Shown here piece after piece: positions 1 to 64,000 of a stretch of 64,000 nucleotides of DNA. Source of the stretch: Oceanobacillus sojae (GTDB lineage: Bacteria > Bacillota > Bacilli > Bacillales > Amphibacillaceae); the NCBI RefSeq assembly GCF_900162665.1, contig NZ_LT727812.1:343484-407483 (forward strand), given 5' to 3'. The first letter of the stretch is position 1. Every line of letters starts with the position of its first letter. The notes under the pieces were generated by a model, which saw nothing but the letters and a program-made list of their open reading frames with translations, did no database searches and was not told the origin of the DNA. The position numbers and the translations under genes were made by a program.

Positions 1-107
1 GACGTGAAATCTCCTAGTTTTTGGCGCTCGGAGCTGGATGCGGCTGTTTTTTTATAAATAGTTATCCACAAGGCAATAATTCTATAATTTACTAGACAGT
101 AAAAAAA
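1..107 (-). repeat. dispersed repeat family A, right-hand part (cut by window edge)
   Basis: Positions 2-107 are nearly identical to 56119-56220 and recognisably related to 39886-39983. Shared landmarks are GGCGCTCGGAGCTGGATG, CTGTTTTT, TATAAATAGTTATCCACAAG and AATTCTATAATTT. The left half of the element lies outside the window. The repeat ends exactly at the A-tract (T-tract on the minus strand) of the racE terminator. There is no reading frame of interest. Confidence 0.8.
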
Positions 108-157
108 GCACCTGTACAATGCAGAGAAAATAAACTTTTCCGCCATTGTACGGGTGC
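101..157 (-). terminator. racE intrinsic terminator
   Basis: A 14-bp stem with one G-T pair is formed by 108-121 and 144-157. On the minus strand it is followed by seven T residues. It lies 8 nt after the racE stop codon. Confidence 0.85.
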
Positions 158-164
158 TCTATCC

Positions 165-980
165 TTAAATATTTTTTAAATCAGCATGCTTAATCGTAAG
201 AACTTCAAAATTACTATCCTTAAATATTTTTTCTGTAATTTCGATAAAAATATCCAAATCCCCTGTAGCATAAAATTGATGGGGAGGCATGTGGTCATCA
301 TGGTTTGCAATTTGATGAATATCCAATGTTGTGCTCGTTTCTCTAGCGGTCTCTTCGCTTGAAGAAATAACAATAATCTTCTTACCGACAACCTCCCGGA
401 TAGTATCCTTTAACAAAGGATAATGCGTACAGCCCAAAATCAGTGTATCCATCTGATCATGCTCTAAAATTGGTGCTAAGGCAGTTTCTACTACTTGTTT
501 GGCTTCCGGTCCATCTAGCACACCTTTTTCCACCATCGGTACAAATGACGGGCAGGCTAAAGAAATAACCTCAATATCGGACTTAATTTTACGGAGTGCA
601 TAACTATATGCACCGCTCCGGACCGTTCCTTCAGTTCCAATAATCCCGATATAGTTATTCTCAGTTGACTTAATTGCAGCCCTCGCACCGGGCTTGATAA
701 CACCAATAACAGGGATATCCAATTCTTTTTGCAGGTCTTTTATTGCAAATGCCGTAGCTGTGTTACAGGCAATTACAAGCATTTTTATATTTTTTTTCAA
801 TAAAAAACGGACCATTTCCCAAGTAAATTGCTTTACTTCTTCTGCTGTTCTTGGTCCATATGGACATCTCGCTGTATCTCCTAAGTAAATAAGCGGTTCT
901 TTCGGAAGCTGTCTCATTAATTCATGAACGACAGTTAACCCGCCCACTCCAGAATCAATTACACCAATTGGCTGTTTCAA
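165..980 (-). CDS. racE: glutamate racemase
   Basis: Converts L-glutamate to D-glutamate in the cytoplasm for peptidoglycan. The 271-residue protein has the family's usual length and both halves of the cofactor-independent active site: IDSGVGG near residues 8-14, catalytic C72 in VIACNTATA and C184 in LGCTHYPLL. The start is TTG, preceded by GGGTGAG at good spacing; no better ATG exists. It is the last gene of the racE side, followed by a strong terminator and preceded 24 nt upstream by the MarR-type gene, with which it is probably cotranscribed. The same neighbours (gerE, marR-type gene, racE) occur in B. subtilis. Function is certain; the choice of racE over murI as symbol rests on synteny. 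Confidence 0.95.
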   Translation of the reverse strand: MKQPIGVIDSGVGGLTVVHELMRQLPKEPLIYLGDTARCPYGPRTAEEVKQFTWEMVRFLLKKNIKMLVIACNTATAFAIKDLQKELDIPVIGVIKPGARAAIKSTENNYIGIIGTEGTVRSGAYSYALRKIKSDIEVISLACPSFVPMVEKGVLDGPEAKQVVETALAPILEHDQMDTLILGCTHYPLLKDTIREVVGKKIIVISSSEETARETSTTLDIHQIANHDDHMPPHQFYATGDLDIFIEITEKIFKDSNFEVLTIKHADLKNI

Positions 981-1004
981 AATTCTCTCACCCTTTTTCC
1001 TTCT

Positions 1005-1457
1005 CTACTTTTCATTCACCTGTTTCATCTCATCATGCAGGAAGCTTAATAATTCATTTAAGGTTTCTTTCTGCTCATCGGAGAATTGAGATAAAACATC
1101 CCGCAAGTATTCTTGCCGTTTTTGGATTACTTCTTCAATAATATGCTTTCCTTTTTCCAAAAGGTGAATTCGCACAACACGGCGATCATTTGTATCGCGA
1201 ACACGTTCAACCAGTTCATTTTTCTCTAGTCGATCTACTAAGTCCGTGGTCGTACTAAACGCATGACTAATACGGTTAGATAATTCACCGACTGTCAGAT
1301 CTCCTTCTTCCAGCAGCCATTGCAAAGCAATAAACTGCGGGGAAGTAATCGGATAATGATGTAAAATTTTTCGGCCGTTTTGTTTAATCATACCAGAAAT
1401 ATATCTTAATTTTTTCTCCATTTTATTAACTGCTTCTACTTCTTGGTTTTTTTCCAA
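1005..1457 (-). CDS. ysmB: MarR family transcriptional regulator (YsmB-like)
   Basis: A 150-residue winged-helix DNA-binding protein. The MarR fold is visible as ITSPQFIALQWL, then LTVGELSNRISHAFSTTTDLVDRLEKNELVER (recognition helix) and the wing RDTNDRRVVRIHLLEKG, with a C-terminal dimerisation helix. The start is TTG behind AGGGGG; there is no ATG nearby. It lies between gerE and racE, the place of ysmB in B. subtilis. Target genes are unknown. An AT-rich inverted repeat just upstream (1475-1498) could be an autoregulatory site. Confidence 0.88.
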   Translation of the reverse strand: MEKNQEVEAVNKMEKKLRYISGMIKQNGRKILHHYPITSPQFIALQWLLEEGDLTVGELSNRISHAFSTTTDLVDRLEKNELVERVRDTNDRRVVRIHLLEKGKHIIEEVIQKRQEYLRDVLSQFSDEQKETLNELLSFLHDEMKQVNEK

Positions 1458-1474
1458 TCTGGTACCCCCTAAAT

Positions 1475-1498
1475 TTAAAAATCCACTAAAATTTTTAA
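1475..1498 (-). promoter_or_regulatory. possible operator upstream of the MarR gene
   Basis: Perfect 8-bp inverted repeat TTAAAAAT / ATTTTTAA with an 8-nt spacer, located 17 nt before the TTG start. Palindromes at this position are typical of MarR autoregulation, but the base composition makes chance occurrence possible. Confidence 0.3.
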
Positions 1499-1830
1499 CA
1501 TTAATTTATATAGCGATTGTTATGAGGCATTTAACATATGCTTGTAATCCATAGTAAACTAAAAAACAGTTCTTGAAAACTTTTTTAGGGAAAAGCCTTC
1601 AAATGTCATTGCGTTCTGGACCATATTCAAAAAGTATCACAGGCAAATTCAATCCTGATAAAATCTAAAGGATCTCGTTTTCTGATAAACAGAAATGCAA
1701 GCTCACGAATTTTTCACATGATACAGTGATTTGTATGTCCATCATACTCTGCAGGTGCTTTTAGCAGATATCCTCTTCCAAATATGTTATTCCCGCCAGA
1801 ATTTTTGAATGTCCTTTTCAAAATGTACGC
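1499..1830. other. intergenic stretch without recognised gene
   Basis: About 330 nt separate the divergent MarR and gerE genes. No open frame with a ribosome site, no repeat copy and no strong hairpin was found. It is longer than two divergent promoters need and may hold decayed sequence. Confidence 0.5.
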
Positions 1831-1858
1831 ACTCTTTTGTTTCAGCCTTCATAAGCTA
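1831..1858 (+). promoter_or_regulatory. sigma-K promoter of gerE
   Basis: CATAAGCTA at 1850-1858 matches the sigma-K -10 consensus CATAnnnTA fully, and AC at 1831-1832 fits the short -35 element at 17-nt spacing. It lies about 60 nt before the gerE start. In B. subtilis gerE is a sigma-K gene of the late mother cell, which fits this assignment. Confidence 0.65.
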
Positions 1859-1917
1859 TATCGACTAAATAAATTCCCTTCATGATGCAGTTCTATAAAG
1901 CAAGGAGGGGGTAACAT

Positions 1918-2142
1918 TTGAAGGATAATGGGTATAAACCGAAGCAGCTACTGACCAAACGCGAGAAAGAAGTGTTTGAACTATTGGTACAAGATAAAAC
2001 AACAAAAGAGATTGCCCAAGAGCTATTCATCTCAGAAAAAACTGTGAGGAACCACATTTCGAACGCGATGCAAAAACTAGGGGTAAAAGGCCGTTCACAG
2101 GCTGTTGTTGAATTGCTTCGTATGGGTGAATTAAAGCTGTAA
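1918..2142 (+). CDS. gerE: spore coat gene regulator GerE
   Basis: A 74-residue LuxR/FixJ-type helix-turn-helix protein without receiver domain. It regulates late mother-cell genes (spore coat) during sporulation. Nearly the whole chain matches the GerE pattern: LLTKREKEVFELLVQDKTTK, then EIAQELFISEKTVRNHISNA as the helix-turn-helix, then MQKLGVKGRSQAVVELLRMG. The start is TTG behind AAGGAGGGGG with 6-nt spacing. It is transcribed on the plus strand, opposite to racE and the sdh genes on both sides. Confidence 0.96.
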   Translation: MKDNGYKPKQLLTKREKEVFELLVQDKTTKEIAQELFISEKTVRNHISNAMQKLGVKGRSQAVVELLRMGELKL

Positions 2143-2348
2143 TCAAACGAAAAAAAGTAAGCGATAAACAGGGTATTGTTCGAGATCAAAAGTACATTTA
2201 TTTCCTTTTTTATTTAACTTTTATTTTGAACTCCATACAATGCCTACGTTTATTGCTGGAATTTCGCAGCATCTGCGCTTACCATTCAAACGTATTCTTT
2301 ATCATCATTCCTTACAGGAAAAACGTAAACTGTATGAAGGCGCTATTT

Positions 2349-2386
2349 AAGTCTGAGCTTCGGAAAGGTAAGCTCAGACTTTTTAT
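2349..2386 (+). terminator. terminator, probably of gerE
   Basis: Perfect 12-bp stem AAGTCTGAGCTT / AAGCTCAGACTT with a 9-nt loop, followed by TTTTATTTT on the plus strand. It is 200 nt after the gerE stop; the region between holds no convincing gene. Confidence 0.75.
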
Positions 2387-2488
2387 TTTCTTATTCGGTA
2401 TTCTGACACTGTTATCCATCAGAATCTACATGCTATAACGCACGATATTTATTTCTTTGTTAATATATAGGACAATCAGTCCCTACCG

Positions 2489-2929
2489 TTATTTAGCAAG
2501 TAATTTTTGCTTCATTTCATCTGATAATTTCTTTGGAGCTTTCTTCTGAGTATCAATATAAACCAGCCTGCCCCTCGCTGTCAGAACAACTTCCTCTTCC
2601 TTTACCACTTTATAATGAATATCAAAAGAGGTAGTGCCTACAGATGCTGTTTTAACATACACTTGAATATTGTCTCCAAAATAAAGCTCCTTCAGGTAAT
2701 TACACTGTAAATCAGCGACAATGACTCCATCTTTCTGCCGCATATCCTTTGATAAGAATCCTAAACGATTTAAATAGGCAATGCGTGCTTCTTCAAAATA
2801 AATAAACGGAGAAACATTATTTACATGGCCATACATATCTGTTTCAGAAAACCGGACAGATATTGGAACATAAAAAGAAAAATCCTGCTCCCAGGCTGTA
2901 AAATCTTCAATATAAGAAATACGGCTCAT
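2489..2929 (-). CDS. ysmA: 4-hydroxybenzoyl-CoA thioesterase-like (hotdog) protein YsmA
   Basis: A 146-residue acyl-CoA thioesterase of the 4HBT group. The signature VRFSETDMYGHVNNVSPFIY places the catalytic-type Asp near residue 30, followed by FEEARIAYL and a long beta half. Cytosolic, no signal peptide. The start is ATG with GAGAGG upstream. In B. subtilis ysmA follows sdhB, as here. A terminator separates it from sdhB, so it probably has its own promoter or depends on readthrough. The substrate is unknown. Confidence 0.88.
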   Translation of the reverse strand: MSRISYIEDFTAWEQDFSFYVPISVRFSETDMYGHVNNVSPFIYFEEARIAYLNRLGFLSKDMRQKDGVIVADLQCNYLKELYFGDNIQVYVKTASVGTTSFDIHYKVVKEEEVVLTARGRLVYIDTQKKAPKKLSDEMKQKLLAK

Positions 2930-2976
2930 ACATAATTACCTCTCTTGTACATATTTTATACACATTATCTATTTAA

Positions 2977-3009
2977 GAAAAACCCTGACCAGAATGGTTA
3001 GGGTTTTTC
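2977..3009 (-). terminator. terminator of the sdh operon
   Basis: Stem AAAACCCTGACC / GGTTAGGGTTTT with a 5-nt loop and T-tracts on both strands, 26 nt after the sdhB stop. Confidence 0.85.
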
Positions 3010-3034
3010 TATTGCGCTTAATCATAATCTTTTA

Positions 3035-3799
3035 TTAAAGTGCTGTGTCACTTCCAAAGAAGTTTTTGAAAGCCTGGATATTTGTAGCGCGGTTCATTGC
3101 CGCGATAGAAGTCGTCAACGGAATACCTTTTGGACAAACCTGTACACAGTTTTGAGAGTTTCCACAGCCGTCAATTCCTCCATCTTCCATTAAACCGTTT
3201 AAACGCTCGCTGGCATTCATTTCTCCAGTTGGATGAGCGTTAAATAAACGCGCCTGCGAAATAGCAGCAGGACCAATGAAATTCGAACTGTCATTTACAT
3301 TCGGACAAGCTTCCAGGCAAACACCGCATGTCATACATTTAGATAATTCATATGCCCATTGACGTTTGTTCTCCGGCATTCTTGGTCCTGGACCTAAATC
3401 GTATGTTCCATCAATTGGAATCCATGCTTTCACCTGTTTTAACGCATCAAACATGCGTTCACGGTCCACGATAAGATCACGGACAATCGGAAATGTAGAC
3501 ATCGGCTCTAAACGGATTGGCTGCTCCAGCTGATCAACCAATGCTGCACATGACTGTCTTGCAGTTCCATTAATAACCATTGAGCAGGCGCCACAAACCT
3601 CCTCCAAACAGTTCATATCCCACATGACCGGGGTAGTTTGCTCTCCTTTACTATTTACAGGATTTTTTCGGATTTCCATTAAAGCAGAAATAACATTCAT
3701 ATTCTGTCTGTAAGGAACCTCAAATGTTTCCTCATAAGGAGCAGCATCCGGGCCGTCTTGTCTAGTTATGATAAAGGTAACTTTACTTTGTTCAGCCAT
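3035..3799 (-). CDS. sdhB: succinate dehydrogenase iron-sulfur subunit
   Basis: Carries electrons from the flavin of SdhA to the membrane cytochrome in succinate:menaquinone reductase. It has 254 residues. The [2Fe-2S] ligands are C64, C69, C72 and C84 in CLEEVCGACSMVINGTARQS followed by C. The C-terminal half has CMTCGVCLEACP for [4Fe-4S] and CVQVCPKGIP with an upstream Cys for [3Fe-4S]. The start is ATG behind AGAAAGGAG. It is last in sdhCAB, 15 nt after sdhA. Confidence 0.97.
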   Translation of the reverse strand: MAEQSKVTFIITRQDGPDAAPYEETFEVPYRQNMNVISALMEIRKNPVNSKGEQTTPVMWDMNCLEEVCGACSMVINGTARQSCAALVDQLEQPIRLEPMSTFPIVRDLIVDRERMFDALKQVKAWIPIDGTYDLGPGPRMPENKRQWAYELSKCMTCGVCLEACPNVNDSSNFIGPAAISQARLFNAHPTGEMNASERLNGLMEDGGIDGCGNSQNCVQVCPKGIPLTTSIAAMNRATNIQAFKNFFGSDTAL

Positions 3800-3814
3800 T
3801 TCATTTACTCCTTT

Positions 3815-5566
3815 CTAATGTTTGGTTGTATAATCACGTTTTCGAGGCGGAATTAGAGAAACATCCACTTCTTCATAACTGAATACAGGCTCATTATTTT
3901 TAGCATCGTATTCGGCTATAGTGGTTCTTAACCAGTCCTCATCATTACGCTCTGGGAATTCAGGTTTATAATGGGCACCGCGGCTTTCATTACGATTATA
4001 TGCACCAATTGTAATGACACGTGCTAATTGAAGCATATGTTTTAATTGACGGGTAAACATAACTCCCTGATTACTCCAGCGGGATGTATCATTAATATTA
4101 ATATTTTCCCAGCGTTCCATTAATTCGACAATTTTCTTATCTGTTTGCAACAGTTTTTCATTTTCACGAACAACCGTTACATTATCTGTCATCCACTCTC
4201 CAAGCTCTTTGTGGATTTGATATGCATTCTCCGTTCCCTGCATATTCATAAGCTTATCAAAATCTTTTTGCTCTGCTTCTTCGCGGGATTGATAGAGTTC
4301 ATCTGAAAGTTCTTCCACATGTTCATCCAAACCGTCAATATATTCAATAGCATTAGGTCCGGCCACCATGCCGCCATAGATTGCAGATAACAGAGAATTC
4401 GCACCTAAACGGTTTCCGCCATGCTGAGAATAGTCACACTCACCAGCAGCAAAAATTCCGGGGATGCTTGTCATTTGTTTTTCATCAACCCATAAGCCAC
4501 CCATAGAATAGTGAACAGCAGGGAAAATTTTCATTGGAACCTTACGAGGGTCCTCACCGACAAATTTCTCGTAAATCTCAATAATACCTCCAAGCTTAAT
4601 ATCCAGCTCCTTAGCATCTTTATGAGATAAATCCAGATAAACCATATTTTCTCCATTGATACCCAGTTTTTGATTTACACAGACATCAAAAATTTCACGG
4701 GTCGCGATATCCCTTGGAACAAGATTTCCATAGGCAGGATATTTCTCCTCTAAGAAGTACCAAGGCTCTCCGTCTTTATAAGTCCAGACACGACCGCCTT
4801 CACCACGTGCTGATTCACTCATTAACCGGAGTTTATCGTCACCAGGAATGGCAGTCGGATGAATTTGAATAAATTCTCCATTTGCATATTTTGCACCCTG
4901 CAGATAGAGCTTACTTGCTGCAGATCCTGTGTTAATCATAGAGTTGGTAGATTTACCGAAGATGATTCCAGGTCCTCCTGTAGCAAAGATGGTTGCATCT
5001 GAACGAAATGCTTTAATTTCATGTGTTTTTACATTTTGAGCCACAATTCCTTTACCTACACCGTTCTCGTCAATAACTGCTTCAAGGAATTCCCAGCTTT
5101 CAAATTTAGTTACAAGTCCTTCCACTTCATAACGGCGGACCTGCTCATCCAAGGCATATAATAATTGCTGTCCTGTCGTCGCTCCTGCATATGCAGTACG
5201 GTGCATCTGAGTACCGCCAAAACGTCGGAAATCTAATAATCCTTCCGGCGTACGGTTGAACATAACTCCCATACGGTCAAACATATGTATAATACCCGGT
5301 GCAGCATCACACATTGCTTTTACCTGCGGCTGATTGGCTAGAAAATCACCGCCATAAACTGTATCGTCAAAATGCAAATATGGTGAATCTCCCTCACCTT
5401 TTGTATTAACAGCTCCATTGATACCGCCTTGTGCACATACAGAGTGAGAGCGTTTTACAGGAACAATAGAAAACAAGTCTACACTGACGCCTGCTTCGGC
5501 AGCTTTAATAGTAGCCATTAAACCGGCTAAACCGCCGCCGACAACAGCAACTTTTCGATTACTCAT
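3815..5566 (-). CDS. sdhA: succinate dehydrogenase flavoprotein subunit
   Basis: Oxidises succinate to fumarate at the inner face of the membrane. The 583 residues begin with the FAD-binding motif VAVVGGGLAGLMA. H41 in RSHSVCAQGGIN is the expected site of covalent FAD. The substrate region includes HPTAIPGDDKLRLMSESARG and the loop EGGRVW. HYSMGGLWVDE and GECDYSQHGGNRLGANSLL are conserved active-site and capping segments. It lies between sdhC (34 nt) and sdhB (15 nt) and is translated from ATG with a GGAG site. Confidence 0.97.
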   Translation of the reverse strand: MSNRKVAVVGGGLAGLMATIKAAEAGVSVDLFSIVPVKRSHSVCAQGGINGAVNTKGEGDSPYLHFDDTVYGGDFLANQPQVKAMCDAAPGIIHMFDRMGVMFNRTPEGLLDFRRFGGTQMHRTAYAGATTGQQLLYALDEQVRRYEVEGLVTKFESWEFLEAVIDENGVGKGIVAQNVKTHEIKAFRSDATIFATGGPGIIFGKSTNSMINTGSAASKLYLQGAKYANGEFIQIHPTAIPGDDKLRLMSESARGEGGRVWTYKDGEPWYFLEEKYPAYGNLVPRDIATREIFDVCVNQKLGINGENMVYLDLSHKDAKELDIKLGGIIEIYEKFVGEDPRKVPMKIFPAVHYSMGGLWVDEKQMTSIPGIFAAGECDYSQHGGNRLGANSLLSAIYGGMVAGPNAIEYIDGLDEHVEELSDELYQSREEAEQKDFDKLMNMQGTENAYQIHKELGEWMTDNVTVVRENEKLLQTDKKIVELMERWENININDTSRWSNQGVMFTRQLKHMLQLARVITIGAYNRNESRGAHYKPEFPERNDEDWLRTTIAEYDAKNNEPVFSYEEVDVSLIPPRKRDYTTKH

Positions 5567-5600
5567 TCGTTAGCTCACTCCTTCTTTCATTTCATTATCA

Positions 5601-6221
5601 TTAAACGCCATATGCAAATGTGATTAATGATCTTACCCCTAAATAGCTGACTACTAAGAATACGATCAGACAAAAATACGTTGAAACACGCTGTGATTTT
5701 GGTGTTTGTGTGATTCCCCAGGTTACCAGGAAACTCCATAACCCATTAGCAAAATGGAACACCGCTGAAATTACCCCTAAAAGATAGAATATAAACATCG
5801 GTGTACTCGATAGGATGCCTTCCATCAGACTATAGTCTACATCTGCATGTCCCAGACCGACTTGTACGCGCGTTTCCCAGATATGCCATGCAATAAAAAT
5901 CACAAGATAAATCCCGGTAAAACGCTGTAATGCGAACATCCAGTTACGGAAGAATCCATAGCGGCGTGTGCTGTATCTAGATGTAAATACGATATACACC
6001 CCGAGAACCGCATGGAATAAGATTGGTAGATAGATTACAAGTGTCTCTATCACCAATACAAATGGTAATCCAGCCATAAATCCAGCTGCCTTATTAAACT
6101 CTTCTTCTCCGTACACAGCAAAATGATTGACAAATAAATGTTGTACTAAGAAAATACCAATCGGTACAACTCCCAGTAACGAATGTAGTCTTCTAAAGAA
6201 GAACTCACGTTGCTCTGCCAT
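5601..6221 (-). CDS. sdhC: succinate dehydrogenase cytochrome b558 subunit
   Basis: Diheme membrane anchor that passes electrons to menaquinone. It has 206 residues and five hydrophobic segments, beginning near residues 13-33 (LLGVVPIGIFLVQHLFVNHF), 60-80, 95-115, 140-160 and 180-200. His residues at the helix ends (H28, H32, the FHAVLG and AWHIWE histidines, and VFHFANGLW) are candidate heme ligands. The start is ATG behind AAAGGGGGG. It is the first gene of sdhCAB, downstream of a strong promoter. Confidence 0.95.
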   Translation of the reverse strand: MAEQREFFFRRLHSLLGVVPIGIFLVQHLFVNHFAVYGEEEFNKAAGFMAGLPFVLVIETLVIYLPILFHAVLGVYIVFTSRYSTRRYGFFRNWMFALQRFTGIYLVIFIAWHIWETRVQVGLGHADVDYSLMEGILSSTPMFIFYLLGVISAVFHFANGLWSFLVTWGITQTPKSQRVSTYFCLIVFLVVSYLGVRSLITFAYGV

Positions 6222-6273
6222 GTTTACCCCCCTTTAAAACGTATTGCCTTAAAATATGTAGACTACAAAAAAT

Positions 6274-6283
6274 AAAGCGCTTT
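6274..6283 (-). promoter_or_regulatory. cre-like palindrome in the sdh leader
   Basis: AAAGCGCTTT lies about 45 nt downstream of the predicted sdhC transcription start. Its centre resembles a CcpA cre site (AAGCGCTT), but the flanks do not match the full consensus. TCA-cycle genes are often catabolite repressed, which makes the site plausible rather than proven. Confidence 0.35.
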
Positions 6284-6332
6284 TACAACAATGTAAAAAT
6301 ATATTCTTTATAGTACATTCAATAACATATAT

Positions 6333-6361
6333 ATTGTACTTCTTACAAGGTAAAGCGTCAA
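6333..6361 (-). promoter_or_regulatory. sigma-A promoter of sdhCAB
   Basis: On the minus strand TTGACG (6356-6361), a 17-nt spacer and TACAAT (6333-6338). This gives an untranslated leader of about 105 nt before sdhC. Confidence 0.75.
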
Positions 6362-6700
6362 GAATTCCCAACCACCTTCTTAAAGAAAGCAATGCACTAT
6401 AAATCGAAATAATTTTAATGCCGGGAAAACTGTCAGGATATTATCTCTGCTTAAATAAAAATGCTATTTTTCACACAGGAATGCAATCAAAGATCCCCGA
6501 TTCTCAGAAAAAGATTTAGAAAAATCGCAGGTAATGTTATTATAATAGAGATAATTAACTTCGCTTGTGTCCGCGAGTGATAATAGTCTTTCAAACATCC
6601 TGTGAAAATATTAAAAAATTAGTAGCAATACTTGCTAATTAATAGATGACAATAGATAATAACCTTAGACATTTAACATGAACGCGACGTGTAGGAAAGG
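6362..6700. other. intergenic region upstream of sdhC and yslB
   Basis: About 340 AT-rich nt between the two divergent genes. A TATAAT at 6540-6545 could be the -10 of a yslB promoter, without a good -35. No gene, repeat copy or strong hairpin was recognised. Confidence 0.4.
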
Positions 6701-6706
6701 ATGAAA

Positions 6707-7153
6707 GTGGTGTCAAAGTACGACGGTAATCAAAAATTAGATGTAAATGAATTAGAGCAATTATATAGCGATGGGGCGGGATATGATATTTTACGCTATA
6801 TTGGCTTGCCAGAATTATTTGGGGAAGAAAAAGATACACTGCTTTATTTTTTAGGAAGAAATTTAGCACGGAAATTCGAATTTAGCAGTCTTGAAGATTT
6901 AAGTTTATTTTTTGAAAAAATGGGCCTGGGCTCACTGGATCTCGCAAAAGACAAGAAGAAAGTAAAAACATTTTACCTTTTGTCGGATGCTATTGTAACT
7001 AAATTAAATTCAAATATTGAAACTGATTTTCGATTAGAAGCCGGAATCATAGCAGAAGTAATCCAGCAGTTAGAAGGTGTGGATTGTGAATGTCTTGAAT
7101 CTGTACATCACCGCCTGAAGCAAATTGAATTTACAGTTTATATACAAGATTGA
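6707..7153 (+). CDS. yslB: YslB-like DUF2507 protein
   Basis: A small cytosolic protein of about 148 residues with the DUF2507 pattern: DGAGYDILRYIGLPELFGEE, then LYFLGRNLARKF and a C-terminal segment LEAGIIAEVIQQLEGVDCEC. Its biochemical role is unknown; the fold is related to small-molecule binding domains. An ATG at 6701 touches the ribosome site AGGAAAGG with no spacing, so the GTG at 6707 or 6710 is the more likely start. It sits between uvrC and sdhC as in B. subtilis and shares a bidirectional terminator with uvrC. Confidence 0.88.
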   Translation: MVSKYDGNQKLDVNELEQLYSDGAGYDILRYIGLPELFGEEKDTLLYFLGRNLARKFEFSSLEDLSLFFEKMGLGSLDLAKDKKKVKTFYLLSDAIVTKLNSNIETDFRLEAGIIAEVIQQLEGVDCECLESVHHRLKQIEFTVYIQD

Positions 7154-7221
7154 CAGCTTTTTTAAATTTATCTGGAAAGCTGCGTCTGTTCAGCCACCAA
7201 CCAAATTATTTTGCTGTAAAA

Positions 7222-7260
7222 AAACGATCGCGAAATTTATTCCATTTCACGATCGTTTTT
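7222..7260. terminator. bidirectional terminator of yslB and uvrC, overlapping the uvrC stop
   Basis: Stem 7225-7236 / 7244-7255 (CGATCGCGAAAT with ATTTCACGATCG) flanked by A7 and T7. The uvrC stop codon (7237-7239) lies in the loop, so the last codons of uvrC form one arm. It faces the 3' ends of both genes. Confidence 0.88.
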
Positions 7261-9045
7261 TTCTTTGTCCTGTTCTTTTAAATGCCCGATAATTTCTGTT
7301 GCAATATTTTTTGGTATACCAATTTTTCGCATTTCCTCTAAAGACGCATTCTTTATTTCTTCTATTGATTTAAAATGTGTTAACAGAAGAACACGCCGTT
7401 TTTCACCAACCCCTGGAATACGATCAAGCTCTGATTGAAACAATCCTTTCCCCCGTAATTGTCTGTGGAAAGTAATTGCAAAACGGTGTACCTCATCCTG
7501 TATTCGCTGTACTAAATAAAAAGCCTGTGACTGACGTTGTAAAGGAATGATTTCTGGCGGATTACCATATAATAATTCACTTGTTTTATGCCGGTCATCC
7601 TTAGCAAGACCAGCAAGCGGAATACTTAAACCAAGCTCATTCTCTAATACATCTGTTGCCGCTGACATCTGCCCTTTACCGCCATCCACAATAATCAAAT
7701 CGGGTAAAGGAAGCTCTTCACGAAGTACTCTTGAATAACGGCGCCGTATAACTTCACGCATTGTATCATAGTCATCCGGACCTTTAACATCCCTGATTTT
7801 GTACTTCCGGTATTCCTTTTTATTTGGTTTTCCGTCCTCGAAAACAATCATTGCTGACACTGGGTCTGACCCCTGAATATTAGAATTATCAAACGCTTCA
7901 ATTCGATGCGGAATCTCAATATTTAAGTATTTGCCTAAATCCTCTACCGCTTGAAATGTTCTTTCTTCATCACGCTCAATTAATTGGAATTTTTCATTCA
8001 AAGCAATTTTTGCATTTTCACAAGCTAATTCTACCATTTCTTTTTTGCGTCCGCGAAGTGGTGTGTGAACATTGATTTCAAGCAATTTTTCCAGTATTTC
8101 ATCGTCGATGCCGATAGGAACAAGTACCTGCTTAGGTTTCAAATGGTTTTCATGTAAGTAAAATCGTGCGATAAAACTGATTATCGTTTCTGCTGCATCA
8201 TCGTAAAACGGAAATACACTGACATCGCGTTCAATCAATTTTCCTTGCCGGATAAAAAAGACCTGTACACACATCCAGCCTTTATCATAACTGTATCCAA
8301 AAACATCTCTGTTTACCAGATCGTTCGCAGTCATTTTTTGCTGCTCCATGGTCGCATCAATGTATTGAATTGTATCTCTGAGTTCTTTTGCTCTTTCAAA
8401 ATTTAACACTTCACTGGCTTCCGTCATTTCTTTTGTCAAACGGTTACGAATATCTTTAAACCCGCCATGTAAAAAAGAAGTTATTTCTTGAACGATTTCT
8501 TGATAAACCTCTTTAGAAGGCGGATTTTTGCCACAGGCTAAGCATTGGCCCATATGATAATAAAGACACGGTCTCCCTGGAGGATTATTACATTTCCTAA
8601 GCGGATATATCCGGTCAAGAAGCTTTTTTGTTTCTCTTGCTGCTATAACGTTCGGATAAGGACCAAAATATTTTCCCTTGTCTTTTTTCAGCTGCCTTGT
8701 GATAATTAATCGCGGGTGCCGCTCAGATGTAATTTTTAAATATGGATATGATTTATCATCCTTCAGCATCACATTATATTTAGGATCATATTTTTTTATT
8801 AAATTCATTTCTAAAATGAGAGCTTCTATCTCTGAGGATGTTACCATATATTCAAAATCGGCAATCTCTTGTACTAAACGCTGTGTTTTCCGGTCATTTG
8901 CTCCACGAAAATAGGAGCGTACACGATTTCTGAGTTTTTTAGATTTCCCTACATAAATAATTGTTCCATGCCTGTCCTTCATCAGATAACAGCCGGGCTG
9001 CATTGGAAGAATAGACAGTTTTTTTTCAATTGCTTCATTATTCAT
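7237..9045 (-). CDS. uvrC: excinuclease ABC subunit C
   Basis: Makes both incisions in UvrABC nucleotide excision repair. It has 602 residues: the GIY-YIG nuclease domain at 15-95 ([26 protein letters not shown]), a cysteine cluster [20 protein letters not shown] near 150-175, the UvrB-binding UVR motif near 205-235, an RNase H-like 5' nuclease half containing [11 protein letters not shown] and IIVDGGKGQ, and tandem helix-hairpin-helices near the end ([12 protein letters not shown]). It is downstream of trxA and probably has its own promoter. The reading frame ends inside the terminator hairpin. Confidence 0.97.
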
Positions 9046-9068
9046 ATATTACCAGCCCTTTTTACATC

Positions 9069-9116
9069 AGAAAATCCCTTCTCATCTGCTTGATGACAAA
9101 GGGATTCTCTTTTTTC
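9069..9116 (-). terminator. hairpin between trxA and uvrC
   Basis: On the minus strand GAATCCCTTTGTCATC pairs with GATGAGAAGGGATTTTC around a 5-nt loop. The T-tract after it is short (TTTTC), so termination of trxA transcripts may be partial. Confidence 0.5.
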
Positions 9117-9186
9117 TAATAAATAACAAAAGATTTTGCTCTGCCATCATATTTTATTATGACAGCAAAACAAAAACTTTACTATA

Positions 9187-9501
9187 TTAGGCATGTTTAT
9201 TAATGATATCAGTTAATGCCTCTTTAGGTTGAAAACCAATAACCTGGTCTACAACTTCACCATCTTTAAATAAAAGAAGTGTCGGGATACTCATTACACC
9301 AAATTTTCCTGCTGTTTCCTGGTTTTCATCAACATCTAATTTGACGATTTGTACTTTTTCTTCCATTTCTCCATCAATTTCTTCTAATACAGGAGCAATC
9401 ATTTTACAAGGCCCGCACCATGGTGCCCAAAAATCAACAAGAACAAGACCTTCTGCTGTCTCTTCTGTAAAGTTTTGATCCGTTACATTTTTAATTGTCA
9501 T
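9187..9501 (-). CDS. trxA: thioredoxin
   Basis: A 104-residue cytosolic disulfide reductase. The redox site WCGPC is at residues 28-32, the cis-proline loop is MSIPTLLLF near 75, and the C-terminal helix is present; the length is exactly that of B. subtilis TrxA. The start is ATG behind AGGAGG at 8 nt. It lies between etfA and uvrC, with hairpins on both sides, so it is probably monocistronic. Confidence 0.97.
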
Positions 9502-9611
9502 TATTTTTACCTCCTTAAAACAACATACAGCTTATAATAAGCTTAGTATGAGTATATCACCGTATAAGTATACTTCCTAATAGTTTGCTCGATGAATCTA
9601 TAATGAGCTTT

Positions 9612-9648
9612 AAAAGGCCTGTGGCACGTTACTTTTCACAGACCTTTT
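9612..9648 (-). terminator. terminator after etfA
   Basis: Perfect-but-one 12-bp stem AAAAGGCCTGTG / CACAGACCTTTT with a 13-nt loop, 50 nt after the etfA stop. The T-run on the minus strand is TTTT. Confidence 0.7.
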
Positions 9649-9698
9649 CCATTCTTGAACTGAGTTACCGATATCCGGCTATATATTTTAGTTCGGAT

Positions 9699-10673
9699 TT
9701 ATGCTTTTACTTTTTTAATTTCTTCAATAAGCAGCGGAATTACTTCAAATAAATCGCCTACAATTCCATAATCAGCAACATTAAAGATGTTTGACTCAGG
9801 GTCTTTGTTAATAGCAACAATCACTTTTGAGTTAGACATTCCTGCTAAATGCTGAATCGCACCGGAAATACCTACAGCAATATATAAATCAGGCGTTACT
9901 ACTTTTCCAGTCTGCCCAATTTGCAGCGCATAGTCACAATAGTCTGCATCACAAGCTCCGCGGGAAGCACCCACAGCACCGCCTAATACGTCCGCAAGCT
10001 CATAAAGCGGCTTAAAACCTTCTGCACTTTTTACGCCCCGTCCGCCTGCTACAATTACGTCGGCTTCTGAAAGATCCACACCTTCAGAGGCTTTACGCAC
10101 AACTTCTTTAACAATCGTACGTAAATCTTTAATATCTACATCCTTGGCTGTTACATCACCGGACCTTGATGCATCCTTTTCAAGTGCAGGTATATTATTT
10201 GGCCGAATAGTTACAAATGTGAAATCATCTTCAAATGCTTTCTTTTCAAATGCCTTCCCGGAATAAATAGGGCGGATATAAACAGTTTCTCCTCCATCAT
10301 TTTCAATATCTACAACATCCGAGATAAGCCCGGCTGATAAACGGCTCGCAATTTTTGGTGTTAAATCCTTTCCTATTGAAGTGTGTCCCATAACAATTCC
10401 GTTTGGAGATAACTCATCAATAATCTCCAACACCGCCTGTCCATATCCTTCTGACGTATAGTTTTTCAAATTGTCATGTGTTACCGTTATCACACTGTCA
10501 GCTCCATAAGCAATAAATTCTTCTCCTGCATTTGCCAAATCATTGTCACTGAGCAAAACCCCTACGATTTCAGCATCAGCATTAATTTGTCTCGCTGCTG
10601 CAATTGCCTCGAAGGAAACATTTCTTATATCATTGTCTCTTACCTCACCAATTACTAGTAACTTGTCACTCAT
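9699..10673 (-). CDS. etfA: electron transfer flavoprotein alpha subunit
   Basis: FAD-binding subunit of the ETF heterodimer that accepts electrons from acyl-CoA dehydrogenases. It has 324 residues. The C-terminal FAD domain has IVAGGRGVKSAEGF near 207-221, GASRGACDADYCDY, QIGQTGKVVTPDLYIAVGIS and the ending IFNVADYGIVGDLFEV. The start is ATG behind AAAGGGGA. It is the last gene of the fadR-ech-etfB-etfA unit, separated from etfB by a 154-bp repeat element. Confidence 0.97.
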   Translation of the reverse strand: MSDKLLVIGEVRDNDIRNVSFEAIAAARQINADAEIVGVLLSDNDLANAGEEFIAYGADSVITVTHDNLKNYTSEGYGQAVLEIIDELSPNGIVMGHTSIGKDLTPKIASRLSAGLISDVVDIENDGGETVYIRPIYSGKAFEKKAFEDDFTFVTIRPNNIPALEKDASRSGDVTAKDVDIKDLRTIVKEVVRKASEGVDLSEADVIVAGGRGVKSAEGFKPLYELADVLGGAVGASRGACDADYCDYALQIGQTGKVVTPDLYIAVGISGAIQHLAGMSNSKVIVAINKDPESNIFNVADYGIVGDLFEVIPLLIEEIKKVKA

Positions 10674-10710
10674 TGTTATTATCCCCTTTCACTATCAGCT
10701 GCATTAAATT

Positions 10711-10864
10711 ATGTGTTCAAAAAGTTCGATGAAAAGGACCAAGAAGTTCAAGGCGACGGGCTTTTTCCAAACGGAGCGTATGTTTTTAAATACGTGAGTA
10801 TTGGAAAAAATCGTCAACGTAGAAATTCGCAGTGTCATTTTTATTGGACTTTTTGAACATCCTG
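10711..10864 (-). repeat. dispersed repeat family B, full copy inside the etf operon
   Basis: About 154 bp with inverted ends: left TGTTCAAAAAGTTCGATGAA, right ATTGGACTTTTTGAACA. Inside is a hairpin with arms CTTTTTCCAA (near 10759) and TTGGAAAAA (near 10801) and an inner CGTAT / ATACG. It fills the etfB-etfA gap and abuts the etfB stop codon. The right end recurs at 13156-13184 and 18031-18060. No coding capacity. Confidence 0.7.
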
Positions 10865-11638
10865 TTAAAGTACTTTTTTGTCATTTTTCAACAAGGACAC
10901 AAGCTCCCTCACCTGCTCCTCTATCTCTCCCTCTAACACCTTACCGGCTTCTTTTTCCGGCGGCAGATAAATATCAATTGTTTTTGTTTTTGCTTCCACA
11001 TCATCTTCATCCAGATCTAAGTCATCGATTTCTAATTCCTCAAGCGGTTTTTTCTTTGCTTTCATAATTCCCGGTAAGGATGGATAGCGCGGATCATTTA
11101 AACCTTGCTGACAAGTAACTAATAAAGGCAGGCTTGTTTCAATAACCTCCACATCCCCTTCGACATCCTTTTCAATCGATACGTCAGCTCCATCTATGGA
11201 CAGGCTGGTTATAGTTGTTACATAAGGTATACCAATCAGCTCTGCAAGCCTTGGACCAACCTGACCGCTTGCCTCATCAATGGCAACATTTCCAGCTAAA
11301 ATTAAATCGGCATCTTTATCTTTAAAATAAGCCTCTAAAATTTTTGCGGTAGTAAATTGATCTCCCTCTTCTAAATCTTCTTCTGTATTAATAAGAACGG
11401 CTTTATCTGCTCCCATTGCAAGTGCTGTCCGGAGCTGTTTTTCAGAATCCTCATCACCAATAGTGACAACAGTTATTTCGCCGCCATGTGTATCTCTTTG
11501 TACGATTGCTTCTTCAATTGCATATTCATCATAAGGATTAATGATAAATTCTGCACCATCATCTTCAATTCTGCCGCCTTGAACAGCAATTTTTTCTTCT
11601 GTATCAAATGTTTTCTTCAATAATACATAAATATTCAT
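10865..11638 (-). CDS. etfB: electron transfer flavoprotein beta subunit
   Basis: AMP-binding partner of EtfA, 257 residues. Visible family segments are MNIYVLLKKTFDTEEKI at the start, INPYDEYAIEEAI, ALAMGADKAVLI, DLILAGNVAIDEASGQVGPR and the beta-type signature ending LPLLVTCQQGLNDPRYPSLP near 175-195. The start is ATG behind TTAGGAGGA. It follows the enoyl-CoA hydratase gene by 27 nt. A repeat element separates it from etfA, which is unusual because these subunits are made in equal amounts. Confidence 0.97.
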   Translation of the reverse strand: MNIYVLLKKTFDTEEKIAVQGGRIEDDGAEFIINPYDEYAIEEAIVQRDTHGGEITVVTIGDEDSEKQLRTALAMGADKAVLINTEEDLEEGDQFTTAKILEAYFKDKDADLILAGNVAIDEASGQVGPRLAELIGIPYVTTITSLSIDGADVSIEKDVEGDVEVIETSLPLLVTCQQGLNDPRYPSLPGIMKAKKKPLEELEIDDLDLDEDDVEAKTKTIDIYLPPEKEAGKVLEGEIEEQVRELVSLLKNDKKVL

Positions 11639-11665
11639 TCTTTTTTCCTCCTAACAAACTAAAAT

Positions 11666-12448
11666 CTATTTATCTTGAAAGTTAGCTGCTCTCTTTTCTA
11701 TAAAAGCGCTTACACCTTCTTTAGCATCATCAGAGCCAAAAATTTCACCAAACAAACTGGCTTCCTGTTTCACTCCTTCTTCAAATTGGCTTGTATTTGC
11801 ATATGGGATCAGCTTCATAATCCGGTTAATACCCGGCTTGCTTTTTGCTGCAATTTTACCAGCTAATTTCCGAACTTCTTTTTCAAGGTCCTCTTCTTCA
11901 AATGTACGGTTAACCAATCCCCACGCCTCGGCTTGTTTCCCGGAAATTGTCTCACCGGTTAAAATCATTTCATATGCTCTGGCATTCCCTACATAACGCG
12001 GTAACCGCTGCGTTCCTGCAAATCCGGGGATAATACCTAAATTCATTTCCGGAAGACCAATCTTAGCATTAACAGCTGCATATCTTATATGACAGGCCAT
12101 AGCCAGCTCCAAACCTCCGCCTAGCGCTGCGCCATGTATAGCAGCAATGACAGGAAGAGGAAAATGCTCTACCTTGTTAAAAATATCCTGACCATTTCTC
12201 GCTAAGGTTTCATACTCAGACGCTTCCTGCAGAGATGTAAATTCCTTAATATCTGCACCCGCTGAGAAAAATTTGCCTTCTCCCTGCAATACAACAACTT
12301 TAGCCGCACCTTCTTCTTCAATCTGTGTTAACAGCTCATCCAGCTTTGCAATGATTTTTGAAGACAACGCATTTGCAGGAGGGCTTTTAATCGTTAAATA
12401 GGCAACTTTCTCTGCTACTTTTAAATCAATAATGGACAAGGCTTCCAC
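11666..12448 (-). CDS. fadB: enoyl-CoA hydratase (beta-oxidation)
   Basis: A crotonase-fold hydratase of 260 residues that adds water to trans-2-enoyl-CoA. The oxyanion-hole segments are FFSAGADIKEF near 62-72 and AAIHGAALGGGLELAMACH near 104-122. The catalytic-type Glu residues fall in GGLELA and GLPEMNLGIIPGFAGTQRLP. The start (TTG or the nearby ATG) follows AAAAGGAGTGGAAGC. It lies 20 nt after fadR in the FadR-controlled unit. In B. subtilis the gene here is called fadB (ysiB); the symbol follows synteny. Confidence 0.9.
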   Translation of the reverse strand: MEALSIIDLKVAEKVAYLTIKSPPANALSSKIIAKLDELLTQIEEEGAAKVVVLQGEGKFFSAGADIKEFTSLQEASEYETLARNGQDIFNKVEHFPLPVIAAIHGAALGGGLELAMACHIRYAAVNAKIGLPEMNLGIIPGFAGTQRLPRYVGNARAYEMILTGETISGKQAEAWGLVNRTFEEEDLEKEVRKLAGKIAAKSKPGINRIMKLIPYANTSQFEEGVKQEASLFGEIFGSDDAKEGVSAFIEKRAANFQDK

Positions 12449-12468
12449 TCCTTTTTATATTTAATTGC

Positions 12469-13053
12469 TTATTTAGAAGCTAACGCACTGACCAGCATAT
12501 TGTGAACCTCAGGCACCATGTCAACAAGACTGTACTTCTGTTCCTTCATCACCCAATTTGTCACAATTTCATCAAGCGTTCCGAAAATCATTTGCCTTAC
12601 TAAAGGCATATTTAGATCTTCCCTAAATTGATGCTGTCTGATTCCTCTTTGGATAATACCATCAATCACTTTCAAATAAGGCTTCAAAACCTGATTAATT
12701 TGCAGTCTTAGAGAAATATTTGATTGTCTCAATTCCAATTGTGTTACGATTGCTAAATAATAATCTGAAGACAGCTGTTTGAAATGCATTTCAATTAATG
12801 TATATAACTGATCCGGGGCGGACTCACTGCCTTCAATTGCTTTAGCTATCCGTTCAATAAACTCTCCCATTTTCTCTTCAAACAGCGATACAAGAATATG
12901 CTCCTTGTTTTTAAAATATAAATAAATTGTACCGTCAGCAACATTGGCTTCCTTAGCTATTTTCGAAACCTGTGACCCATGGTATCCGTTTTCAGCAATT
13001 ACTTTTACAGCAGCTTCAATAATTTGATGATATTTTGGCTTTTGGTTATTCAT
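12469..13053 (-). CDS. fadR: TetR family fatty-acid degradation repressor FadR
   Basis: A 194-residue TetR-type repressor, the same length as B. subtilis FadR (YsiA). The helix-turn-helix is IIEAAVKVIAENGYHGSQ, KIAKEANVADGTIYLYFKN near residues 10-48. The C-terminal domain is expected to bind long-chain acyl-CoA and release DNA. A near-consensus FadR operator lies 28 nt upstream of the start, over the transcription start of its own promoter, indicating autoregulation of fadR-ech-etfB-etfA. Confidence 0.93.
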   Translation of the reverse strand: MNNQKPKYHQIIEAAVKVIAENGYHGSQVSKIAKEANVADGTIYLYFKNKEHILVSLFEEKMGEFIERIAKAIEGSESAPDQLYTLIEMHFKQLSSDYYLAIVTQLELRQSNISLRLQINQVLKPYLKVIDGIIQRGIRQHQFREDLNMPLVRQMIFGTLDEIVTNWVMKEQKYSLVDMVPEVHNMLVSALASK

Positions 13054-13081
13054 GATTTTCTCCTTGAATATATATTAAAAA

Positions 13082-13099
13082 TGAGTGAATAGTCATTCA
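13082..13099 (-). promoter_or_regulatory. FadR operator
   Basis: TGAGTGAATAGTCATTCA is a palindrome with one mismatch between the arms and fits the known Bacillus FadR motif TGAATGAnTAnTCATTCA. It starts 8 nt downstream of the -10 element, so a bound repressor would block transcription initiation. Confidence 0.85.
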
Positions 13100-13106
13100 T
13101 ATTTTT

Positions 13107-13135
13107 AATATACAATCCTTATAGTTCCATGTCAA
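13107..13135 (-). promoter_or_regulatory. promoter of fadR-ech-etfB-etfA
   Basis: Minus-strand TTGACA (13130-13135), 17-nt spacer, TATATT (13107-13112). The -35 is perfect. The FadR operator follows directly. Confidence 0.8.
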
Positions 13136-13155
13136 TGAAAAGCTGTTTCGCTTTA

Positions 13156-13184
13156 TCATTTTTATTGGAGTTTTTGAACTTCCT
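13156..13184 (-). repeat. family B repeat end fragment downstream of lcfA
   Basis: TCATTTTTATTGGAGTTTTT and GAACTTCCT match the right end of the 10711-10864 element (two differences). It shares the further flank TTTCG with the copy at 18031. It lies 25 nt after the lcfA stop, in the same orientation. Confidence 0.6.
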
Positions 13185-13195
13185 CTAAAAAGAAA

Positions 13196-13215
13196 AAAGA
13201 GCACGAGGCTCAAAC
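13196..13215 (-). terminator. short hairpin at the lcfA stop codon
   Basis: On the minus strand GAGC cTCGT GCTC followed by TTTTTTC. The stem is only 4-5 bp. The lcfA stop codon (13210-13212) lies within it. Confidence 0.4.
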
Positions 13216-14913
13216 AGATGCTGCTTCCTGTTTCTGTTTCTCTTCGTCTATCAGCTTTCTTCTTAAGATTTTCCCGACCGCCGTTTTCGGTAATTCATCA
13301 CGAAATTCATAAATCCTCGGTACTTTATAGCTTGCCAGATGTTCCCTCGCATACGCATTTAATTCTTCTTCTGTCAGGTTCGCTCCCTCTTTCAGAACGA
13401 TATAGGCTTTTACAGTTTCGCCCCGGTATGGATCTGGTACACCTGCCACTACAGCTTCCTGAATAGCTTCATGCTCATACAATACTTCTTCGATTTCTCT
13501 CGGATAAATATTAAAACCGCCGGCGATAATCATGTCCTTCTTCCTGTCGACCACATAAAAATAACCTCTTTCATCCACATAACCTAAATCTCCGGTTAAT
13601 AGCCATCCATCCTTCAGGCTATTTGCCGTCTCATCTTCATTATTCCAATATCCCTTCATAATTTGGGGTCCTTTAACTGCGATTTCCCCTATCTCACCTG
13701 CTGAAAGCTCTTCCATGCTCTCGCCGCTCATTTGAACAATCTTCGCATCCGTATCCGGCCACGGAACCCCGATACTGCCATTTATACGTTCTGCATATAC
13801 AAAATTTGCATGTGTTACAGGAGAAGATTCAGTCAATCCATATCCTTCAACAAGCTTTCCCCCGGTAATACTTTCAAAACGTTCCTGAATTTCAATTGGT
13901 AAAGGAGCTGAGCCGCTAATACATGCTTCGATGGAGGATAGATCATATTTTTTTATATCAGGATGGTTTAAAAGACCGATATAAATGGTTGGAGCTCCAG
14001 GGAAAAGGTTTGGTTTTTGTTTATCAATGACCTTTAATAAATCACCTGCATCAAATTTAGGTATAAGAATAATTTTTGCTGCTTTTTTTATCGCATAGTT
14101 CATAACAGCAGTCATTCCGTATACGTGAAAAAAGGGAAGAATACCAACAACGGAATCCTGACTGTCTTTTTTTACGCTTCCCGAAAGCCAGGTTTCACAC
14201 ATTTGTACGTTCGAGCTCAGATTATAATGAGTAAGCATAACTCCCTTTGGATTTCCTGTGGTCCCTCCGGTATATTGCAAGAGAGCAAGGTCTTCCATAG
14301 GATCAATGGACGATTCTAAATAATCAGCCACTGACTGTTCCATTATTTTCTTCCATACATGCGTATCATTACCAGGCTCGACTTTAACAACCATATTGTA
14401 TTCCCGTTTTTGTATAAAAGGATAAATTACGTTTTTAGGAAATGGAAGATAGTCCTTAATACCCGTTACAATGACATGCTCTAAGGGAGTATGATTTCGA
14501 ACACTATTCACACGAGGAAATAAAATATCTAAACAAATAATTGCTCTTGCCTGTGAATCATTCATTTGAAAGATTAGCTCTCTTTCTTTATAAAGCGGGT
14601 TCGTCGGCACAGCGATAGCACCTGTCATTAAAATACCATAGTAACTAATTACAGCCTGAGGTGTATTCGGCAAAAAGATAGACACCCTGTCTCCTTTACG
14701 AATGCCAATAGATTGCAGGTAATTTGCTAATTTTTTTGCTTCTTCATAAAGCGCTTTATAGGTCATTTCCTTCCCCATAAAATAAAGCGCTTTCTTTTCT
14801 CCGTATTGATGGGAAGCATCAATTAAATATTGATATAAAGGACACTTTTCATATTCCATTGTTATCGGTATATCTTCAGGATAACGATCATGCCAAAGTC
14901 TTTTCTCTACCAT
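13210..14913 (-). CDS. lcfA: long-chain-fatty-acid--CoA ligase
   Basis: Activates fatty acids to acyl-CoA through an acyl-adenylate. It has 567 residues. The P-loop-like motif is LLQYTGGTTGNPKGVMLTH near 215-233, the adenylate-binding segment is VEGYGLTESSPVTH, then GWLLTGDLGYVDERGYFY, DRKKDMIIAGGFNIYPREIE and the catalytic Lys near the end in PKTAVGKILRR. The start is ATG behind AGGAGG. Its promoter (14947-14975) shows no FadR palindrome, and a FadR-controlled promoter lies after it. In B. subtilis lcfA is the first gene of the FadR operon. Confidence 0.95.
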   Translation of the reverse strand: MVEKRLWHDRYPEDIPITMEYEKCPLYQYLIDASHQYGEKKALYFMGKEMTYKALYEEAKKLANYLQSIGIRKGDRVSIFLPNTPQAVISYYGILMTGAIAVPTNPLYKERELIFQMNDSQARAIICLDILFPRVNSVRNHTPLEHVIVTGIKDYLPFPKNVIYPFIQKREYNMVVKVEPGNDTHVWKKIMEQSVADYLESSIDPMEDLALLQYTGGTTGNPKGVMLTHYNLSSNVQMCETWLSGSVKKDSQDSVVGILPFFHVYGMTAVMNYAIKKAAKIILIPKFDAGDLLKVIDKQKPNLFPGAPTIYIGLLNHPDIKKYDLSSIEACISGSAPLPIEIQERFESITGGKLVEGYGLTESSPVTHANFVYAERINGSIGVPWPDTDAKIVQMSGESMEELSAGEIGEIAVKGPQIMKGYWNNEDETANSLKDGWLLTGDLGYVDERGYFYVVDRKKDMIIAGGFNIYPREIEEVLYEHEAIQEAVVAGVPDPYRGETVKAYIVLKEGANLTEEELNAYAREHLASYKVPRIYEFRDELPKTAVGKILRRKLIDEEKQKQEAASV

Positions 14914-14946
14914 TAAATCATTCCTCCTTTAGTATAGTATATACCT

Positions 14947-14975
14947 ATTATAACGATTAATTTCTATTTTTGAAA
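14947..14975 (-). promoter_or_regulatory. promoter of lcfA
   Basis: Minus-strand TTTCAA (14970-14975), 17-nt spacer, TATAAT (14947-14952), 34 nt before the ATG. No FadR site is visible nearby. Confidence 0.6.
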
Positions 14976-14989
14976 ATATTATCTAAATT

Positions 14990-15073
14990 TCAAAGAAATA
15001 AGTAGATAATTCCTACCACGAAAAAAATGATTCCTACTGCCAGTAATATTTTTGCTAACCGTTCGAATACCAC
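14990..15073 (-). CDS. predicted 27-residue membrane peptide
   Basis: Short frame starting with GTG at 15071-15073 behind AGGAGTGGG, 11 nt after the yshE stop. The peptide begins MVFERLAKILLAVGIIFFVV and ends GIIYLFL: a charged N-terminus followed by a single hydrophobic segment (about residues 7-27). I do not recognise a family with certainty; the start resembles the N-terminus of short DUF2905-type membrane proteins. The good ribosome site, tight spacing and clean amphipathic/hydrophobic design argue for a real gene. The function is unknown. Confidence 0.5.
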   Translation of the reverse strand: MVFERLAKILLAVGIIFFVVGIIYLFL

Positions 15074-15084
15074 AATTCCCACTC

Positions 15085-15495
15085 CTAACCTGCTATACTG
15101 GCTCCAATAACGTAAGCTAACCCTACTGAAATAACCATAGAGATAAACCCGACAGCCTTATTGCCATTACCAATTTCTTCATCCACTTTCATAAATGGCG
15201 TTAAAAATTCAAAAAACAGATAACCTGCTATTAATAGGACAAAACCAAATATGCCCCAGCCCATCGAAACTAATAATCGATCATTATGTTCAATAGAAAA
15301 TCTGAAAATCATTGCTATACCAAATAGTTTCCCGCCGGTAGCCATGGCAACAGCTATGTTTCCATTTTTTATTTCCTCCCAGTTTTTATAGGAAGTGACC
15401 AGCTCAAAAATTGATAAAAATAGTAAAGTTGATAAAATAAACACGCTATATCTTGCTGCTGTTATTACCAATATGTTTTCCCAAAAGCCTTCCAT
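15085..15495 (-). CDS. yshE: DUF350 membrane protein (YshE-like)
   Basis: A 136-residue membrane protein with four hydrophobic segments: ITAARYSVFILSTLLFLSIF, then AVAMATGGKLFGIAMIFRF, then LLVSMGWGIFGFVLLIAGYL, and a last one, AVGFISMVISVGLAYVIG. The repeated pattern fits DUF350, whose function is unknown. The ATG at 15493-15495 follows GAAGGAGCGAGG and gives the usual length; an upstream in-frame start has no ribosome site. It lies between mutS2 and lcfA as in B. subtilis. A strong hairpin (15511-15585) separates it from mutS2. Confidence 0.85.
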   Translation of the reverse strand: MEGFWENILVITAARYSVFILSTLLFLSIFELVTSYKNWEEIKNGNIAVAMATGGKLFGIAMIFRFSIEHNDRLLVSMGWGIFGFVLLIAGYLFFEFLTPFMKVDEEIGNGNKAVGFISMVISVGLAYVIGASIAG

Positions 15496-15510
15496 TTTCC
15501 TCGCTCCTTC

Positions 15511-15585
15511 ATTGGGAAAAAGGGATTTACTGTCATACAATACTGCCCATCTTCAATAATACATGGATTAATCCCTTTTTCCAAT
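15511..15585 (-). other. long inverted repeat between mutS2 and yshE
   Basis: ATTGGGAAAAAGGGATT (15511-15527) pairs with AATCCCTTTTTCCAAT (15570-15585), 16 bp with one bulged G and a 42-nt loop. On the minus strand the second arm ends directly before the yshE ribosome site. It lacks a T-tract after the stem, so it is not a standard terminator. Confidence 0.6.
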
Positions 15586-15615
15586 GTCCATTAACATTTA
15601 AATGAATTACTCTGC

Positions 15616-17961
15616 TTATTCAAAACGAATTACTGTAACACCGCTTCCGCCTTCTCCAGCTTCCCCTGACCTGGAACCTTTAATATGCGGATGGCGCTTA
15701 ACGAATTCCTGAACTCCCTTTCGTAATGCGCCGGTTCCTTTTCCGTGAATAATGGATGCCTGCGCATAACCGGCCAGTAATACATCATCAACATACTTTT
15801 CCAGTTTGTGCATGGCGTCTTCGTAACGTTCGCCGCGTAAGTCTAATTCCGTTTTTACGTGCTGATTGCTTCCTCTTACAGTAGCCACTGGTTCTGCCTG
15901 TTTCTTTTTCTTCTTCTTGACAAGCTCTAAATCAGACCGTTTCACCTTTACCTTCATAATACCGACCTGGACCATATATTCCTTGTCATTAACCTTATCG
16001 ACAACCTCGCCCAGCTGATTCACGGTAAGAAGTTTAATTTCATCTCCCGGCTTCAGCTCACTATCTTCCTGTTTCTTTTCAGGCGGTACTGCTGTTTTGT
16101 CTTTGCTCAGGTTAGGCATTGCATCATCAAGCATTTTTTTGGCTTCTATCCATTCATGCTCCTTCATTCCGGATTGGTCTTTCATACTCCGCATCATCTG
16201 AACAATTTCTTCTGCTTCCTGACGTGCTTTAAGCAATGCCTTTTCAGCTTTCTCTTCTGTTTTTTCATAAATCTTTTGCTTACGATCTTCCCATTTGCTC
16301 ATTGCTTTCTTGAGTTCTGCATGAAGTTTTTCGCTCTCTTCAAGCAGCTCATGGGCTTTTTCATAATCTTTTTCAGCTTCTGTATGAGACTGTTCTAAGG
16401 AAGCAATCATATTTTCTACCTGATGCGAATCTACTCCAATCAGCTGTTTCGCATGGTTAATAACAGCCTCGTCAAGGCCGAGCCGTTTCGAGATTTCAAA
16501 GGCATTACTGCGTCCGGGAACTCCTATTAATAATCGATAGGTAGGTCTCAATGTTTCTACATTAAATTCAACGGATGCATTGACAACCTGTTTCCGGTTA
16601 AATCCATAAGCTTTTAATTCCGGGTAATGTGTTGTAGCAATAACACTTGCATTCTTTGAAAGTACTTCATCAAGAATAGACATTGCCAAAGCTGCCCCTT
16701 CTTGAGGATCTGTTCCTGAACCTAATTCATCAAATAAAACGAGAGACTGTTCTGTTACATGCTTCATAATTTCTACAATATTTGTCATATGTGAAGAAAA
16801 AGTACTTAAGTTTTGTTCAATGGACTGCTCGTCACCAATATCAGCAAAAACCTCATCAAATACCGGCATTTCACAGCCATCCAGCGCCGGCACCTGCAAT
16901 CCTGATTGAGCCATTAATGTACAGAGACCAACCATTTTTAATGTTACTGTTTTTCCGCCTGTATTTGGTCCGGTAATAACAATAGCCTGGAAGTCTTCTC
17001 CCATTTCAATATCATTAGCCACAACCTGATCTTCCGGAATATACGGATGTCTTGCCTGCTGCATCTTTATATAACCATTTATATTCATCTTAGGCCTTAC
17101 AGCATGCATTTTTTGTGCAAGTTTTCCCCGCGCACTGATAAAATCAATTTGCGAAAGCCAGTATACATTATTCAAAAGCTCCTGTTCATAAGAAGCAATA
17201 TGCCCGCTGAGCTCCTTTAAAATCCGTTCCACTTCCTGCTTTTCTTTAGAAAACAAATCCTGTAATTTATTATTCATATCTACGACTGTTTTTGGTTCCA
17301 TGAATAAGGTCTGTCCTGATGATGACTGATCATGAACAATACCGCCAATGGCGCCGCGATACTCTTGTTTTACCGGTAAAACATAGCGGTCATTCCGAAT
17401 CGTGATAATGGCATCTGAGAGCATTTTGCTGTTAGAGCGCGTATAGCTTTCCAGCTTGCTCCGGACACTGCTCTCATACGTACGGATGGAGCTGCGGATG
17501 GAACGCAAAGCTGAAGAAGCTCCGTCCATGATATGACCATGATCATCAATACAGCTGTTTATATGCTGTTCTAAATCACGGATTGCAATAATATTTGACG
17601 CAGCAGATTGAAGAATAGGTATTTCTAAATCCTCCACCTGCTCCAAAAAGCTTTTTGCCTGCCGGCCGCCATACAAAGTATCACCAATGCGCAAAACCTC
17701 ATCAGCAGCCAGAATACTGCCTATTGCACTCCGTTTTACGCTGGGGCGTATATCTGATATACCGCCTAAAGGAATCACTTTATTCAGCCGAAAAATTTGT
17801 ACTGCTTCATCTGTCTGCGCTTGCAGTTCCTCCACTTTTTCCAGCGAGGACTTAGGTCGTACCTTAGATGCTAAATCCTTTCCGATAGAGGTTTCTGCTT
17901 GATCACGCACCATTTCAGCAAGGCGATGGAATTCAAGTGTTTTTAATACGCGTTCGTTCAT
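15616..17961 (-). CDS. mutS2: endonuclease MutS2
   Basis: MutS homologue without mismatch-binding domain; in B. subtilis it is linked to ribosome-collision rescue (MutS2/RqcU) and to recombination. The 781 residues contain a clamp region rich in coiled coil, Walker A in [15 protein letters not shown] near 330-344, Walker B-type [16 protein letters not shown], a second charged coiled coil (520-640), a KOW-like beta segment ([17 protein letters not shown]) and the C-terminal Smr nuclease domain with LDLRGER and [14 protein letters not shown]. The start is ATG. It follows polX after a short gap that contains a family B repeat fragment. Confidence 0.96.
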
Positions 17962-18030
17962 TTTAAAACCCTCTTTTATTAAAAATTATATCTATGTTGT
18001 AAGATAAGTTTGTAGTCATTTCGTTTTTTT

Positions 18031-18060
18031 ATCATTTTTATTGGACTTTTTGAACAACCT
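18031..18060 (-). repeat. family B repeat end fragment downstream of polX
   Basis: ATCATTTTTATTGGACTTTT and TGAACAACCT match the right end of the 10711-10864 element. It lies 12 nt after the polX stop codon, in the same orientation as the copies after etfB and lcfA. Confidence 0.65.
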
Positions 18061-18072
18061 CTTATAGAATTC

Positions 18073-19785
18073 TCATTTTCCCCGATTAAAAAATGTGACC
18101 AGTTCTTCTTTTGACCATGTGTTGATAACTGTGGATGGTTTAACCCAGCCTTTGCGGGCAGTTGCAACACCATATTTCATATGTCCAAGCATTTGATAGT
18201 TATGTGCGTCCGTATCAATAACCAGCTTTACGCCTGCTTCCTGAGCTTTTTTAGCCCATTCGTGGGATAAATCCAAACGGTTCGGATTGGCGTTGATTTC
18301 TAAAGCTGTATTTGTTTCTTTCGCTTTTTCGATCAGCTGCTCTAAATTCACTCTGTAGCCGTCTCTTCTGCCGATAAGTCTCCCTGTCGGATGAGCAATA
18401 ATGGAAACGTAAGGGTTCTCCAGTGCATTATTTAACCTGTGCATAATATCTTCTTCTGATTGTTGAAAACTGGAATGGATCGCACCAATGACAAAATCCA
18501 TTTCTTTTAGAAAATCATCATCAAAATCCAGGCTTCCGTCGGGCAGAATATCCATTTCCACACCGGAAAAAATATGGAAATCCGGATATTTTTCATTTAA
18601 AGCATTAATTTCTTCCCGCTGCTTCCGAAGCCGTTCTTCATTTAATCCGTTCGCTACCCGCAAATATTTAGAGTGATCTGTTATTGCCATATAGGAATAA
18701 CCCATACTCTTCACTTTCTCAACCATTTCGTCCAAAGATTGTGCACCATCACTCCAGGTAGTGTGCATATGCAAATCTCCCCGGATATCAGAAAGCTGGA
18801 TTAATTCCTGTTTATCTTTAAATATTTCTACTTCTCCCGTATTTTCACGAACCTCCGGAGGAATAAAGTGCAAACCGAAATGGTTGAAAAAGGACTCTTC
18901 GGTTTCAAATTGAAGAGTTTCCCCTGTTTCTTCTACTTCCACACCATATTCACTGATTTTTTCACCACGTGACTTTGCTAATTGCCGCATCGCCACATTA
19001 TGGTCCTTTGAGCCGGTAAAATGGTGTAGAGTAGATGCAAATTCCCTATCGGAAACCAGACGAAAATCAACATTAATATCATAAACCTCTTCTAAAGTGA
19101 TAGATACTTTAGTATCACCATTAGCGATAACATTTTTGATGGAAGGAAATTTTATTAATGCTTCTTTTACTTCCTCTGTTTTGTCAGTAGCAATAATAAA
19201 ATCAAGATCTTTAACTGTCTCACGCATACGCCGGATGCTTCCTGCCTGAGAATAGCGGATAATACTGGAAATGTCATCTAAGTAAGCTTCGACCTTTTCT
19301 GCAATTGGAAGCATAATGGCTACAGGAATTCGTTCCGGTCTCTTGCCGGCTTCCTCGATCGCTGCAACAATTTTTTCCACGGATTTCTTGCCGAAACCGG
19401 GTAAAGCTTCCACCTTTCCGGATAAACAAGCCTCTTTTAAGGTATCAGCGTCTACTACACCAATCTCCTGGTAAAGCTTTGAGAGCTTCTTTCCGCCAAG
19501 ACCAGGCAGGTCCAGCAGCGGAACAAGTCCGTCCGGCACTTCTTTTTCTAGTTCTTTCAGTGTTTCAGACTGACCTGCTTCAATAAATTCAGCAATTACT
19601 GCAGCAGTTCCTTTTCCAATACCTTTTATCTTTGTAAAATCATCTATTTCACTTAAACTGCGGTCATCCGTTTCAATAGCTTGTGCAGCCTTTCGATAGG
19701 CACTTATTTTGAAAGGGTTTTCCCCCTTCAGCTCCATATAAACTGCTATTTTCTCCAGTAAACGAATGATATCTTTTTTATTCAT
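18073..19785 (-). CDS. polX: DNA polymerase/3'-5' exonuclease PolX
   Basis: Family X repair polymerase, 570 residues, the exact length of the B. subtilis enzyme. Order: helix-hairpin-helix 8-kDa-like domain (FTKIKGIGKGTAAVIAEF near 47-64; LPGLGGKKLSKLYQEI), polymerase core with SIRRMRETVKDLDFIIA (metal-binding Asp residues near 193-195), and a C-terminal PHP exonuclease domain beginning RGDLHMHTTWSDGAQSLDE, with AITDHSKYL, FSGVEMDI, AIHSSF, IAHPTGR and DTDAHNYQMLG supplying metal ligands. The start is ATG behind GGGTGAGAG. Confidence 0.96.
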   Translation of the reverse strand: MNKKDIIRLLEKIAVYMELKGENPFKISAYRKAAQAIETDDRSLSEIDDFTKIKGIGKGTAAVIAEFIEAGQSETLKELEKEVPDGLVPLLDLPGLGGKKLSKLYQEIGVVDADTLKEACLSGKVEALPGFGKKSVEKIVAAIEEAGKRPERIPVAIMLPIAEKVEAYLDDISSIIRYSQAGSIRRMRETVKDLDFIIATDKTEEVKEALIKFPSIKNVIANGDTKVSITLEEVYDINVDFRLVSDREFASTLHHFTGSKDHNVAMRQLAKSRGEKISEYGVEVEETGETLQFETEESFFNHFGLHFIPPEVRENTGEVEIFKDKQELIQLSDIRGDLHMHTTWSDGAQSLDEMVEKVKSMGYSYMAITDHSKYLRVANGLNEERLRKQREEINALNEKYPDFHIFSGVEMDILPDGSLDFDDDFLKEMDFVIGAIHSSFQQSEEDIMHRLNNALENPYVSIIAHPTGRLIGRRDGYRVNLEQLIEKAKETNTALEINANPNRLDLSHEWAKKAQEAGVKLVIDTDAHNYQMLGHMKYGVATARKGWVKPSTVINTWSKEELVTFFNRGK

Positions 19786-19873
19786 ATACTCTCACCCTAT
19801 TCTGTCACTATTTACATGAAACAAAGCTTCCTTCCATCTGCCGCAAAGGAAATCACAGGTACTCAATCGTAAC

Positions 19874-19912
19874 AAAACTGACTCAAGCCGGTTTAGTTTG
19901 AGTCAGTTTTGC
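19874..19912 (-). terminator. terminator after cvpA-like gene
   Basis: Perfect 13-bp stem AAAACTGACTCAA / TTGAGTCAGTTTT with an 11-nt loop, 28 nt after the stop. The T-run on the minus strand is TTTTGTTACG. Confidence 0.75.
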
Positions 19913-19939
19913 TTATTATCATGTTCATGGTCTGCTATT

Positions 19940-20491
19940 TTATTTCGTCAAAGATTCCGTCAAATTAAACCATAATTCAAAAATACGTTCTGAAAAATAC
20001 GGCGTATGCTCAATGATCCGCATTGCCAGGGAGGATCCCTGGATTGCTTCCTGTATGCCGCCAACCGGCGTTAATGCCAGGATATATAAAATAATAAAGC
20101 TGATTAAATATAATTCAACAAAGCCAAGTGCAGCTCCTAAGATTTTGTTAACAAAGCTGATGACTGGTATCGCAGCTACAAAATCTAACATCGAAGCGAT
20201 AATCTGCAAGATAAACTTCACCGCAAAGAAGATAATCGCAAAGGCAATAGCATTATAAAATGCGTTTTCTATAGGCAGGTTTTCCAGAAAAGCTGACCAG
20301 GCTCCGTCTCCTGAAAGGTCCGGGTAAGGGATATAAAGAGAAAGTCTTTCTCCGAACGGACGGAAATACATTACTGCCACAATAAAAGCAATAATAAAAC
20401 CTGTTAAGTGAAATAACTGGAGGATAAACCCTCTTTTCAACCCCATCATAATTCCAAATAACAGAAGAATAATTAAAATTAAGTTAATCAT
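19940..20491 (-). CDS. yshB: CvpA family membrane protein (YshB-like)
   Basis: A 183-residue membrane protein of the CvpA (colicin V production) family. Four hydrophobic segments lie near 1-20 (LILIILLLFGIMMGLKRGFI), 25-45, 80-105 and 118-150; GLKRGF after the first helix is typical. Function in Bacillus is poorly defined. The ATG overlaps the zapA context: the GAGGAC ribosome site lies in the last zapA codons and the stop of zapA is 5 nt upstream, so translation is probably coupled. Confidence 0.88.
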   Translation of the reverse strand: MINLILIILLLFGIMMGLKRGFILQLFHLTGFIIAFIVAVMYFRPFGERLSLYIPYPDLSGDGAWSAFLENLPIENAFYNAIAFAIIFFAVKFILQIIASMLDFVAAIPVISFVNKILGAALGFVELYLISFIILYILALTPVGGIQEAIQGSSLAMRIIEHTPYFSERIFELWFNLTESLTK

Positions 20492-20496
20492 GTGTG

Positions 20497-20757
20497 TTAG
20501 TCCTCTTTCTTTCGTAATGAACCTAAAAGTGTTGCATAGTCTTCTTTTAGTTTTAAATAATCGTTCATTGTGTTTACAGCTGTTAAAACTGCTAAACTGG
20601 CTGTATCTAATTGTTTATTTGCATCATGGATTTCATTCATTTTTTGATCTACTAAATTTGCCACTAACTGAACATGGCGTTCTGATTCTGTACCAACAAC
20701 ATGGTAAGTTCGATTATATATTTCAACAGTTACGCGTTTTTTCTCATTGTCTGTCAT
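20497..20757 (-). CDS. zapA: cell division protein ZapA
   Basis: An 86-residue FtsZ-binding protein that promotes Z-ring bundling. The N-terminal globular part is KRVTVEIYNRTYHVVGTES and the C-terminal half is a coiled coil (VDQKMNEIHDANKQLDTASL). The ATG at 20755-20757 follows AGGAGG with 9-nt spacing and gives the length of B. subtilis ZapA; an in-frame upstream TTG has no ribosome site. It is the first gene of zapA-yshB and divergent from rnhC. Confidence 0.93.
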   Translation of the reverse strand: MTDNEKKRVTVEIYNRTYHVVGTESERHVQLVANLVDQKMNEIHDANKQLDTASLAVLTAVNTMNDYLKLKEDYATLLGSLRKKED

Positions 20758-20825
20758 TTTTTGCTGCCTCCTGTGCAACGATGATTCTTTTATATATTAA
20801 CATGAACTTTGCTTAAAAAGAAGTA

Positions 20826-20854
20826 TTTCAAAATCCCGTTATTTTTGCTATAGT
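20826..20854 (+). promoter_or_regulatory. promoter of rnhC-ung
   Basis: TTTCAA (20826-20831), 17-nt spacer, TATAGT (20849-20854), 33 nt before the TTG start of rnhC. Confidence 0.55.
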
Positions 20855-20886
20855 CTTAGGTATCTAATGATTGGAGGAATGAAGCT

Positions 20887-21804
20887 TTGGGCCAAGAAGT
20901 ATTAACATTAGCTGCACCTAAAATAAAAGAAATGAAAAAGCATTATCATGCTTACTTAGAGAAAACGCCGCAAGGGGCTGTCTTCCGGGCAAAAACGCCT
21001 TATGCTGTCGTCACAGCGTATCATTCCGGCAAAGTCCTTTTTCAAGGGAGTCAGCCGGAGAAAGAAAGCACACAATGGAAGAACGAATCTGCCATGACAC
21101 AAGCAAAAATAACAAAGCATTCCCCAAATATCGACACATCTATTTTTCAAAAAAATCACATTGGTTCTGACGAATCAGGAACCGGTGATTACTTTGGGCC
21201 AATTACTGTTGCTGCAGTTTTTGCAGCAAAAGAGCAGCAATTCCAACTAAAACAGCTCGGAGTTGTAGACTCTAAAAATTTAAAGGACGATGTCATACAG
21301 GATATTGCGCAAGAAATCTTAAAGCTCCCTATTTCATATACAATTCTTAAATTAGGGAACGAAAAATATAATCATCTGCAAAATAAAGGCTGGTCTCAAG
21401 GAAAGATGAAAGCGATGCTGCATCATCACGCTATTGATAGATTGATCCAAAAACTTGACGGAACTGCTTACGGCGGAATAGTTATTGACCAGTTTTGTGA
21501 ACCTGCTGTATATAAGCGCTATCTGCAAACAGAAGCATTAAAGCTTCATGAAAACACAACCTTTATTACTAAAGCAGAGAGCCATTCTATCAATGTTGCC
21601 GCTGCCTCTATTTTAGCAAGAGCCCGGTTTGTGACTGCTATGGACAAATTATCAGAAGAAGCCGGAATAATCTTGCCCAAGGGTGCCTCCGCTAAAGTGG
21701 ATAAAGCGGCTGCCAATTATATAAAAGTTCACGGTGAACAACAGCTTGGGCATGTAGCGAAACTTCATTTTGCCAATACAAACAAAGCAAAGAAATATTT
21801 ATAA
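20887..21804 (+). CDS. rnhC: ribonuclease HIII
   Basis: Degrades the RNA strand of RNA-DNA hybrids. The 305 residues have an N-terminal TBP-like substrate-binding domain (1-85) and the RNase HII/HIII catalytic core starting IGSDESGTGDYFGPITVAAV, then GVVDSKNLKDD, IVIDQFCEP and ESHSINVAAASILARARF, which carry the DEDE residues. The start is TTG behind GGAGG; the ATG seen 8 nt upstream is out of frame. It is followed 14 nt later by ung. Confidence 0.96.
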   Translation: MGQEVLTLAAPKIKEMKKHYHAYLEKTPQGAVFRAKTPYAVVTAYHSGKVLFQGSQPEKESTQWKNESAMTQAKITKHSPNIDTSIFQKNHIGSDESGTGDYFGPITVAAVFAAKEQQFQLKQLGVVDSKNLKDDVIQDIAQEILKLPISYTILKLGNEKYNHLQNKGWSQGKMKAMLHHHAIDRLIQKLDGTAYGGIVIDQFCEPAVYKRYLQTEALKLHENTTFITKAESHSINVAAASILARARFVTAMDKLSEEAGIILPKGASAKVDKAAANYIKVHGEQQLGHVAKLHFANTNKAKKYL

Positions 21805-21818
21805 AATGAGGTGACATA

Positions 21819-22511
21819 ATGAATATACCTTTAAAGAACGATTGGGAACAAGTTTTAAAGCAAGAATTTCAAAAAGACTACTACAAACACTTACGAGAAT
21901 TCCTAAAAAAAGAATACAGCTCACACACAATTTATCCAGATATGTACGATATTTTTAACGCACTACATTTCACGGATTTCCAAAACGTAAAGGTTGTTAT
22001 TTTAGGTCAGGATCCTTACCACGGTCCTCATCAGGCTCATGGTCTAAGCTTTTCTGTACAACCTGGTGTTCCGGTTCCTCCTTCCTTAAAAAACATGTAT
22101 CAGGAGCTCGCTGCCGATGTCGATTTTAAGATTCCTTCCCACGGCTACCTGAAATCGTGGGCAGATCAAGGAGTACTTTTGCTTAACAATGTTCTGACTG
22201 TCCGTGCACATCAGGCGCATTCTCATAAAAATAAAGGCTGGGAGCAATTCACAAATCAAGTGATTGATTCTTTAAATCAGAAGGATCACCCGGTTGTGTT
22301 CTTGTTATGGGGAGCAGCAGCACAGAAAAAAGTGGAGTTAATTGATACGGAAAAGCATTATGTTTTAAAAGCTCCGCATCCAAGTCCTTTATCAGCACAT
22401 CGCGGTTTCTTTGGATGCCGCCACTTTTCAAAAACAAACACTATTTTAAAGCAGGAAAATCTTGATCCTATCGATTGGCAGCTGCCTATGAATGTTAATC
22501 CGGATAATTGA
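21819..22511 (+). CDS. ung: uracil-DNA glycosylase, family 1
   Basis: Removes uracil from DNA to start base excision repair. The 230 residues contain the water-activating loop [18 protein letters not shown] with D65, the proline-rich loop [29 protein letters not shown] and the minor-groove loop [21 protein letters not shown] with the catalytic-type His. The start is ATG behind GAGGTGA. It is the second gene after rnhC; B. subtilis has ung elsewhere, so this pairing of two DNA-quality enzymes differs from that reference. Confidence 0.97.
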
Positions 22512-22815
22512 TTTATTGCCAGACGAAGAGATTATAAAATTAGTCTTTATTTATGATAAAATAGAATTATCTATCGTTTCCGTATAACATAAAGGTTCTT
22601 TTCTTTATTTATTCAGGTGCTAACCCTAAGCAAACATAAATTACTAAGGAGGTTAGCACCTGTTGATTTATAAAGGTTTTCCTCTTGTTTCCGTGAAATT
22701 AATACAAAATATCAGAAGTAAAATACAGGTTAGCACTTTTGTGTATATAAAGCCTTGCTGTATAGAGGTAATTTATGTGCGCTTTCGCATCCTTTATCGT
22801 CAACGGACGACAAAC
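22512..22815. other. intergenic region with a perfect 12-bp inverted repeat
   Basis: CAGGTGCTAACC (22614-22625) and GGTTAGCACCTG (22651-22662) form a perfect inverted repeat; CAGGTTAGCAC recurs at 22725-22735. An AAGGAGG at 22646-22652 precedes a TTG-started frame (22663-22872) that runs through the terminator and has no recognisable protein features, so I do not call it a gene. The origin is unknown. Confidence 0.5.
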
Positions 22816-22818
22816 AAA

Positions 22819-22865
22819 AACCGCTGTCACAGCTTTAGAAAAAGTAGTGACAGCGGCTTTCTTTT
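22819..22865. terminator. bidirectional terminator of ung and pheT
   Basis: Stem AACCGCTGTCAC (22819-22830) with GTGACAGCGGCTT (22847-22859), followed by TTCTTTT on the plus strand and by TTTTTGTTTG on the minus strand. It lies 8 nt after the pheT stop. Confidence 0.85.
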
Positions 22866-22872
22866 ATTTTGA

Positions 22873-25302
22873 TTATGAGCGGACGTAAGATCCGAATTGA
22901 TTATTTACTTTTTCAATAATCTCCTGATAAGAAGCATCTACTTCATCATCCTTTAATGTACGGCTTGGATCCTGATATAGAAGTCGATAAGCAACTGATT
23001 TTTTACCTTCTTCCATATGCTCTCCCTGATAGACATCAAATATAGATACCTCTTTTACCAATGGAACTCCGATTTCCATGATAACTGCTTGGACATCACC
23101 GGCAGGAACATCATTATCCAGGATAAACGCAATATCTCTGGTCACAGATGGATAGCGCGGAATGTCTGTGAATGAAGGTGCCAGTTGATGAACTGCGAAC
23201 ACAGATTCCAAATCTATTTCAAAGACATATGTTTCCTTTACATCAAAGTCTTTTGCAGTCAGTGGATGAACCTGGCCAACATAGCCAATTCCCTTTCCAT
23301 TTAACTTGATTACTGCACAGCGTCCCGGGTGCATATCTTCCATTTTTGTTTGGACAAAGGTAACATCCAATTCTAAATGTGCAAACAGGCCTTCGACAAT
23401 TCCTTTAGCTACATAAAAATCAACCGGCTTCTTCTCCTGCTGCCATGGATGATTATGCCATAGACCCGTTAAAGCACCAGCAACATGCAGATTTTCAATT
23501 GGCTGGTTTACTACCTTCTCTTCTCTGGAAACAAATACTTTACCAATTTCATAATAGGCTAAGTCAGTTTGTGTCCTGGCAACATTATGCTGCAATACGC
23601 GAAGCATTTCCGGGATAAGACTTAAACGCAAATGACTATGCTCTTCACTCATTGGCATTGCCAGCCCGACAGGATAAGCAGGCTTTTCTTCAATATCCGG
23701 TGTCAAGAAGCGGGTTGCATCCTTTTCGTTTGTTAAAGAGTAGGTTAATGTTTCCATCAGCCCTGCACTTGATAAATAGTTTTTAATTTCCCGCTGTAGC
23801 AGCTGAATATCCGTTAAACCGCCAGCCTGTACCCAGCCTTGAGGAATCGTATATGGTAAATGATCGTAGCCATAAATACGGATTACCTCCTCCAGGATAT
23901 CTTCAAAAATAGAAATATCCAGACGGCGGGTCGGTACTTGAACGATGATTTCTTCACCATTCTTACTGAATTCAAATTGTAAGCGTGACAAGACAGAGGT
24001 CACATCTTTTTCATCTAATCCCATCCCTAACCGTTGATTTATTTTTGCTGTTGTAACGGTCACAGATTTCTCTGATTTATCCAGCGCATCTACTTCTACA
24101 ACACTACCTGCTACTTTTCCGTTTGCATATTTTTGAAGCAGGCTGCATGCTCTTATTCCTGCACGTTTTACACGATTTGGATCAACACCTTTTTCAAAGC
24201 GGGTGCTTGATTCACTGCGCAAACCTGTTTGCTTTACTGTGTGGCGCACAGAAGCTGAATCAAAATACGCTGCTTCCAGCAGGAGGTTCGTTGTTCCATC
24301 TGTTACCTCGGAATCAGCTCCTCCCATCACTCCGGCTAAAGCGACAGGCTCTTTTCCGTTAGTGATAACAAGATTATTCTCGTTTAATTGACGTTCCTGA
24401 TCGTCTAAAGTAACCATTGTTTCATTTTCTTTTCCCTGGCGGATAACTACCTGCTTCGATCCAAATTGATCATAATCAAACGCATGAAGCGGCTGCCCGT
24501 ATTCTAATAAAACAAAGTTAGTGATATCCACTACGTTGTTAATTGGACGAATACCGGATGCCATTAAATAGTTGCGCATCCATAGTGGAGCCGGTTTTAT
24601 TTCAACATCTCTAATGATAAAAGCACCGTAATAAGGATTATTTTCAATAGAATCAATTTTTACATCGATATAATCTTTTGCTTCTATAGATTCATCTACG
24701 GTCAAATTTTCATCAGGCAGCTCAATAGGCTGATCTAATATCGCTGCCACTTCGTATGCTACACCGAGCATACTTAATGCGTCCGGCCGGTTTGCCAGTA
24801 CATCCAAATCTAAAATGGCGTCATCCAGATTCAGCAGTTCCTGTACAGGCTCACCAACTTCTGCATCTTCAGGGAAAACAAAAATTCCTTCTGCGACATC
24901 GGCAGGGATGTATTTTTCATCTAATCCAAGCTCCTGCAGGGAACAAATCATTCCATTTGATTCCACTCCACGCAGCTTCACTTTCTTGATTTTCATACCA
25001 TTTGGAAGCTTAGCACCAGGCTTTGCAACAGCAACCTTCTGCCCTGCTCCAACGTTTGGCGCACCACAAATGATTTGCAGTGACTCTTCTCCGACATCCA
25101 CCTGACATAAGTTTAATTTATCTGCATCTGGATGCTTTTCACAGGATTTCACATACCCAACGACAATATTTTCACTTTTGGGAGCCAGATATTCGATCCC
25201 CTCTACTTCAATACCAGACCGTGTTATTTTTTCTGCTAATTCTTCTGGTGTTACATTATCTAAATTGACATAATTTCGTAACCAATTATAGGAAACAAGC
25301 AT
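22873..25302 (-). CDS. pheT: phenylalanine--tRNA ligase beta subunit
   Basis: The 809-residue beta chain of the alpha2-beta2 enzyme. It has an N-terminal EMAP/tRNA-binding domain (about 39-155, VVGYVKSCEKHPDADKLNLC), the B3/B4 editing domain (about 210-390, INNVVDITNFVLLEYGQPLH; GVMGGADSEV), B5 (405-475), a catalytic-like domain and the C-terminal anticodon-binding FDX-ACB domain starting near FTDIPRYPSVTRDIAFILD. The start is ATG with a GGAG site, 20 nt after pheS. It belongs to the pheST operon with a T-box leader. Confidence 0.97.
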   Translation of the reverse strand: MLVSYNWLRNYVNLDNVTPEELAEKITRSGIEVEGIEYLAPKSENIVVGYVKSCEKHPDADKLNLCQVDVGEESLQIICGAPNVGAGQKVAVAKPGAKLPNGMKIKKVKLRGVESNGMICSLQELGLDEKYIPADVAEGIFVFPEDAEVGEPVQELLNLDDAILDLDVLANRPDALSMLGVAYEVAAILDQPIELPDENLTVDESIEAKDYIDVKIDSIENNPYYGAFIIRDVEIKPAPLWMRNYLMASGIRPINNVVDITNFVLLEYGQPLHAFDYDQFGSKQVVIRQGKENETMVTLDDQERQLNENNLVITNGKEPVALAGVMGGADSEVTDGTTNLLLEAAYFDSASVRHTVKQTGLRSESSTRFEKGVDPNRVKRAGIRACSLLQKYANGKVAGSVVEVDALDKSEKSVTVTTAKINQRLGMGLDEKDVTSVLSRLQFEFSKNGEEIIVQVPTRRLDISIFEDILEEVIRIYGYDHLPYTIPQGWVQAGGLTDIQLLQREIKNYLSSAGLMETLTYSLTNEKDATRFLTPDIEEKPAYPVGLAMPMSEEHSHLRLSLIPEMLRVLQHNVARTQTDLAYYEIGKVFVSREEKVVNQPIENLHVAGALTGLWHNHPWQQEKKPVDFYVAKGIVEGLFAHLELDVTFVQTKMEDMHPGRCAVIKLNGKGIGYVGQVHPLTAKDFDVKETYVFEIDLESVFAVHQLAPSFTDIPRYPSVTRDIAFILDNDVPAGDVQAVIMEIGVPLVKEVSIFDVYQGEHMEEGKKSVAYRLLYQDPSRTLKDDEVDASYQEIIEKVNNQFGSYVRS

Positions 25303-25322
25303 GTACTCTCCTCCTTCTTCTC

Positions 25323-26357
25323 TTACGCTTGATGATATTGTGATAGGAAACGGACATCATTGGTGTAGAAGTGACGAATATCATTTACACCATATTTCAG
25401 CATTGCAATACGTTCCTGTCCCATTCCAAATGCAAATCCGCTGTATATTGTGGAATCATAACCGCTCATTTCCAATACACGCGGGTGAACCATTCCACCG
25501 CCTAAAATTTCAATCCAGCCAGTCTGTTTACAAACAGAGCATCCTTCTCCATTACATACTTTACAGGAAACATCCATTTCAACAGATGGTTCAGTAAACG
25601 GGAAGAAAGACGGTCGTAAGCGAATTTTTCGATCCTTCCCGAACATTTTTTTCGCGAATACATCTAATGTACCTTTTAAATCACTTAACGTAATATTTTT
25701 ATCTACTACTAACCCCTCAATTTGTCTGAATTGATGAGAGTGTGTTGCGTCATCTGTATCACGGCGGTATACTTTGCCCGGGCAGATCATTTTAATCGGA
25801 CGGTTGCCTTGATAAGCTTCCATTGTCCTGGCCTGCACTGGTGATGTCTGTGTACGCAGAAGAAGTTCATTTGTAATAAAAAAAGTGTCCTGCATATCAC
25901 GGGCCGGGTGATTTTTCGGTAAATTTAATTTTTCAAAGTTGTAGTAATCTGTTTCAACTTCCGGTCCTTCTTTCACTTCATAGCCCATTCCGATAAACAA
26001 ATCCTCTATTTCTTCCATGATGCTGGTTAATAAATGTCTGCCCCCAACATGGACTGGATTTCCCGGCAGTGTCACATCAATGGTTTCCGTTTCCAGCTTT
26101 TTATCCAAAGCTTCTCTTTCCAGTTTTTCTGTTTTGGCTTCTAATGCCTCTGTAATGGACGCACGAACATTATTAGCGAGTTCGCCAATCACCGGACGTT
26201 CTTCCTTGGATAATTTACCCATACCACGAAGGACAGTGGTCAAAGAGCCTTTTTTACCTAAATATTTTACTTTCATCTCTTGTAAAGCCTGACTGTCTTC
26301 CGCTTCTTCAACAGCTGCGAGAGCTTCTGATTCTATCGCCTGCAATTCTTCTTTCAT
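25323..26357 (-). CDS. pheS: phenylalanine--tRNA ligase alpha subunit
   Basis: Catalytic subunit for charging tRNA-Phe, 344 residues like B. subtilis PheS. An N-terminal coiled coil binds tRNA (1-85). Class II motifs: [20 protein letters not shown], motif 2 [20 protein letters not shown] and motif 3 [17 protein letters not shown]; the Phe pocket segment is [16 protein letters not shown]. The start is ATG behind AAAAGGAGG. It is the first gene of pheST. Confidence 0.97.
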
Positions 26358-26409
26358 CGCGCTAAATACCTCCTTTTAATACTTTCCTTGTTTTCGATGG
26401 ACTGTTAAA

Positions 26410-26719
26410 AACATAAAAAAGCCCCGTCTCCTAAAAAAAGGGACGAAGCTATATGGTCGCGGTACCACCCTTGTTGACTGAACAAATGTATCCAATCCAA
26501 CTCTTGCCTCATAACGGATGGCATCCGAATCACCTTTACATTCAATTATGGTCCCAGTGTCCGCTCCAGAGTGAATCGTAATTAACCTGAAATGATAAAG
26601 ATGCTTCCAGTCAAGGCATCTCCTCCCTGAATCACTTCCCCAGGCAGTTACTTGCTCTTTCATTGCGTTTTGTTATTTGTTCTCATGCTGTGAGAACATA
26701 TCAATTATATTTATGGAAT
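26410..26719 (-). ncRNA. T-box leader of pheST
   Basis: The minus strand carries the T-box antiterminator sequence AGGGTGGTACCGCG (26458-26472), followed by a terminator: AGCTTCGTC pairs with GACGGGGCT, then TTTTTT (26413-26453). Uncharged tRNA-Phe is expected to stabilise the antiterminator. A TTC triplet in a CATTTCAGG context (26589-26591) is the likely specifier codon, which fits a Phe gene; I infer this from position and have not folded Stem I. The leader begins near 26719. Confidence 0.9.
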
Positions 26720-26725
26720 ACAGTT

Positions 26726-26754
26726 ATTATAGAAAATTTATGCCTCCGTTGCAA
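26726..26754 (-). promoter_or_regulatory. promoter of the pheST T-box transcript
   Basis: Minus-strand TTGCAA (26749-26754), 17-nt spacer, TATAAT (26726-26731). Confidence 0.75.
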
Positions 26755-26756
26755 GC

Positions 26757-27503
26757 CTAATTCTTTAAATGATACAATAAAACACCTGCTGCAATGCTGA
26801 CATTTAATGATTCTGCCTTACCAAGGATAGGAATTGTCACACGTTCATCCGCTTTTTCTAATAAAGATTCCTTTACTCCTGCACCTTCATTACCAAAAAT
26901 AATTGCTGTTTTTTGCGGTACCGGCAGCTTTTTATAGTTTTCCGCTTTTTCCAAGACTGTAGCCCAAACAGTGTAATCTGACTGTTTCAACCGGACAGTC
27001 TCCGCTTCCAAATCTGCATGCAGAATAGGTAAATGAAAAATAGATCCTTGAGTTGCGCGGATTACTTTATCATTATATAAATCGACACAGCCATCGCCCA
27101 GCACAATCCCGTTTACACCTGCAGCATCAGCAGTACGAATAATCGTTCCTAAATTACCCGGATCCTGAACAGCATCCAATAAAACAACTACTTCCCCGCC
27201 AACTGCATCTTCTTTCTTCATTTCGACCACAGCCATCATTCCCTGAGGTGAAGCAGTAAAGGAAAGCTCTTTAAATACGTGTTTTGTTACCTCGGTGACA
27301 GGAAATTTATCTGCTGCCCCTGGTACAGGAACCTCTTCAGAAACAATAATTTCTTTTGTTATCCAATCACTTGCAAGTACTTCTTCTATTAAATGTGTAC
27401 CTTCAATTAAGAAAGTATTCGTCTGTTTCCGATATTTTCTCTGATGTAATTTTTTTAACGCCTTTATTTTCTCATTCTTCACAGATGTAATCACTTTATT
27501 CAT
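26757..27503 (-). CDS. ysgA: TrmH/SpoU family RNA methyltransferase (YsgA-like)
   Basis: A SPOUT-class 2'-O-ribose methyltransferase, about 249 residues. The N-terminal substrate-binding domain has SVKNEKIKALKKLHQRKYR and TFLIEGTHLIEEVL. The knotted SAM-binding domain has the motifs LLDAVQDPGNLGTIIRTADA, AIIFGNEGAGV and LNVSIAAGVLLYHL. The rRNA target is not determined. The start is uncertain: GGATAGG touches the ATG at 27501-27503, and the GTG nine nt further in has better spacing. A TTG further upstream has no ribosome site. Confidence 0.9.
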   Translation of the reverse strand: MNKVITSVKNEKIKALKKLHQRKYRKQTNTFLIEGTHLIEEVLASDWITKEIIVSEEVPVPGAADKFPVTEVTKHVFKELSFTASPQGMMAVVEMKKEDAVGGEVVVLLDAVQDPGNLGTIIRTADAAGVNGIVLGDGCVDLYNDKVIRATQGSIFHLPILHADLEAETVRLKQSDYTVWATVLEKAENYKKLPVPQKTAIIFGNEGAGVKESLLEKADERVTIPILGKAESLNVSIAAGVLLYHLKN

Positions 27504-27595
27504 CCTATCCAATTTTAAATTCTAATTACATCATACATAAATTCACGACTTATGGTCAAACTACTTTTAATATCACAAATAAGGAGTGAATAGTG

Positions 27596-27811
27596 ATGGA
27601 TTTAAATATCCGTAAAGCAATTTATGCAAACATATCGAATAATGATCAAGAACAATTAGAAGCAACTATCGTTGATGCCATTAATAATGGAGAAGAAAAA
27701 ATGCTCCCCGGTCTCGGAGTTCTTTTTGAGCTGATTTGGAACCATTCCAATGAGGAAGAGAAAAAAGAGATGATAACTTCTTTAGAATCCGGGATTCAAA
27801 ACGATATATAA
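27596..27811 (+). CDS. sspI: small acid-soluble spore protein I
   Basis: A 71-residue minor SASP expressed in the forespore. [20 protein letters not shown], then [20 protein letters not shown] and a C-terminal [14 protein letters not shown] follow the SspI pattern, and the length equals that of B. subtilis. The ATG at 27596 lies 9 nt after AAGGAG; the preceding GTG is too close. A sigma-G promoter is expected, but I see only a weak CATnnTA match (CATCATA near 27532). The neighbour ysgA is also conserved. Confidence 0.93.
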
Positions 27812-27866
27812 TTTTTCAATATCCAGATATATTCTAAATATGCTTCTGTATATCTTCCTGCAGAAC

Positions 27867-27912
27867 AAAAATACATGCTGCTTCTAAACAGAATTGGCAT
27901 GTATTTTTATTT
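27867..27912 (+). terminator. terminator of sspI
   Basis: Stem AAAATACATGC (27868-27878) with GCATGTATTTTT (27897-27908), then ATTTTT. It is 56 nt downstream of sspI. Confidence 0.75.
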
Positions 27913-28330
27913 TTGTAAAACAGCAAATTCTCTAATCCAAAAAACGCTTTGTTTTCTGGTTCCTCTGAAAATTCGACAAATCCAGCAAACTTTGAAACCT
28001 TTTCTAATTTTTTTCGTATTTCATTATAGATAAAAGCTGGTATATTTTGTTCAGTAATCCGTTGCCAAGCCGTTTATCGTTATCTAAAAAGGGAATAGCA
28101 AATCAAGCTTAGCTGTAGGAAATAAAGACTAAAAAGGGTTTGACTACATATTCCTTTAATGTTATAACAAATTGAGGCAGTTTTTCATATTATAAATTTT
28201 TGATTCTAATTCTCAGCTGGCGAATATAATTTATAGTATGAAAAAAAGGAATGGCGGCCTGGCAAAATTTACATATGCTAAGCTTTTACTTCCATTTTAA
28301 AATGTGCAAATTGCGCAAATATAGTTTTTT
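27913..28330. other. AT-rich intergenic region before the ABC operon
   Basis: About 420 nt with no recognised gene. A stop-free minus-strand stretch of 79 codons (27834-28073) lacks a start codon with ribosome site. The promoter of the 28348-33016 operon must be here, but no convincing -35/-10 pair stands out. Confidence 0.4.
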
Positions 28331-28347
28331 AGAAAGGAGCATGTACT

Positions 28348-29946
28348 TTGGCTGAAAATGATAATGAACAACCAAAGAAGAAAGGTCTATCGAAAGGAAT
28401 TATTGCTATTATTATTGCTGTAATCGTCCTTGCCGGCGGAGGTGCAGCGGCATTCTTCCTGACAGCATCTACGCCAAAAGCAACGTATTTCCAAGCTGAG
28501 AAAAATTCTATGGAACAACTTCAAACTTTTGCGGAAACAAGATATGAGGATGAATTAAACTGGTACGAACAGTCAAGGGAGAAGCCTGTTTCCCAAACAG
28601 TAAATCTAGGATTAAATCTGGAAGGTCTTGAAAATTCCTATTATGCAGATCCACAGACAATTGCTATGCTCTCCAATGCTGAGCTTACAATAAACTCAGA
28701 GACAGATTTGGAGAACAAACAGGCATACAGCGATTTATCGGTAAATGTCGGCGGTATGGAATTCAGCGGCATAGCCGGCTACGTAGAAGGCCCTGATGTT
28801 TATGCCCAGCTACCTTTCCTGGATGAGGTTCTTAAGATTTCTGATGACGATATCGGCAATGTCTTAACTCAATTCGACCCTTATACTTTTACTGGTAATG
28901 AACAATTAGGTATTGAAGAACTTGTATTTGAAAATGATGCTGTTCTATTATCAGATGAAGAAAAAGAATACATTCAGGATGAATATCTCATGTTTATTTA
29001 TGAAGAACTTTCAGATGACTCGTTTGAAAGTGAAAAAGAAGATGTGGAAGTAAACGGGGATTCTATCAGTGCTGAAAAAATCACGTTGAATCTTTCAGAA
29101 GATGAACTGAGATCAATCATCACTTCTGTACTGGAAAAGATGAAGGGTGACGAAGAATTAAAAGAAATTCTAAAAGGTCAGTTTGAACAAACAGCTTATA
29201 TGCCGCTTGAAGACCCGGCAGTCATTGAAGAGCAGCTTAATGAAGTAATGGCAGAGTTTGATAATGCTATTGATCAAGGTATTGAAGAGATTTCCAGCTT
29301 CCAATTCCCTGAAGGCCTTCAATCTACGCTTTGGATATCTGATAACAAAGTTGTACAGCGCGACTTTTCTATCAGTCTAGCACCTGAAGGCGAAGAACCA
29401 GTTGCTATCAATTTATCAGGCGGACAATTATTTAATGATGACCAAATTTATTTTGATCATACATTAACGATGAATGATGGCTCAGAAGAATCATCCATTG
29501 CTTTTGATGGTGACTTCCAAGGTACTGGTGATACTGTTACAGATAATGCAAATCTTACCTTTGCGTTTGACGATAGCTATGCCCCGGTTGAATTCACAGC
29601 TGCTTATACTGGCGATGAAACATTAGATGGTTCCACACGTGATTTCGACCGTCAGCTGCAATTCACTGTAGAAAATGAAACAGTTAATCTTGGCTGGACC
29701 GGCGATTCCACCTATGATGGCGACCAAATGAATTCAAATAATAATATTGCATTGGATTTCCCTGGTTATGTCGAAAATGTATCCATGGATTTAAATACAG
29801 AAGGTGCTGTTATTGATGCTGTAGAAGGTATTGATACATCGAATGTCGTTGATCTTGGTGCCATGTCCGCTGAAGAACTGCAAGAATACTTCCAAGGCGA
29901 CTTCAGCAATCAGCTTGATCAATGGTTAATGCAATTTGGATTCTAA
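28348..29946 (+). CDS. membrane-anchored extracellular protein of unknown function (DUF6583-like)
   Basis: I do not recognise it with certainty; it resembles Bacillaceae proteins grouped as DUF6583. The 532 residues have a short Lys-rich cytoplasmic start, one transmembrane helix (about 17-39, IIAIIIAVIVLAGGGAAAFF) and a roughly 490-residue acidic extracellular part rich in D, E, N and beta-strand-like repeats. There is no lipobox Cys. The start is TTG behind AAAGGAG. It is 40 nt upstream of two ABC-2 permeases and an ATPase and is probably cotranscribed, so it may be a sensor, substrate-binding or accessory factor. Its acidic bias fits a salt-tolerant host. Confidence 0.7.
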   Translation: MAENDNEQPKKKGLSKGIIAIIIAVIVLAGGGAAAFFLTASTPKATYFQAEKNSMEQLQTFAETRYEDELNWYEQSREKPVSQTVNLGLNLEGLENSYYADPQTIAMLSNAELTINSETDLENKQAYSDLSVNVGGMEFSGIAGYVEGPDVYAQLPFLDEVLKISDDDIGNVLTQFDPYTFTGNEQLGIEELVFENDAVLLSDEEKEYIQDEYLMFIYEELSDDSFESEKEDVEVNGDSISAEKITLNLSEDELRSIITSVLEKMKGDEELKEILKGQFEQTAYMPLEDPAVIEEQLNEVMAEFDNAIDQGIEEISSFQFPEGLQSTLWISDNKVVQRDFSISLAPEGEEPVAINLSGGQLFNDDQIYFDHTLTMNDGSEESSIAFDGDFQGTGDTVTDNANLTFAFDDSYAPVEFTAAYTGDETLDGSTRDFDRQLQFTVENETVNLGWTGDSTYDGDQMNSNNNIALDFPGYVENVSMDLNTEGAVIDAVEGIDTSNVVDLGAMSAEELQEYFQGDFSNQLDQWLMQFGF

Positions 29947-29986
29947 GTATTTCTTAAATGATTGAATTAGAAAGAAAAGAGAGTGC

Positions 29987-31216
29987 ATGATCATGATTTT
30001 TTTTAAACAAACTGGGCTTTTTATAAAAAATCATATGCGGCAACTTAAGAGGAAGTGGTACTCACTTCCTCTTCTTTTCATATTTCCGCTTGCTTTAGCC
30101 GGACTTATGATGGTGATTGTTGTCAGTTTTTTTACCCAGGATGAGAAGGATGCCATACAATTAGGTTTAGTTGATTTAGATAATTCAACAGAGACAGAAA
30201 TGATGGTTCAATTATTAGAACAATCCTCAGGCTTTATTGATTTTTTAGAGGTCAAAGAATTATCCGAAGAAGAAGCAATGAAACAGATTGAATTAAATAA
30301 TTTAAGTACATATATCGCTTTTCCGAAAGGGTTTATCCAGGACCTGTATCAAGGTTATTCTGTGGAGGTTCCTATTGTCGGAAACAGGCAGCAGCAGCTG
30401 GAAAGCTACATGATTAATGAGACCCTGCAGAGTGTCGTCCGTCATATTCGTTCCTCACAGGCTAACATTCTGGCAATGAATTATTATGCGAAACAATTTA
30501 ATATGGATGATGATGCAAGAAATGAATTTGTTTTTGAACAATTTCAGGAATTTCTGCTCTACACAGTCGGCAGAGACCAGGTTATCAGAGAACGGACTTT
30601 ATCCAACCAGGCAAGCTCCTCCCCTGTTTCTTATTTCAGTTTAGGGGCATGGTTTGTTATCAGCAGTTTATGGCTATTTTCACTATATTATTTTTTTACC
30701 AAAGAAAATCCGGCTTTAATCAGTCAGCGCATCCGATTATATGGAGCTACACAATTCAGACAGATACTCGCAAAAATAATTGTAACGCTGATACTGTCCC
30801 TCATTTTGGCTTGTCTCTCATTTTTTTCTTTGCTATATTTCTTAGACATTGAGCTTACGCAGGAAAATATCATTCGGACAATAACACTTATATCCATCTA
30901 TCAAGTGGGTTTTGTTCTTTTTTTAGCTGTTTTTGAGGTATTTATTTCATCGTTGAAATTACAATTATTCGTGCAAATATTTTTTGTGTCTGTGTTAATT
31001 TTATTTAGCGGTGCCGTTGTACCGACGCTTTACCTGCCAATGGGAATTCAGGATTACCTCCCCTATTCTTATGCCTATAATAGTCTTTATTGGCTTCAGG
31101 AAATAATCCTTAACCAAAGACATTATGCCGAATATACTTCCAGTCTTCTTCTAATCGGGTTTCTGATATTCCTGTTACTGGGACTATTAAGCTGGAAGGA
31201 GCGCAGAAGCATATGA
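29987..31216 (+). CDS. ABC-2 type transporter permease
   Basis: A 409-residue membrane protein with the ABC-2/NatB layout: one N-terminal helix (about 25-48, FPLALAGLMMVIVVSFF), a large extracellular domain (about 50-220) and five or six C-terminal helices (from about 225 to 402). The extracellular part starts with the usual QLGLVDLDNS-type strand. It overlaps the next permease gene by 4 nt (ATGA), so the two are translationally coupled and probably form a heterodimer. The start ATG at 29987 follows AAAGAGAG; an in-frame ATG lies 6 nt later. The substrate is unknown. Confidence 0.8.
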   Translation: MIMIFFKQTGLFIKNHMRQLKRKWYSLPLLFIFPLALAGLMMVIVVSFFTQDEKDAIQLGLVDLDNSTETEMMVQLLEQSSGFIDFLEVKELSEEEAMKQIELNNLSTYIAFPKGFIQDLYQGYSVEVPIVGNRQQQLESYMINETLQSVVRHIRSSQANILAMNYYAKQFNMDDDARNEFVFEQFQEFLLYTVGRDQVIRERTLSNQASSSPVSYFSLGAWFVISSLWLFSLYYFFTKENPALISQRIRLYGATQFRQILAKIIVTLILSLILACLSFFSLLYFLDIELTQENIIRTITLISIYQVGFVLFLAVFEVFISSLKLQLFVQIFFVSVLILFSGAVVPTLYLPMGIQDYLPYSYAYNSLYWLQEIILNQRHYAEYTSSLLLIGFLIFLLLGLLSWKERRSI

Positions 31217-32358
31217 TGGATATAATTACTACACGATGGCTGCATGCGAAGAAACATCTCCTATCCATTTTATTTTGGGCTGTCTTCCCTATTCTTTTCA
31301 CCTGGATAATTATCTCCGGAACTGAGGCTATCCAGGATCAAAGCGCTATTCCAGTTGGAATTATTCTGGAAGAAGATTCTGATTTGGCGGTTCAATTAAA
31401 AGAAAAACTGGATTCTTCTGATTTAATCCGTGTGATTGAGATGGAAAATGAAACAGAAGCCAGACAAATGGTGGCTACACATGAATTGGACAGCGCATTT
31501 ATCATTAAAGCAGGATATAAAGCTGCAATTGAAGCTGGGCAGCGTAACCGGTTAATTACAAGTTACCGGACAGAATTATCGATGGGTTATACCCCTGTTG
31601 TTGAAATGATTGCTTCTTTTGTTCAGGAGGATAGTGGAAAATCAAAAACGGCATACACCATTATGAATTTAGGAGAAGCATTACACAGCTCTTCCATACC
31701 AGACTATGATGAAATAATTAATGAGATTTATTCTATTGAAGAAAGTGAAAATCTTATTTACACTAATTTCACTCTGCTGGGGGAAGATGCAGATACAGAT
31801 ACAGGATTTTCTTTATTTCAAAATCCCTGGGGATTATGGTCTGTCGTTGCTCTATTATCCACCTTCTTCTTATTTGATTGGCTGATAAAAGAAAGAAATG
31901 CGACAGTCCGCATCCGTTTTATATTTAACCGCCTTTCTTTTCAGCACTATTTAGTATACAATCTACTTCTTTATAGTTTTGGGTTATTGCTATTAGATAT
32001 CATCACTTGGGGTGCTTTTCATGTTTTATATGATGAAGGGTTGAATATGTCACAATTTGTATATATACTCAGTTTCCGTTTAACTATTTGTATCCTTGTC
32101 TTTTTAATAGGTTTATCCTTTAAAAAACTGCTTCCTTATTATATAACTGCCGTTCTAATTATTTTAGTAACCATCGTTGTCAGCGGAATTATTTTACCGA
32201 TGGACGGTGTTTACGAAAGCTATCCATGGGTTGCTGCTTTAAATCCATTAAGACAGATTGTTTATGAACAATGGTGGAGCGGCTGGACATTTATTGGGCC
32301 GATTTGTTTAATTGCTTGGTATGTGAAAGGAGTTTACAATAATGCAGCTGGAAATTAA
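31213..32358 (+). CDS. ABC-2 type transporter permease
   Basis: The second permease, 381 residues, of the same architecture as its neighbour: an N-terminal helix (about 17-37, LSILFWAVFPILFTWIIISG), an extracellular domain beginning IPVGIILEEDSD, and C-terminal helices from about 205 to 375. It overlaps the upstream gene by 4 nt and the ATPase gene by 17 nt, a compact arrangement typical of export operons. It probably pairs with the first permease. The substrate cannot be inferred from sequence alone. Confidence 0.8.
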   Translation: MMDIITTRWLHAKKHLLSILFWAVFPILFTWIIISGTEAIQDQSAIPVGIILEEDSDLAVQLKEKLDSSDLIRVIEMENETEARQMVATHELDSAFIIKAGYKAAIEAGQRNRLITSYRTELSMGYTPVVEMIASFVQEDSGKSKTAYTIMNLGEALHSSSIPDYDEIINEIYSIEESENLIYTNFTLLGEDADTDTGFSLFQNPWGLWSVVALLSTFFLFDWLIKERNATVRIRFIFNRLSFQHYLVYNLLLYSFGLLLLDIITWGAFHVLYDEGLNMSQFVYILSFRLTICILVFLIGLSFKKLLPYYITAVLIILVTIVVSGIILPMDGVYESYPWVAALNPLRQIVYEQWWSGWTFIGPICLIAWYVKGVYNNAAGN

Positions 32359-33016
32359 TAATGTGTCGAAATCATTCGGCAAAAAGAAAGTACTTGAAAA
32401 TCTGTCTTTTGAAGTGAATTCCGGTGAAATTATCGGGTTAGTTGGAGAAAATGGAGCGGGTAAGTCCTCCCTGCTTCATATCTTAGCAACTATTTCAAAG
32501 GCAGATTCGGGCAGTATCCGCTTAGGAAAATGGATATATGGGAAAAATCGTAAACAGCTTCGCAGAATGGTTGGTTTCGTACCACAGGATATCGCTTTAT
32601 GGGAAGACATGTCCGTGGAAGAAAATATGCTTTTTTTTGAAAAGCTTTCCTGGATAAATCGCTCGAAGGTTGAATTAAAACAGCTTTGTGAGGATATGGA
32701 ATTGTTAAAATGGAAAGAGCCTGTCCACACATTATCTGGTGGAATGAAGCGAAAATTAAATATGGCAATCAGTTTAATCCATAATCCCGACCTATTATTG
32801 CTGGATGAACCGACAGTCGGGATTGATTTACGATCCAAAAAAGAAATTGCCGGATATCTTAAGCAAACAGCTCAGGTTGACAATAAAATGATTATGTATA
32901 CTTCACATGATATGGATGAAATTCAAAGTATATGCGATGCTGTCGTGTGTATTGGAAACGACCCCTTTTATGAAAATTTGCTGCGTGAAGCAAACATGAA
33001 AATTATCTCTATATAA
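32342..33016 (+). CDS. ABC transporter ATP-binding protein
   Basis: A 224-residue nucleotide-binding domain. Walker A GENGAGKS is at 35-42, the Q-loop is FVPQDIALWEDMSVEEN, the signature LSGGMKRKLNMA precedes Walker B DLLLLDEPTVGID, and the H-loop His is in YTSHDMDE. It ends shortly after the H-loop, without the C-terminal extension of NatA/CcmA-type proteins. It has its own AAAGGAG ribosome site inside the upstream gene. With the two permeases it completes a putative exporter. Confidence 0.93.
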   Translation: MQLEINNVSKSFGKKKVLENLSFEVNSGEIIGLVGENGAGKSSLLHILATISKADSGSIRLGKWIYGKNRKQLRRMVGFVPQDIALWEDMSVEENMLFFEKLSWINRSKVELKQLCEDMELLKWKEPVHTLSGGMKRKLNMAISLIHNPDLLLLDEPTVGIDLRSKKEIAGYLKQTAQVDNKMIMYTSHDMDEIQSICDAVVCIGNDPFYENLLREANMKIISI

Positions 33017-33143
33017 TATTGCCTAAAGGACTGAAAACAGATAGAATATGAGTAATAGGAATTTTTAACAAATGGATTAAATACTTTATAAATACACAGG
33101 ACAAAAAATTACTTTTCAGCTCATATACGGACGGTGAATATAA

Positions 33144-33785
33144 ATGGAAATTAATACAAATCAACGGACTAACCCTTTCGAGGCTTTATCTATGACTCCT
33201 GCTGCCGGTGAAGTCACTGAAAACAGCGGTTTTGGCGCTAAGTCCTTTCAACAGCTGCTCTTAGAACGAATTCGTGAAGCAGAGGAACGGACAGCACAGG
33301 ACTTTGGCTCTAATCTCAGAAGGTCCGGACTTATTTCTCCACCATTGACGCAAGCAACGGCAACAGTTCCAATGCAGGCAGCTCAGTCAGCTAATGGAAA
33401 CGGAGCAAATTATAAGGGTATCATTCAACAAATGGCAAATAAATACAATATTAGTGAAAATTTAATTCATGCTGTTATTAAACAGGAATCTAATTTTAAT
33501 CCTAATGCAACAAGCCCTGTCGGTGCCCAAGGTTTAATGCAGTTAATGCCGAAAACAGCAGCAGGCTTAGGAGTGGCAAATTCGTATGATCCTCAACAAA
33601 ATATTGAGGGCGGAGCAAAATATTTAAGCCAAATGCTGAAAAGATATAACGGAAATACTGAATTGGCATTGGCAGCTTATAATGCTGGCCCTGGAAATGT
33701 AGATAAACATCAGGGCGTTCCTCCATTTAAAGAAACAACAGCTTATGTATCTAAAGTAATGAATACATACCGTTCATTAGCTTAG
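33144..33785 (+). CDS. lytic transglycosylase with SLT domain (CwlQ/YjbJ-like)
   Basis: Cleaves peptidoglycan glycan strands. The 213 residues have a low-complexity N-terminal region (1-88) without signal peptide or transmembrane helix, then a goose-lysozyme-like SLT domain. The catalytic Glu is E115 in [20 protein letters not shown], with [12 protein letters not shown], and [15 protein letters not shown] near the end. The lack of a signal suggests leaderless export or a role in flagellar or secretion assembly; this is inference. It is followed by a bidirectional terminator. The upstream 127-nt gap separates it from the ABC genes. Confidence 0.88.
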
Positions 33786-33808
33786 ATTTCTGCTAGCATA
33801 CTTCATAC

Positions 33809-33850
33809 AAAAAAGGATTCGTTTGTTTTTGGCAACGAATCCTTTTTGTT
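33809..33850. terminator. bidirectional terminator
   Basis: Perfect 15-bp stem AAAAAAGGATTCGTT / AACGAATCCTTTTT with a 10-nt loop, between the converging transglycosylase and dioxygenase genes. Confidence 0.88.
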
Positions 33851-33859
33851 TAAAATATT

Positions 33860-34843
33860 TTATTCATATTCTTTCTCTATTACCTTATTACTTCGAACCG
33901 TATCTATTTTTCTTACCTGACTTTCAATCTGTTCACGCTGTGATTCAAGAAACGGCGGCAATGAAAGTTTTTCTCCTAGGGTTTCATATGGCTCATCCTC
34001 CATGAATCCAGGACCGGCTGTTGCTAATTCAAATAATACCTGTGGTGCTACCGGAGTATATAACGAACCGAAATAAAAACGCTCGACAAATCCGGAAGTT
34101 TGAAGACCAAATTGTTCTATTCTCCGCTGCCATTTCTCTAAATCTTCGCGTTCATCTACACATAATGCTGCATGATGCACTGTACCATAGCCCTGTCTGG
34201 CCGGCGGTAATTCTTCATTATGCTCGACAATGACCCGGGCGCCATTTCCACCATCATCTATTTCAAAAAGATGAAGTGATGCTTCACTGGAAACCTCATT
34301 GTACATAAATATCTTTTCTAAAACCTGCTTGAAGAAATTAAAATCTGCAACACGTACAACTACTGGCCCCAGTCCAGTAATTCCATATTCTGATGGGATT
34401 GGTCCATCTTTCCATGGCTTGCCTGAGACCCTTCCATTATTATTCTCATCCGAAACAAGCTGATACTTTTGATCATCAAAATCAGAAAAAGATAATGTTT
34501 TCACATCAAATTGCTGTTCAATTTCTGTGTGTTTAATTCCAAGACGGTCAAAGCGTTTCTTCCAATATTCAAGTGCAGCATCACTTGGTACACGTAAGGA
34601 TGTTTTATAGATTTCATTTGTTCCGTGGGAACCTTTAGGGATACCCGGGAAGTCAAAAAATGTCATATCTGTCCCGGCATTTCCCTCATCATCTGCAAAG
34701 AATAAATGATAGGTTTGTATGTCATCCTGATTAACTGTTTTCTTTACTAAACGCATGCCGAGCACATATGTGAAAAATTCATAATTCTTTTCTGCACTGC
34801 TTGTTATTGCCGTAACGTGGTGCATGCCACGAATTGGATTCAT
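33860..34843 (-). CDS. ring-cleaving dioxygenase of the glyoxalase/VOC superfamily (MhqO/MhqA-like)
   Basis: The 327 residues hold two vicinal-oxygen-chelate modules. The first starts GMHHVTAITSSAEKNYEFFT with metal-ligand His and contains FFDFPGIPKGSHG. The second starts ITGLGPVVVRVADFNFFKQV and has GTVHHAALCVDE, with a ligand Glu near VLFELATAGPGF. Homologues in B. subtilis (mhq genes) act in quinone and aromatic-compound resistance under the MarR-type repressor MhqR. An AT-rich repeat TATTTAATTAA occurs twice (34860-34886) in the promoter region and could be an operator. The exact substrate is unknown. Confidence 0.85.
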   Translation of the reverse strand: MNPIRGMHHVTAITSSAEKNYEFFTYVLGMRLVKKTVNQDDIQTYHLFFADDEGNAGTDMTFFDFPGIPKGSHGTNEIYKTSLRVPSDAALEYWKKRFDRLGIKHTEIEQQFDVKTLSFSDFDDQKYQLVSDENNNGRVSGKPWKDGPIPSEYGITGLGPVVVRVADFNFFKQVLEKIFMYNEVSSEASLHLFEIDDGGNGARVIVEHNEELPPARQGYGTVHHAALCVDEREDLEKWQRRIEQFGLQTSGFVERFYFGSLYTPVAPQVLFELATAGPGFMEDEPYETLGEKLSLPPFLESQREQIESQVRKIDTVRSNKVIEKEYE

Positions 34844-34935
34844 TGAAAAAACTCCTTTTATATTTAATTAATAAATATTTAATTAAATATAATTTAACAT
34901 AGCCGTCAATTTCTGTCAAGAACACCCTTTTCTAT

Positions 34936-34974
34936 AAAAAACCGTACATTTTAACAATCTCAAAATGTACGGCA
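34936..34974 (-). terminator. terminator of the M42 peptidase gene
   Basis: Perfect 11-bp stem CCGTACATTTT / AAAATGTACGG with a 9-nt loop; the minus strand continues TTTTTTAT. Confidence 0.88.
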
Positions 34975-34987
34975 TAAATCATTATTA

Positions 34988-36073
34988 TTAAGCTTTAATA
35001 AGAGTATCCAAGGTTTTGCGATCCAATTTCTTAATCACAGCTGTTAATAATTTCACAGCATTCTCATAATCATCACGATGGAGAATTCCTGCGTGTGAAT
35101 GGATATAGCGGGTTGCTATTGTAACAGATAGAGATGGAACACCATTTCCAGTCAAATGAATAGAGCCTGAATCTGTACCACCGCCAGCTATAGAAGTAAA
35201 CTGGTAAGGGATATTATTTTCCTCTGCTGTATCAACTACTAAATCACGCAGTCCCTTATGAGAAATCATAGAAGCATCATACAGTACAATCTGAGGGCCT
35301 TCGCCAAGCTTGCTGTCAGCATCTTGTTTAGCAACACCCGGTGTGTCTCCGGCAATGCCTACATCGACACCAAAACCAATATCCGGCTGAATCAGATGAG
35401 AAGATGTTTTTGCTCCACGTAAACCAACCTCCTCCTGAATCGTTCCTACACCATAGACAGTATTAGGATGTTCTTCATCCTTTAAAGCCTTCAATACATC
35501 GATTGCAATCGCTAAACCGATACGGTTATCCCAAGCTTTCGCCATCAGTAATTTCTCATTCTTTAATTGCGTAAATTCAAAATAAGGAACGACAGAATCT
35601 CCAGGCTTCACACCGAATGATTCTGCTTCTTCTTTACTTGTCGCACCAATATCAATAAACATATCTTTTATTTCATATGGTTTTTTTCTAGCTTCTGGAC
35701 TCAATATATGTGGAGGCTTAGAGCCAATGACACCAGTCACGTCTCCTTTGGAGCCCATAATTGTTACACGCTGTGCCAGCATGACCTGATTCCACCAGCC
35801 CCCTGCTGTCTGGAAATAGAGAAAGCCATTTTCATCAATCCGTGTTACCATCAGACCAATTTCATCCAAATGACCTGCAACCATTATTTTTGGTCCATTC
35901 TCATCACCTGTCTTTTTAGCAATCGAGCTGCCTAAATTATCTGTTGTCAGCTCATCGGCATAGGGCTTAATATAACTTTCAAATACTTCACGTACTTCTT
36001 TTTCATTTCCTGGTATTCCTTTTGCATCTGTTAAATCCTTTAGCATTGTTAATGTGTTATCCAGCTTTGTCAT
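34988..36073 (-). CDS. ysdC: M42 family glutamyl aminopeptidase/endoglucanase-like peptidase (YsdC-like)
   Basis: A cytosolic dodecameric-type metallo-aminopeptidase of 361 residues, the length of B. subtilis YsdC. Metal and catalytic residues appear in order: [15 protein letters not shown] (His and catalytic Asp), [10 protein letters not shown] (bridging Asp), [11 protein letters not shown] (catalytic Glu pair), [12 protein letters not shown] (Asp) and [11 protein letters not shown] (His). It is located near ysdB, ysdA and rplT as in B. subtilis, although several genes are inserted between. The start is ATG behind AAAGGAGAG. Confidence 0.93.
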
Positions 36074-36192
36074 ATTGATAATCTCTCCTTTATATAGTGA
36101 AACTTCATATAATCTGAGCTTTTACAGCTTTCTCATGCGTAAGATAGTTGAGTCAATCCGGCTTATACTGACAGTTAAGCCGGAAAAAAGAG

Positions 36193-36684
36193 TTAATAGC
36201 CCTGATCCTGGCGCTGATAGTTAATTTTATTTTTTTCCCAGTATGCTTTTTGAATATCGGTATCAGTAAATCCAAGCTGATTTCCCAATTGCAGGCTCCA
36301 GCTAAATAATTGCTGATAATTTTCATTCACCGGATTTTCCCGGTAAGCAATAGCTTTTTTATATACCTGGTAAAAGTATTCTGATTCCGTCATGCTCTCT
36401 TCCGGTTTAATCTGTCCTTCTGCCTGATAAATATATCCTTTCTCAATGCCTATTGACATCAGAAAATGTAACACATCTACATATTCCTCTAAAATAACCT
36501 GCTGCTTATTTCTAGCTTTTGTGCTCCAGAATTTAAAGCACCTTGTTTCGTTTGCAAGCTCTCCAAGTTCTACGAGGAGGGCCAGATGCTTTTCATGAAA
36601 TAAATTGATGCTGGATAAATCATGATTGTTCTCAATATATGTATCCAGTTCTTTTTGCATTTCAAATAGCTGATTCCAATCCAA
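36193..36684 (-). CDS. dimeric dUTP diphosphatase (all-alpha NTP-PPase)
   Basis: Hydrolyses dUTP to dUMP and pyrophosphate, keeping uracil out of DNA. It has 163 residues, all helical. The metal-binding motifs are LVELGELANETRCFKFWS (ExxE) and EEYVDVLHFLMSIGIEKGY (ExxxD) near residues 45-90, as in the dUTPase_2 family. It is unrelated to the trimeric dUTPase. Together with ung at 21819 the organism would control uracil at two steps, though the genes are 14 kb apart. The start is ATG with GGGGGA upstream. Confidence 0.85.
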   Translation of the reverse strand: MDWNQLFEMQKELDTYIENNHDLSSINLFHEKHLALLVELGELANETRCFKFWSTKARNKQQVILEEYVDVLHFLMSIGIEKGYIYQAEGQIKPEESMTESEYFYQVYKKAIAYRENPVNENYQQLFSWSLQLGNQLGFTDTDIQKAYWEKNKINYQRQDQGY

Positions 36685-36769
36685 TTTATCTCCCCCTTGT
36701 CTGCCATCTCTTCCATTTTATCACAGACTTTTTAGAAAAGCTTTTTATATTGATTAATCTCTTTGAGTT

Positions 36770-37327
36770 CTAATCAGACTCCAAATCTGTCAAAATTATA
36801 TTTAACCCTATTGAAAAGCTTTTTTCCAGCTCTTGAGGAAGCCCGAAAGCTTCATCCATTTCTAACATCGTAAAGCCATGCAGGTAACTTCTTAATGTCC
36901 GGATAAAATGAATAGCTTCATCATCTGAAAGGGCATATTTTTGCAGTATTTTAGAAAATATTTCGATAATCCGCTCAGATAACTCTTTTGTTTCATCACT
37001 TTTCCATAGCTTGACTTTTTGTACTAATTGATATTGACCCGGCCATTTCTTAGCAAAATTTCTGTATTCCTGCGCTATTGCCCATAGAGCTTCCTTCTTT
37101 TCCAGTCCGATACTGGCAACCAGGAGTTTATCATACAAATTTTTCATACTTCTTTGCGCAGTCATATCTAGTAAGTCTTCTAAATTTGCTACATGGTTAT
37201 ATAACGATGGCGGTTTAATCTCTAAACGCAGAGCTATATTTTTAATCGTAACTCCCTCGATTCCCTTCTGATCAAGCAGTTCCAGTGCAGCGTCTGTAAT
37301 TAATTCTTTCGTTATTTTTTTTCTCAT
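36770..37327 (-). CDS. TetR family regulator with WHG-type C-terminal domain
   Basis: A 185-residue repressor. The helix-turn-helix covers about 7-50: ITDAALELLDQKGIEGVTIK, then NIALRLEIKPPSLYNHVANL. The C-terminal half contains RTLRSYLHGFTMLEMDEAFG, the pattern of the WHG ligand-binding domain. Its start overlaps the last 4 nt of the metallo-beta-lactamase gene (ATGA), so they form an operon. A palindrome inside the operon promoter (38066-38082) is the likely autoregulatory site. The ligand is unknown. Confidence 0.88.
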   Translation of the reverse strand: MRKKITKELITDAALELLDQKGIEGVTIKNIALRLEIKPPSLYNHVANLEDLLDMTAQRSMKNLYDKLLVASIGLEKKEALWAIAQEYRNFAKKWPGQYQLVQKVKLWKSDETKELSERIIEIFSKILQKYALSDDEAIHFIRTLRSYLHGFTMLEMDEAFGLPQELEKSFSIGLNIILTDLESD

Positions 37328-38031
37328 TTTCCAACCCCTGCTTCTGCTTTTTTTATTGCTTTTCTCATTTGCTCTTCTGGATTAACTAATACATTTCCAT
37401 GTCCGACTGCAAGTAATTTGGGATTGCACGCAAGTAATTTCACTGCGCTCTTCACAGCTGTTTCTTTATCCCAAGTTGCTGCTTTCGGAAAAGGGAAGAG
37501 CCATTTTAATACTCCTGAAACAGCTACACCGCCTTTTGTTTGAAATGCGTCTCCCACAATAAGTATCTGATGCTCCGGCTCAAAAAAGGATACCGAACCT
37601 GGCGTATGTCCCGGACTCGAAATTACTTCCAAAGTATCGACCTTATCTCCCTCTTCAAAAGTAAAATCAATCAGTATGTCACTTTTGGGGAATCCTCCCT
37701 TTATTGGTTTCTCCGGCTCACCAGCCCTCAGACGAAAATCTTTCTTTAATAAATAATTGTCCCGCCTTGATATTCCTACAGGTACATCTGGAAAAACCTC
37801 TTTAAAATAAGGTACTCCACTCACATGATCGCCGTGTGCATGGGTCAAAATTAATTTACTTAACGGTTTCCCTGTTTGATCTGTCATTTGTTTTATCTCA
37901 TTGACAAATTTCCCTGTTCCCATATCAATACAGATTAAATTCTCCTTCTGCTCAAGAACAAAACAATTAATTGGAAAGATATTCGGTAAAAATGTGATTT
38001 GATATAAATTATTAAATTGTCTTATTTTCAA
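37324..38031 (-). CDS. metallo-beta-lactamase fold hydrolase
   Basis: A 235-residue MBL-fold protein. The zinc motif HAHGDHVSG is near residues 79-87, a downstream metal His is in SSPGHTPGSVSF with VGDAF (metal Asp), and the last His is in LAVGHGNVL. The fold is typical of glyoxalase II- and lactonase-like enzymes. The substrate cannot be deduced. It is the first gene of a two-gene operon with its TetR regulator, which suggests inducible detoxification or signal degradation. The start is ATG behind GAGGTG. Confidence 0.88.
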   Translation of the reverse strand: MKIRQFNNLYQITFLPNIFPINCFVLEQKENLICIDMGTGKFVNEIKQMTDQTGKPLSKLILTHAHGDHVSGVPYFKEVFPDVPVGISRRDNYLLKKDFRLRAGEPEKPIKGGFPKSDILIDFTFEEGDKVDTLEVISSPGHTPGSVSFFEPEHQILIVGDAFQTKGGVAVSGVLKWLFPFPKAATWDKETAVKSAVKLLACNPKLLAVGHGNVLVNPEEQMRKAIKKAEAGVGK

Positions 38032-38060
38032 TTAAATCACCTCAAACTAATATAATTAAT

Positions 38061-38089
38061 ATATTAACTAATGCAATTAGTTTAGTCAA
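38061..38089 (-). promoter_or_regulatory. promoter and TetR operator of the MBL-tetR operon
   Basis: Minus-strand TTGACT (38084-38089), 17-nt spacer, TAATAT (38061-38066). The spacer contains the perfect palindrome AACTAAT GCA ATTAGTT (38066-38082), an arrangement in which repressor binding excludes RNA polymerase. Confidence 0.7.
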
Positions 38090-38183
38090 GAAGATTTTTT
38101 AATTCTAAATAAACCATAACCATTCTGTTTTGCAGCGTAAAATATGGACGTTCTATATTTTTTATAATAAAATATTATTCTCT

Positions 38184-38209
38184 TGAAACTTTTTGAAGAC
38201 TCAATCGTA
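38184..38209 (+). promoter_or_regulatory. sigma-W promoter of ysdB
   Basis: TGAAAC (38184-38189), exactly 16 nt, CGTA (38206-38209). This is the full sigma-W consensus. ysdB is a known sigma-W gene in B. subtilis. Confidence 0.85.
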
Positions 38210-38247
38210 TGTAGTGGTAACAGGACGTTTCTAAGGAGTAGATAATT

Positions 38248-38646
38248 ATGGTCATCATTATCTTTCGGATATTATTAGTGATAGCGATAGCACTGTTGAT
38301 TTATACATGGGTTCAATACTTAAAAAAACCTGAGCGTAAATTGCGCCTCTCTCAGGAAAATCAGGGATTTTATTTATTAGATGAACTTAATAATAACAAG
38401 AAAAATTTTCAATTAACTTATAAAGGATGTCTTTTTATTGGAGAGAAATATTTAGGAACAACCGAAGACGCTTTTGAAGTGGTTGATATTCATGTTACTG
38501 TTAAGAACCCATTAGAGCTTCGCGGGCTGACCAGAGAGGATTTATATTTTTTAGAGCAGGAAATATTAATGCACTATCCGCACGCTTCTATCACTTGGAA
38601 GCATCCGATTAATGAACTTATTATTACGGAAATCACAAAAGAATAA
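38248..38646 (+). CDS. ysdB: sigma-W pathway protein YsdB
   Basis: A 132-residue protein with one N-terminal transmembrane helix (about 2-22, IIIFRILLVIAIALLIYTWV) and a small cytoplasmic domain containing KPERKLRLSQENQGFYLLDE and LTYKGCLFIGEKYLGTTEDA. Its molecular function is unknown; in B. subtilis it belongs to the sigma-W envelope-stress regulon. A consensus sigma-W promoter lies 39 nt upstream. The start is ATG behind AAGGAG. Confidence 0.88.
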   Translation: MVIIIFRILLVIAIALLIYTWVQYLKKPERKLRLSQENQGFYLLDELNNNKKNFQLTYKGCLFIGEKYLGTTEDAFEVVDIHVTVKNPLELRGLTREDLYFLEQEILMHYPHASITWKHPINELIITEITKE

Positions 38647-38674
38647 CCAGTTACAACAGGACTGGTTATTCTTT
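38642..38674 (+). terminator. terminator of ysdB
   Basis: Stem AATAACCAGT / ACTGGTTATT with a 9-nt loop and CTTT; it begins within the ysdB stop codon region. Confidence 0.65.
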
Positions 38675-38716
38675 ACATCACCTTCTCCATAGCCTTATAT
38701 TTCATACTTTTATCGT

Positions 38717-38756
38717 AAAACACCCGGTTCTTGTAAAGAAGAGCCGGGTGTTTTAC
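38717..38756. terminator. bidirectional terminator between ysdB and the TVP38 gene
   Basis: Stem AAAACACCCGG / CCGGGTGTTTT with an extended inner stem TTCTT / AAGAA and a short loop. Confidence 0.85.
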
Positions 38757-38761
38757 ATGTA

Positions 38762-39367
38762 TTATGTTTTTGATAATTCCCGATGCTTTACCTGTGTGGA
38801 AGACGCCGCAAAAAACTCCTGCCACTGAATAATAATTTCTTTTCTTCTTAAAAAATATAAGGATGGGAGTAAGGCAATAATGAAAATAGCGATATATACT
38901 GGAGAAAGTTTAGAAATCCAACCGCCGATACTTGTGTAGACAATTGCCAGAGGGATGTTTGATATAAAAGAAGATTTTGCATATCCTTTAAAAGTCTTGT
39001 TCGTTTCAATCAAACATAATGATAGTAAGTGGAAATGAATAAATGGAACGAGTCTTAATAAAGTAATCTGTGCTGTCGTCATTTCTCTATTTTTACCAAG
39101 TAACCGCTGCTTCAAAATAATTAGCTTTTCGATTGATTTCGGCATCCAGCCTGCCATCACATAAAAAAACAAACTTGCCATTGTTATCCCAATAATAGAA
39201 TAGGCACTTCCTGCAACTGGACCAAATAAGATGCCGCCAGAAATACAAATAAATACAACTGGTAAGAATAACAGCGGCCTGATGAGATGAAGAATAATAA
39301 ATAACAGCGGTGAAAGCACACCGCCCATCTCAATAATCACCAGCAAATAATTTCCAACGTATTCCAT
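38762..39367 (-). CDS. TVP38/TMEM64 (VTT domain) membrane protein
   Basis: A 201-residue polytopic membrane protein of the DedA-related VTT family, possibly a lipid scramblase- or transporter-like protein. Characteristic segments are RPLLFLPVVFICISGGILFG, then GPVAGSAYSIIGITMASLFF and a later RLVPFIHFHLLSL. Five or six hydrophobic helices are visible. B. subtilis carries a VTT protein (ytxB) in the neighbouring thrS region, which could be the counterpart moved by about 5 kb; I do not assign the symbol. The start is ATG with a GAGGAG site. Confidence 0.82.
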   Translation of the reverse strand: MEYVGNYLLVIIEMGGVLSPLLFIILHLIRPLLFLPVVFICISGGILFGPVAGSAYSIIGITMASLFFYVMAGWMPKSIEKLIILKQRLLGKNREMTTAQITLLRLVPFIHFHLLSLCLIETNKTFKGYAKSSFISNIPLAIVYTSIGGWISKLSPVYIAIFIIALLPSLYFLRRKEIIIQWQEFFAASSTQVKHRELSKT

Positions 39368-39465
39368 GGCTACCCCTCCTCTTGAGGAAGCTGGTATTAT
39401 TTATACCTATATATATGTTTCAAGACGAGCAGTCTATGATAAAAGAATTCCTGCTGGTTTTATTC

Positions 39466-39774
39466 CTAAAAAAGATTAGACAGAGCTTGAAGAATCTCCT
39501 TAGAAAAGAAAACCAGGCCAATGAAACAAATGACATTAATCACGATAAAAACTGGAATGCCAATTGTAAAGCTTTTATGTTTTGTTTTATGACGAAATGT
39601 CTGCATACCAATAAAAATACCAATGCTTGCTCCTAAAACAGCTAATAACCAAAAAGTACGTTCCGGAATACGAAAGGCATGCTGCTTCGCCTTCTGTTTA
39701 TCTTTAAACATCAAATAAAATCCAATTAAATTAGCAACGAGTAAATAAATAAGTAATGATGATAGATTTTCCAT
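39466..39774 (-). CDS. ysdA: DUF1294 membrane protein (YsdA-like)
   Basis: A 102-residue membrane protein with four short hydrophobic segments. The DUF1294 motif is visible as FKDKQKAKQHAFRIPERTFW followed by LGASIGIFIGMQTFRHKTKH. The function is unknown. The ATG at 39772-39774 lies 5 nt after AGGAGG; the upstream in-frame GTG has no ribosome site. It is next to rplT, as in B. subtilis. A family A repeat copy lies between the two genes. Confidence 0.85.
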   Translation of the reverse strand: MENLSSLLIYLLVANLIGFYLMFKDKQKAKQHAFRIPERTFWLLAVLGASIGIFIGMQTFRHKTKHKSFTIGIPVFIVINVICFIGLVFFSKEILQALSNLF

Positions 39775-39861
39775 TTTTTCCTCCTGATCCACTAAATAAA
39801 TATTCCTCTTTAATCATAAAGAAAGTCTTAGCTTACTGCAATGCTGAAGCATATTATCTCT

Positions 39862-39981
39862 GAAGAACAATAGCACAGAGTGCAGCATGAAATTTCCCTC
39901 ATATTTTTTAGTGCTTGAAGCAGGACACGGCTGCTTTTCTATAAATACTCATCCACCAGGTCATAATTCTATAATTTCCTG
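39862..39981 (-). repeat. family A repeat, internally deleted and diverged copy
   Basis: Left end AAGAACAATAGCACAGAGTGC matches 55954-55974 and the right part (from ATGAAATTTCC to TTCTATAATTTCCT) matches 56121-56211; about 145 nt of the middle are missing. It ends at the A-tract of the rplT terminator. The pairing AGCAC (39872-39876) / GTGCT (39911-39915) replaces AGCGC / GCGCT of the full copy. Confidence 0.7.
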
Positions 39982-39983
39982 TA

Positions 39984-40023
39984 AAAAAAAGATCGCCATC
40001 CAAATTGGTGAGCGATCTTTTTT
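39984..40023 (-). terminator. terminator of infC-rpmI-rplT
   Basis: AAAAAAGATCGC pairs with GCGATCTTTTTT, with CC/GG inside; the minus strand continues TTTTTTTTAC. It lies 6 nt after the rplT stop. Confidence 0.88.
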
Positions 40024-40028
40024 CTATA

Positions 40029-40385
40029 TTATTTTAAAGCTTCTTTTGCCTGAGATGCTAATTGAGCAAATGCTTGTTCATCATTAATAGCTAAATCAGA
40101 AAGCATTTTACGATTAATATCAATACCGGCAAGTTTCAAACCGTGCATTAATTTGCTGTAAGAAATATCATTCAAACGTGCAGCAGCATTAATACGGGAA
40201 ATCCAAAGTTTACGGAAATCACGTTTTTTCTGTCTGCGGTCACGATAAGCATATTGACCTGATTTGATAACCTGTTGTTTTGCTGTTTTAAATAAAGTTC
40301 TTTTCGAACCGTAGTAACCTTTTGCTAATTTTAAGACGCGTTTACGACGACGACGCGTAACTGTTCCACCTTTAACTCGTGGCAT
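40029..40385 (-). CDS. rplT: 50S ribosomal protein L20
   Basis: A 118-residue basic large-subunit assembly protein and autogenous repressor of its operon. The start [20 protein letters not shown], the core [20 protein letters not shown] and [20 protein letters not shown] are the family pattern. The ATG at 40383-40385 follows AGGAGG; an upstream in-frame start has no ribosome site. It is last in infC-rpmI-rplT. Confidence 0.97.
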
Positions 40386-40423
40386 AAGAAATCCCTCCTG
40401 ATTCAATTACATATCTGAATTTA

Positions 40424-40618
40424 TTATTTTGGTAACATTGCTTTAATACGTTTGTAGTCTCCAGAAGAAACAAGAGTTCCTTTACGTAACTTACGTTTTT
40501 GCTTCTGAGATTTGTTTGCAAACATATGGCTAGTGTATGCGTGAGATCTTTTTACTTTTCCAGATCCAGTTTTTTTGAAGCGTTTTGCTGAACCTTTATG
40601 AGTTTTCATTTTAGGCAT
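40424..40618 (-). CDS. rpmI: 50S ribosomal protein L35
   Basis: A 64-residue, very basic protein. [20 protein letters not shown] at the start and [12 protein letters not shown] at the end are diagnostic. It lies 33 nt after infC and 38 nt before rplT. Its ribosome site is AGGAGG at 8 nt. Confidence 0.97.
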
Positions 40619-40651
40619 AATTTTTTCCTCCTAGTTCGTTGCGATAAAAGC

Positions 40652-41170
40652 TTATTTTTTTTCATTTACTGGAGCGACCATCATAAACATATTACGGCCT
40701 TCCATTTTAGGTTTTGTTTCTACAGTACCAAGATCTTTCACTTCTTCCGCGAAACGGTCCAGTACTTCTTTCCCAAGTTCTTTGTGGGTGATTGCACGAC
40801 CGCGGAAACGAACCGCAGCTTTTACCTTATCCCCTTTTTCCAAGAACTTACGTGCATTTTTAAGCTTCGTTTCAAAGTCATGGTCACCGATTCCAGGTGT
40901 AAAACGCACTTCCTTGACATTGATTACCTTTTGCTTTTTACGAGCTTCCTTGTCTTTCTTCTGCTGCTCAAAACGATACTTCCCGTAATCCATAATACGA
41001 CATACTGGTGGTTTTGCGTTTGGAGCAACTAATACTAAATCAAGGTTTCGTTTCCCGGCAATCTCTAATGCTTCATTACGAGTTTTTACTCCAAGCTGAT
41101 CCCCATTTGAATCAATGAGACGAACTTCTCTTGCACGAATTTTTTCGTTAACATTCATATCCTTGCTAAT
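40652..41170 (-). CDS. infC: translation initiation factor IF-3 (ATT start)
   Basis: Binds the 30S subunit and rejects wrong initiator codons. The C-terminal domain ([20 protein letters not shown], then [11 protein letters not shown]) and N-terminal domain ([39 protein letters not shown]) are complete. The first ATG (41156-41158) has no usable ribosome site: GGAGGTGG at 41177-41184 instead serves an ATT codon at 41168-41170, giving an N-terminus (I/M)SKDMNVNEK like the ATT-started B. subtilis protein (ISKD...). The total is 172 residues. An ATT start is the basis of IF-3 autoregulation in other bacteria. Confidence 0.93.
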
Positions 41171-41234
41171 AGCCAGCCACCTCCGAAAAATTTTGTTACT
41201 GATCTATCTGGACAAGTCAAATCATTTCATTCCA

Positions 41235-41378
41235 TAAAAAAAGTGTCGGCACACATACGCACCCACACATCTCCTCATTCGTAAACATGAATCGTGATGA
41301 ACCCGTTAACTGCCCATACAGGCGTCAATCAGGTGAGAAGCGGGTGCTTCTACTTGTCTTTAGATCATATCATTAACT
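41235..41378 (-). ncRNA. infC-rpmI-rplT leader (L20-type attenuator)
   Basis: The minus-strand leader contains AGAAGCACCCGCTTCTCACC, then GATTGACGC and GGGCAGTTAACGGGT, the conserved features of the Firmicute L20 leader. It ends in a terminator-like hairpin (41241-41267) GTGTGGGTGC / GTGCCGACAC followed by seven T residues, 60 nt before the ribosome site. Binding of L20 is expected to favour termination. The assignment rests on pattern recognition and position; no covariance search was run. Confidence 0.8.
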
Positions 41379-41383
41379 TTTAT

Positions 41384-41412
41384 AATATATCATTTTATCG
41401 TTTTCTTGTCAA
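41384..41412 (-). promoter_or_regulatory. proximal promoter of infC operon
   Basis: Minus-strand TTGACA (41407-41412), 17-nt spacer, TATATT (41384-41389). Confidence 0.8.
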
Positions 41413-41445
41413 GGACTGTATCCTTTTGTTTTAAACAACTATTGA

Positions 41446-41474
41446 ATCATAGCACGGTTATTTGAGAGTGTCAA
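41446..41474 (-). promoter_or_regulatory. distal promoter of infC operon
   Basis: Minus-strand TTGACA (41469-41474), 17-nt spacer, TATGAT (41446-41451), 62 nt upstream of the proximal promoter. Tandem strong promoters suit a translation operon. Confidence 0.75.
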
Positions 41475-41480
41475 TAGTTT

Positions 41481-41525
41481 TTTTAAAAGGCTATTCTCAC
41501 ATATTGCGTGAAAATAGCCTCCTTT
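41481..41525 (-). terminator. terminator of thrS
   Basis: AGGCTATTTTCAC pairs with GTGAGAATAGCCT around a 7-nt loop on the minus strand, followed by TTTTAAAAAAAC. It is 19 nt after the thrS stop. Confidence 0.8.
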
Positions 41526-41543
41526 TTTGTCGTAAAACACTGT

Positions 41544-43484
41544 TTATTTCTTCTGATCAATTTCGTCTTTTATAAAGTCGATGAATTGGTCAAGCGGGAG
41601 TGTTTCTGTGTCTTGTTCACCATAACGGCGATAGTTAACACCGTCTGCTTCCATTTCCTTATCGCCTAAGACAAGTGCAAATGGAATTTTTTGTGTCTGT
41701 GCTTCACGTATTTTGTAGCCTAATTTTTCATCACGGCTATCCAATTCTACGCGAATGCCTTCCTGACGTAATTTTTCTTCTGCCTCTTTCGCATAATCAA
41801 GGTGCGCCTGCAGGGATACAGGGATAATTTTTGCCTGTACCGGAGCAAGCCATGTTGGAAAAGCGCCTTTGTACTCTTCAATAAGAAATGCAACGAAACG
41901 TTCCATGGTAGAGACGACACCGCGGTGAATAACAACAGGACGATGCTCTTTTCCATCTTCGCCGATATAAGTTAAATCAAAGCGTTCCGGTAAGTGGAAG
42001 TCTAATTGTACAGTAGATAATGTCTCATCTTTTCCTAATGCTGTTTTTACTTGAACATCCAGCTTCGGACCATAGAAGGCAGCTTCTCCTTCTGCTTCTA
42101 CATAGTCTAATTTCATGTCCTCCATTGTTTCTTTCAGCATCGCCTGTGCTTTGTCCCACATAGCATCATTGTCCACGTATTTCTCTTTATCCTCTGGATC
42201 ACGATAAGAGAGACGGAAGTAATAGTCTTCAATCCCAAAGTCTTTATATACTTTTTGAACGAGTTCTACAACACGGATAAATTCTTCTTTTAATTGATCG
42301 GGACGGGCGAAAATATGCGCATCATTCAGGGTCATCGCACGAACACGCTGCAGGCCTGCAAGTGCTCCGCTCATCTCATGACGATGCATTGTCCCAAGCT
42401 CAGCAATACGAACTGGCAGATTACGATAGCTCCATAATTGATTTTTGAAAACCATCATATGATGCGGACAGTTCATTGGACGCAATACAAGCTCTTCATT
42501 ATCCATTTCCATTGGCGGGAACATATCCTCCTGATAATGCTCCCAGTGCCCGCTTGTTTTATAGAGCTCCACATTGCCAAGTACTGGAGTGTATACATGA
42601 TCATAGCCTAAGCGTTCTTCCAGATCAACGATATAACGTTCAATATTACGACGGATAGTCGCTCCTTTTGGAAGCCACAACGGCAGTCCCTGACCAACTT
42701 TTTGCGATACAGTAAAGAGGCCCAGCTCTTTACCAAGCTTACGATGGTCTCTTTCTTTACGCTCTTCCAGAATGTGCAGATACTCATCTAGTTGTGATTT
42801 TTTCTCAAATTCTGTTCCGTAAATACGCTGCAGCTGTTTATTATTACTGTCTCCACGCCAATAAGCACCAGAAATACTTAATAATTTAAATGCTTTAATT
42901 TTACTTGTTGAAGGAACATGCACCCCGCGGCATAAATCAAAGAATTCCCCCTGCTCATAAATGGTTACAGTTTCATCTTCAGGAATCGCATCAAGCAGCT
43001 CTAATTTTAATTCATCGCCGATCTCTGCAAACCGTGCTTTTGCTTCATCACGGGACACTTCCACACGTTTTATTTCTAAGTTTTCATCTACAATCCGCTT
43101 CATTTCTTTTTCTATTTTAGGAAGATCCTCCGGTGTTAATGAATGCTCCATATCAATATCATAATAGAAGCCTTCTTCAATAACAGGACCGACACCTAAT
43201 TGGACATTGGAATACAATCGTTTCACAGCCTGAGCTAATAAATGAGCTGTAGAATGACGTGCAATTTCCAAGCCTTCCTGATCACGATACGTAATGATTT
43301 CAATCTTACCACCTTTAGGAAGCTCTCTGCGCAAGTCCAAAGCCTCTCCATCTAACCTGATAGCAAGTGCCTGTTTTTTTAAACCTGGCGAAATGGAAGC
43401 TGCTATATCTTCACCTGTAGTTCCAACAGGGAATTGCTTCTCCGCTCCATCTGGAAAAATAATTGTTAAATCAGCCATTTTCAT
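41544..43484 (-). CDS. thrS: threonine--tRNA ligase
   Basis: Charges tRNA-Thr. The 646 residues have an N-terminal TGS domain (1-65), an editing domain ([30 protein letters not shown], about 70-230), the class II catalytic core with motif 2 [17 protein letters not shown], zinc ligands in [10 protein letters not shown] and later His residues, and a C-terminal anticodon-binding domain from about 540. The start ATG follows AAAGGAG; a second ATG two codons later is an alternative. It is preceded by a T-box leader. Confidence 0.97.
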
Positions 43485-43504
43485 CGAACTCCTTTTTCAA
43501 ATAT

Positions 43505-43785
43505 AAAAACGCTCCATCCCATTGCGTTATGCAAAGGGACGAGCGTTTAATGTCGTGGTTCCACCCTGATTCCTGAAGATAAAAAACTCCTTTTATCCTC
43601 AGCTTCATTGATCTTTAACGCAGATAAAACGTTACTGCCTACTTCCTATTATTTCAGCAGCAATGCTCCAAGGGGGTAATTATTTCTTTACGAAAGGAAG
43701 CTTGCAGCCATAGGACTTCCCTCTCTGGATACGTAAGCTGAAAATAATCATGTCCTCATCTCAGCAATTTCATTTTCAAACTCTA
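43505..43785 (-). ncRNA. T-box leader of thrS
   Basis: The antiterminator sequence AGGGTGGAACCACG lies at 43554-43567 on the minus strand. Downstream is a terminator with arms AAACGCTCGTCCC and GGGATGGAGCGTTT, then TTTAT (43505-43549). An ACC triplet in AATTACCCCC near 43678 is a candidate Thr specifier; the Stem I fold was not computed. Confidence 0.9.
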
Positions 43786-43790
43786 TCCGT

Positions 43791-43819
43791 ATTATATTCC
43801 TTCCAGGTTTGAAAAGCAA
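43791..43819 (-). promoter_or_regulatory. promoter of the thrS T-box transcript
   Basis: Minus-strand TTGCTT (43814-43819), 17-nt spacer, TATAAT (43791-43796). Confidence 0.75.
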
Positions 43820-43829
43820 GTCCAATTGT

Positions 43830-44672
43830 TTAATCTAGACGAGAAAGAATCGACACCCCTTTCCTTTCAAATTCTACCCTTTCCTGAAAAATATTTGTAA
43901 TTGTCAATGTTTTTGGATCTGCAGGATCATCTCCATATACTTTTATTCTTGCTGGCGACATTGCAATAAGCGGACTTAAATTAAATTCATTTTCATGTAA
44001 CCCTAATGCATATAATGGCGCCTGATACATCCAAATACGAAGCATATCTTTAGAAATTACTTCCCCTTTTTCATTGTAAAAAATAAAATTCTCTCCTTGT
44101 TCTACATGTATCAAATCAACACAAGGATCTTTTTTCTCAACATAATGACGTAACATATCAATGAATGCCTGATGATCCTCTTCCCGCTTAAATTCTTCAA
44201 TAGCCTTCCCGACACATTCTTGAATAAAGTCCAAAAAATGAGCCATCCGAAAATGCAGTATCGCACTAAAATGGATACTTTTACGATCCTTTAAATGCAC
44301 AAAAAAGATATGCTGCAAAAGCTTTGTTGTATCCACATGATCCCGTAAGTACTGATTATCAGAATCCGGGTCAAATAAAATCCACATAGAAAAATCATAG
44401 ATACGATTTATTTCATCTGGGTCTGAAAAATAATAATTATTTGTGATTTTACGAATGATGATATCAGAAAGATGCTCTTCTATAAAAACATTTGCCATTG
44501 CGGAGCTTATTACATGAATTAGATCTATCTCTGCTAAATCACCTTCCAGCCATAATCTGTTACCCCATCTGGCATTTGCTTGTTGATGTACTCTGATCTG
44601 TTTTCTATATGGATTTAACTTTTTACGAAAAGCAACTACTTCCTTATCCGATTCAAAATACACTTCCAACAA
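43830..44672 (-). CDS. ytxC: putative sporulation protein YtxC
   Basis: A 280-residue cytosolic protein close in length to B. subtilis YtxC. The family core includes HIFFVHLKDRKSIHFSAILHF and RMAHFLDFIQECVGKAIEEF. A sporulation role is annotated from family membership, not shown by sequence. The start is TTG behind GAGGGTGA; the ATG 5 nt upstream is out of frame. It lies between dnaI and thrS as in B. subtilis. Confidence 0.88.
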   Translation of the reverse strand: MLEVYFESDKEVVAFRKKLNPYRKQIRVHQQANARWGNRLWLEGDLAEIDLIHVISSAMANVFIEEHLSDIIIRKITNNYYFSDPDEINRIYDFSMWILFDPDSDNQYLRDHVDTTKLLQHIFFVHLKDRKSIHFSAILHFRMAHFLDFIQECVGKAIEEFKREEDHQAFIDMLRHYVEKKDPCVDLIHVEQGENFIFYNEKGEVISKDMLRIWMYQAPLYALGLHENEFNLSPLIAMSPARIKVYGDDPADPKTLTITNIFQERVEFERKGVSILSRLD

Positions 44673-44810
44673 TACATATCACCCTCATCCACTTACAAAC
44701 TGTTACATTATATGGACAAGTTCAGATAAAAATGCTTAAACTAGTCAGACTAGCAGATTTGCTCGATATAGTATAAGAAAAAATACTTGTTAAATCTTTA
44801 TTTTAATCAC

Positions 44811-44896
44811 TCAACTTTCGCACCTTAAAAATAACTTGCTTATCATAGGGATAGGAAGGTATAGATGCTTATTCTCCGGTCTGAAAATTGAGTTAA
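44811..44896. repeat. family C repeat, short form
   Basis: 86 bp. The left arm CAACTTTCGCACC ... TTATCATAGGGATAGG resembles 58551-58591, and the right arm AAGGTATAGATGCTTATTCT with GAAAATTGAGTTAAT resembles 59290-59328. It lies between ytxC and dnaI. It has no coding capacity. Confidence 0.7.
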
Positions 44897-44930
44897 TCTT
44901 TTACACCTGCCGATAAATATATAGATATAG

Positions 44931-44961
44931 AAAAAAAGGATTCCCTATACGGAAATCCTTT
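44931..44961 (-). terminator. terminator of dnaI
   Basis: AAAGGATTTCC pairs with GGGAATCCTTT around GTATA on the minus strand, followed by TTTTC, directly after the dnaI stop. Confidence 0.85.
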
Positions 44962-44963
44962 CT

Positions 44964-45893
44964 CTAATCATCTCTTCTATTTTCACCGGACATTTTCACC
45001 ACTGTACTTACCTGCTTAATACGTTCAATAATCCGCCCGGCTTTAACCTCTTCTACGCCATTTCTGGTACTTGCGAGTTCCTTCTCCAGCTGATTTAAAT
45101 CAAAATTGGAGGAGAAAAAGACAGGCAGCCCTTCCATCATACGATATTGCAGGACAGAGCCTAGTACTTCATCCCGGAACCAGGCTGATTGTAATTCCGC
45201 GCCAATATCATCCAGCATTAAAACGTCTGCTTTCTTAAAGAAATCTATCTTTTCATTAAAGGAATCATCCTTAAAAGAGCTCTTTATTTCCCGGACAAAC
45301 TCCGGCATATAAATGAGAGTAGTTGAATAATTTCTCTTTTTCAGCTCATTCGCTACAGCACCTAATAGATATGTTTTACCAATTCCAAACGAACCATGAA
45401 GATATAAACCTTTTTTAGGCAATTTTGTTTTAGCTTCCTCTAAAAAGTTGATAATTTCACCAATTGCTGAAATCCTTGACTTATCCTGAATAACTTCTGA
45501 CATTTTTGCTTCCAAAATTTCTTTTGGCATATAAAGACTTTGAAATAACCTCTGCTGTGCTTGCTGTTCTTCAGCCTGAATACGTGAATGACATTTTTCA
45601 TAGCTGAGTCTGATTTCATTCTTATCCATACTTAATACCGGAGAATACCCTTGAACCATGTTTTGGCATTCTCCGAAAGAAGCACAGCGATCACATTGCT
45701 TGGATTGTGTCTTATATTCATACAGCCGCATTAAATTCTTTTCAATATCGTGATCAGTCAGTTCAGGGTGTTCATGTAGAAATGATCGAATAGAGGGATC
45801 ACTCAGAATTTCCTTTTTTATTCTAGTGTAGTTGGATTTGAAATTCTTATTCGTATCCATCCATGCTTTTAATTCTGATTGTATAGGCTTCAT
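44964..45893 (-). CDS. dnaI: primosomal protein / helicase loader DnaI
   Basis: AAA+ ATPase that loads the replicative helicase. The 309 residues have an N-terminal helicase-binding domain with a zinc-type Cys set (CDRCASFGEC, later C and H in EKCHSR, about residues 70-115). The AAA+ core has Walker A GSFGIGKTYLLGAV near 165-178, Walker B DVLMLDDIGAE and sensor-1 PVFFSSNFDLNQLE. The start is ATG behind AAAGGAGGG. It follows dnaB by 46 nt. Confidence 0.96.
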   Translation of the reverse strand: MKPIQSELKAWMDTNKNFKSNYTRIKKEILSDPSIRSFLHEHPELTDHDIEKNLMRLYEYKTQSKQCDRCASFGECQNMVQGYSPVLSMDKNEIRLSYEKCHSRIQAEEQQAQQRLFQSLYMPKEILEAKMSEVIQDKSRISAIGEIINFLEEAKTKLPKKGLYLHGSFGIGKTYLLGAVANELKKRNYSTTLIYMPEFVREIKSSFKDDSFNEKIDFFKKADVLMLDDIGAELQSAWFRDEVLGSVLQYRMMEGLPVFFSSNFDLNQLEKELASTRNGVEEVKAGRIIERIKQVSTVVKMSGENRRDD

Positions 45894-45939
45894 CCATCAT
45901 CCCTCCTTTAAATGTGTGCTCAAACATCCTCTTTAATTC

Positions 45940-47259
45940 TTAACTTTCATTTAAATACTTTTGAAGCTTAGCTTCAATCTCCTGCTGTTCTTTTTCACTT
46001 AAGCCCGTATTCGCCGGCTGGTTCTTCTTCCGGTTGTTAAACCAATCAGGAACAACCTCTTTCTTATAATTATTACTGTAATTATAGTTATTATTTTTTC
46101 TTGGTTTATTTTTAGCTGATTTATATTTTACCTGTTCTTGTTTAGCAAAGCTCATTGCTTCTTTTGCAGACTTCAGTCCAATCCTTGACCAATGACCGGC
46201 AATAGTTTCCATATAAGCCTTGGACAGCTTCATATTTGATTGCAGCAGAACATAATGTATTAAAACATTCATGACAGGAGCTGGCAAGCCCTGCCTGGTC
46301 ATCACTTCACGGACGACTTTAATATCCTGCTCAGAAGCGTGATTTCCATCAGATAGATCTTCTAACAATTGTTTCGGAGAAATCGTCTCCAGCTCTTGAA
46401 TCAGCTGTTCTTCCTTTGTTTCAGGCTTCTTCCTTATAATTTCTGTATTCGCCGTAATCCTTTCTTTTAAACGGATAGATTGCCCGTTATTACGGGAGAC
46501 AAACATATCATGGCATGCTGATTTAAACTCTTCCTGATTCAATTTATTACCTTCATCAAGAGCCCACAGTAATGCTTTTTCTATGTCTACACTTTCTATA
46601 TCATATAATACCTTCATTTGATGAATAAGCTTTTTATTTGCAGGATTTAGGATTCTTTCTGCTGGAATAAACCGCTGCTTGAGCATTTGTTCTATCCAGG
46701 AAAAATCCATTGAATCCTTTTCAGTACTCTGCCTCTCATTTTTCACGTTTTCAGCAACAGGCAAAGATGGCGTTATCGTATCAAACACTTCATTAAAATC
46801 AGCTGTCACCTCTTCGCCATAAGGATAACTATCCTTTACATAACGCGAATAAAGCTCATTATATTTCTGTTCTCCTATATGATGCAGCAGCAGCTGGGAC
46901 AGCATTGCTTCCTTGAAAAATTGGTTTGGAGAGTATGGACTCTGCACATTATACGTATAATAATCTCTGCCGTCCTCTGTCCTTTTATAAGTTTTCAATA
47001 AACCAATGGCTTCCAGCTTTATTCGTGCACGATAAATATCATCCAGCGTCAAATTTAAATATGTCATTAACGTGTGGTGTGTCTGTACTTTTTGCACATG
47101 ACCCACCTCATAAAACAAAGTATAGTATAAAGAAATTGCCTGAATTCCGATTAACGGCTGATAAAAATGTGTCAAAGAAGCATTAAAATCAAGAGGAGGC
47201 TGTTTGTCCATCACAGCATTATATCCATCAATAGGAAGGATTTTCCCAATCACATTCAT
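45940..47259 (-). CDS. dnaB: replication initiation and membrane attachment protein DnaB
   Basis: Primosome protein of the Gram-positive DnaB/DnaD family; it acts with DnaD and DnaI in helicase loading at oriC and restart sites. The 439 residues have an N-terminal winged helix (about 1-110, LTHFYQPLIGIQAISLYYTL), a linker, DnaB/DnaD-type C-terminal domains near 195-260 and 290-375 (QGLPAPVMNVLIHYVLLQSN) and an Asn/Lys-rich tail with KNNNYNYSNNYKK. The start is ATG, and its A is shared with the stop of a 59-codon frame upstream (TAATG). Confidence 0.94.
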   Translation of the reverse strand: MNVIGKILPIDGYNAVMDKQPPLDFNASLTHFYQPLIGIQAISLYYTLFYEVGHVQKVQTHHTLMTYLNLTLDDIYRARIKLEAIGLLKTYKRTEDGRDYYTYNVQSPYSPNQFFKEAMLSQLLLHHIGEQKYNELYSRYVKDSYPYGEEVTADFNEVFDTITPSLPVAENVKNERQSTEKDSMDFSWIEQMLKQRFIPAERILNPANKKLIHQMKVLYDIESVDIEKALLWALDEGNKLNQEEFKSACHDMFVSRNNGQSIRLKERITANTEIIRKKPETKEEQLIQELETISPKQLLEDLSDGNHASEQDIKVVREVMTRQGLPAPVMNVLIHYVLLQSNMKLSKAYMETIAGHWSRIGLKSAKEAMSFAKQEQVKYKSAKNKPRKNNNYNYSNNYKKEVVPDWFNNRKKNQPANTGLSEKEQQEIEAKLQKYLNES

Positions 47260-47438
47260 TATAAACCCATCCTTTTCAAGTAAAAATGTATAAGACTTCG
47301 CAACGTTTTTGATGGGACGAGTAACCGCAAAAGCTCTTCGGTGGGGCGAGTAATCGCAGTCCCAGTCCCAAATGTTTTTGACGGAGCGAGGATCACAGTC
47401 CTCGGCTCCGGTCCTATACCTTCATTCTTATTCTTCAT
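47259..47438 (-). CDS. possible 59-residue ORF linking nrdR and dnaB
   Basis: An open frame starts with ATG inside the last codons of nrdR (47436-47438) and ends with TAA overlapping the dnaB ATG by one base. The product would begin [20 protein letters not shown]; the motif PSKT occurs twice ([16 protein letters not shown]) because the DNA contains three imperfect copies of a roughly 26-nt unit (47304-47330, 47334-47360, 47374-47398). No ribosome site stands out and no family is recognised. It may be an accident of a repeat insertion. Confidence 0.25.
47304..47400. repeat. three imperfect copies of a ~26-nt unit
   Basis: GTTTTTGATGGGACGAGTAA, then TCTTCGGTGGGGCGAGTAAT and GTTTTTGACGGAGCGAGGAT begin the three units; each continues with a CGCA/CACAG-like end. 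Offsets are about 30 and 40 nt. They lie between dnaB and nrdR. Confidence 0.6.
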
Positions 47439-47901
47439 GTGCTTGTTTATCCGTCTTTATAATTTCTTTCAGCTCGTCTAAGAAAACAGAGATATCTTTA
47501 AATTGACGGTAGACAGAAGCAAATCTGACATAAGAGACTTCATCTACTTCTGCCAGTCTTTCCATAACCATCTCACCTACTGTATGGCTGGAGACCTCCG
47601 AATTTCCAGTGTTTCGTAAACTTTTTTCTACTTCCAAAGCAATATTTTCAATTGTATCTATCGCTACCGGGCGCTTCTCACATGCTCTGATAATGCCTCT
47701 TGTCAGCTTTTCTCTTGAGAATTCCTGGCGCATGCCATCTTTTTTTACTACAATGAGTGGAACTTCTTCAATTCGTTCAAAAGTGGTAAAACGAAATCCG
47801 CACTTCTCACATTCCCGGCGTCTGCGTATTGCTGCTCCCTCTTCTATCGGGCGAGAATCCAATACTTTCGTATTTTTATTATTACAGTTGGAACAACGCA
47901 T
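47428..47901 (-). CDS. nrdR: transcriptional repressor NrdR
   Basis: Zinc-finger and ATP-cone repressor of ribonucleotide reductase genes. The 157 residues start [20 protein letters not shown], with zinc ligands C3, C6, C31 and C34, followed by an ATP-cone ([20 protein letters not shown], about 48-135). The ATG at 47899-47901 is 8 nt after AGGAG; a GTG three codons upstream is too close. It sits upstream of dnaB as in B. subtilis, where speD follows on the other side; speD is not present here. Confidence 0.95.
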
Positions 47902-47934
47902 TTCGTTCACTCCTTTCTTTCTTAAATTACCTAT

Positions 47935-48327
47935 CTATCTTATTTCCGGCAGCTGTTCATTGACATGCTGATATATTCTTTTTATTATTTTATTACTGTG
48001 CCCGAAATCAATATGAACAGGCGTTTCAGTTGTCACAGAAAAATCAAGCGCTGTGTGATATGGACGAACCATAACAACCGTAGCAATAATTAAAACTTTT
48101 TTACCGCGTTTACTGGTTGCTCCTATCTCTCCATGCTGATCCGAGCGGGCATGAATCGAAAAATCCGTACTCGAATTAAAATAATCCTCTACAGCTTGAA
48201 TGACTGTATTCTTACTCGCTTTATAATATCTGGTTTTTAAAGACTCATCTATATGACTATCACTGGTCTCTGAATGATTATTAAAAAAACGTTTAATTTT
48301 ATAACCTATCGACATATACATACACAT
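47935..48327 (-). CDS. conserved small cytosolic protein of unknown function
   Basis: 130 residues, no transmembrane segment. The segments IKRFFNNHSETSDSHIDESL, then KTRYYKAS and VMVRPYHTALDFSVTTET recall Bacillaceae 'cytosolic protein' entries located beside nrdR. The function is unknown. Three ATG codons (residues 1, 3 and 5) compete; the ribosome site is weak (AGGATG). A repeat-like segment (48347-48459) lies directly upstream, so the promoter may be inside or changed by it. Confidence 0.65.
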   Translation of the reverse strand: MCMYMSIGYKIKRFFNNHSETSDSHIDESLKTRYYKASKNTVIQAVEDYFNSSTDFSIHARSDQHGEIGATSKRGKKVLIIATVVMVRPYHTALDFSVTTETPVHIDFGHSNKIIKRIYQHVNEQLPEIR

Positions 48328-48346
48328 CCTATATTTTCACTAGTAA

Positions 48347-48459
48347 GAGGATGTTCAAAAAGCCCGGCCAAAATAACCCTTCGTTATCCGTAAGCCGATG
48401 AAATCAGCCCTCATTTTCTATCTATCTTCCTCATAGAGCGCACACCTCTTGAACATATG
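48347..48459. repeat. repeat-like segment with family B-type ends
   Basis: GAGGATGTTCAAAAAGCCC at the left and CCTCTTGAACATATG at the right form short inverted ends of about 113 bp. The inside (AATAACCCTTCGTTATCC, then a pyrimidine-rich stretch) is unlike the 10711-10864 copy, so the relation is tentative. Confidence 0.4.
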
Positions 48460-48748
48460 AATATAATAATTACGTGTGTACTATTTTAACATGATTTGAT
48501 CATTTAAACTACTTTCGTAAAATGACCGAAGCATCCAAATGTCACATAAAGCATAATTTCATTAAAAATCCGCTTAAAAACACAAGAAATATTTTTCAAC
48601 ATTTCATTATAATTGATTTTTAGCATTTTAGTTATAGTAATATTTTCACAAAACAATCACAAAGACCCACTACATATTGATGATAAATTGTCGATATAGT
48701 AATCAGGAAAGCAATTATATCATTTTTAAAGAAGAAGGAGTATGTTTC
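48460..48748. other. leader region of the chemoreceptor gene
   Basis: About 290 AT-rich nt. GTCGATAT at 48690-48697 resembles the sigma-D -10 (GCCGATAT), but no TAAA -35 lies 15 nt upstream, so I do not call a promoter. Confidence 0.3.
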
Positions 48749-50437
48749 ATGAGTGTAGGAAAGAAGTTGAATTTATCTTTTATTGTGTTAATTGTTTTAT
48801 TAGCTGTTTCTGTCGGCAGCAGTATGATGAATTTGAGAAATATTGAAAACCAGACAGAGGAAGCAATGGATTATCGCCTCGAACAGCTTATCTTAATTGA
48901 AAATATCCGCTACGATGTAGCTACGCAGGCCCTCCATATCCGTTCGTTGATTTTAGAACCGGAGGAAGATACACATCGAGAAAATCTTCTCACTATAGCC
49001 GGAGAACTTGATGAAAACTTAAACGACCTGGAAGGATATTTAGCATCAGAGGAAATGAGAACGTATTGGGAGCAGGCCAGCACTCCAAATGATGAATTCA
49101 ACGAGATAATACCTGATATAATAACTGCTGTTGAAAATAATAATATAGAACAAGCTACAGAAATCGTTAATACAACTGTGCAGGGCATCAATGAAGAAAT
49201 GTTTGAAGCAGCTGAGAAGATGGAAAACTATCAAGCAGGACAAATGGATAATATCGAAGGAGAAATAGAATCTGCGATTGGCACTGCACAAGTTGTGTCC
49301 ATTATTGTTTTAGGGGTAAGTATACTAATTGGAATTGGTTTAATGTTCTATGTCCGCCGTTCTATCACCGCTCCATTATTAAGTGTTATGGCTATTGCAA
49401 AGAAAATTGGCGACGGTGATTTATCTGCTGAGGATATAGCCGTTAAATCTAAAGATGAACTGGGTCAGCTTGCTAAGATTTTCAACGCTTCTAAAAATAA
49501 TACACGTGCGTTAATTGTTCGTATCCAGCAAAATGCGGAACAGTTAGGTTCATCATCTGAAGAGCTGTCTGCAAGTGCTGAAGAAGCATCCGCCACCACA
49601 GAAGAAGTAACGAAGCAGGCTGCTGATACCGCTGAAACCTCTCAAACAGCAGCCTATGCAGCGAACGAAAGCTCCATTGCGATGGGAGAAACTGCTCAAG
49701 GAGTTCAGAGGATTGCCGAAGCCGCACAATCACTTCATTCTTCTTCCAGTGAAACAAGTGAGGCTGCTCAAAACGGGACAAAGATTATTGGTGACGCTCA
49801 GCAGCAAATGAATAATATTAATGACTCGGCAGCCTCTGTAAATGAGCTTGTGCTGAAATTGGCAAAGCAAACAGAAGAAATCGAAAATATCACTAAAGTG
49901 ATTACCGATATCACAGACCAGACAAACCTGTTAGCGTTAAATGCGGCAATTGAAGCAGCACGTGCGGGCGAGCAGGGAAAAGGATTTTCAGTCGTAGCAG
50001 ATGAAGTACGTAAACTGGCAGAGGAATCAAAAAAATCAGCTGGTTCAATCAGCCTGTTAACATCAGAAATTAAGAATGATACAGAAAATGTTGAAAAAGC
50101 TATGCAACGTGCCCTGCCTGCTGTACAAAAAGGAGTAGAGGTCATTACCGATGCTGGATCATCGTTTGAATCTATTGTTGAAGCTGTTCGCGGGATGACA
50201 AATGAAATTCAGGAAATCTCAGCAACATCGCAGGAGCTTTCAGCCAGTGCAGAGCAAGTTTCAGCGTCAGTTACTGAAATTTCAACAGGTTCTCAAGTCA
50301 TGTCTGGGAATATAGATACAATTGCAGCCTCAATGGAGGAGCAATCGGCCACTATGAATGAAGTTGCTCATGTAGCTGTATCCTTAAGCGAAACCGCTCA
50401 AGAATTGCAAGAGGAAGCAGGTAAGTTTAAAGTTTAA
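48749..50437 (+). CDS. methyl-accepting chemotaxis protein
   Basis: A membrane chemoreceptor of 562 residues. Helix 1 is near 9-28, a four-helix-bundle-type extracellular sensor covers about 30-180, helix 2 is near 184-205 ([20 protein letters not shown]), HAMP is 206-260, and the long signalling coiled coil has the hairpin tip [20 protein letters not shown] then [18 protein letters not shown]. Ligand unknown; no C-terminal CheR pentapeptide is visible. The start chosen is the ATG at 48749, 8 nt after AAGAAGGAG; an in-frame ATG 72 nt upstream lacks a site. It stands alone and is followed by a bidirectional terminator. Confidence 0.94.
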
Positions 50438-50446
50438 TGACGGAAA

Positions 50447-50487
50447 AAGAAATCCGCATGAAATAGTTTCATGCGGATTTCTTCCTG
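50447..50487. terminator. bidirectional terminator of mcp and gapB
   Basis: Perfect 17-bp stem AAGAAATCCGCATGAAA / TTTCATGCGGATTTCTT with a 3-nt loop. Confidence 0.9.
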
Positions 50488-50490
50488 TTC

Positions 50491-51528
50491 TTATGATGTT
50501 AAACGTACCTTCTGTTCTAATCTATAGCCTACATAGCTCGTCAAGTCAACAACGCGTTTGGAATAGCCCCATTCGTTGTCATACCAGGCAATAATTTTTA
50601 ATTTATTGTTATTCATTACCATTGTTGACAGCCCATCAATGGTTGCAGAGTAAGTACTTGTTGTATAGTCAACAGAAACTAAAGGTTCATCAGAATATTG
50701 AATGACTCCACGCATACTTCCTTCTGCAGCCTGTTTAAATATTGCATTAACCTCTTCAGCAGTAACATCTTCTTCAATATCAATCACTAAATCTACTAAA
50801 GATACATTAGGTGTAGGCACGCGTAATGCCATCCCATGTAATTTACCTTTCAGCTGAGGCATCACTTCTGCAAGTGCTTTAGCAGCACCGGTTGTTGTCG
50901 GGATAATAGATTGCGTACAACTTCTTGCACGACGTAAATCTTTATGCGGATTATCAATATTCTTTTGATCATTTGTAAAAGCATGGACTGTTGTCATCAA
51001 GCCATTCTTTATTGTAAAGTAATCATCAATAACTTTCACTACGGGTGCCAAACAATTTGTAGTGCAGGAGGCATTTGAGATAACATCATGCAGCTCTGGA
51101 TTATAATCACTTTCATTTACACCTATTACAATTGTCTTATCAACTTCTTTTCCAGGTGCCGTTATAATAACTTTTTTTGCTCCTGCCTGTAAATGAAGTC
51201 CCGCTGTCTCTTTGGTTTTAAACTTACCTGTGGCCTCAATAACAATGTCAATCCCAAGATCCTTCCAAGGCAGCTTTTCAGGGTCTCTGGAATTTACTAA
51301 AAGAATTTCTTTACGATTAACAATTAACTTGTTCGGCAACGCTTTCACTTCTCCGTTAAAAGGGCCATGAACACTATCGTATTTAATTAAGTGAGCAAGT
51401 GTTTCTGATGGGTAGCTTGCATTAATAGCAACGACTTCTAATTGCTCCTCTTCCATCGCTTGACGAAAAACCATTCGACCAATTCGACCAAAACCTGTTA
51501 TTGCAATACGTGTTTTCTCCATAAGCAC
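50491..51528 (-). CDS. gapB: glyceraldehyde-3-phosphate dehydrogenase, gluconeogenic type
   Basis: Reversible oxidation of glyceraldehyde-3-phosphate; GapB enzymes work with NADP in gluconeogenesis. About 345 residues: Rossmann motif ITGFGRIGRMVFRQAM, catalytic Cys in ISNASCTTNCLAPVVKVIDD, then TVHAFTNDQKNIDNPHKDLR and WYDNEWGYSKRVVDL. The GTG at 51526-51528 is 6 nt after AGGAGG; the ATG two codons later has 12-nt spacing. A further upstream frame extension has no support. The assignment to gapB rather than gapA rests on synteny (coaE-gapB) and the paired operator upstream. Confidence 0.92.
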   Translation of the reverse strand: MLMEKTRIAITGFGRIGRMVFRQAMEEEQLEVVAINASYPSETLAHLIKYDSVHGPFNGEVKALPNKLIVNRKEILLVNSRDPEKLPWKDLGIDIVIEATGKFKTKETAGLHLQAGAKKVIITAPGKEVDKTIVIGVNESDYNPELHDVISNASCTTNCLAPVVKVIDDYFTIKNGLMTTVHAFTNDQKNIDNPHKDLRRARSCTQSIIPTTTGAAKALAEVMPQLKGKLHGMALRVPTPNVSLVDLVIDIEEDVTAEEVNAIFKQAAEGSMRGVIQYSDEPLVSVDYTTSTYSATIDGLSTMVMNNNKLKIIAWYDNEWGYSKRVVDLTSYVGYRLEQKVRLTS

Positions 51529-51543
51529 TTCTTTCCTCCTGAT

Positions 51544-51585
51544 TATGTTATACTTTTTATCTTTTATTACAATTAGTATAACATA
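51544..51585 (-). promoter_or_regulatory. paired CcpN-type operator in the gapB promoter
   Basis: TATGTTATACT (51544-51554) and AGTATAACATA (51575-51585) form a perfect 11-bp inverted repeat with a 20-nt spacer. Each half fits the CcpN motif TRTGHYATAYW as I recall it from B. subtilis gapB and pckA. On the minus strand the upstream half also holds a TATACT that could be the -10. Confidence 0.65.
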
Positions 51586-51663
51586 TATAAAAGAAAGTGT
51601 GTCATTAAATATAAAAATGTTTCTTATCATTATTTTGAATGCCTGCATTTAAAATAATGATAA

Positions 51664-51704
51664 GAAAAGCACCATCTTCACTTTATAATAAGCTCAGATG
51701 GTGC
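51664..51704 (-). terminator. terminator of coaE
   Basis: GCACCATCT (51669-51677) pairs with AGATGGTGC (51696-51704); the minus strand continues TTTTCTTATC. Confidence 0.75.
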
Positions 51705-51720
51705 CCGACACTGTGTTTAA

Positions 51721-52323
51721 CTATTCAATTACATTCCATTTTTTTAATAAATCCACTAGCTGTTTCTTACTTTCTTCTATAGAACAGGTATTATTAATTA
51801 ACTCATCAGCAAGCTTTGCCTTCTCTTCTAATGGCATTTGCGATCTGATCCGGTCCATTGCTTCCTGTTCAGTAAGCTGATTTCTTTCCATTAAACGCTT
51901 CCGCTGTGTTTCTGAATCTACATACACAACTAAAGTTTGATCGGCTAGAGAAGTTAACTTACTTTCAAACAGCAAAGGGATGTCCAGTACAACACATTTC
52001 TCTCCTTGCTCAATATAGTCTTCTTTTTTCTTTAACATCCGGGCACGGACTGCCGGATGAACAATTTGATTTAACTGTTCTCTTCTATCTTCGTTTGAAA
52101 AAATAATAGAACCAAGCTTTGGCCGATTAATTGAGCCATCCGGACTTAATATTTCTTTACCAAACACCTCTACTACCCGGTTATACGGCTCTTCTCCCGG
52201 TTCCACCACTTCTCTTGCTATTATATCCGCATCAATTACCGGAATCCCTAAGTCAGCAAACATTTTTGCTACTGTACTTTTCCCGCTGGCGATTCCTCCG
52301 GTCAATCCAATTACTAAACTCAT
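51721..52323 (-). CDS. coaE: dephospho-CoA kinase
   Basis: Last step of CoA synthesis, phosphorylating the ribose 3'-OH. A 200-residue P-loop kinase: Walker A GLTGGIASGKSTVAKMF near 7-23, DADIIAREVV near 31, VLDIPLLFESKL near 111 and the lid with RLMERNQLTEQEAMDRI. The start is ATG, 7 nt after the mutM stop, so translation is probably coupled. In B. subtilis ytaF lies between mutM and coaE; here it is absent. Confidence 0.96.
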   Translation of the reverse strand: MSLVIGLTGGIASGKSTVAKMFADLGIPVIDADIIAREVVEPGEEPYNRVVEVFGKEILSPDGSINRPKLGSIIFSNEDRREQLNQIVHPAVRARMLKKKEDYIEQGEKCVVLDIPLLFESKLTSLADQTLVVYVDSETQRKRLMERNQLTEQEAMDRIRSQMPLEEKAKLADELINNTCSIEESKKQLVDLLKKWNVIE

Positions 52324-52330
52324 AAATCAT

Positions 52331-53164
52331 TCACCTTTTTTGCGGCTGGCATTTAGGGCATACATGCGTTCCCCGTCCGCCAACCTTCATTTTTATAATT
52401 TCCTCGCCACATGTTTTACATGGCTTCTTATCTTGACCATAAACATATAAAACCTGCTGAAACATTCCCATATTTCCCTGGCTGTCTACATAGCTGCGGA
52501 TGGTTGTACCGCCGGCCTTTACAGCCTCCTGAAGTGTTTCAATTGCAGCATAACGAATCGCTGCTGCTTCTTTTTTAGTCAATTCATTACACTTTGTTAA
52601 AGGATGAACTCCCGAACGGAATAAAGTTTCGTCTACATAAATATTACCAAGTCCTGTCAAAAGGTTTTGATCTAAAAGTGCTGTTTTGATAAATCTTGTT
52701 GATTTTTTTAGCTGCTGATAAAAATACTCGACAGTAAAAGCTTCCTCAAATGGTTCTGGACCCAGGGCCATTAAAGGTGCTTGTGTAAATTCACTTCCCT
52801 TGGTTAACAGGTGCATGGTTCCAAATTTGCGAACATCGTTATAACGCAGTGTTTCTCCACCTTTTAAATGAAAAATCACATGCGTATGTTTTGCCACCTC
52901 TTCATCCTGTTCATGCAAACGATATTTCCCTTCCATTCTTAAATGCGACACAAGTACATAGTCATCTAAATAAAAGAGCAGGAACTTCCCCTTCCGCTTT
53001 ATTTCCTGAAAGGTCTGTCCTTCCAGCAGATGCTTAAATATCTCTGCATCATCCGGCTGCTTTATAATATTCGCCCAAAATACATCTACTGTTTCTATTG
53101 TTTTCCCCTGAACAAGTAATTTTAACGTCTCTTTAATTGTTTCTACTTCTGGTAATTCCGGCAT
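52331..53164 (-). CDS. mutM: formamidopyrimidine-DNA glycosylase
   Basis: Removes 8-oxoguanine and other oxidised purines and nicks the strand. 277 residues: the N-terminal catalytic PELPEVETIKETL (P2, E3 after Met removal), Lys in KRKGKFLLFYL near 56-66, the helix-two-turn-helix region DQNLLTGLGNIYVDETLF, and a C-terminal zinc finger with CKTCGEEI and CPKC. The start is ATG with AAGGGGA. It lies 12 nt after polA, making a repair-gene unit polA-mutM-coaE. Confidence 0.96.
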   Translation of the reverse strand: MPELPEVETIKETLKLLVQGKTIETVDVFWANIIKQPDDAEIFKHLLEGQTFQEIKRKGKFLLFYLDDYVLVSHLRMEGKYRLHEQDEEVAKHTHVIFHLKGGETLRYNDVRKFGTMHLLTKGSEFTQAPLMALGPEPFEEAFTVEYFYQQLKKSTRFIKTALLDQNLLTGLGNIYVDETLFRSGVHPLTKCNELTKKEAAAIRYAAIETLQEAVKAGGTTIRSYVDSQGNMGMFQQVLYVYGQDKKPCKTCGEEIIKMKVGGRGTHVCPKCQPQKR

Positions 53165-53176
53165 TTTTTCTTCCCC

Positions 53177-55813
53177 TTATTTCGCGTCAAACCAGCTTTC
53201 ACCATAAGAATAATCCACTTTCAATGGTACAGAAATCTCCACAGTTCTTTCCATCATTTCTGGAACAATTTCCTTTAAGATTTCAATTTCATCCTCTGGC
53301 GCCTCTAAAATCAATTCATCATGAACTTGTAATAAAAGCTTGGCCTGCAGTTTTTCTTGTTTAATTCGATGGTCTAAATCGATCATTGCTTTTTTTATAA
53401 TATCCGCAGCACTTCCCTGAATTGGTGTATTCATTGCTGTTCTTTCCGCAAAACTGCGCACATTAAAATTCCGGCTAGTAATATCAGGTAAGTAACGACG
53501 GCGATTCATGAGTGTGGATACATATCCTTTTTGTTTTGCTTCTACAACAATGTCATCCATATATTCTTTTACACTTGGATAGCTGTTAAAATACCGTTCA
53601 ATAAATTGTTTAGCTTCTTTTCTTGTAATCCCTAGGTTTTGGGATAAACCATAATCACTGATTCCATATACAATCCCAAAGTTAACGGCTTTTGCTTGAC
53701 GGCGCATATTCGATGTAACCTCATCCTTGCCCACATGAAATACATCCATAGCTGTCTGCGTGTGAATGTCTAGATTATTTTTAAAGGCGGCAATCAATTT
53801 CTCGTCCTCCGCTATATGAGCAAGTACCCGTAATTCAATCTGAGAATAATCAGCAGCAAACATTTTCCACCCTTTTTGAGACGGCACAAAAGCCTGGCGT
53901 ATTTTTCTGCCTTCCTCTAAACGAATAGGAATATTTTGCAGATTAGGATCTACGGAGCTTAATCTGCCGGTTTGCGTTAACGCCTGATTAAAGCGCGTAT
54001 GAATTTTATGTGTATCTTTACGGACTACCTTTTGCAAGCCCTCAATATAGGTTGATTGCAGCTTACCCAACTGACGGTACAAAAGTAATTTCGGTATTAT
54101 TTCATGCTGATCTGCAAGCTGTTCCAGTACATCAGCTGCTGTAGAATAGCCTGTCTTTGTTTTCTTGATCACGGGAAGCCCCAAATCTTCAAATAATACA
54201 GGACCAAGCTGCTTCGGTGAATTAAGATTGAATTCCTTGCCGGCTAATTCATACACTTCTTTTTCTAAATTGCTGAGTCTTTCCTTTAAGTCATCTCCCA
54301 TCTCCTTCAGACGACCGACATCTACCAGAACACCCTGATGCTCCATTTCAGCAAGAATCAGAGCAAGCGGCATTTCTAATTCCTTTAATAGTTTTGCCTG
54401 TTCATTTTCCTCTAGTTCTTTTTCCATTTCCGGATATAATTCAAGCAGGGCATTGGTTTTTCGAACAACGTGTTCGCTAAGTATTGCTTCTTCCGGTACT
54501 TTTTGTTTAGCGCCTTTACCATAAATCTCTTCATCAAAGGATAAATCATAATTTCCTTTTCTGCTGGCAATAGCAGGAATATCATGATTATTTTCAGCTG
54601 GATTGATTAAATAGGATGCGAGCAGGGCATCAAATATAATTCCTTCGATTTGAATATCATTACGCAGTAAAGCAACCTTTGTCCGTTTAGCATCAAATAC
54701 AATTTTCTTTTTCGCAGGATCTTCTGCCCAATTTTTAAAAACAGAAGATTTCATTGCAACAGAGGTAGGAATAAAGCTTTTTTTATTTTCATTTACAACC
54801 CCGATTCCTTCAACCGGTGCTGTATGATAATTTTCACCTAACATTTCTACAACAATTACATCTTCATTAGAGAAGATTTCTTCCGTTACTTCGTTCACAA
54901 TATCGTATTTAATTTCTTTATGTTCCACGGCCTCTTCTTCCGTTTCTTCAGAACCAGAAAGTCGTGTTAATAATGATTGGAATCCTAAATCCATAAAAAT
55001 ATTCCGGACAGATCCTGTTGAATAACCTTCATAAATGACATCTTCCAGATCAATCGTGACTGGAGAATCTCTGTTTATCGTTGCTAAATCTTTACTCATC
55101 ACTGCATCATCATGATATGTTGTTAAATTTTCCTTTAACTTTTTACCTTTCACTTCATCCAGGTGCTCATACACCTTTTCCAAGCTATTAAATTGTGTTA
55201 ACAGCTTTGTTGCTGTTTTTTCACCTACACCCGGAACACCCGGAATATTATCTGAGCTGTCTCCCATTAAGCCTTTTAAATCTGTAATCTGTTCAGGAGT
55301 TACCTGCATTTTCTCTAGAAGATACGCTGGTGTATACTTTTCAATCTCACTGATTCCTTTTTTAGTGACACTGACCGTAACATGATCCGATACAAGCTGG
55401 AGTAAATCCTTATCTCCAGAAATAACAGTCACTTCCCAATCCTGATTATCTGCCTGCTTCGATAATGTTCCAATAATATCATCTGCCTCGTATTGCTCCA
55501 GCTGATAATGTTTAATATCAAAGGCGTCAAGCAGTTCTTTTAAGACCGGAAATTGTTCCGAAAGCTCTGGGGGCGTTTTTTGACGTCCGCCTTTATATTC
55601 TTTATAGGTTTGATGGCGGAAGGTTGTTTTCCCTGCATCAAAGGCAACAAGCATATGTGTCGGCTTTTCTTCCTCTAAAATTCTGAGCAGCATCGTTGTA
55701 AAGCCATAAACCGCGTTGGTGTAGACACCTTTTTCATTATTTAACAGCGGCAACGCAAAAAAAGCACGATAAATAATACTGTTACCGTCAATTAAAATTA
55801 ACTTTTTGGTCAT
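53177..55813 (-). CDS. polA: DNA polymerase I
   Basis: Gap filling and primer removal. 878 residues: 5' nuclease domain (1-300, LILIDGNSIIYRAFFALPLL; LLDAFDIKHYQLEQYEADDI; DSSDNIPGVPGVGEKTATKL), a central 3'-5' exonuclease-like domain (300-470) that lacks the metal-binding acidic set, as in other Bacillus enzymes, and the polymerase domain with motif A AADYSQIELRVLAHI, motif B RRQAKAVNFGIVYG and motif C LLLQVHDELI. The ATG at 55811-55813 follows AAAGGAG; an upstream in-frame start has no site. Confidence 0.96.
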   Translation of the reverse strand: MTKKLILIDGNSIIYRAFFALPLLNNEKGVYTNAVYGFTTMLLRILEEEKPTHMLVAFDAGKTTFRHQTYKEYKGGRQKTPPELSEQFPVLKELLDAFDIKHYQLEQYEADDIIGTLSKQADNQDWEVTVISGDKDLLQLVSDHVTVSVTKKGISEIEKYTPAYLLEKMQVTPEQITDLKGLMGDSSDNIPGVPGVGEKTATKLLTQFNSLEKVYEHLDEVKGKKLKENLTTYHDDAVMSKDLATINRDSPVTIDLEDVIYEGYSTGSVRNIFMDLGFQSLLTRLSGSEETEEEAVEHKEIKYDIVNEVTEEIFSNEDVIVVEMLGENYHTAPVEGIGVVNENKKSFIPTSVAMKSSVFKNWAEDPAKKKIVFDAKRTKVALLRNDIQIEGIIFDALLASYLINPAENNHDIPAIASRKGNYDLSFDEEIYGKGAKQKVPEEAILSEHVVRKTNALLELYPEMEKELEENEQAKLLKELEMPLALILAEMEHQGVLVDVGRLKEMGDDLKERLSNLEKEVYELAGKEFNLNSPKQLGPVLFEDLGLPVIKKTKTGYSTAADVLEQLADQHEIIPKLLLYRQLGKLQSTYIEGLQKVVRKDTHKIHTRFNQALTQTGRLSSVDPNLQNIPIRLEEGRKIRQAFVPSQKGWKMFAADYSQIELRVLAHIAEDEKLIAAFKNNLDIHTQTAMDVFHVGKDEVTSNMRRQAKAVNFGIVYGISDYGLSQNLGITRKEAKQFIERYFNSYPSVKEYMDDIVVEAKQKGYVSTLMNRRRYLPDITSRNFNVRSFAERTAMNTPIQGSAADIIKKAMIDLDHRIKQEKLQAKLLLQVHDELILEAPEDEIEILKEIVPEMMERTVEISVPLKVDYSYGESWFDAK

Positions 55814-55953
55814 AATCCCGTCTCCTTTATCTATCATCTGAGTACTATCATTTTATCATGTTTGCAGAGAACTGCATAATATCCACATTTGCTTAGTAAA
55901 CAGGATAACCTTTATGAAGTTGCTTCATAACAATTAGATATAAGTGCTTGTTT

Positions 55954-56219
55954 AAGAACAAAAGCGCAGAGCGCCTGCTTAAAAACGTAGAGATTGGAGC
56001 GGTGCAACTGAGATAAAGGAAACATGCCCCTTTAGGGGTATGCCGACGTTAGGCTTCAGCCTGTTTTTAGTCGGCCTTCCTTTACTTTAAACCGATGTTG
56101 ACTTATCGTAGGGCGCTCACGTGAAATCTCCTAGTTTTTGGCGCTCGGAGCTGGATGTGGCTGTTTTTCTATAAATAGTTATCCACAAGGCAATAATTCT
56201 ATAATTTTCTAGACAGCAA
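55954..56219 (-). repeat. dispersed repeat family A, full copy
   Basis: About 266 bp between polA and phoR, non-coding and highly structured. Helices: TAAAGGAA (56014-56021) / TTCCTTTA (56077-56084); CCCC / GGGG around TTTA (56027-56038); GCCGAC (56042-56047) / GTCGGC (56070-56075) with inner GGCT / AGCC; and outer GAGCGCC (55969-55975) that can pair with GGCGCTC at either 56112-56118 or 56140-56146. The right 100 nt match positions 1-107. It ends at the phoR terminator. Confidence 0.75.
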
Positions 56220-56251
56220 GAAAAGCCATCGCTATGGCTATAGCGATGACC
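56219..56251 (-). terminator. terminator of phoPR
   Basis: TCATCGCTA pairs with TAGCGATGG around TAGCCA on the minus strand, followed by CTTTTCTTG, immediately after the phoR stop. Confidence 0.75.
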
Positions 56252-57615
56252 TAGTCTTTCGGGATATATACATGAATGGTCGTACCTTTATTTACTTCAC
56301 TGTCTACAACAATTTCTCCCTGATGGACTTCTACAATATGCTTTACAATGGCTAAACCTAAACCGGTGCCGCCTGTATTCCTGCTTCGATCTTTATCTAC
56401 ACGATAAAACCGCTCAAATACCCTTTGAAGTACCTTTTGCTCCATACCAATCCCTGTATCCTCCACTGAAAAATGAACACGATGTTCATCCTCAGATACT
56501 TTCAGATTCACATTTCCTCCAGATGGTGTATAGTTAATCGCATTATCCACGAGATTTATAATAACCTGCTTTAATTTCTCGGCATCTGCATGAATGCTTA
56601 CGTCTGAGGAAATGGACATTGTAAAATTCAGTTCTTTTTTCTTTGCTTTTTGTTCTAATGATGGCAGAACTGCATCAATCATCTGTTTGACATGGAAATC
56701 TTCTTTTTCCAGTTGAAAACCTTCTCTTTCTAGACGGGATAATTCTAATAAATCTTCAATAAGCAGCTGTAACCGATGACTTTCTTTGTAAATAATCTCA
56801 ATAAATTCCTCTGCTGCTTTTTCATCATGCTGGGCGTCTTTTAATGTTTCTGCAAAGCCTCGAATAGAAGTAATTGGTGTTCGCAGCTCATGAGAAACAT
56901 TCGCTACAAAATCCTTACGCATCTTTTCCAGCCGCTTTAATTCTGTAATATCATAAATAACCAATACTGCGCCTTTAATCATATTATGCTCATTAAAAAT
57001 AGGTGCGGCAATTACCTCCATGTAATTTTTAGTCAGCCCACGTTTATTTTTAAACTGCTGTTTGACCGGCTTTTCATATAGAAATGTTTTTTGAATAACA
57101 TCGTGCATCGCCTCATTTTCAAATACATCATAATATAAATGGCCGCGATATTGTTTCTCCTTTCCATGAAACATCTCCAGGAATCCGCGATTCACCAGAT
57201 GAACATATCCTTTCTCATCAATAAGAGCAAGACCGTTTTTCATATTATCAATAATAGAAGTGAGCTGCTCTGCATGCATTTGCTCCTGAATGGTAATCTC
57301 ATTCATATTTCGGGCTAATTTATTAATATTTTTACTTAATTGCTCCATTTCTTCACTATTTCCATTATAGAAACGGGCAGAGTAATTTCCCTTGATCATT
57401 TCATTTACAGTTTTTGAAGCTTTTTTCAGTGGCCTCGTATATTTATTATAGAACTGCATGAATATAATAGAAATCACTAAAAATTCAACTAAAATAATGG
57501 CAATAATAAATACCCAGTTTCCTTCAGCTTGTACCATTAACCATCCAGATAATATCAGGACAATTGTGATACCAAGTATATTGGGGAACAGGGCTTTAGA
57601 AAATAAAATCTTCAT
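56251..57615 (-). CDS. phoR: phosphate-regulon-type sensor histidine kinase PhoR, short-sensor form
   Basis: Membrane kinase for PhoP, 454 residues. Two helices at about 8-28 and 35-55 are separated by only six residues (QAEGNW), so no extracytoplasmic domain exists; B. subtilis PhoR (about 580 residues) has one. Then HAMP (56-110), a PAS domain (115-225), the H-box FVANVSHELRTPITSIRGF with H242, and the HATPase domain with VDNAINYTPSGG, VEDTGIGM and GGTGLGLAIVKHIV. The ATG follows the phoP stop directly, with the site GAGGAG inside phoP. The name rests on the pairing with PhoP and the polA neighbourhood. Confidence 0.9.
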   Translation of the reverse strand: MKILFSKALFPNILGITIVLILSGWLMVQAEGNWVFIIAIILVEFLVISIIFMQFYNKYTRPLKKASKTVNEMIKGNYSARFYNGNSEEMEQLSKNINKLARNMNEITIQEQMHAEQLTSIIDNMKNGLALIDEKGYVHLVNRGFLEMFHGKEKQYRGHLYYDVFENEAMHDVIQKTFLYEKPVKQQFKNKRGLTKNYMEVIAAPIFNEHNMIKGAVLVIYDITELKRLEKMRKDFVANVSHELRTPITSIRGFAETLKDAQHDEKAAEEFIEIIYKESHRLQLLIEDLLELSRLEREGFQLEKEDFHVKQMIDAVLPSLEQKAKKKELNFTMSISSDVSIHADAEKLKQVIINLVDNAINYTPSGGNVNLKVSEDEHRVHFSVEDTGIGMEQKVLQRVFERFYRVDKDRSRNTGGTGLGLAIVKHIVEVHQGEIVVDSEVNKGTTIHVYIPKD

Positions 57616-58308
57616 TTAAACCGGCTCCTCTAGTTTATAACCTAATCCACGGACTGTTTTAATATAAACAGGCTTTTTTGAATTTGGTTCAATTTTATCC
57701 CGCAGATGACTCACATGTACATCTACAATTCTTGTATCACCAACAAAATCATAATCCCATACACTGCTGAGCAATTGATCTCTGGAAATAACCTTTCCTT
57801 TATGTTTAGCCAGATAGTACAGCAGTTCAAACTCTTTTCTGGTAAAAGTAATTAATTCTCCATCCATTTCTGCTTCATAGCGCTCTGGATAAATAATTAA
57901 ATCCTTTATTTTGATGGCTTGAAAATTGTTTTCCAGCGGGCGCTGTGTTCTTCTGATAATTGCTTTGACACGGGCAACCACTTCTTTCGGACTGAACGGT
58001 TTTGTCAAATAATCGTCCGCTCCAAGCTCCAGCCCAAGAATTTTATCAATTTCCTCATCTTTTGCTGTAAGCATTAAGATGGGTGTATCAATATCTTCTT
58101 TTCTTAATTTCCGGCATACTTCCATTCCATCCAGTTTTGGGAGCATTAAATCTAAAATAATTAATTCATAGCTGTCAGCAGCAGCTTTTTGATAAGCTTC
58201 TTCTCCATCGTATGCTACATCTGTAGTAAATCCGGCATTTTCAATGTTATATTTTAATAAAGTAACAATCGACTGCTCATCATCCACAATTAGAATTTGT
58301 TTTCCCAT
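57616..58308 (-). CDS. phoP: response regulator PhoP
   Basis: An OmpR-type regulator of 230 residues. The receiver domain has the acidic pocket (VDDEQS), phospho-acceptor D53 in LIILDLMLPKLDGMEV, conserved T in MLTAKDEEID and K in YLTKPFSP. The C-terminal winged helix has ITFTRKEFELLYYLAKHKGK and SVWDYDFVGDTRIVDVHVSH, then LRDKIE. It controls the phosphate-starvation response in Bacillus. It is first in phoPR. In B. subtilis the operon follows citZ-icd-mdh; here a repeat-rich gap and thiT lie upstream. Confidence 0.93.
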   Translation of the reverse strand: MGKQILIVDDEQSIVTLLKYNIENAGFTTDVAYDGEEAYQKAAADSYELIILDLMLPKLDGMEVCRKLRKEDIDTPILMLTAKDEEIDKILGLELGADDYLTKPFSPKEVVARVKAIIRRTQRPLENNFQAIKIKDLIIYPERYEAEMDGELITFTRKEFELLYYLAKHKGKVISRDQLLSSVWDYDFVGDTRIVDVHVSHLRDKIEPNSKKPVYIKTVRGLGYKLEEPV

Positions 58309-58549
58309 TTAGAAAAATCCCCCCTGATTCATATATATGCTTCCATTGATGAAATTTTCATCCCAAAGCATTTTTCTCCTGCTGAACAGGAATATGATTA
58401 CTTCTTCTTTTCATGTAATCATTTCTTTTATTTTCTTTATTCTACCATTATTCACGAACATAGCCTATTACATAAGTAAATGTTAATAAAACTTAACAAA
58501 ACCTTGGAACGCATTAATCGTCAAAATTTAGAATAGATTACTTATTCAG
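58309..58549. other. phoPR upstream region
   Basis: About 240 AT-rich nt. Several TTAACA/TTAATAA-like words near 58470-58500 (AAATGTTAATAAAACTTAACA) recall Pho-box direct repeats, which would fit autoregulation, but spacing was not verified. No gene. Confidence 0.35.
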
Positions 58550-58673
58550 TCAACTTTCACAAAAAAATAATTTACTTATCATAGAGACAGGTGTTGATCG
58601 TTCCTTCCATCTATCTCTTGACAGAGCAAAAACTCTAGCTAGAAAGAAGGTAATATGTGAGGCTCACCGCTGC

Positions 58674-58791
58674 GGCGGACCGTTTTGCTTTCCTAGGGGC
58701 ATGCTCTTCAGCTAACTTTTGCCAAGAAGAGCACTTGGCAAAAGTGGATCTTCAGATGATGCTAATCCCTCAGGAGTCAAAACGGTCCGCC
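58674..58791 (+). repeat. two-stem structured element, copy 1
   Basis: Outer 14-bp stem GGCGGACCGTTTTG / CAAAACGGTCCGCC (58674-58687, 58778-58791) and inner 12-bp stem ACTTTTGCCAAG / CTTGGCAAAAGT (58715-58726, 58734-58745), both perfect. Confidence 0.75.
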
Positions 58792-59085
58792 TCCGCTAGA
58801 AGGGAATTCTATACCTTTTAATACAACGGAGCCAATAGAAATTAGATAGTAAAGAACATATTTTTCGTGGTGCATATAAAAGTGCCCCATCGCGATTACT
58901 TTCTGTTCATAAAAGCTATTCCCGATATTTATTATTCATGCTGTGTGGTGCGTCATAGTTTCAATTGCCAAATCAACCATTTAAAACACTAAAATGATCT
59001 TTTCATCAAGCAAAAAGCAATTATTTCATTCAACTCCATCTGGATATGATTCCTTTCATTCGCTGCAGAGGCCTAACTGAGCGCA

Positions 59086-59196
59086 GACCAGCCACGTAGA
59101 CTCCTATGGGACAGGGCGAGCTGAAGATCCACTTGAAAAGCGGGTTTCTTTTCAAGTTAGCTGAAGCCGTCCCCATGGAAAGCGGAGTGGTTGGTC
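59086..59196 (-). repeat. two-stem structured element, copy 2 (inverted)
   Basis: Outer stem GACCAGCCAC / GTGGTTGGTC (59086-59095, 59187-59196; one G-T pair) and inner 10-bp stem ACTTGAAAAG / CTTTTCAAGT (59131-59140, 59148-59157). The single-stranded linkers match copy 1, while the stems differ in sequence but still pair. Confidence 0.75.
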
Positions 59197-59358
59197 GGAG
59201 CGGAGCTATACACAATCTCCATTTCAATAAAAAGATGATTTAACAACATGCAAGAAGGATAATATAGAACATGCTCCTCTTAGAATAGTAAGGTATAGAT
59301 GCTTATTCTCAAGTGCGAAAGTTAAATTATTTAAATATAGTTCTGTTATTCTTTATAG

Positions 59359-59398
59359 AAAAAAACCTGAAGCGATATAAGTGCTGCAGGTTTTTTGT
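59359..59398 (-). terminator. terminator of thiT
   Basis: AAAAAACCTGCAGCACTTAT folds with ATCGCTTCAGGTTTTTT (stem AAAAAACCTG / CAGGTTTTTT) on the minus strand. Confidence 0.75.
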
Positions 59399-59462
59399 GT
59401 GAGGGAGTTTTCCAAAGTATAACTTGTTCAAAATTAATTCGTGGCTGCTTTTCTCTTTTATT

Positions 59463-60029
59463 TTAAATTTTCCCTGTTAATGTTCTCGGCTGTTTGTAAA
59501 ACAAAAGAAATACAACAATCAGACTCAGTATAAAAGATGGAATCATATACGATGAATTATAAATTAACGAATAGAGCCAGGCCGGCTGCCCTTCTACTGC
59601 AGATCCGAAGAAAACCATTCCTGCAATATAATGACAAACAAAACGCGCTGCAGACCCCAAAAATATTCCAATTAAAATATAGGAAAAAGCTTTCTTCATC
59701 TGCTTACCTTTTATACTTTCCATCACCTGTTTAGAGACTATTCCTGCCAGGCCGACAACAGTAAATGCCAGTCCATACTCAATAATCCCCTGTACTGGAT
59801 GCATAATGAAAGCTGTCCCTGTTGCAACCTGTAATACACCCCAAAGAAACCCTGATAAAAGACCGCCTTTAAGCCCCCAGCGGAAAGCAACAATAAAAAT
59901 AGGAATCATAGCAAAAGAAACAGATCCACCCTGTGGCCAAAGCTTAAATCCTATCGGTAAAATATCCAGTAATAATGCCAGCGCAGTAAATATTGCTACC
60001 TCTACTAAAAAAAGTGTTTTATTTTTCAA
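59463..60029 (-). CDS. thiT: ECF transporter thiamine-binding S component ThiT
   Basis: Binds thiamine in the membrane and works with the shared EcfAA'T module. A 188-residue protein with six hydrophobic segments; LWPQGGSVSFAMIPIFIVAF and RWGLKGGLLSGFLWGVLQ are the ThiT (YuaJ) signature, with IMHPVQGIIEYGLAF and ARFVCHYIAGMVFF further on. The TTG at 60027-60029 is 8 nt after GGGGG and gives the usual length; upstream starts add a segment unlike the family. A TPP riboswitch in its leader confirms the function. Confidence 0.94.
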   Translation of the reverse strand: MKNKTLFLVEVAIFTALALLLDILPIGFKLWPQGGSVSFAMIPIFIVAFRWGLKGGLLSGFLWGVLQVATGTAFIMHPVQGIIEYGLAFTVVGLAGIVSKQVMESIKGKQMKKAFSYILIGIFLGSAARFVCHYIAGMVFFGSAVEGQPAWLYSLIYNSSYMIPSFILSLIVVFLLFYKQPRTLTGKI

Positions 60030-60110
60030 TTCCTTTTCCCCCAAATACATGAAGCTATGACAATATAGATTTTGGTTTCTCCGTAGCTTCAACAGTCTTT
60101 TTTACACAAC

Positions 60111-60320
60111 AAAAAAGTAATGCCAAGGGAGTCTTCTTGATGGCGACATTCTTAAAAGAGAGTACATCTCTATAGAACATCTAAAACTCCGCTCACACAT
60201 TACTTTTATATCCATCAAAAAGTCCACAATCCCTACGCCAGCGCTAACTGACAGGTTCAAAGGGTCAGAACACAAATCGTGTTCACTCTCAGCCAATGGC
60301 TCCCCTTGCAGGCTTTTTTT
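60111..60320 (-). ncRNA. TPP riboswitch of thiT
   Basis: The minus strand has the THI-box order: AAGGGGAGCC, GGCTGAGAGTGAACACG, CTGACCCTTTGAACCTGTCA, then GCGCTGGCGTAGGGA (aptamer about 60222-60316). The expression platform is a long terminator with arms AAAAGTAATG (60198-60207) and CATTACTTTT (60113-60122), followed by TTG. Bound TPP should favour termination before thiT. Confidence 0.95.
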
Positions 60321-60342
60321 ATTCACTTTTTTGTATAAGTTC

Positions 60343-60371
60343 AGTATAAATCACTTTACGGTAAATCGCAA
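60343..60371 (-). promoter_or_regulatory. promoter of thiT riboswitch transcript
   Basis: Minus-strand TTGCGA (60366-60371), 17-nt spacer, TATACT (60343-60348), about 15 nt upstream of the aptamer. It lies just after the oligoendopeptidase stop. Confidence 0.65.
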
Positions 60372-60378
60372 TAGCTTA

Positions 60379-62172
60379 TTACTTTTGAAGTTTCCTGGAC
60401 AATTCTAAAAATGCCTGGACATCCTGTTCACAGATTTCTATTGCATTTTCCCAGAAATCAGGTTTGGTTAAGTCAACCTGCAGATGCTTCTCAGCAAGCT
60501 CTTCCACTGTCAACCGGCCTGTATCTCTTAATAAAGCAGTATATTTTTCTTCAAAGTCACCCTCATAATCCTGTGCATATGCATAAATTCCCTGACTGAA
60601 TAAGTAACCAAAAGTATAAGGGAAATTATAGAATGGAACGCCGGTAATATGAAAATGCAGTTTAGAGGCCCAGAAATGCGGATCATATTCCGACAGATTA
60701 TCACAATAGGCTTCTTTTTGTGCTTCTACCATAAGCTCATTTAATCTGTCTGTGCCTACCATCCCTTTTTTACGCTCTTCATAGAATTGCTTTTCAAATA
60801 AGAACCGTGCATGGATATTCATAAAGAAGGCAATACTGCGCGATACTTTATCCTCCAGCAATGTCAGTTTTTCTTCATCTGTTTTAGCCATTTTCACAGA
60901 TGCATCAGCCACAATCATTTCAGCAAAGGTCGAAGCAGTTTCTGCTACATTCATTGCATAGCCTTGATTTAAGCCGTTCACATCGTTCATCACATACTGA
61001 TGATAGCCATGTCCCAGCTCATGAGCCAATGTAGCTATATTAGAAGGAGTTCCTGAATAGGTCATAAAGATACGCGTCTGTTCGCTGGCAGGAAAGCTTG
61101 TACAGAATCCGCCCGGCCGTTTTCCTGCCCGGTCTTCTGCTTCAATCCAGCGTTTTTCAAATGCCATTTGTGCAAAATCTGCCATTTGTGGACTAAAGCC
61201 CCGGAATTGCTCAACAATAAAGGCAGCTCCTTCATCATAGCTCTTCTTCTCTACTTTTGATTGAATCGGAGCGTTCACATCAAAAATGCTTAATTGATCC
61301 AAATTTAATAGAGACGCTTTTTGATTTAAGTATTCTACAAATAAAGGCTTATGCTTTTCGATTGCTCCCCACATAGCGTTTAATGTTTCTTCCTTCATCC
61401 GGTTCTTTTCTAACGGCTCTTTTAAAACATTATCCCACTCATAATGCTTATATTTTTGCAGACGGAAACCGGCCAAATGATTTAAAGTTTGTCCAAATAA
61501 GTCTTCATGATCTTTCCAGGCTTTGCTTATTTGTCTGTATACATATTCCCTCTGTTCACGGTCTGGCGTTGATAATTTATTAGAAGCCTGTCCGACAGAA
61601 TAACTTTGTGTCTCTCCATCTTCTGCAATATCGATTTTCATATTGCCGACAATGGTTCCATACATCTGATTCCACGCATGATATCCATCGACAGCTAAAT
61701 CACCGATTAAAATTTCTTCATTTTTAGATAATTGTTCGCGTGCACGCTCTCTTCTTTCCGTCAATATAAACTGCAGAGGCTTTATCGCTTCCTGCTCTAA
61801 TAATATATTCCAGTTTTCCTCTGTTATTGCGCCAAGCTTCTGATCAACTATTTTTGTCATGGCACTGCTAGAAGCTTGTATCTGAGCTGCTTCAGCAACA
61901 TATAAAGCAGCCTGCTTATCTGTTACATCCTGCGCACTTAAACAACTGATATACGCACCCATTTCACGTGATCTCTTTGTTAGAACCTCTAATTTTTCTA
62001 AAATTATCTCCCAGGCTTCCGTTCCCCCATTAGCATCCAAGTGATTAACTTCTTTGGTTAATTCCGCAATATCCCTTTTAACTTCATCCACAAATTGGCG
62101 AAATTCCTCCGAGTTACTTTGTCCTGGAAAAATAACATCTAAATCCCATGTTGGCTGTAATTTTTGCCCCAT
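60379..62172 (-). CDS. M3 family oligoendopeptidase (PepF-related)
   Basis: A cytosolic zinc peptidase for short peptides, 597 residues. The zinc motif is ATLAHELGHGYHQYVM near 383-398, with the third ligand Glu in NVAETASTFAEMIV. The N-terminal part contains the oligopeptidase F-type helical domain (QPTWDLDVIFPGQSNSEEF) and an aromatic C-terminal segment FYNFPYTFGYLFSQGIYAYA. The second ATG (62170-62172) is 6 nt after GGGAGAG and is preferred to the first, which touches the site. The physiological substrate is unknown. Confidence 0.93.
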   Translation of the reverse strand: MGQKLQPTWDLDVIFPGQSNSEEFRQFVDEVKRDIAELTKEVNHLDANGGTEAWEIILEKLEVLTKRSREMGAYISCLSAQDVTDKQAALYVAEAAQIQASSSAMTKIVDQKLGAITEENWNILLEQEAIKPLQFILTERRERAREQLSKNEEILIGDLAVDGYHAWNQMYGTIVGNMKIDIAEDGETQSYSVGQASNKLSTPDREQREYVYRQISKAWKDHEDLFGQTLNHLAGFRLQKYKHYEWDNVLKEPLEKNRMKEETLNAMWGAIEKHKPLFVEYLNQKASLLNLDQLSIFDVNAPIQSKVEKKSYDEGAAFIVEQFRGFSPQMADFAQMAFEKRWIEAEDRAGKRPGGFCTSFPASEQTRIFMTYSGTPSNIATLAHELGHGYHQYVMNDVNGLNQGYAMNVAETASTFAEMIVADASVKMAKTDEEKLTLLEDKVSRSIAFFMNIHARFLFEKQFYEERKKGMVGTDRLNELMVEAQKEAYCDNLSEYDPHFWASKLHFHITGVPFYNFPYTFGYLFSQGIYAYAQDYEGDFEEKYTALLRDTGRLTVEELAEKHLQVDLTKPDFWENAIEICEQDVQAFLELSRKLQK

Positions 62173-62238
62173 TAACATCTCTCCCTTTTTTTATTCTATT
62201 ATCTAATATTTAGTATACCGAAATTTATAAAAGGAAGC

Positions 62239-62278
62239 ATTAAAAAGAGCCTGTAAAGAAAATATTTTTTACAGGCAT
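62239..62278 (-). terminator. terminator of the holin-like gene
   Basis: GCCTGTAAA pairs with TTTACAGGC on the minus strand (62250-62276), followed by TCTTTTTAATG. Confidence 0.75.
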
Positions 62279-62286
62279 TACCTCTA

Positions 62287-62511
62287 TTATTTCTTTTTTT
62301 TCTTATTCTTTTTCTTTTTCGGTTTCGCCATATATACTTTCTTCCGCCTCAACCAAGCAATGAGAACAGTGATGACCGTAAATATGGCAGATAATATTTG
62401 TTCTATAAGGGTACTATCGATAAGCATTGGTGACTTACCTAATAGCACAAAAACTTGGTTTGTTGCAGCGATAATCACAGCTATTATACTAATCATAGTA
62501 CCTTTGTCCAC
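62287..62511 (-). CDS. small holin-like membrane protein
   Basis: 74 residues with two hydrophobic segments (about 5-25, MISIIAVIIAATNQVFVLLG; 37-56, EQILSAIFTVITVLIAWLRR) and a Lys-rich tail ending KKKKNKKKKK. The pattern matches SPP1-type phage holins. The start is GTG behind GGAGGGG. No endolysin, phage gene or attachment site is near, so it is either a solitary remnant or a domesticated gene. Confidence 0.6.
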   Translation of the reverse strand: MDKGTMISIIAVIIAATNQVFVLLGKSPMLIDSTLIEQILSAIFTVITVLIAWLRRKKVYMAKPKKKKNKKKKK

Positions 62512-62652
62512 TTTTTGCCCCTCCTTTACAACCCTTATATATTATTATTAAAAAAACAGGTATTTGGAAACGGCATAAACCTTTAGAAGTTTAATTCTAT
62601 ATGTATTTGGGTATCGTATATACGTATTTAAAATATTTTTAATTAAAGATAC

Positions 62653-62702
62653 TTGACTTTCTTAATTTATTATTTTACACTAAGTAACATAAAGTAAGTA
62701 AC
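62653..62702 (+). promoter_or_regulatory. promoter and direct repeats upstream of the YceI gene
   Basis: TTGACT (62653-62658), 17-nt spacer, TACACT (62676-62681). TAAGTAAC occurs at 62681-62688 and again at 62695-62702, a 14-nt period over the transcription start, which could be an operator. Confidence 0.55.
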
Positions 62703-62723
62703 TTTTTTTAGGAGGATTTAATA

Positions 62724-63257
62724 ATGGCAAAAATTAATTGGACAGTAGACAAAGCGCATAGTGAAGTAGGCTTTTCTGTAAAACATATGATGATTTCAAA
62801 AGCAAAGGGTACTTTTGATAATTTTGACGCAAAAATCAATGCGGATGCAGAGGATTTAACAGATGCTGATATCGAAGTAACCATTGATGTAGCAAGCATC
62901 AATACTCGTAATAACGATCGCGATAACCATCTTCGTTCTGCAGATTTCTTTGATGCAGAGAACTACCCTAATATCACTTTTACTGCAAAAGATATTAAAA
63001 AATCCGGTGATGACTATGAAGTTGCTGGTGATTTAACAGTGAAAGGAACAACAAAACCCGCTATTTTTAATGTAACATTTGAAGGTCAAAGTAAAGATCC
63101 GATGGGCGGCGGCATTGTTGCAGGATTCAGCGGTTCTACAAGTATTAACCGTAAAGAATTTGGTTTAACCTGGAATGCTTCCCTTGAAACCGGCGGTGTT
63201 CTTGTTGGGGAAGATGTAAAAATTAACTTCGAATTAGAATTGCAAAAAGCGGAATAA
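62724..63257 (+). CDS. YceI family polyisoprenoid-binding-type protein
   Basis: 177 residues with the lipocalin-like YceI beta barrel: WTVDKAHSEVGFSVKHMMIS, then GTFDNFDAKI, DRDNHLRSADFFDAENYPNI and the C-terminal NASLETGGVLVGEDVKINFE. No signal peptide, so cytosolic, as is common in Firmicutes. Members bind isoprenoid or fatty-acid-like ligands; the role here is unknown. The start is ATG behind AGGAGG. It converges on the VanW gene with a shared terminator. Confidence 0.92.
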   Translation: MAKINWTVDKAHSEVGFSVKHMMISKAKGTFDNFDAKINADAEDLTDADIEVTIDVASINTRNNDRDNHLRSADFFDAENYPNITFTAKDIKKSGDDYEVAGDLTVKGTTKPAIFNVTFEGQSKDPMGGGIVAGFSGSTSINRKEFGLTWNASLETGGVLVGEDVKINFELELQKAE

Positions 63258-63286
63258 CGCGAAATAGCTTTAACTGATAAATAGGA

Positions 63287-63325
63287 AGACCCTGATTTTT
63301 TCTCAACAGTAAAATCAGGGTCTTT
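63287..63325. terminator. bidirectional terminator of YceI and VanW genes
   Basis: Perfect 13-bp stem AGACCCTGATTTT / AAAATCAGGGTCT with an 11-nt loop and T-tract. The VanW stop codon (63315-63317) lies in one arm. Confidence 0.88.
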
Positions 63326-64000
63326 TTGCTTGGAAAAGAGTGGCATCGTTGCTTGTATATACAGCTACCGTCATCTCTCCTCCTATAGCTCTCGCTTGAA
63401 TAAGCACAGGTTGATTAAATTTATTCCGGAATGCAAAATCCGGCCCCCACCAGCTTACAGTCGCATCTCTTCCCTTTGGAACATATGGAACCTCTCTGCT
63501 GTGTGCATAGCGTTCTGTGATTTCAATTCCTTGAAGATCTACTGCATTGAATAATGTCGATGATACCTGACAAATCCCTCCGCCAATATCTTCACTAAAC
63601 TCTCCTTTTACAATAACAGGAGCTGGCAGATAACCTCTTTCCTTTGTTCTCTCCCCGACAATTTCATTAAAAGAAAAATGCTCCCCCGGGAAAATAACTG
63701 TATTATTAATTGCGTCTGCAGCAAGCTCAATATTACGCGTTCTTTCTATATTTCCTTTTCTGAATCTGGTCGTAAAGCGATTTAACTCTTTCTCTGTAAT
63801 CTCTTTTAAAAGTTCTTCATTGACTCGTGCCGGGATTTTTTGCTTCGGTACATGTAAACGCTTGTTATCTGCTCCGCTATAGTAAAATTCATTAATCAGT
63901 GTATGAAACTCATTTACATCCAGCGCTAATCCTGGCTTTTCCTTTACAATCTCCCCATTTTTAGCAATATAAGCGTTTTTCGGTTTTTGATAAACCTGTT
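63315..64000 (-). CDS. VanW family protein, 3' part (gene continues beyond window)
   Basis: About 228 codons of a minus-strand gene whose start lies right of the window. The VanW domain is clear: RTRNIELAADAINNTVIFPG, then EHFSFNEIVGERTKERGYLP, PAPVIVKGEFSEDIGGGICQ and VSSTLFNAVDLQGIEITERY, followed by HSREVPYVPKGRDATVSWWG. The upstream residues (VNEFHTLINEF and PKQKIPARV) fit the peptidoglycan-binding-like segment often found before VanW. Cell-envelope location is likely, but any signal peptide is outside the window. The function of VanW is unknown. The reading frame ends inside the terminator, giving the last residues QAKRP. Confidence 0.88.
   Translation of the reverse strand, partial: QVYQKPKNAYIAKNGEIVKEKPGLALDVNEFHTLINEFYYSGADNKRLHVPKQKIPARVNEELLKEITEKELNRFTTRFRKGNIERTRNIELAADAINNTVIFPGEHFSFNEIVGERTKERGYLPAPVIVKGEFSEDIGGGICQVSSTLFNAVDLQGIEITERYAHSREVPYVPKGRDATVSWWGPDFAFRNKFNQPVLIQARAIGGEMTVAVYTSNDATLFQAKRP

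Follow-up and report, generated by a model that had tools for sequence, protein, structure and literature searches.

The window, the whole 64,000-nucleotide stretch analysed, contains a non-autonomous transposon (MITE) that encloses two inverted copies of a unit of about 115 nt with a two-stem structure, here called the module. The features of the locus are the following:

58542..58548, no strand: left target duplication, TTATTCA, equal to 59327-59333 at 6 of 7 bases
58549..59326, no strand: non-autonomous MITE of 778 bp that holds both modules, with ends common to 28 aligned copies
58549..58562, plus strand: left terminal repeat, a degenerate version of CTCAACTTTCGCAC
58674..58791, minus strand (sense): module 1, outer arms 58674-58687/58778-58791, inner arms 58715-58726/58734-58745
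58792..59085, no strand: spacer of 294 nt separating the two outward-facing modules
59086..59196, plus strand (sense): module 2, outer arms 59086-59095/59187-59196, inner arms 59131-59140/59148-59157
59313..59326, minus strand: right terminal repeat, degenerate
59327..59333, no strand: right target duplication, TTATTTA

No transposase gene lies inside the MITE, and the sole overlapping ORF of at least 60 aa (59030-59227, 65 aa) runs across a module. Outside the element, the window holds an ordinary TPP riboswitch (60212-60316, minus strand) upstream of the ORF at 59463-60092 (minus strand), whose product we take to resemble a thiamine transporter.

A 778-bp transposon with two outward-facing modules

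An earlier sequence-only reading of this DNA had described the two inverted copies, and they were found where it had placed them; weak matches to the Rfam family tsr24 give practically the same limits, and our covariance model matches over module 1 (G000:C17:402145-402284) and module 2 (G000:C17:402559-402691). Exact inverted repeats within 110 nt reach a length of 14, more than chance would give: the maximum in 300 dinucleotide shuffles is 12. The stem arms drawn in that reading were confirmed, except that only 9 of the 10 pairs in the outer stem of copy 2 are Watson-Crick, the tenth being A/C as it was written there and G/T on the other strand. The inverted arrangement also held, with the spacing corrected from about 400 nt to 294 nt, measured end to start.

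A query of the Oceanobacillus genome with positions 58600-59300 gave 69 matches, 28 of them at least 479 of 701 bases long, and alignment of 28 copies with their flanks defined CTCAACTTTCGCAC as the common MITE end, read from the outside in. The 29 flank rows include 16 full MITE copies; the remaining rows were set aside, as five are IS copies, two contain N, in five the right end is false, and one spans two elements. In 12 of these full copies the 7-bp flanks differ at no more than one position, though the pairs L037/L040 and L043/L053 among the 12 may be mirror duplicates; shuffled flank pairing over all 29 rows gave 12%. In the relative G094 the flanks run on without the MITE, with a single TTATACA at the site, and in the relative G089 the MITE is present at the same place, spanning a contig break. 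The terminal repeats, the target duplications and the empty site in G094 thus identify the window element as a MITE. Of the two possibilities raised earlier, a mobile or a regulatory element, the first is the one supported, and it was incomplete: the two copies are the two arms of one 778-bp MITE, and their inversion is a rule of the family. A second candidate empty site, in P. globulus, where an 8-kb query breaks in two in strain EB02, the parts overlapping by 7 nt, was dropped as proof because the letter-level alignment of the intergenic flanks was noisy. Separately, identical flanks on one or both sides of MITE copies L035, L036, L037, L038, L039, L040 and L046 suggest recombination, segment duplication or misassembly between copies.

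The Oceanobacillus genome also contains five letter-identical insertion sequences of 1530 bp that are bounded by the MITE end sequence and whose protein is an IS4-family transposase (NF049925, E 1.5e-183). The MITE thus shares its terminal repeats with an autonomous IS4-family element, its own ends in the window being degenerate; a perfect 7-bp duplication was seen at only one of the five IS4 copies. Both two-stem structures are therefore arms of a 778-bp non-autonomous transposon with IS4-type ends and a 7-bp target duplication. The two-stem module is absent from all five IS4 copies, so it is not needed by that IS4 transposase. As a general mobiliser of the paired units, the IS4 transposase was rejected, since none of four other Bacillaceae genomes held a match above the family cut-off, with one weak match in O. 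bengalensis; for the window MITE itself, IS4 mobilisation is retained as the probable route.

Module 1 is near-identical across most of 33 aligned MITE rows. Copy L033 is without it and has one AGCGG at the junction, in L034 it is inverted in place between its outer arms, and in L050 its inner part is replaced. Module 2 varies as little, apart from a palindromic insertion of 58 nt found in L034, L046 and L048. The modules being near-constant within the MITE, its copies alone reveal little on covariation, and other families were needed.

Several modules carry insertions of their own. In L043 (1528-2482) a 220-nt repeat starting GTCCAGCTAC sits inside module 1, and a second short hairpin repeat, around GATTACTCG(T/C)CC, lies in or beside the modules of L156, L157, L161, L162 and L164 of the Oceanobacillus genome. 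Bacillaceae-1 RNA (RF01690) was found at L152:980-1047 with 60.6 bits (cut-off 35; L152 was the one locus scored), and similar inserts were seen by eye within the modules of L156, L158, L159, L160, L034, L046, L048 and L050. Bacillaceae-1 RNA thus seems to be a palindromic repeat with other palindromes, these modules included, as its insertion sites.

Distribution and pairing of the module

A covariance model was built from a 20-row alignment; its counts per genome are lower bounds. The Oceanobacillus genome gave at least 103 matches (of 903 candidates, 150 were scored). Within the order, 44 of 61 sampled genomes, from 39 of 54 genera, carry the module; within the class Bacilli, 25 of 121 sampled genomes do, 21 of these outside the order. 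A pattern scan of named genomes yielded at least 92 loci in many genera, including Oceanobacillus, Lentibacillus, Virgibacillus, Paucisalibacillus, Aquibacillus, Ornithinibacillus, Pseudalkalibacillus, Pullulanibacillus, Gracilibacillus, Cerasibacillus, Halobacillus and others. Among plasmids, one Radiobacillus record carries the Bacillaceae form of the module, and no module match was found in phages.

In the 92 pattern loci and one plasmid locus, 112 model matches fell in 56 of the 93 loci. Where neighbours were closer than 600 nt, every one of the 50 pairs stood in the same order, minus then plus, with the 5' ends inside and the 3' ends outside, and 12 of the 112 matches were unpaired; the loci had been picked by a pattern for one module type, which biases the pairing rate, and we see no reason for a bias in orientation. 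The window pair follows this outward-facing order. Paired modules usually differ in their outer stems. Among the matches listed, the units that contain the pairs of O. halophilus, O. limi and P. globulus have other terminal repeats, so units of more than one kind carry the pair. A search for an autonomous IS with the Paucisalibacillus end sequence showed, among the matches listed, end pairs about 0.1-0.9 kb apart and one of about 4.2 kb. The module is widespread in the class Bacilli, and in the Bacillaceae it is found mostly as outward-facing pairs, within units whose ends are of several kinds.

Units between divergent genes are rare. Of 79 units in gene gaps, 7 lie between divergent, 55 between tandem and 17 between convergent genes, against 70, 192 and 50, respectively, of 312 gaps without a unit; these counts rest on crude gene calls, and one further unit lies inside a long ORF.

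Relation to tsr24 and to IS1182 ends

With Rfam curated cut-offs, no family matched over the window element. At a low threshold, tsr24 (RF02577) matched the sense strand of both modules (58674-58792, minus; 59086-59196, plus) with 23.1 and 20.1 bits, below the gathering cut-off of 50. Five of six other loci matched it at this threshold, the best being a Bacillaceae copy (35.7 bits, E 3e-5). In the class sample, four of the 121 genomes, which belong to a single genus, have tsr24 above its cut-off and in multiple copies, at least 16 in genome G126 (16 of 561 candidates scored), and among the matches listed nine tsr24 places hold a match to the module model. An S. aureus plasmid record carries tsr24 at 214 bits, adjoining the ISSau3 transposase gene; in this copy the last two thirds of the tsr24 model are matched near letter for letter and the first third poorly. 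The staphylococcal tsr24 copies align with the remaining modules in a 46-row alignment. The module is the core of Rfam tsr24. The element, which the sequence-only reading could not name, can thus be related to two named families, tsr24 and the IS1182 ends described below.

In G126 the module is found between the transposon end and the gene for a 545-aa IS1182 transposase (NF033551, E 1.6e-134), some 100 nt from where that gene starts, and points outward. The surrounding DNA matches 108 plasmid records, 105 of them from Staphylococcus, and IS1182 is annotated there in 13 of the best 25 of the 108. The module adjoins an IS1182 transposase gene or remnant in G126, in the S. aureus ISSau3 and in a Cerasibacillus relic; the window element has none. 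The relic, in Cerasibacillus terrae (L268), is a decayed IS1182 N-terminus beside a module in the same layout, with 56% identity over 40 residues (E 1.8e-6). In Staphylococcus the link of the module with tsr24 and IS1182 ends has good support, and in the Bacillaceae it is suggested by this one decayed gene. At G045 (L142:1-1467), an IS1182-like transposase frame, partly N, ends at 1325, and a module starts at 1338 on the same strand.

At the three IS1182 loci, S. aureus, G126 and C. terrae, a strong hairpin with a T-run lies 3' of the module. A simple terminator scan picked up the G126 hairpin on the inward strand only, gave no hit in S. aureus, and at the end palindrome of C. terrae detected two outward-directed sites. 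A terminator after every module was tested as a rule and found in 9 of 142 Bacillaceae cases against 1 in the control, and in 3 of 23 against 2, so a terminator-like site after the module is not a general feature; the window element itself has no terminator-like site and 5 promoter-like sites against 3.9 expected, which is no excess. In both staphylococcal loci the transposase gene contains, in its 5' part, a promoter-like site, judged by consensus match only, from which transcription would run outward through the module. Because of this position, an outward RNA may be considered as an antisense control of the transposase start.

In genome G191, a single-module element of about 300 nt lies between two copies of a palindromic terminator-like sequence at all three loci (L336, L337 and L338). 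The element duplicated this whole sequence when it inserted, and the flanking duplicates are exact over 26 nt in two of them and over 13 nt, within an imperfect repeat, in the third. No palindromic target duplication was found at the other 13 of 16 loci, where the longest flanking direct repeats are 7-20 nt. Some IS1182-family members target palindromic sequences and IS1272 carries out stem-loop replacement, according to passages of PMC5678879. The G191 duplication fits an IS1182-type mobilisation of that element, for which no transposase was found.

Covariation, strand bias and the nature of the fold

The sequence-only reading had taken the two copies to keep their pairing while their sequence changes, and the wider alignments confirm this. 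In the 20-row alignment, drawn from several genomes, 21 of 28 pairs changed on both sides, with a covariation score of 0.580 against 0.187 in shuffled alignments (0 of 500) and at most 0.170 in slid ones. The 46-row alignment comprises divergent copies aligned by sequence alone, 44 chosen from 56 representatives plus two staphylococcal IS1182 copies; here 26 of 29 pairs changed on both sides and the score was 0.543, against 0.159 in shuffled alignments (reached by 0 of 500) and at most 0.148 in slid ones. Helix 2 occurs as GCGGG/CCCGC (99), GTGGG/CCCAC (24), ACGGG/CCCGT (10) and ATGGG/CCCAT (8), with four one-sided intermediates between these forms. The covariation of the module stems is overwhelming, and copies other than those in the window share in it.

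The two strands of the module are not equivalent. The sense fold was predicted to be more stable than the antisense fold in 86 of 95 representatives and in 189 of 216 copies, and likewise in 88 of 95 representatives when DNA energies were used. In 166 outer stems there were 28 G/T cells against 5 A/C cells, which by eye amount to about 13 and about 4 independent events, respectively. Predicted G-U pairs were no commoner in the sense fold (2.2 against 3.1 in the antisense fold). Together, the stability and the G/T bias favour a single-stranded sense molecule, and they do not separate RNA from single-stranded DNA.

Our preferred explanation, which we consider reasonably likely, is that the module originated in IS1182 ends as a structured RNA, was captured by MITEs as inverted pairs, and gives an outward sense transcript. 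The module would have arisen as the RNA-forming part of an IS1182-type end, where transcription starting at the promoter-like site described above and running outward as far as the hairpin would produce a structured small RNA. Inverted pairs of modules would later have been captured by MITEs of other transposases, for example of the IS4 type in the window. With one module per strand, read-through from either side would always yield one folded sense copy. The fold and its mobility are established; the module most likely acts as an RNA, a function that we infer. The least certain step, offered tentatively, is that the host tolerates the insertion because of the structured RNA, which would stabilise or insulate 3' ends. 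In favour of the whole explanation are the ends, target duplications and empty site, the covariation, the wide spread and outward order of the modules, the links to tsr24 and IS1182, the hairpins with T-runs and the sense-strand bias. Against it count the low tsr24 scores of the window copies, the single decayed gene behind the IS1182 link in the Bacillaceae, the IS4 copies devoid of the module, the strand bias with DNA energies and the lack of a G-U excess, the few terminator-like sites after Bacillaceae modules, and the terminator-scan results for G126 and S. aureus.

The same fold might instead work as DNA, its arm hairpins being recognised by a transposase and needed in cis by gene-less copies. 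Gene-less units do hold a module on each side with the 3' ends outward (50/50), as expected of a cis-acting end, the DNA energies give an equal sense-strand bias, and the G191 element lies between duplicated palindromic terminators in 3/3 fetched copies. Yet the IS4 elements with the ends of the window MITE are without the module, modules occur in units with differing terminal repeats, and MITE copy L033, which may have moved in that state, is without module 1. On balance, we regard a DNA-level role as unlikely.

A further alternative dispenses with selection on the fold and has template switching or gene conversion between arms keep the palindromes perfect. The near-perfect arms and few intermediates accord with it, as does L034, whose module 1, inverted in place between the outer arms, demonstrates that arms do interact. 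Repair between arms leaves unexplained, however, why the unpaired letters GACTCC, GAAGA and GGAAAGCG are conserved through the 46 divergent copies, why covariation extends to short, interrupted inner helices (in helix 4, both sides changed in 8 of 9 pairs), and why the strands should differ, since a sense-strand bias does not follow from opposite arms of a double-stranded palindrome; we therefore hold this explanation to be improbable.

End-encoded RNAs guide or license transposition in IS110 and IS200/IS605 elements. By analogy, the RNA of an IS1182 end could take part in transposition, guiding or licensing a DDE-type transposase at palindromic targets. We give this idea very little credence; if true, gene-less elements would keep two copies because the RNA-forming module is needed, and a DDE-type transposase would have an RNA partner.

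The module could also be a repeat of the REP/REPIN type that depends on a RAYT (Y1) transposase for its movement. Intergenic palindromic repeats in inverted pairs, GTAG before ACTCC in copy 2 and Y1 transposase matches in 53 of 61 genomes speak for this, but it is most improbable, as the five Y1 matches of the Oceanobacillus genome are, by our reading, IS200-size or fragments in the face of 103 module matches, one weak module was found among 20 RAYT-like loci of 4.1-4.4 kb, and, among the matches listed, the module is present in 29 of the 36 genomes that have a RAYT-like gene and in 15 of the 25 that have none; RAYT/REP mobilisation, tried by a family search and at these 20 loci, was not supported.

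Under the preferred explanation of an RNA from IS1182 ends, tsr24-like transcripts would best be read as coming from multi-copy transposons rather than from a single regulatory gene. One covarying fold joins the orphan staphylococcal tsr24, an IS1182 end and a very common intergenic repeat of the Bacillaceae, and this link turns an unexplained repeat into a testable one: is there a transposon-made RNA, and why do two copies face apart?

Several known repeat systems resemble the module in part. Like NEMIS, ERIC, RUP and BOX, which are named in PMC3733652 and PMC3049150, the units are gene-less and intergenic, with terminal repeats and strong structure; here, however, the fold is a separate module common to units with differing ends and to IS1182 ends. 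A word search of PMC3733652 found none of Bacillaceae, Firmicutes and Geobacillus. REP/REPIN sequences with RAYT likewise form inverted palindrome pairs between genes, whereas the window module is longer, has several helices and showed no RAYT association at the 20 loci. Bacillaceae-1 RNA is a palindromic repeat of the same genomes, inserted in or near modules, but it differs in sequence and fold and is a guest, not the module, with no match in the window element.

The closest likenesses are with IS1182 and tsr24. IS1182 ends of the ISSau3 type have the module beside the transposase gene, directed at the transposon end; they differ in carrying one module per IS, as in G126, where the Bacillaceae have gene-less outward-facing pairs, and the ends of the window MITE are of the IS4 and not the IS1182 type. 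The names tsr1 to tsr39 were given to novel S. aureus sRNAs in earlier work of the same group, according to part of PMC7392542. The word tsr24 is absent from the main text of that paper, and in the open-licence literature we recognised no paper that describes the module or that identifies tsr24 with an IS1182 end. For the 5' third of the tsr24 model there is no good match in the Bacillaceae or S. aureus alignments, and the catalogue lists tsr24 as a small RNA of S. aureus, whereas the window module belongs to multi-copy, paired, gene-less units; the last two thirds of the model agree with the module in fold, conserved letters and strand.
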